A stretch of DNA of 18,211 nucleotides. It comes from Bacillota bacterium. GTDB taxonomy: Bacteria > Bacillota_A > Clostridia > DSM-8532. The translations under genes and the position numbers were made by a program. The notes under the pieces were generated by a model. The model had not been told where the DNA came from. It saw only the letters and a program-made list of their open reading frames with translations, and did no database searches. Below are positions 1 through 18,211 of the stretch, in pieces (positions within the stretch are counted from its first letter, which is position 1; each line of letters opens with the position of its first letter). Where the stretch lies: NCBI GenBank assembly GCA_023424865.1, contig JAFADM010000042.1, forward strand, positions 1 to 18,211, given 5' to 3'.

Positions 1-2
1 TA

Positions 3-1847
3 CGGCTGTCGCTGCGGTTTGAAAACCGATCCCCGGAGGCGGTACCCTATTCCGTGTTTAAGGCTGGCCTGCGTTTAAAAGGAATTCATGAGGGGAATGT
101 AACGATTCCTCACAATATCTATAACGACAATCCTTCCGCCGATCCCGCGCGGATTGTTCCTCATATCGGAAAGGCCGAAGGGGGAGGCCTCCTTGTTGAG
201 GAGCACCGCCTTCCCATCCCCGGAGTGAATGCCGAATGGGAGGAGTCGGGAGAAAGCCGTTATGTAACGCTCTTTTCAGTACCCGCAATTAGAGACGGCG
301 AGGACAGCGAATACTGGTCCCTGGGTGTTATGCGTGAAGGCGGACTTCACCTTATGTCCTTAAGCGGGCCAACCCTTTTTAACGGGGTTAAGGATATGGT
401 CTACGCCGGGAAAAACGCTTTTATTCCTTTTGAGCGGGGCTATAAAAACCTGGAGCCCGGAGAAGCTTATGAAAAGGAATTCCTTATCGATTTTGGGTTT
501 ACGGAAAAGGGGAGAGGCTTTCGGAGCCTTGTGCAAAAGGGCTGGGAGCTTTACCGGCCTGAAAGCCGTCCCGCCCTCTCACTTAATACACTTATACTCC
601 TTAAGTCCAACTGCCTGGATACAAGGTATCACATGGATGGGGAAGCCAAAGGGTATCTGACCTTCGGATCCGCCAATGCCTTCGGTAATCGTTCCGGGCG
701 TCCGGATTATTTCCTGTACGGCTGGACGGGAGAAGCCTTGAAGCTGGCCTGGTGCGATATGATGCTGGGACTTTCCTCCAATTGTTCCCAGCGCATGGAT
801 AAAGCCGTGGCTACTGTCGCCTTTTACCTGGAAAACGGTGAAAATGAAAAAAGGCCCGGTATGCGCTGCGGTTATTATCTGGTCGGAGAAAAAGCCTGGA
901 GAGGCGGGGGATGGGACGATAAGGAGTATTTTTCCTCCCGCATTCAGGGAGAAGCCCTCTATGACAGCCTGGACTTTCTGCTTCTTATGCGAAAGCTGGG
1001 CTTAGCCGTGCCCCCTCCTTGGGAAGAGGCCATAAAACGCGGGCTTTCCTTTGTCATGTCCGCGGATTCCCAGAATTCAAAAGGACTTTACCCTCTTTTG
1101 TGGAACAGCCTGGGTCAGCCTGTGGGGGACGACGTCAATTCAGCGGGGATAAGCTGTATCATAGCCCTTTTAAAGGCCTATACCTATTTCGGTGAGGATA
1201 GCTATCTGGATTATGCCAAGCTTAAGCTGGCCCTTTATTATGACTGTCAGGTAAAGGATTTTGCCTACCCCTTTTCCAGAGCTACCATGGATGCCCGGTG
1301 CGAGGATAAGGAGGCGGGAATGTTTTTCTTCCTGGCAGCCTACGAGATGTTTAAAATAACCGGGGATGCGGTATACAGGGAATGGGCGGAGGTGTCGGCG
1401 GACTGGATACTGACCTTTGTCTATTTTTGGGAGACGGGTTTTAAAAAAGACAGCTATTACCGGCAGAAGGCTTTTAAAACCACGGGCTGGCCCGGCGTCA
1501 GTGTGCAGAACCATCACCTGGACGTTTTTTTTCCTTGCTATGAGATGTATGATTTTGGTCTCATTACCAATAACCCTCTTTATATCCATATGGGAAAAAC
1601 CGTGTTCAACGCTTTTTCCCACGGCATTTGCACCCAAAAGGGCGAATGGGGCTTTGATGTATTGGGGGAGCAAACGGAGCAGTTTTATCAGACCAATTTC
1701 TTTATGAGCAATTACCCGGATCTGCTTTACTGGGTTAAGGAGTGGCGACGGGGTATAAGGCTGTGGAATCCGTCCTGGATTATCGCCCAGGTTTTAAAGC
1801 CGGCTGTTGAGTTCAGGGAAATCGGCGTGAGAACAAAGGAAGGATAG
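3..1847 (+). CDS. Glycosidase-like (alpha/alpha)6 toroid protein, 5'-truncated
   Basis: The reading frame is open to the left edge, so the gene begins outside the window; the GTG at position 54 is internal. The visible 614 residues fall into two parts. Residues 1 to about 180 are beta-rich and look like an N-terminal beta-sandwich. About 190-605 consist of repeated aromatic-rich helical pairs, the pattern of a six-hairpin glycosidase toroid. Notable stretches are YLTFGSANAFGNRSGRPDY (about 218-236), an acidic segment TMDARCEDKEAG (about 425) and QNHHLDVFFP (about 500). A glycan-cleaving role is inferred from fold and neighbours; I cannot name a GH family, and catalytic residues are not assigned. 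The next gene starts 12 bp downstream. Whether there is a signal peptide cannot be seen. Confidence 0.75.
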   Translation, partial: RLSLRFENRSPEAVPYSVFKAGLRLKGIHEGNVTIPHNIYNDNPSADPARIVPHIGKAEGGGLLVEEHRLPIPGVNAEWEESGESRYVTLFSVPAIRDGEDSEYWSLGVMREGGLHLMSLSGPTLFNGVKDMVYAGKNAFIPFERGYKNLEPGEAYEKEFLIDFGFTEKGRGFRSLVQKGWELYRPESRPALSLNTLILLKSNCLDTRYHMDGEAKGYLTFGSANAFGNRSGRPDYFLYGWTGEALKLAWCDMMLGLSSNCSQRMDKAVATVAFYLENGENEKRPGMRCGYYLVGEKAWRGGGWDDKEYFSSRIQGEALYDSLDFLLLMRKLGLAVPPPWEEAIKRGLSFVMSADSQNSKGLYPLLWNSLGQPVGDDVNSAGISCIIALLKAYTYFGEDSYLDYAKLKLALYYDCQVKDFAYPFSRATMDARCEDKEAGMFFFLAAYEMFKITGDAVYREWAEVSADWILTFVYFWETGFKKDSYYRQKAFKTTGWPGVSVQNHHLDVFFPCYEMYDFGLITNNPLYIHMGKTVFNAFSHGICTQKGEWGFDVLGEQTEQFYQTNFFMSNYPDLLYWVKEWRRGIRLWNPSWIIAQVLKPAVEFREIGVRTKEG

Positions 1848-1859
1848 GGGAATGCTTCA

Positions 1860-3968
1860 ATGATAGAAAAATTAGCCTACAGGAACAGATGCCTTCGAAC
1901 CAAAACAGGCAAGCTTCTGTTCGGACCCACAGGAAGACGGCTTTTTGCCGATTATCTGGATAAAAAGCCCGGCTTCTCGGGACGAATTGATTTTATACAT
2001 AAAATTAACCTTACATCCCTCTTTACCGTCGATTGCAGCGCCGATTGCGACTTTGAAACCGCCGAAGCCGTATGGTATGCGGACAGACTGACCCTGTGCC
2101 TTGTAAGCGGGGGCATAGCCTTTTCCGAAACCAAGTTTATTACGGAAAACGATTGTGCTGTTTCCTGCCAGTATTGGGAAAACAATACCTCGCAGCCCGT
2201 TTCCCTTTCCCTGGAGGTTGGGGCCGACCTTTGCACAAAGGAAAAGGATGTGAAAACCGGAGCCCGGATGCTTATAACACCCTCAAGCCGTCACGGGTAC
2301 AGGACAGGAGCCGCCGTTAAATCGGATATCCAGCTTGAACAGAACCCTCTCATTGTAAAACCCGGCCAGAGCGTGACCTTTACCGTGGTGGCCGCCGTGG
2401 GAAATCTGGAACAGGAGCCTCTGTCCAGAATTGCCGAGAAGGCCGAGCAGTTCTTTAAAAACGGTGTGGATTATACCGAGAGGCAAAGAGCGGAGTATGA
2501 GGCCTTTTTTGACCATGCTCCCCGGTTCAGCTCCAGCAGTGAGATATTAAATACAACATGGGCCTACCGGTGGTTTCTGCTGCGCCATAATCTGGCCTTT
2601 CCGGATATGGGGAACCTTCAGGGTGCGGTGATGTACGAAGGCCGATCCCATAAAATGAAAAAGGACCCCTTAAATCCGTCAGGATGGGAATTCAGCAAGC
2701 TTATCAACCTGTCCACCCCCCTTCACCTTACCGATTTCAGGTGGTACGGAAAAAAGGAATACCTTTACGATATGGTCAGAAACATGATCCGCAATCTTGA
2801 CGAAAACGGCATTTTCTGCTCGGCGACAGTGGGGGAAAAGCTCCATTCCTACGCCAATTACGGCGTTTACGGAATTTATAAGCTCTGGCAAACCGACGGC
2901 AACACGGAGTTTATAAAAGAAATTATGCCCGACATAAAAAAGTATGTCCACCGTGAAACAAAGGTGTACAGCAGAGGCGACAACCTCCAGATTGAGATTA
3001 AGCACAACCGTACGGGCAAGGAATATCAGCCCAGCTACTGGTATTTTCATAACTTCCCCCACAATCCCAAGGAGCCTCAGACCTATACCCCTTTAAAACG
3101 GGTGGATCGTTCGGTGTACCACTACCTTAACGTCATGGGAGCCGCTTATCTGTGCGAGGCGGTGGGAGATGACGACGGCCGCATGTTTCTGGATATCGGA
3201 GAAGAGATTAAAAGGGACATACTCAAAAAGATGTGGGACAAGGATACGGAATTCTTTTATGATGTGCATCATGAGACCGATGAAAAGGCGTATGTGAAGA
3301 ATATCGTGGGCGTTTATCCCTACTGGGCGGACATTACGGGCAGGGAGCATCTTCCTGGGCTGGAGCTTTTATTTGATAACCGGTATTTCAACACCGGATG
3401 CCCTTTTCCCTCCGTCGCCAGGGACTGCCAGGTATACAGCCCCATGGGAAGCTGGAACGGAAATTATATCAAGGGCAGGGACGGATGTGTCTGGTGCGGC
3501 CCCTCCTGGCCTTACACCACCTGTATCGCACTTGACGCCATAGGCAAACAGAGCCGGAAAAACAACCATGTCTATGACAGCGAGTTTATCCACTATTTGA
3601 AGGAATACTCCCTCCAGCACTACAGGGACAGGGATCTCAAACGACCCTACATGGTGGAGCATTATAATGCGGAAACAGGGGAACCCTTAAGCGATGATGT
3701 GGATTATAACCATTCCTATTACATTGATTTAATCATCACCTATGTTGCGGGTGTGGAGATAACGGAAAAAGGGCTGGCCTTCAATCCCCTGGACTGCGGT
3801 CTTAATTACTTTGAACTGGATCGTCTGTCCGTCAGGGGGGATACCTATGCCGTAACCTACCGAAGGCCTGGCTGTGAGGACGTTTCCTGCTCACATATCC
3901 TGGAAGGCTACACGGTTTATAAAAACGGTGAGATTCTGTTAAGCAGGAAGCAGGGGACAGAGGCTTGA
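1860..3968 (+). CDS. Glycoside hydrolase-like protein (GH63/MGH1-like toroid)
   Basis: This 702-residue protein appears to have a beta-sandwich N-terminal domain (about 1-185), a helical linker (about 190-222), an (alpha/alpha)6 toroid (about 225-635) and a small beta-rich tail. GPSWPYTT at 547-554 and the EHYNAETGEP segment at 600-609 resemble signatures shared by GH63, MGH1-like and trehalase-type toroid hydrolases, so hydrolysis of a glycosidic bond is likely. The substrate is not readable. The N-terminus (MIEKLAYRNR) has no signal peptide, which points to cytoplasmic action on imported oligosaccharide. The ATG at 1860 follows an AGGGG ribosome site by about 9 nt and starts 12 bp after the previous stop, so the two are cotranscribed. 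A second toroid protein next door suggests successive removal of different sugars from one chain. Confidence 0.78.
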   Translation: MIEKLAYRNRCLRTKTGKLLFGPTGRRLFADYLDKKPGFSGRIDFIHKINLTSLFTVDCSADCDFETAEAVWYADRLTLCLVSGGIAFSETKFITENDCAVSCQYWENNTSQPVSLSLEVGADLCTKEKDVKTGARMLITPSSRHGYRTGAAVKSDIQLEQNPLIVKPGQSVTFTVVAAVGNLEQEPLSRIAEKAEQFFKNGVDYTERQRAEYEAFFDHAPRFSSSSEILNTTWAYRWFLLRHNLAFPDMGNLQGAVMYEGRSHKMKKDPLNPSGWEFSKLINLSTPLHLTDFRWYGKKEYLYDMVRNMIRNLDENGIFCSATVGEKLHSYANYGVYGIYKLWQTDGNTEFIKEIMPDIKKYVHRETKVYSRGDNLQIEIKHNRTGKEYQPSYWYFHNFPHNPKEPQTYTPLKRVDRSVYHYLNVMGAAYLCEAVGDDDGRMFLDIGEEIKRDILKKMWDKDTEFFYDVHHETDEKAYVKNIVGVYPYWADITGREHLPGLELLFDNRYFNTGCPFPSVARDCQVYSPMGSWNGNYIKGRDGCVWCGPSWPYTTCIALDAIGKQSRKNNHVYDSEFIHYLKEYSLQHYRDRDLKRPYMVEHYNAETGEPLSDDVDYNHSYYIDLIITYVAGVEITEKGLAFNPLDCGLNYFELDRLSVRGDTYAVTYRRPGCEDVSCSHILEGYTVYKNGEILLSRKQGTEA

Positions 3969-3988
3969 AATAGGATGAGAAGGTTGGT

Positions 3989-6289
3989 TTGTGGATGAAA
4001 AATATAAAAGCCAACGGTTTTTTCGTACCGATTGTTATTTCCTTTGCCATTATCTGCCTGATTATGCTGCTTGGCGTGTCGGTCAGCTACCTGCGCAGCA
4101 CAAGGGTTGTTAAAAGCAATATTGAAAACTACAATACGAGCATCGTCATGCAGATAAAATCCGCCATAGACAGCGGTATCGACAACGCCGTACAGAAGCT
4201 TTACGACTACTGCTACGACAAGCGGATTAATGAATACGCGGGGATGGAAAATTTTTACGATCCCGAGACCATTATGACATCCCTGGATATTATCAATATG
4301 AGCAGCACCGTATGTCTGACCAATAAATATCTGACGGATATTTTTGTTTATTCGGATCGTACGGGAATTGTGGTCAACAGGACGACGTATTACAAGGCAG
4401 AGGACTTTTACAGGGAAAAAATGGGCTCCTTTGGGCTGTCTGAGGAAGAATGGGACTCGGTTCTCCATTCCTACTCCAATTTCAAGTTCTTTATTTCCAG
4501 GGGTCCCAATGAAAACATCCTTGTTTTAAAGGCCATAACAAGAGGCGTTAATGAAAACGTGGTGGCCGTTGTCGGAGTTATGATTGACGGGGCTGAGCTG
4601 AGCAGTATTTTAAAGGTTCAGGGCACGGTCAATGGAATGAACACCTATATTCTGGATGACAGCGGCGGGGTGGTAGCCTATTCGGGGGCTCCGCCTCAGG
4701 AGAAAATCAGCTTGCCCGCCTCGAGCAAAACCTCCGGGCCGGGCCTGTATTATGCAGAAATTGACGGCGTTCCGTCCCTGGTAACCTATGTCCTGTCGGC
4801 CTATAACGGGCTCCATTATGTTGGCGTGGTTCCCTCCAGCATCATTATGACGGATCTCAACTATATCCGGACCATGACCCTGATTATTATTATCCTCTTT
4901 ATTCTTGCGGTTGCGTTTCTGTCCGTCTATATCAATAAAAAGGCTTACGGGCCTGTAAAAAACTTTATCGCCCGTATAAAGGGTTCCGTCTCCAACAGCG
5001 ATGCGGATAATGATTTTTCGGGCATTGTGGAAAACCTGGAGCGCTCTCTTAAGGAGAAGGAGGACATAAAAAAGAATATTAACGATCTGTTCCCCATTAT
5101 TAAAAACAATATTTTGCTTTCCCTTGTCAGTGAGGAACGGGATGAGGGGAATTTAAGCGATCTGGAAACCTACAATATCCGTTTTAAGTACAATGCCTTT
5201 GTGCTTCTTATTATTGAAATAGAGGATGCAAACCAGTTTATAACCGGCACGGATCATGAGGAAAAGGCTCTTTTAAAGTTCACCATAAACAATATCGGGC
5301 AGGATATTTTCAGTGTCCTGGGAGATATTTGCCCTGTGGAGTACAGCAATGACAAAATAGTGTTCATCCTGAACTTCGACAAAAACCAGAAAAACGCCGA
5401 AGAGCTGATACAAAACTGTGCGGAAGAAATTCTGAAGGTTCTGAAAAATTTGTTTTCTCTAACCATTACCATCGGCATCAGCAACAGCGGCACAAGGCTG
5501 AGCTGCTTAAGCGATTTGTGCCGTGAGGCTGAGGAAGCCCTTGCCTATAAGTTCTTAAACGGTATCAATACGGTTAACCGGTTTCAGAATATTGAATTCA
5601 ACGCAAGCGAATATTTTTATCCTGTTTATATGGAGTACAAGCTCATCAACAGCGTAACGGTGGGCAATGAAAAGCAGGCGCTGGATATTTTAGAGGAAAT
5701 ATTTGTAAACAACTTTAAAAAGAACAGCCACCCCATAAAATATTCCCGATGCCTTTTTTTCGATATTATCAGCACGGTGCTGAAGATGTCCAACGAGCTG
5801 AAAATTGATTTGGACAATGTCTTTCATACGGGCTTCAATATTGAGAAGGAATTGATAGATTGCCAGACCGTGGATGAAATGTATACCGTAATCCGTCAAA
5901 TTATCGTCGAAATATGCCGGTTTGTGAACAACCGGACCAAGAGCAAAAACGACGAGCTCTTAAACAGCATAATGGAGCATATCGGCAGGAATTACACCAA
6001 CGAGCAGATTTGCATTGCCTCCATTGCCGATGCGGTGACCATCACCCAGAATTACCTTTCCCATTACTTTAAAGAAAAAGCGGGAATTCCGGTTATGAAA
6101 TACATTGAGTCCCTGCGAATTGCCAGGGCCAAGGAGCTGCTTTTAGAATCGGACAAAACACTGGATGCCATTACCAGAGAAATTGGCTTTTCCAACAGCG
6201 CCGTGTTCATCCGGGCATTTAAGAAAAATGAAGGCATTACACCGGGCCAGTTCAGGGAAAAAAACCCGGAAGACCCGGCATACCCATGA
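3989..6289 (+). CDS. Membrane-anchored AraC-family sensor-regulator
   Basis: One polypeptide joins an extracellular sensor to a DNA-binding domain. Residues about 12-35 form a first membrane helix and 36-293 an extracellular region of the Cache-like type. Residues 295-316 form a second membrane helix. About 375-535 is a cytoplasmic domain resembling a degenerate GGDEF-like module, and 661-757 is a two-helix-turn-helix AraC domain with the typical ending EIGFSNSAVFIRAFKKNEG-TPGQFRE. It probably senses a sugar ligand outside the cell and activates the surrounding operon; ligand and operator are unknown. The start is uncertain: TTG at 3989 lies 5 nt after AGAAGG (3978-3983), and ATG at 3995 lies 11 nt after it. 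It begins 20 bp after the preceding gene with no terminator between, so it is embedded in the operon. Confidence 0.88.
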   Translation: MWMKNIKANGFFVPIVISFAIICLIMLLGVSVSYLRSTRVVKSNIENYNTSIVMQIKSAIDSGIDNAVQKLYDYCYDKRINEYAGMENFYDPETIMTSLDIINMSSTVCLTNKYLTDIFVYSDRTGIVVNRTTYYKAEDFYREKMGSFGLSEEEWDSVLHSYSNFKFFISRGPNENILVLKAITRGVNENVVAVVGVMIDGAELSSILKVQGTVNGMNTYILDDSGGVVAYSGAPPQEKISLPASSKTSGPGLYYAEIDGVPSLVTYVLSAYNGLHYVGVVPSSIIMTDLNYIRTMTLIIIILFILAVAFLSVYINKKAYGPVKNFIARIKGSVSNSDADNDFSGIVENLERSLKEKEDIKKNINDLFPIIKNNILLSLVSEERDEGNLSDLETYNIRFKYNAFVLLIIEIEDANQFITGTDHEEKALLKFTINNIGQDIFSVLGDICPVEYSNDKIVFILNFDKNQKNAEELIQNCAEEILKVLKNLFSLTITIGISNSGTRLSCLSDLCREAEEALAYKFLNGINTVNRFQNIEFNASEYFYPVYMEYKLINSVTVGNEKQALDILEEIFVNNFKKNSHPIKYSRCLFFDIISTVLKMSNELKIDLDNVFHTGFNIEKELIDCQTVDEMYTVIRQIIVEICRFVNNRTKSKNDELLNSIMEHIGRNYTNEQICIASIADAVTITQNYLSHYFKEKAGIPVMKYIESLRIARAKELLLESDKTLDAITREIGFSNSAVFIRAFKKNEGITPGQFREKNPEDPAYP

Positions 6290-6325
6290 ACTGAAAGAGT
6301 AAAGCGAGATAGGGGAGAACAGGAA

Positions 6326-7585
6326 ATGAGGCTTGTCATTCTGGCAGATGATTTTACGGGAGCAATGGATACTGCCGTAAGGTTTTCAAAATGCAACATC
6401 CCTACATATGTCTTTGTCCGTCACGAGCCTGTGCTGGAGTCCTGGCCCGAGGAAGCGGGTGAGCATGAGGTGGTGGTTGTCAATATGAACTGCCGCCATA
6501 TGCACAAGGACAGGGTCTATGATATGGTATGCGCCTTGTGGCGGCGGCTTTCATTAAACCGGTGCCACCTGTACATTAAAACAGATTCCGCGCTGAGGGG
6601 GAATATTGAGGCCGCGTACGAGGCTGTCCGGGATATGTGCCAAAAGCCCATTCTGTTTGTACCTGCCTTTCCCGAATCAGGCCGAACAACTGTTGACGGA
6701 AAGCAATACGTCAACGGTTCACTTTTAGAGGAGTCGGTTTTTGCCAGGGACCCGCGAAATCCCATGACAAACAGTCAGGTTGCCGCCATTATTAATACCA
6801 GGGGAAGCCTTAAAATTAAACAGGTTTCCATGGACGGGCTTTCGGAATTCAAGGATGGGAGCGGTTATGACGTTATTGTCTTTGATTGTGATTCGCAGGA
6901 GCACATGGTTAAAATCGGGGCCGCTTTAAAGGAGAGGAACCTCCTTTCTGTTACAAGCGGCTGTGCCGGCTTTGCCGCTGTCCTGCCGGGACTTCTGCCT
7001 CTTACCCTCAGGGAGCCCCAGGCTTTAAAGGTCAGGGAATCCACTCTTGTTTTTTGCGGAACGGCAAATGCCGTCAGCTTTGCTCAGCTTGAGAGAGCCC
7101 GTCACTCCGGTGCCCGACTGTTTATGGTTACGCCCGTCATGCTTATTTCAGAGGATTGGTCGGGGCTTTTGGAGCAGCTTGCACAAGAGGCTGTACGACA
7201 GATGGCGTCCGGCGTGCCTTTTATTGTCTGTACCGCGGAAAAAGAGGAGGATATTCAATGGTCCAATGCCTTCTGGCAGCAGACGGGTATGTCCAGGGAC
7301 GGGCTGCACCATCGCATTTACCGGTTTTTCAGCCTCCTGTCCGCATCACTTATGGACCGTTACGCGGTAGGCACCCTGGGCATTATCGGCGGGGATATGT
7401 GCGAGGCGGTGCTGGACGGCCTGAAAATCAGCCACGTTGTGGCGCAAAATGAGATTGAGGCGGGGATTCCCGTTAGTATGGCCAGCTATAGGGGCAGACC
7501 CTTTCGGCTTATTACAAAGTCAGGGGGGCTTGGCTCGCAGGAGGCCATCATAAATATGACCCAAATAGAAGGAGAGCAGGTATGA
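6326..7585 (+). CDS. Four-carbon acid-sugar kinase (DUF1537 family; D-threonate/D-erythronate kinase-like)
   Basis: The 419-residue length and the two-domain layout match the DUF1537 kinases. The N-terminal acid-sugar binding motif LADDFTGAMD is at 6-15, KTDSALRGN at 85-93 and PAFPESGRTTVDG at 113-125. The C-terminal nucleotide-binding half carries GIIGGDM at 352-358 and TKSGGLG at 397-403. Members phosphorylate the 4-hydroxyl of tetronates with ATP. Pairing with a PdxA-type dehydrogenase, as here, is known from the D-threonate and D-erythronate pathways; the 3-oxotetronate kinases instead pair with OtnC aldolase, which is absent. The ATG is preceded by GGGGAG with 8 nt spacing. Its stop overlaps the next start by 4 bp (ATGA), indicating translational coupling. 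A dtnK-like role is the best guess, but the stereochemistry of the substrate is not readable from sequence. Confidence 0.88.
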   Translation: MRLVILADDFTGAMDTAVRFSKCNIPTYVFVRHEPVLESWPEEAGEHEVVVVNMNCRHMHKDRVYDMVCALWRRLSLNRCHLYIKTDSALRGNIEAAYEAVRDMCQKPILFVPAFPESGRTTVDGKQYVNGSLLEESVFARDPRNPMTNSQVAAIINTRGSLKIKQVSMDGLSEFKDGSGYDVIVFDCDSQEHMVKIGAALKERNLLSVTSGCAGFAAVLPGLLPLTLREPQALKVRESTLVFCGTANAVSFAQLERARHSGARLFMVTPVMLISEDWSGLLEQLAQEAVRQMASGVPFIVCTAEKEEDIQWSNAFWQQTGMSRDGLHHRIYRFFSLLSASLMDRYAVGTLGIIGGDMCEAVLDGLKISHVVAQNEIEAGIPVSMASYRGRPFRLITKSGGLGSQEAIINMTQIEGEQV

Positions 7586-8544
7586 TAGGTATTACCATGG
7601 GCGACGGCAATGGCGTCGGCCCGGAAATTATTCTGAAAGCTGTAAGAGACGGTAAAATACAGGGCGATTATGTTGTTCTTGGTGATTTTTCCGTTATGGA
7701 TTACTGCAACGGCAGACTTGGGTACCGGGTGCCCTTAAAGGGGATCAAAAACCTCAGTGAGAGGCAGAGTGATTTTTTGAATGTACTTGACGAGGGCCTT
7801 CTAACTAAGGAGGACATTACGCCCGGGAGGATTTCCGAAAAGGTGGCGGCTGCTTCCAGAGCCTATGTGGTGAGAGCGACAAAAATGTGTCTTGACGGAA
7901 GCCTTAGCGCCATGACCACCCTGCCGGTGAACAAGGAAGCCATACGCCTGAGTGATCCTGGCTTTACCGGCCATACGGAGCTTATTGCCGAGCTTTGCCG
8001 TCAGGATTCCTATACCATGATGCTGGCTTCGGAGAAGCTTACCGTAACCCATGTCAGCACCCATGTATCCCTTGAGGATGCCATAAGAAGTGTAAAAAAG
8101 GATCGGATTCTCGATGTAATTGAGCTGACTCACAATGCCCTGAGCCGCTTTATTAAAGAACCGCGAATCGCCGTGGCCGGCCTCAATCCCCATGCGGGGG
8201 AGGGCGGCGCGTTCGGAACCCAGGAAAAGGACGAGATCCGGCCGGCGGTGGAAGAGGCTGTCGCCCGGGGGCTTTTATGCACAGGCCCGGTAGCTCCGGA
8301 CACTGTTTTTTTGAAAGCGGCCAGGGGCGGCTTTGACGCGGTTGTGTGCATGTATCACGATCAGGGGCATATTCCCATGAAGTTACTTGATTTTGACGGT
8401 GGTGTCAATGTTTCCTTAGGACTGGAGGCTGTGAGAACCAGCGTGGATCACGGCACCGCTTTTGATATCGCTTATCAGGGAAAAGCCGCAGATCAAAGCT
8501 TTGTTGCTGCCTATAACTATGCACTTAAAATACAACGCACTTAA
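7582..8544 (+). CDS. pdxA: PdxA/PdxA2-family 4-phospho-hydroxy-acid dehydrogenase
   Basis: PdxA-fold NAD-dependent dehydrogenase of 320 residues, the usual family length. It carries MGDGNGVGPEI at 6-16, GHTE at 130-133 and all three metal-ligand histidines in their normal contexts: H161 (STHVSL), H204 (NPHAGEGG) and H259 (MYHDQGHIP). It also has VRTSVDHGTAFDIA at 284-297. True PdxA makes the pyridoxal precursor. Placed directly after a DUF1537 kinase with an overlapping start, this copy is more likely the catabolic PdxA2 type, which oxidises 4-phospho-threonate or -erythronate at C3 so that it decarboxylates to dihydroxyacetone phosphate. No other vitamin B6 gene is nearby. The gene end contains a tandem 16-bp duplication that includes its last codons. 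Confidence 0.87.
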   Translation: MIGITMGDGNGVGPEIILKAVRDGKIQGDYVVLGDFSVMDYCNGRLGYRVPLKGIKNLSERQSDFLNVLDEGLLTKEDITPGRISEKVAAASRAYVVRATKMCLDGSLSAMTTLPVNKEAIRLSDPGFTGHTELIAELCRQDSYTMMLASEKLTVTHVSTHVSLEDAIRSVKKDRILDVIELTHNALSRFIKEPRIAVAGLNPHAGEGGAFGTQEKDEIRPAVEEAVARGLLCTGPVAPDTVFLKAARGGFDAVVCMYHDQGHIPMKLLDFDGGVNVSLGLEAVRTSVDHGTAFDIAYQGKAADQSFVAAYNYALKIQRT

Positions 8545-8568
8545 AATACACCGCATTTAAAATTCAGC
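8521..8568 (+). repeat. Three-copy 16-bp tandem repeat at the pdxA 3' end
   Basis: The units are 8521-8536 (GCACTTAAAATACAAC), 8537-8552 (one mismatch) and 8553-8568 (three mismatches against copy 2). Copy 1 is coding and copy 2 contains the TAA stop at 8542-8544. Copy 3 is untranslated and abuts the ribosome site of the next gene. The divergence increases downstream, which fits an older duplication by replication slippage. No function is evident. Confidence 0.85.
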
Positions 8569-8585
8569 TGAAGGAGGAAAACGAA

Positions 8586-9473
8586 ATGTATAAGCCATTT
8601 GGCGTACTTCCGGCCATGACCACCCCCATGACGGCCGCGGAGGAGGTCAGCGAGGAGCTGCTGCGAAGCGAGGTCAGGCGCTTTCTAAAATCAAAGGTTC
8701 ACGGTCTGTTCTGTCTTGGGACCAACGGTGAATTTTATGCCCTTTCGAGGGATGAAAAAATAAGGGTAATGGAAATTGTCGTAGACGAGGCAGGGGGAAG
8801 GCTGCCGGTTTGCGCAGGAGTGGGCGCCGTGACCACAAAAGAGACGGTGGCTCTAGCTGAGGCAGCCCAGCAAATCGGCGTTGACGCGCTTTCGGTGATT
8901 ACCCCCTATTTCGGGCAGGTGACGGAAGGGGAGCTCATTAGCCATTACAAGGCCGTGGCCTCAAGCGTGGATATTGGCATCATTCTCTACAATATTCCTG
9001 CCAGAACAGGCTGCGCCATCAGCAGAAAGGCCGTGAGCACCCTGGCGGGAGTAAAAAATATTGTGGGGATTAAGGATTCAAGCGGAAATTTCGATACGAT
9101 TCTTCAGTACCTGGAGGTGACAGAAAGGCAATTTCCCGTCCTCTCGGGCAACGATTCCCTTATACTGTATACCCTCATGGCCGGAGGGTGCGGCGGAGTT
9201 GCCGGAACCGGAAATCTGTTTCCCAATAAAATGTCGGATATTTACAACCTGTTTCAGGCGGGAGAGCTTGATAAGGCACGTGAGATACAGGACGGCATCC
9301 GCTTTATACGGGACTGCTTTTACCTTGGAAACCCCAATTCCGTGGTGAAACGTGCCGTGAACCTTCTGGGCATTGAAGCGGGACCGGTAAGAAGTCCCTT
9401 TGGCGGGGATTACACTCAATGGGATCCGGTTTTGCGAAATGTCATGGAAAAGCATTATAAGGACTGGAATTAG
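8586..9473 (+). CDS. DapA/NanA-family Schiff-base aldolase
   Basis: Class I lyase of the dihydrodipicolinate synthase/N-acetylneuraminate lyase superfamily, 295 residues in a TIM barrel. The Schiff-base lysine is K163 (GIKDSSGN) and the catalytic tyrosine is Y135 in YNIPARTG. The pyruvate loop reads GTNGEF at 45-50, where lysine-pathway DapA normally has GTTGE, so a second threonine is replaced by asparagine. R140 matches the carboxylate-binding arginine of DapA. A sugar-acid role is therefore more likely than lysine synthesis: retro-aldol cleavage of a 2-keto-3-deoxy acid to pyruvate plus an aldehyde. The position between an acid-sugar kinase/dehydrogenase pair and an alcohol dehydrogenase supports this. 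AAGGAGG at 8571-8577, 8 nt upstream, fixes the ATG. Automatic annotation would probably call it dapA. Confidence 0.85.
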   Translation: MYKPFGVLPAMTTPMTAAEEVSEELLRSEVRRFLKSKVHGLFCLGTNGEFYALSRDEKIRVMEIVVDEAGGRLPVCAGVGAVTTKETVALAEAAQQIGVDALSVITPYFGQVTEGELISHYKAVASSVDIGIILYNIPARTGCAISRKAVSTLAGVKNIVGIKDSSGNFDTILQYLEVTERQFPVLSGNDSLILYTLMAGGCGGVAGTGNLFPNKMSDIYNLFQAGELDKAREIQDGIRFIRDCFYLGNPNSVVKRAVNLLGIEAGPVRSPFGGDYTQWDPVLRNVMEKHYKDWN

Positions 9474-9482
9474 GAGGGCAAA

Positions 9483-10643
9483 ATGGCAATCGGTACAAAT
9501 TTAAATATTCTCCATCTGCCCCGGAAGGTTGTTTCGGGCAGGGGCAGCTTTTCTAAGCTTTCGGAGCATATCCGGAGTGATGCTGTAAAAAAGATACTTA
9601 TTATCACAGATAAAACCATTGAAACACTGGGGCACAGCGGCAGGCTAAAGGACAGTCTTGCCCGGGACGGCTATTCCGTCGACGTTTTTTCGGATATAAA
9701 GTCCGAGCCTACCGTAGCCCTTATAAAAACCGTCTGTGCAAACGACGATTATATGGGAGCGGATCTTATTCTTGCCGTAGGCGGAGGAAGCGTTATCGAT
9801 ACGGCTAAAATTGCCGCTGCTGCGGCGAAAAACCCCGAATTCAGGCAAAATCCCACCGATGGAGGGCTTATAAAGGCAAAGGGATTAACGCTCGTTGCCG
9901 TTCCCACAACGGCGGGCACCGGGGCCGAGGCCACTCCCAACGCTATTTTGCTGGATGAGGAGGCAAAAACAAAGCTTGGAGTGGTAAATCCGCTGATGAT
10001 ACCGGATCTGGTAGTTTTGGACTGCACGCTCACCGAATCCCTTCCAAGGCATGTGGCCGTATCCACGGGCCTGGACGCCCTAGCTCACGCACTTGAGAGC
10101 TATTTGTCCAAAAAGGCCAACGGATTTACGGATATGTTCGGCCTTCAGGCTATGAGGCTTATTTTCGGCAACCTGGCGGAGGCCTGTGAGGGGGATAATC
10201 CCGATGCGCGCCAGAACATGCTTATGGCCTCCTTTTATGCCGGGATATGCCTGGTAGGAGCATCCACCCATATCGTTCATGCCATGGCATACCCCCTTTC
10301 GGGCGAGTACCATGTGCCTCACGGCGTCGGCATTGCGGCACTGCTCCCGCCGGTGATTGAGAAGCTTCAGGACACCTGCAGCGCCCGCCTGTGCGAAGCA
10401 GCCGAAAGCCTGTGGCATAAAAGCTTTGAGTGTGAAAAGCAAGGCGCTGCCTTTTTTGTAAACGCCTTAAAAGCCCTTGCCCAAAGGCTGGAGGCTGTTT
10501 ATTCCATGGCAAAATACGGCGTTACGGAGGATCGGCTTTTGGAGATGGCCCTGGATGCCCGGAAAAATGAACGGCTGTTTCTTCAGGCGCCTGTGGCTAT
10601 GGATGCAGAGACACTGGCATCCATTTACAGGCAGATTCTATAA
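9483..10643 (+). CDS. Iron-containing alcohol dehydrogenase
   Basis: Group III (Fe-type) NAD(P)-dependent alcohol dehydrogenase of 386 residues. The nucleotide-binding GGGSVID is at 100-106 and PTTAGTGAEAT at 141-151. All four metal ligands are present: D198 and H202 in GLDALAHALE, and H266 and H280 in the HAMAYPLSGEYHVPHG segment. These enzymes are usually cytoplasmic aldehyde reductases in fermenting bacteria. Directly after an aldolase, it probably reduces the released aldehyde, regenerating NAD+. In the pathway proposed here it would reduce a four-carbon aldehyde-acid to threonate or erythronate. The start is 9 bp after the upstream stop, and the AGGAGGG ribosome site at 9472-9478 overlaps that stop codon, so the two are tightly coupled. 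Confidence 0.9.
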   Translation: MAIGTNLNILHLPRKVVSGRGSFSKLSEHIRSDAVKKILIITDKTIETLGHSGRLKDSLARDGYSVDVFSDIKSEPTVALIKTVCANDDYMGADLILAVGGGSVIDTAKIAAAAAKNPEFRQNPTDGGLIKAKGLTLVAVPTTAGTGAEATPNAILLDEEAKTKLGVVNPLMIPDLVVLDCTLTESLPRHVAVSTGLDALAHALESYLSKKANGFTDMFGLQAMRLIFGNLAEACEGDNPDARQNMLMASFYAGICLVGASTHIVHAMAYPLSGEYHVPHGVGIAALLPPVIEKLQDTCSARLCEAAESLWHKSFECEKQGAAFFVNALKALAQRLEAVYSMAKYGVTEDRLLEMALDARKNERLFLQAPVAMDAETLASIYRQIL

Positions 10644-10778
10644 ACCTAAATACCTTAAAGCTGATACGTGCCTATAAAACAAGCTGCCGCATAATGGCTT
10701 AAAGTATCAATACATTAAAGCGATCTTTGCCCGCAATTCAATTGGATAAAGTCACTGAGAAAAATTTTGTTTTTACGT

Positions 10779-10827
10779 TTTTCAGCTATAAGGTAATAAG
10801 TTATATTGTAATTGCTTTATAGCAATT
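10779..10827 (+). promoter_or_regulatory. Possible internal promoter with operator-like inverted repeat
   Basis: TTTTCA at 10779-10784 and TATATT at 10802-10807 are separated by 17 bp, a plausible if imperfect sigma-A promoter. A perfect 6-bp inverted repeat AATTGC-TTTATA-GCAATT at 10810-10827 lies over the expected transcription start and could be an operator. The 224-bp gap from 10644 to 10867 is A/T-rich, unlike the tight spacing elsewhere in the operon. No terminator is visible in it, so the downstream gene may be both cotranscribed and separately expressed. Confidence 0.4.
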
Positions 10828-10831
10828 GGTT

Positions 10832-10846
10832 GCGGGCATAGCCCGC
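10832..10846 (+). promoter_or_regulatory. Short GC hairpin just upstream of a ribosome site
   Basis: GCGGGC-ATA-GCCCGC forms a perfect 6-bp stem with a 3-nt loop. It ends 4 bp before the purine-rich ribosome site (GGAAGGAGG, 10851-10859) of the gene at 10868. There is no following T-run, so it is not a terminator. It may stabilise the mRNA 5' end or tune ribosome access. Confidence 0.5.
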
Positions 10847-10867
10847 TTAAGGAAGGAGGGTCAGACG

Positions 10868-12721
10868 ATGAATTATAGGGAAACCATTGTAAGCCAGAAC
10901 AACCTACGATGCCATAATACTGAAAAAGCAGATATCCGGTTTGGGGACGGCGGACTTCGGCACGCGGTGGGTGCGTGTAACTACCAAATCGTAAGGTCTG
11001 CCAAAAACACATCGCTCTCTCCCGAAGGGCGCGGCTGGACTTACAACCATGCCTCCATGCTGGTTTACTGGAAGGAGCATTTCCTTGTTGAATACTTGGC
11101 AGGTCCTGCCGGTGAGCATGAGCCTCCGTCCGCCGTTTTTTTATGCCGTTCGGCCAACGGGAGAGACTGGAACAGCCCAAAAGAGCTCTTTCCTCCGGCT
11201 TCGGTAAGCAAAGCTCCCTATAAAGGGCCTGGAAAGGAACTCATTCAGGGTGAGGAAACGCCGTGTATTGTGCATCACCGGATGGGCTTTTTTGTTACCG
11301 CCGACGGAAGGCTTCTGGCCTCAACCTTTTATGGTATCAGCCCAAACTGCCATATCAGTCCCAACAATGGCTATGGTGTTGGCAGGGTTGTGAGGGAAAT
11401 TAGAGAAGATTTTTCATTTGGGCCCATTTTCTTCTTGAAGTATAATCTTCCAGGAGGTTACAATAGGAATAATACCAGTCATTTTCCGTTCTACCTGGAA
11501 AGTGAGGACAAGGGTTTTGTGGAAGCCTGCAACGAATTTCTGAGCCACAGGCTGGCAACCCTGCAATGGCAGGAGGAGGAATGCTTTGATGAATCCTTTA
11601 CACTGCCCCGCGGCGGAAAGGCTTTCGGCTGGTATACCCTCCCTGGCGGTGATGTGATGGGCTTTTTTAAAAACGCCATGACAAGCCTGAGCAGGGACGG
11701 AGGCGAAACCTGGAGTGAGCTTGAAAAGGCTTATTCCATTGAAACCTCAACAGGTAAAATGTGGAGCCAAAAAACCGGTGACGGCCGTTATGCGCTGGTG
11801 TACAATCCCACCACGGACAGCGCTCACCGATGGCCTTTGGCAGTGGTGACAGGGGATAACGGGATTGATTTTGACAATCTCCTGACCATTACTCCGGAGG
11901 TGTCGCCCTGCCGTTATGAGGGAAAGCTTAAAAACCTTGGCCCTCAGTATGTCCGGGGCATAACCGAAAACAATCCCCAGCCGGAGGACGGTGCTCTGTG
12001 GCTGACCTACAGCGTTAACAAAGAGGATATCTGGGTCTGCCGGGTTCCTGTTCCCATTACAGGACAGGAAACGGAAAATGTCAGAGAGGATTTTAGTGCT
12101 TCAGCTCCGGAAGGACCGGCAGAGGGATGGAACCTTTATGTGCCCAAATGGGGTGAAGCCCGGGTGAAGGCCTATCCTTCGGACAACGACAAAAGCCTGT
12201 ATCTGACAGATTGGGATCCTTACAACCGGGTGCTGGCGGAACGGATGTTTGCCCCGGGAGTACTCATTAAGGCAGAGTTTCGGCTGATGGTGAAAAAACC
12301 GGAGGGAGAAAAGAGTGTGGCTGTATTTCTCCAGGATCGCCACGGCGCAGCTCCCGTGAGTCTGCTGTTTTCTTCAGACGGCGGCCTGTATCTGCGCTCG
12401 GGCGGCCTTAATAAGAGGATTTGCGCTTGTGCCTGCGAAGCCTGGCTTGATGTTTCGGTTACCGCAGACTGCGTCAAAAACAGGGTTGTCGTAACTGTTT
12501 CCTCGGAGGCAGAAACGACCGAAAAGAGCTTTGATTTTGCTCAATCCGTGCATATGCTGGAGAGAATCGTTTTTACCACAAAATACACGCTGCCCTTCCA
12601 GGACCTTGAGATAAACGGAAGAAACGGAGATATCGGCATTCTGCCTCAAGCCGATGCTCCCCATGCCAAAACCGAATGCTATATCAACACTCTGCGGGTG
12701 GACACCCTTGAAAAGGAGTAA
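10868..12721 (+). CDS. Sialidase-like beta-propeller protein with C-terminal beta-sandwich
   Basis: The start is set at the ATG at 10868 because GGAGG at 10855-10859 sits 8 nt upstream; an earlier in-frame GTG at 10826 has no such site. The 617-residue product has an N-terminal beta-propeller (about 20-400) with a canonical Asp-box SRDGGETW at 275-282 and a degenerate one around SANGRDW. GPQYVRGI at 358-365 and LWLTYSVNKEDIW near 377-389 recur, as I recall, in uncharacterised sialidase-like propellers of environmental glycan degraders. From about 406 it is beta-rich and looks like a lectin-like sandwich. No signal peptide is present, so it probably acts in the cytoplasm. It may be a glycosidase or lyase; a true sialidase is unproven because the usual arginine triad was not assigned. 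It is the last gene before the terminator. Confidence 0.78.
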   Translation: MNYRETIVSQNNLRCHNTEKADIRFGDGGLRHAVGACNYQIVRSAKNTSLSPEGRGWTYNHASMLVYWKEHFLVEYLAGPAGEHEPPSAVFLCRSANGRDWNSPKELFPPASVSKAPYKGPGKELIQGEETPCIVHHRMGFFVTADGRLLASTFYGISPNCHISPNNGYGVGRVVREIREDFSFGPIFFLKYNLPGGYNRNNTSHFPFYLESEDKGFVEACNEFLSHRLATLQWQEEECFDESFTLPRGGKAFGWYTLPGGDVMGFFKNAMTSLSRDGGETWSELEKAYSIETSTGKMWSQKTGDGRYALVYNPTTDSAHRWPLAVVTGDNGIDFDNLLTITPEVSPCRYEGKLKNLGPQYVRGITENNPQPEDGALWLTYSVNKEDIWVCRVPVPITGQETENVREDFSASAPEGPAEGWNLYVPKWGEARVKAYPSDNDKSLYLTDWDPYNRVLAERMFAPGVLIKAEFRLMVKKPEGEKSVAVFLQDRHGAAPVSLLFSSDGGLYLRSGGLNKRICACACEAWLDVSVTADCVKNRVVVTVSSEAETTEKSFDFAQSVHMLERIVFTTKYTLPFQDLEINGRNGDIGILPQADAPHAKTECYINTLRVDTLEKE

Positions 12722-12809
12722 GCTCATTGCCATACGCCCTTCGTTACCTTCGGAGGGAAAGGTTTAACATATGTAAGTGCCTTTATCTTATCTGTTATTT
12801 CTTCCTGAT

Positions 12810-12828
12810 AGGGAGCTTGTAGGGAGCT
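12810..12828 (+). repeat. Short direct repeat AGGGAGCT x2
   Basis: AGGGAGCT occurs at 12810-12817 and 12821-12828, separated by TGT, giving an 11-bp period. It lies between the stop codon of the propeller gene and the terminator stem. It may be a small slippage duplication; no function is evident. Confidence 0.6.
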
Positions 12829-12842
12829 CTTTAAAAGGGGGT

Positions 12843-12871
12843 GCCGGGTTCTTGTGACCCGGCTTTTTTTT
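12843..12871 (+). terminator. Rho-independent terminator of the catabolic operon
   Basis: The 7-bp perfect stem GCCGGGT/ACCCGGC (12843-12849 and 12857-12863) encloses a 7-nt loop and is followed by eight T residues (12864-12871). It lies 122 bp after the last operon gene and separates it from the next unit. Confidence 0.93.
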
Positions 12872-12978
12872 ATTGTAAAACAACAAGGTCCCCGGGTGGG
12901 GTTCTTATTCCTAAGTTGTAGCGCCATAGTGTAAGGATTTATGCTAAATTGCGAAGCAGAGGATACGAAACACCTCCA

Positions 12979-13010
12979 TTGCAACTGATATTGACATTAA
13001 TTATAATTAA
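12979..13010 (+). promoter_or_regulatory. Promoter and palindromic operator of the XRE-AbrB regulator gene
   Basis: TTGCAA (12979-12984) and a perfect TATAAT (13002-13007) are separated by 17 bp. A second -35-like TTGACA lies at 12991-12996. The -10 box is inside a perfect 14-bp palindrome, TTAATTATAATTAA (12997-13010). A dimeric regulator binding there would block transcription, so autorepression by the adjacent regulator is plausible. The predicted leader is about 65 nt. Confidence 0.7.
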
Positions 13011-13078
13011 ATGTTGTGATTGATTGCTGGATAAGGTATTTTGAATCAATTAAACTATGAATAGCTGGAGCGTAAAAT

Positions 13079-13537
13079 ATGATAAGTACGAATTTGCATA
13101 TGCTTAGAAAAATAAACAAATACACTCAGGAAGAGGTCGCGGAAAAAATAAACGTCTCCCGTCAGGCGGTTGCAAAATGGGAAAACGGCGATAGCCTTCC
13201 GGATATCGCTAACTGCATTGCGTTAGCAAAATTATACGATGTAAGCCTGGATAATCTGGTTAATGAAGGTGACGAAACCGATGCGCACCTTATTCCTCCC
13301 AAAGGCAAGCATATTTTCGGAACGGTCACGGTGGGGGAACGAGGTCAAATCGTTATCCCCAAAAAGGCCCGGGAGGTATTTCAATTTAGCCCGGGGGATA
13401 GCCTGATGATACTTGGGGACGAGGCCCTTGGAGGCATTGCCATATTAAAAACAGAGCTATTTATGCAAAATATGGAACCCTTAATGGATGCCATCCTCCG
13501 ACCGGTCAAAAATGAAGGACAAGTAAAAAATGAATAG
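13079..13537 (+). CDS. XRE-family regulator fused to a SpoVT/AbrB domain
   Basis: A 152-residue cytoplasmic DNA-binding protein with two DNA-binding modules. Residues 7-60 are a Cro/C1-type helix-turn-helix; the recognition region VSRQAVAKWENGDSLPD at 26-42 is very typical. Residues 83-125 are an AbrB swapped-hairpin domain with VGERGQIVIPKKARE at 85-99. AbrB domains dimerise, so the protein probably binds as a dimer or tetramer. The ATG has GGAG at 13067-13070, 8 nt upstream. It is followed 12 bp later by a hydrolase gene and preceded by a promoter containing a palindrome. It likely controls its own two-gene operon. The signal it responds to is unknown. Confidence 0.9.
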   Translation: MISTNLHMLRKINKYTQEEVAEKINVSRQAVAKWENGDSLPDIANCIALAKLYDVSLDNLVNEGDETDAHLIPPKGKHIFGTVTVGERGQIVIPKKAREVFQFSPGDSLMILGDEALGGIAILKTELFMQNMEPLMDAILRPVKNEGQVKNE

Positions 13538-13549
13538 GGAGACGAAAAG

Positions 13550-14614
13550 GTGAAAAAAATGCCAATTGTGTATGGAATAATCGGGATTGTTTTAATCTGC
13601 TCGGTTGCTCTGATAGGAAGATATCTTTATAAGAATAGCCATTATGACAAGGCTTTGATGAAGATGATAACCCAGGCGGGAGTTGACAGCAAACAGGTAA
13701 CGCTGCCGGATGGCTCTGTTATAAGCTATGGCGAAGGCCCTGACAATGGCCCCTCATTGCTTTTGATTCATGGGCAGACCGTAGCGTGGGAGGACTATGC
13801 CAAGGTACTCCCTGAGCTGTCAAAATCTTTCCATGTTTATGCCGTGGATTGTTACGGACATGGTGAGTCAAGCCACGAAGCCAGTTTATATTCCTGCCAG
13901 GCTAATGGAGAAGCACTTATTTGGTTTATAAACAATGTTATTAAAGAGGAATGCTATTTATCAGGACATTCCTCCGGCGGTATTCTGGCGGCCTGGGTTG
14001 CCGCTAACGCGCCTGAACAGGTTAACGGACTTGTTTTGGAGGATCCCCCTCTTTTCCGTGTTACACCGGAAGAGATACAGAAAGACAACGGCGCTTTTGC
14101 CTGGTACGATGCCTATTTGGTTACACATGCTTTTGTAGATCAAACAGTTGAAAAGGACTTTTCCTTGTATTATCTCAAGCACAGCTACCTGCTTACTCTT
14201 TTTGGAGGATTAAAGGATAAGATTGTAGAATCGGCAGTGAAGTATAGGCAAGAAAATCCGGGTGAGCCTATTAAAATTTCCTGGATTCCATATACCTGGG
14301 TGAGAACCCTTCTTTATATGGACAATTACGATCCTCTCTTTGGAAACGCTTTTTACGATGGCTCATGGATGGAAAATGTCGATCAGGAGAGCATTCTTAA
14401 AGGCATTAGATGTCCTGTCATATACATAAAGGCCAATACCCAATACGGTAAGGACGGCGTTTTGTACGCAGCCAATACCGATGGCGATGGGGACAAGGTT
14501 CAGGCTTTAATTGGAAATTGCGAAAGAATAAACATAAAATCCGGGCATGATATCCATTTTGAACACCCTGAGGTATTCCTGTCTGCCTGCAAAAAGCTTT
14601 TAAATAAGAGATAA
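13550..14614 (+). CDS. Membrane-anchored alpha/beta hydrolase
   Basis: The 354-residue protein has one N-terminal membrane helix (about 5-26) followed by a lysine/arginine-containing segment, so it is probably anchored with the catalytic domain outside. The oxyanion region is LLIHGQ at 71-76. The nucleophile elbow is GHSSGG at 139-144 with S141, and the catalytic histidine is probably H333 in SGHDIHFEHP. The usual aspartate after strand 7 is not obvious; D302 is the nearest candidate. The C-terminal D-G-D-G-D loop at 311-315 is unusual and could bind metal. Substrate unknown: an ester or peptide bond. The GTG at 13550 follows GGGAG by 8 nt; ATG at 13559 is an alternative start. It is cotranscribed with the XRE-AbrB regulator. 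Confidence 0.85.
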   Translation: MKKMPIVYGIIGIVLICSVALIGRYLYKNSHYDKALMKMITQAGVDSKQVTLPDGSVISYGEGPDNGPSLLLIHGQTVAWEDYAKVLPELSKSFHVYAVDCYGHGESSHEASLYSCQANGEALIWFINNVIKEECYLSGHSSGGILAAWVAANAPEQVNGLVLEDPPLFRVTPEEIQKDNGAFAWYDAYLVTHAFVDQTVEKDFSLYYLKHSYLLTLFGGLKDKIVESAVKYRQENPGEPIKISWIPYTWVRTLLYMDNYDPLFGNAFYDGSWMENVDQESILKGIRCPVIYIKANTQYGKDGVLYAANTDGDGDKVQALIGNCERINIKSGHDIHFEHPEVFLSACKKLLNKR

Positions 14615-14626
14615 GCTTCTTCCGAG

Positions 14627-14666
14627 GGGCTATGGCTCATTACTTAGGGCTATGGCCCATTACTTA
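14627..14666. repeat. Two-copy 20-bp tandem repeat between convergent genes
   Basis: Copies at 14627-14646 and 14647-14666 differ at one base (position 11, T against C). The right copy contains the stop codon and final lysine codon of the minus-strand gene ending at 14660. The right copy can form a small GGGC-TATG-GCCC hairpin. No classical terminator with a T-run was seen in the 45 bp between the two convergent stop codons. Confidence 0.85.
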
Positions 14667-15442
14667 AAACAGGGAAGCTGCATGAAGGCGGCCCTGAGCT
14701 TTTGTTTTGCGCTGTGGAACAGTTTTTCGTCCCGCCGGGTCACTTCTTCCTCGCCAAAGTACCTCTCTTCAATGTATTTTGTGTACCGAAGCTCAATCAG
14801 TACGCCTTCAAGGCATTCCCCGAAAAGCGTGCGGTAATGGCTTATGGCGTGTCCCCCCATAATCGCATTATCCAAAACAGTAAGAGCCTGCCGGCAAAAA
14901 GAGCTGTGAATGTGGTTCAGAGTTTCAACGCAGGAGGTCTGGCCCCCCTTGTTGGAAAGGTAGACGTCCTGATTGCCCCCTTTGACAAAGTCAATGAAAA
15001 AGCTGTGCAAATCCAGTAAAAGTACCGTGGAATGCTTCTTAAGCTTTTCCTTGATTAGCTTTTCCAGCGCCTCATGATAAGGCATATAATAGAGGGCTAT
15101 CCGACGGTTGATTTCATCTTCTCCGGGTGGTGACCGGTAAAGCGGTTTTCCCTGGGTGTTCTCCTTATAAACAACGGTTTTTCGGTAATCTCCGGTGCCG
15201 TTGGCCGATGCAGAGCGGTTCACGTCCACCACATAACGGCTCAGATGATTGATTAAGGTGGTACAGCCCATTTCCGGCAAAAAGTCATAAAGCTCCGGCA
15301 AAAACCAGTCGGTATTGGACAGACACGCGGTTGCAAGCAGGTTTCTCTTTATATCGGGAGGAACAAATGTACCGCTGTGAGGTAGGTTTACTACCACGGG
15401 AAAACGGTGAATAGCTTCATTTATTACAGTGAAGTTGGACAT
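14660..15442 (-). CDS. N-formylglutamate amidohydrolase family protein
   Basis: This 260-residue protein matches the N-formylglutamate amidohydrolase (HutG/FGase-like) family. It has VVNLPHSGTFVP at 17-28, NTDWFLPELYDF at 43-54, RYVVDVNRSA at 69-78, LLLDLHSF at 141-148 and MGGHAISHY at 195-203. H22, D45, H146 and H198 are candidates for metal binding and catalysis by family analogy. Family members cleave the N-formyl bond of N-formyl-L-glutamate, the last step of one histidine degradation route. No other hut gene is near, so another N-acyl amino acid is possible. GAGGT lies about 7 nt upstream of the ATG. A possible promoter lies over 200 bp upstream, leaving a long leader. It converges on the alpha/beta hydrolase gene. 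Confidence 0.85.
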   Translation of the reverse strand: MSNFTVINEAIHRFPVVVNLPHSGTFVPPDIKRNLLATACLSNTDWFLPELYDFLPEMGCTTLINHLSRYVVDVNRSASANGTGDYRKTVVYKENTQGKPLYRSPPGEDEINRRIALYYMPYHEALEKLIKEKLKKHSTVLLLDLHSFFIDFVKGGNQDVYLSNKGGQTSCVETLNHIHSSFCRQALTVLDNAIMGGHAISHYRTLFGECLEGVLIELRYTKYIEERYFGEEEVTRRDEKLFHSAKQKLRAAFMQLPCFK

Positions 15443-15479
15443 GGCGATACCTCATTATGTAAGATACATGAAATGTCAA

Positions 15480-15564
15480 ATTGCCGCAAAGGGACTTGGA
15501 GAGCGGCAATCATGCCAAATAGTATGGGAGGTCGGCTGTCCAACTAATGGGCAGCCTCCTACCC
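15480..15564. other. Two strong hairpins in the leader of the amidohydrolase gene; possible structured RNA
   Basis: The first is a perfect 8-bp inverted repeat ATTGCCGC/GCGGCAAT at 15480-15487 and 15503-15510 with a 15-nt loop. The second is GGCTGTCC/GGGCAGCC at 15534-15541 and 15549-15556 with a 7-nt loop, extended by AGG/CCT and GGG/CCC pairs out to 15526 and 15564. The one imperfect inner pair is G-U if read on the + strand and A-C on the - strand. I recognise no known riboswitch or T-box sequence. It may be a leader element of the minus-strand gene, an independent RNA, or a repeat element. Confidence 0.5.
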
Positions 15565-15662
15565 GATCCGAGCTTCCTTTATGGATTCTAAACTAAGCTT
15601 GTTTTCCTGCGACATATGTAAGCTTTTTCTGCTATTTTTGAAACTATCTGAGAGCTTAAAAT

Positions 15663-15691
15663 GTTATAGCAAATTGTCAAAATAAAAACAA
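15663..15691 (-). promoter_or_regulatory. Probable promoter of the amidohydrolase gene
   Basis: On the minus strand TTGTTT (15691-15686) and TATAAC (15668-15663) are 17 bp apart. A start near 15656 would give a leader of about 214 nt covering the two hairpins at 15480-15564. A perfect TTGACA also lies between the two boxes but has no partner -10 at normal spacing. Confidence 0.55.
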
Positions 15692-15741
15692 CCGTAATCT
15701 GAGCAAAAACGAAAAAGAAAAATACTTTATTTTGTTCTCGT

Positions 15742-16257
15742 CTAAAGATTTAAGAGCTGTTTCTTTTTCAGCTGAAATTCTTCTTCAGTAACTAAGCCCT
15801 TACTTTTCAGGTCAGCAAGCTTTTCGATCTCCGCCAATGAGTTATTACCTTGAACAACTGTTTGATGAGTGGCAGGTTGCGACTTTTCCAAGATAATATT
15901 GCATATGCGCTGAGCATCTTGTTGCCTGAGGAAGCCAGGAGCGTACTCCACGGGCGCACTTCCTACTATGCCAAAGTTTATCTTAATTTTACCGAGTCCA
16001 CCAGGTACAACGGTGCAGCTGCTTATAGATCGATACGGAAGAACAGTAATAGGTTTAAGCATTTTACCTGGTGTTCCAATAATCAAGCAATCATCAGTAC
16101 CTAGCAAATAGGGGTATCTGGATACAAGACCACCTTTCCCGGCGTAAAAATAAATAGGAGTATCATTAGTAATTGCTCCAAGCATTTTGGCATGCCTTTT
16201 ATAAACACGAAAAACGCCAGGTTTTTTATCATCCTTTAAAAAAACGTTAGAACCCAT
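15742..16257 (-). CDS. Small PH-like/SHOCT-domain protein
   Basis: The 171-residue protein has a C-terminal SHOCT motif (about 140-171: LAEIEKLADLKSKGLVTEEE onward), a short amphipathic element found at the ends of many bacterial proteins and thought to aid oligomerisation. Residues about 20-125 are beta-rich and resemble the bacterial PH-like domains often linked to SHOCT. There is no signal peptide or membrane helix. Function is unknown. The start is set at 16257, not at the ATG 21 bp upstream, because AAAGGAG lies 8 nt before the 16257 ATG and the predicted transcription start falls almost on the earlier one. It follows the ABC gene but has its own promoter. Its codons look more A/T-rich than those of the catabolic operon. 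Confidence 0.8.
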   Translation of the reverse strand: MGSNVFLKDDKKPGVFRVYKRHAKMLGAITNDTPIYFYAGKGGLVSRYPYLLGTDDCLIIGTPGKMLKPITVLPYRSISSCTVVPGGLGKIKINFGIVGSAPVEYAPGFLRQQDAQRICNIILEKSQPATHQTVVQGNNSLAEIEKLADLKSKGLVTEEEFQLKKKQLLNL

Positions 16258-16287
16258 ATAATTCACTCCTTTATTCATTATAAATTA

Positions 16288-16315
16288 ATTATAGCAAAGA
16301 TTGGTTTTTTGTAAA
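16288..16315 (-). promoter_or_regulatory. Promoter of the SHOCT-protein gene
   Basis: On the minus strand TTTACA (16315-16310) and a perfect TATAAT (16293-16288) are 16 bp apart. It begins only 5 bp after the ABC transporter stop codon. No terminator was seen between the two genes, so read-through from the ABC gene is also possible. Confidence 0.75.
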
Positions 16316-16320
16316 TTGAT

Positions 16321-18183
16321 TTAATATACTTCCCCCTTGCAAATGGAGGATTCGGCCCAAAGCCGGGTATAAAGTCCGTTTTCGCGGATTAGCTGCTCAT
16401 GGGTTCCGGCCTCGGCGATTTGACCGTTGTCAAGGACCACTATCCTGTCGGCGTGGCGTATGGTATTCAGGCGGTGAGCAACCACGATAAGGGTCTTGTC
16501 GGCAGCCAGAGCCATCAAGGCCTCCTGAATCTCCCACTCGTTTTCCGGATCCACACTGGAGGTGGCTTCATCCAAAAGAATAATGGGCGAAGCCTTCAGT
16601 ATGGCCCGGGCAATGGAGAGACGCTGCTTTTCGCCGCCTGAAAGGGAAGTGCCGCCGTCGCCAACAAGGGTTTCATATTTTTCCGGAAGAGTCTCAATAA
16701 AATCATGGCAGCGCGCAGCTTTTGCCGCGGCCATGACCTCCTCCGGGGATGCGTCGGGCTTGCCGAAGCGGATATTGTTAAAAATGGTATCACGAAACAG
16801 GTAAACATCCTGAAAAACAATGGATATATGCTTCATCAGGGTGTCCAGCCGCATTTGCCTTATATCGGCTCCGCCAATAAGGATGCTGCCCTCGTCCACG
16901 TCCCAGAAACGGGCCATAAGGTGAAGCAGTGTGGTTTTTCCTCCGCCGGAGGGTCCTACAAGGGCCGTCATGGTTCGCTCCGGCACCGTAAGGCGGATGT
17001 TTTTCAGCGTTTTGTCCGAAGCTTCTTCTTTTATTTCGCCAGAGGTCTTGCGATAAGAAAAGGAAACATTGTTTATCGCCACAGCATACCCCTTTGGAGA
17101 CTTCTCTTCCTTGCTGTCGGGTTCTGAAAGAGCAGGGGAATCAAGAATTTCGCCCAAATGACCGCAGGCTGTTAAAAATTTTCTCCGTGCGGTGACATAG
17201 CCTAAAAGGGGAAGGGGCTCCAAGGCTCCAAGCAAAAGAATCATAAACATAAGAAGCGTGAAGCCGTCCATTCTGCCTGTGTTTAAGAGAATACCTGCGA
17301 AAAAGAGAACGGCAGAAAACCCTGTTTCATATAGGGCGCCGTACCACGCTTCATAAGGGATATAGCGGTTTAAGGCCCTCATATCCGCGTCCATATGATC
17401 CTTTATAGCCCTTCTGTAGCCCGAAAGGCGCATGTCCGGGAGCGCAAAAGCACGTATTACAGGTATGCCCTGGATAAATTCAAGGGTTCTGCTGCTGACC
17501 TTGGCTGCGGCTTCCCTTTGCTGCTGCTCCGTTTCCTTAAGCGCACGGTTGATGCTTGAGGTCATCCAAAGATAGAGGGGGAGACCGGCCAGGGAAAGGA
17601 GTGCCAAAGCCCAGTTAAGCTTCAGCAATGCAAAAAAGAGGAGAAAAGGGGTCAGGGTTCCCCTTATAAGGTTTGCCAAGGAATCATTTAATGCCAGTGA
17701 GGCAACATCCGTGGTCAGCCTGGCTTGAAGGGTTGCCGCATCCCTTCCGTAAAAGAAGCTCATGGGCAGACGACGCAGATGACGGCCCAGAAAGAGTCGC
17801 AGCCTTCCGGCAACAGTATTGTCATAATGGCAGAAGCTCTGCTGGCAAAGGCGCTCCAACAGCAGCAAAACCAGTTGAGAAAAAAGAAGCGCACCGGCAT
17901 AAGTCCAGGCTGAAGTAATATGGCCTGATAGGAGTGATGAGAGAATCCTTACCAGGCAAAGGGCGGAGGTACTGAATAAAACAGCCATAAGTATAGGATA
18001 ACCGCAAGCCTTTAATAGCTTTGCCCTGTCCTTGCCCGCAAGGGATAAAAGCTTTTTCAGGTAGGAAGTGCCTTTTGTAAGAAAATGGAAGGACTCTCGT
18101 TCCTCTTTTCCTTCATCCTTCTGATGGTCAGGGGATGTGGCCACTCTCTTTGGGTTAAGAGATGTTTTGCCTTCCTCCGGCAC
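16321..18183 (-). CDS. ABC exporter-type half-transporter (fused permease and ATPase)
   Basis: One chain carries a six-helix membrane domain (about 55-340) and an ATPase domain (about 365-600). Numbered from the GTG at 18183, Walker A GPSGGGKT is at 410-417, the Q-loop glutamine at 458, the LSGGE signature at 514-518, Walker B IILLDEA at 534-540 and the switch histidine at 570. All are intact. The membrane domain (LRRLPMSFFYGRD) resembles YbtP/YbtQ and IrtA/IrtB-type transporters, which usually work as heterodimers, so a partner gene may lie just beyond the right edge. GTG at 18183 is chosen because AGAAGGAG lies 7 nt upstream; the frame stays open to the window edge and a TTG at 18207 is possible. 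The first 45 residues are charged and variable. Substrate unknown. Confidence 0.88.
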   Translation of the reverse strand: MPEEGKTSLNPKRVATSPDHQKDEGKEERESFHFLTKGTSYLKKLLSLAGKDRAKLLKACGYPILMAVLFSTSALCLVRILSSLLSGHITSAWTYAGALLFSQLVLLLLERLCQQSFCHYDNTVAGRLRLFLGRHLRRLPMSFFYGRDAATLQARLTTDVASLALNDSLANLIRGTLTPFLLFFALLKLNWALALLSLAGLPLYLWMTSSINRALKETEQQQREAAAKVSSRTLEFIQGIPVIRAFALPDMRLSGYRRAIKDHMDADMRALNRYIPYEAWYGALYETGFSAVLFFAGILLNTGRMDGFTLLMFMILLLGALEPLPLLGYVTARRKFLTACGHLGEILDSPALSEPDSKEEKSPKGYAVAINNVSFSYRKTSGEIKEEASDKTLKNIRLTVPERTMTALVGPSGGGKTTLLHLMARFWDVDEGSILIGGADIRQMRLDTLMKHISIVFQDVYLFRDTIFNNIRFGKPDASPEEVMAAAKAARCHDFIETLPEKYETLVGDGGTSLSGGEKQRLSIARAILKASPIILLDEATSSVDPENEWEIQEALMALAADKTLIVVAHRLNTIRHADRIVVLDNGQIAEAGTHEQLIRENGLYTRLWAESSICKGEVY

Positions 18184-18211
18184 AGTGCTTCTCCTTCTTA
18201 ACGTCAAGCCA

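Follow-up and report, generated by a model that had tools for sequence, protein, structure and literature searches.

A four-gene cluster with a predicted catabolic route for the sugar acid Dha

An 18,211-nucleotide stretch of DNA from a Bacillota genome (the window, meaning the whole stretch that was analyzed) carries in one row genes for a DUF1537 kinase, a PdxA-type dehydrogenase, a DapA-like aldolase and an Fe-type alcohol dehydrogenase, with open reading frames positioned as an earlier note on this DNA had claimed (Table 1). We regard it as likely, with a probability of roughly 0.8, that this four-gene cluster encodes a catabolic route for Dha, a rare C7 ulosaric acid of pectin, which would be a new pathway built from known enzyme types. 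Gene context gives this Dha reading good support, with the enzyme activities and the substrate being predictions drawn from sequence. The reading, which the earlier note had put forward, is favored by co-occurrence with GH143 in five phyla, by its stereochemistry and by the poorer fit of rival readings of the enzymes.

Enzymes that release Dha are already known. In agreement with the earlier note, no description of a Dha catabolic pathway was found in the open-access literature searched; subscription journals or the 2016 DUF1537 and 2017 RG-II papers may contain one. Among plant materials, Dha is known from RG-II only (PMC12168206). If the proposed route is correct, it would close RG-II catabolism for Dha with a complete and stereochemically consistent series of steps, and it would point to a physiological origin for D-threonate, and hence to a role for some DUF1537/PdxA2 pairs. 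Gene names would also be corrected, as curated cut-offs would label the aldolase dapA and the PdxA-type dehydrogenase pdxA. The cluster would additionally serve as a genetic marker for RG-II degraders able to use Dha, as opposed to those that may do no more than cleave it off.

Locus layout and proposed route

The kinase and PdxA reading frames overlap by 4 bases, with gaps of 41 bases from PdxA to the aldolase and 9 bases from the aldolase to the dehydrogenase. A GH143-like gene begins 224 bases past the dehydrogenase when its start is taken at 10868 (the longest reading frame runs from 10826). All four enzymes score above the Pfam cut-offs for SBD_N and NBD_C (DUF1537), PdxA, DHDPS and Fe-ADH, and the AraC-family protein encoded upstream is a possible regulator of the cluster.

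Table 1. Features of the window discussed in the text
Feature	Position	Strand	Basis
692-aa uncharacterised protein, 3' part of gene in window	1..1847	+	structure model
MGH1-like glycoside hydrolase	1860..3968	+	PF22422 4e-26
AraC-family regulator	3989..6289	+	HTH_18 2.5e-20
Kinase of the DUF1537 family, third step, predicted D-threonate 4-kinase	6326..7585	+	SBD_N, NBD_C
PdxA2-type dehydrogenase, predicted D-threonate 4-phosphate dehydrogenase, fourth step	7582..8544	+	Pfam PdxA
DHDPS-superfamily aldolase, predicted Dha aldolase, first step	8586..9473	+	Pfam DHDPS
Fe-type alcohol dehydrogenase, predicted C4 aldehyde reduction to D-threonate, second step	9483..10643	+	Pfam Fe-ADH
GH143-like Dha hydrolase candidate	10868..12721	+	Beta-prop_BT_1020, PDB 5mqr

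In the proposed route, the GH143-like enzyme, judged by homology, would release Dha, which the DapA-like class I aldolase would cleave to pyruvate and a C4 aldehyde-acid, 2,3-dihydroxy-4-oxobutanoate. The Fe-type dehydrogenase would reduce this aldehyde to D-threonate, the DUF1537 kinase would form D-threonate 4-phosphate, and the PdxA2-type enzyme would oxidize the latter to dihydroxyacetone phosphate (DHAP), releasing CO2. The kinase and PdxA2 steps to DHAP are known for these families. Overall, Dha and ATP would yield pyruvate, DHAP and CO2, and the route would be redox-neutral if one cofactor serves both dehydrogenases. The earlier argument from Fischer projections holds, as stereochemical bookkeeping for a D-lyxo substrate does yield D-threonate.

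Several known systems resemble parts of this route. D-threonate catabolism through the DUF1537 kinase DtnK and PdxA2 was reportedly described by Zhang et al. in PNAS in 2016. A further source also assigns D-threonate catabolism to DtnK together with PdxA2 (PMC10971088). Like that system, the window has adjacent genes for a DUF1537 kinase and a PdxA2-type dehydrogenase, with DHAP as the end product; unlike it, the window also encodes an aldolase and an aldehyde reductase, through which D-threonate is predicted to arise intracellularly from a C7 ulosaric acid. In the D-glucarate/galactarate pathway (GarL or GudL, GarR, GarK), a keto-deoxy diacid likewise undergoes retro-aldol cleavage, giving pyruvate and a semialdehyde acid, with reduction and phosphorylation to follow. 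GudL is a DapA-like aldolase of Bacillota (PMC11775122). The window differs in involving a C7 rather than a C6 acid, a tetronate rather than glycerate, and DUF1537 plus PdxA rather than glycerate kinase, and no GudL hallmark residues were seen. In sialic acid catabolism (sialidase, NanA lyase), too, a sialidase-fold hydrolase is paired with a DHDPS-superfamily lyase acting on an ulosonic-type acid, and one relative cluster includes a DUF386 gene; the sugar acid and the downstream steps of the window are different.

Identity of the four enzymes

The kinase has the two-domain DUF1537 architecture of DtnK (SBD_N 6e-45, NBD_C 9e-19). Its best NCBIfam model is D-threonate kinase (NF047819), at 173 bits and below the equivalog cut-off of 450, and this model also ranks first for the kinase of one Bacteroidota cluster; the nearest PDB entries, 4xfm/4xgj (81 bits), are labelled just "uncharacterized protein". 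The PdxA-type enzyme (Pfam match 7e-97) is closest to 2hi1 ("...dehydrogenase 2") and 6e85 ("D-threonate 4-phosphate dehydrogenase") at 260 bits each, followed by 4jqp at 244 and 1ps6 at 189 bits, which places it nearer PdxA2 than the vitamin B6 PdxA among solved structures. It misses the NF002891 equivalog (292 vs 583 bits) and passes the general TIGR00557 model (346 vs 290). A vitamin B6 role fits worse, with PdxJ missing in all 11 of the Bacillota/Spirochaetota cluster genomes tested. The alcohol dehydrogenase matches Fe-ADH (1e-42) and ADH_Fe_C (9e-45), and its best NCBIfam model is lactaldehyde reductase at 252 bits, below the cut-off of 523. The kinase and the alcohol dehydrogenase fall below every NCBIfam cut-off listed, and PdxA passes the general model only.

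DUF1537 kinases also act in apiose catabolism, where a RuBisCO-like protein adjoining the kinase is the hallmark. This route fits the window worse, as no RuBisCO-like gene lies beside its kinase; no RuBisCO domain was detected in the ten window proteins scanned with Pfam. A second DUF1537 type adjoins a RuBisCO-like protein in 12 of 50 GH143-bearing genomes, and the two DUF1537 roles therefore look separate.

The aldolase (DHDPS 1e-71) retains the key motif, as had been claimed, with Tyr135 and the Schiff-base Lys163 both kept. The earlier assignment as DapA/NanA-type needs a small correction, as the dapA model TIGR00674 (216.5 bits over a cut-off of 206.15) outscores the two N-acetylneuraminate lyase models (160.7 and 137.2). 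In DapA, the aldehyde partner is contacted at its carboxylate by Arg138 (E. coli numbering), and the corresponding Arg140 is kept in the window. As a general basis of Dha specificity this arginine was rejected, being present in 16/16 Bacillota/Spirochaetota cluster aldolases and 0/22 others, in an alignment that left out the later clusters L201, L203 and L225. A tree divides the cluster aldolases into two separate types. Independent recruitment of these was also set aside, as the AU test did not reject a single origin relative to E. coli DapA, NanA and YagE (p=0.08, with long branches).

Distribution of the cluster and competing readings

The full four-gene cluster occurs in 25 of 50 GH143-bearing genomes, in five phyla and in several gene orders, and with the four families found side by side so repeatedly, their grouping is not due to chance. 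Among the 25 GH143 genomes that do not have the full cluster, nine have the kinase and PdxA together only. The strongest control comes from an evenly drawn sample of 194 Verrucomicrobiota, where the cluster is found in 10/11 strong-GH143 genomes vs 0/183 others (9/10 vs 0/183 with the centre genome left out; Fisher 1e-14). The earlier suggestion to look for co-occurrence with GH142/GH143 was thus borne out for GH143, the GH142 part being weaker (PF22422, ~20% identity).

Samples beyond Verrucomicrobiota give weak or no independent support. DUF1537 was found in 4 of 198 Bacteroidia, all among the nine with GH143, of which seven do not have the full cluster; with the centre left out, the full cluster is present in 1/8 GH143-positive genomes vs 0/189 (p=0.04). 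GH143-positive Pedobacter sp. Bi126 has no DUF1537, and none of the four genes occurs in the two stretches read around its GH143. The association is modest in Lachnospirales (centre left out, 2/5 GH143-positive vs 4/140 GH143-negative, p=0.014), where two of the four negative genomes have identical aldolases and one further genome has a partial cluster at a contig end. In the Planctomycetota sample the cluster and GH143 occur together in the centre genome only, with no independent positive; the cluster is present in 1/197 GH143-negative genomes, and DUF1537 is missing from G757, the remaining strong-GH143 genome.

It is rather improbable that the cluster performs the same chemistry on one or more other 3-deoxy-ulosaric acids that give a tetronate, with GH143 as a frequent but non-defining partner. 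Such a role would suit the five clusters in genomes that have no GH143 (L148, L149, L151, L153, L225), the fact that D-xylo and D-lyxo substrates both lead to D-threonate, and the location of GH143 farther away or on another contig in 19 of the 25 cluster genomes; in the remaining six it shares the stretch with the cluster, over no more than 21.8 kb. Against it, GH143 lies within the same 20-kb stretch in all 10 Verrucomicrobiota clusters (centre included), and we know of no other RG-II sugar that, on reasoning, would fit all four steps. A reading in which two unrelated functions lie side by side, the kinase and PdxA acting on an external tetronate and the aldolase and dehydrogenase in, for example, Kdo/KDG cleavage, is very unlikely: the kinase-PdxA pair does occur with neither other gene nearby in 15 of 40 DUF1537 stretches (L122, L123, L125, L128-L137, L139, L155), in addition to the nine GH143 genomes noted above, but the four genes remain clustered in five phyla despite several reorderings.

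Least likely of all is an aldolase of the lysine pathway, or a GudL-type 5-keto-4-deoxyglucarate aldolase, sited here by chance. The score over the TIGR00674 cut-off speaks for it, as do the two of 15 cluster genomes (G027, G031) where no better DapA was seen and the DapA-like character of Enterocloster GudL (PMC11775122). In the other 13 genomes, however, a separate and better DapA scores 301-371 bits vs 136-248 for the cluster gene. Of the DapA residues Thr44, Thr45, Tyr107, Tyr133, Arg138 and Lys161 (PMC3188589, PMC5109050), four are kept in the window aldolase and two are replaced, with Asn47 at the Thr45 position and Phe109 at that of Tyr107. The GudL clade has Met110 and Lys194 as hallmarks (PMC11775122); by a positional reading that did not align GudL itself, no Met occurs in residues 103-112 of the window aldolase, and Asn189 occupies the second hallmark site. 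Judged in relatives, the cluster enzymes are distinct from lysine and vitamin B6 metabolism.

A wider form of the Dha reading is tentative and, in our judgment, somewhat doubtful: a dedicated pathway in at least five phyla, with two deeply separated aldolase subfamilies in the same slot and with the BNR_2 proteins of GH143-free clusters as a second kind of Dha-releasing glycosidase. A BNR_2 sialidase-like gene is present in L148, L149, L151 and L153, and none was detected in L225. In favor of the Dha reading itself, a carboxylate-type transporter (CitMHS or TRAP/DctM) is encoded near four of these five clusters, and the DUF386 gene, from the family of NanQ, belongs to L148.

Glycoside hydrolase neighbors

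The gene downstream of the cluster is a candidate GH143-like Dha hydrolase. Its product matches Beta-prop_BT_1020 (PF24067; 4e-75, 252.8 bits vs a cut-off of 27) and Sialidase-like_CBM (4e-17), and it aligns with residues 15-573 of PDB 5mqr (E=4.7e-114), in the N-terminal part of what we take to be BT1020 (the PDB listing itself gives beta-L-arabinobiosidase). No signal-peptide-like start was seen by eye. Bacteroides thetaiotaomicron BT1020 is reported to be a single protein that carries both GH142 and GH143 (Ndeh et al. 2017). The window shares with it the GH143-like propeller and the sialidase-like CBM region; it differs in encoding GH143 as a protein on its own and, by another gene of the row, a PF22422 relative of the remaining half. 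This relative, the MGH1-like protein, was compared with a fused BT1020-like protein and resembles its C-terminal half, with PF22422 in common and ~20% identity over about 600 columns. It had no PDB sequence match, 5mqr included, and its structure model was too poor to use (pLDDT 56.6). We consider it a candidate distant GH142-like relative that may remove the arabinose at the end of side chain D. The 692-aa protein had no Pfam or PDB sequence match. Its model (P0241; mean pLDDT 88.9) combines a beta-sandwich with an alpha/alpha toroid, and with a polysaccharide lyase as the best fold match by E-value (TM 0.45), the protein is probably carbohydrate-active.

Gene organization and the predicted route

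Seven co-directional genes separated by gaps of no more than 41 bases run from the start of the window to position 10643, and a GH143-like gene begins 224 bases beyond this row (see table). The earlier note had placed a DUF1537 kinase, PdxA, an aldolase and an Fe-type alcohol dehydrogenase side by side, and all four families are borne out by Pfam and NCBIfam. The GH143-like protein matches PDB 5mqr, which we take to be BT1020, over residues 15-573 (E=4.7e-114), and its N-terminus does not have the look of a signal peptide on inspection by eye. The first gene encodes part of a 692-aa protein that has 262 relatives among the candidates scored. No Pfam domain was found in it, and a confident structural model comprising a beta-sandwich and an alpha/alpha toroid suggests that it probably belongs to an unassigned carbohydrate-active family. 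Apparently unrelated to the cluster are the genes from 13079 onward, which are an HTH and AbrB-like regulator (13079-13537), an alpha/beta hydrolase and, on the other strand, an N-formylglutamate amidohydrolase-like gene and an ABC exporter.

Features of the window and of comparison loci (L, stretches around GH143 or DUF1537 matches)
Feature	Location	Remark
Uncharacterised protein	1-1847	gene 1; 3' part only
MGH1-like glycoside hydrolase	1860-3968	gene 2
AraC-family regulator	3989-6289	gene 3
DUF1537 kinase	6326-7585	gene 4
PdxA	7582-8544	gene 5
DHDPS-fold aldolase	8586-9473	gene 6
Fe-type alcohol dehydrogenase	9483-10643	gene 7
GH143-like protein	10868-12721	gene 8
BNR_2 sialidase-like protein	L148:1606-2688	within 360-390 aa range
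BNR_2 sialidase-like protein	L149:11236-12399	within 360-390 aa range
BNR_2 sialidase-like protein	L151:4135-5295	within 360-390 aa range
BNR_2 sialidase-like protein	L001:8771-9943	within 360-390 aa range
Second DUF1537 type beside RuBisCO-like protein	L109-L113, L164-L166, L188-L190, L230-L234	L230 genome has only a weaker GH143 match

Dha is D-lyxo at C4-C6. Cleavage between C3 and C4 would eliminate the C4 centre, and reduction of the new aldehyde followed by turning of the Fischer projection would leave C2 and C3 as left, right, which is D-threonate. Our bookkeeping thus agrees with the product previously proposed, and the formulas balance (C7H10O8 = C3H4O3 + C4H6O5). Since a D-xylo substrate would yield D-threonate too, the configuration at C4 of the substrate is left undefined by the kinase step. 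The one reduction and one oxidation would cancel if both steps shared a cofactor. We infer the substrate and all enzyme activities; at the pathway level the Dha reading is supported, with a probability of roughly 0.8.

Identity of the aldolase and PdxA

Both the catalytic tyrosine and the Schiff-base lysine are conserved in the window aldolase, as is Arg140, which corresponds to E. coli Arg138; in place of DapA Tyr107 and Thr45 the enzyme has Phe and Asn, respectively. Two reports describe Arg138 of DapA as touching the carboxylate of the aldehyde partner (PMC11201819, PMC3188589). Retention of Arg140 makes sense because the C4 compound predicted from the cleavage is the dihydroxy analogue of aspartate semialdehyde, an argument that applies to the Bacillota/Spirochaetota type only; the arginine occurs in 16/16 aligned cluster aldolases of this type versus 0/22 of the other. 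A separate gene outscores the cluster aldolase on the dapA model in 13/15 cluster genomes (301-371 versus 136-248 bits); for the other two, G027 and G031, this model found no better copy. The closest precedent is Enterocloster GudL, likewise DapA-like, which complements an E. coli garL knock-out and shows that in Bacillota an enzyme of this fold can act on a keto-deoxy aldarate (PMC11775122). The hallmarks of the GudL clade are absent from the window aldolase by positional reading.

The nearest PDB entries to the window PdxA are 2hi1 and 6e85, then 4jqp, all ahead of 1ps6. PdxJ, with which PdxA works in vitamin B6 synthesis, is missing from 11/11 Bacillota/Spirochaetota cluster genomes tested and present in 4/4 other cluster genomes tested; many of the genomes are metagenome assemblies and possibly incomplete.

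Co-occurrence of the cluster with GH143

A GH143 alignment was scanned against representative genomes, and loci of up to 21.8 kb were taken around the best 80 of at least 571 confirmed relatives. All four genes accompany GH143 in six of the 80 (L001, L006, L057, L066, L071, L075). In another 12, tblastn matched at least one of the four, some of the matches being distant dehydrogenases. Whole genomes behind 50 of these loci, selected by hand, were then searched, with the surroundings of every DUF1537 match compared with the cluster proteins by tblastn. DUF1537 occurs in 39/50. The co-occurrence proposed earlier was found in 25/50, counting all four genes within 15 kb as a full cluster and anchoring on DUF1537, so that a cluster with its kinase elsewhere escapes detection; nine additional genomes have only kinase and PdxA together. 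GH143 lies inside the cluster stretch in 6/25, about 13 kb from the kinase in G036, and otherwise farther away or on a different contig. Judged by their record titles, the 25 genomes include Bacillota, a Spirochaetaceae bacterium, Bacteroidota, Verrucomicrobiota and a Planctomycetota bacterium, and gene order varies among lineages.

Control samples, named after the record titles of their centre genomes, were drawn evenly and searched with PF24067 for GH143 and PF07005 for DUF1537, every DUF1537 neighbourhood being inspected. Among 194 Verrucomicrobiota genomes, 11 have a strong GH143 (E below 1e-40, a threshold chosen after the list was seen) and 13 a weaker match, the best being G400 at 4e-24. 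The cluster occurs in 10/11 strong-GH143 genomes (9/10 without the centre) versus 0/183 others (without the centre, Fisher 1e-14, a test that, here and below, assumes independent genomes, which related genomes are not), and 8/9 non-centre clusters have the order adh-ald-kin-pdxA-GH143. Of 198 Bacteroidia genomes, nine are GH143-positive and include all four with DUF1537 (p=4e-5 when the centre is left out). The full cluster, however, occurs in just 2/9, centre counted (1/8 versus 0/189 without it, p=0.04). In Lachnospirales (146 genomes) the full cluster occurs in 3/6 GH143-positive versus 4/140 negative genomes (2/5 versus 4/140 without the centre, p=0.014), with one more partial at a contig end. 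Among 199 Planctomycetota, GH143 and cluster coincide in the centre only; a second strong-GH143 genome lacks DUF1537 by the PF07005 search, and 1/197 others has a cluster (L225).

Clusters without GH143 and a second DUF1537 type

All four GH143-negative Lachnospirales clusters found (L148, L149, L151, L153) have a BNR_2 sialidase-like gene within or near them, the L149 and L153 loci not being independent, as their aldolases are identical. The BNR_2 proteins are a possible second Dha-releasing enzyme. These genes are not specific to the cluster, because they also neighbour GH143 in cluster-free genomes such as Pedobacter sp. Bi126 (L043, L216), where the genome search found no DUF1537. Carboxylate-type transporter genes are present as CitMHS in L151 and L153 and as TRAP-type DctM with an NMT1-like protein in L148 and L225, and L148 has a DUF386 gene, from the family of the E. 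coli anomerase NanQ; this content would suit uptake of free ulosaric acid.

Separate from the cluster kinase is a second DUF1537 type, which adjoins a RuBisCO-like protein in 12/50 GH143-positive genomes and also in sampled Verrucomicrobiota and Bacteroidia. We take such a pair to be an apiose catabolism module, here probably that of RG-II degraders.
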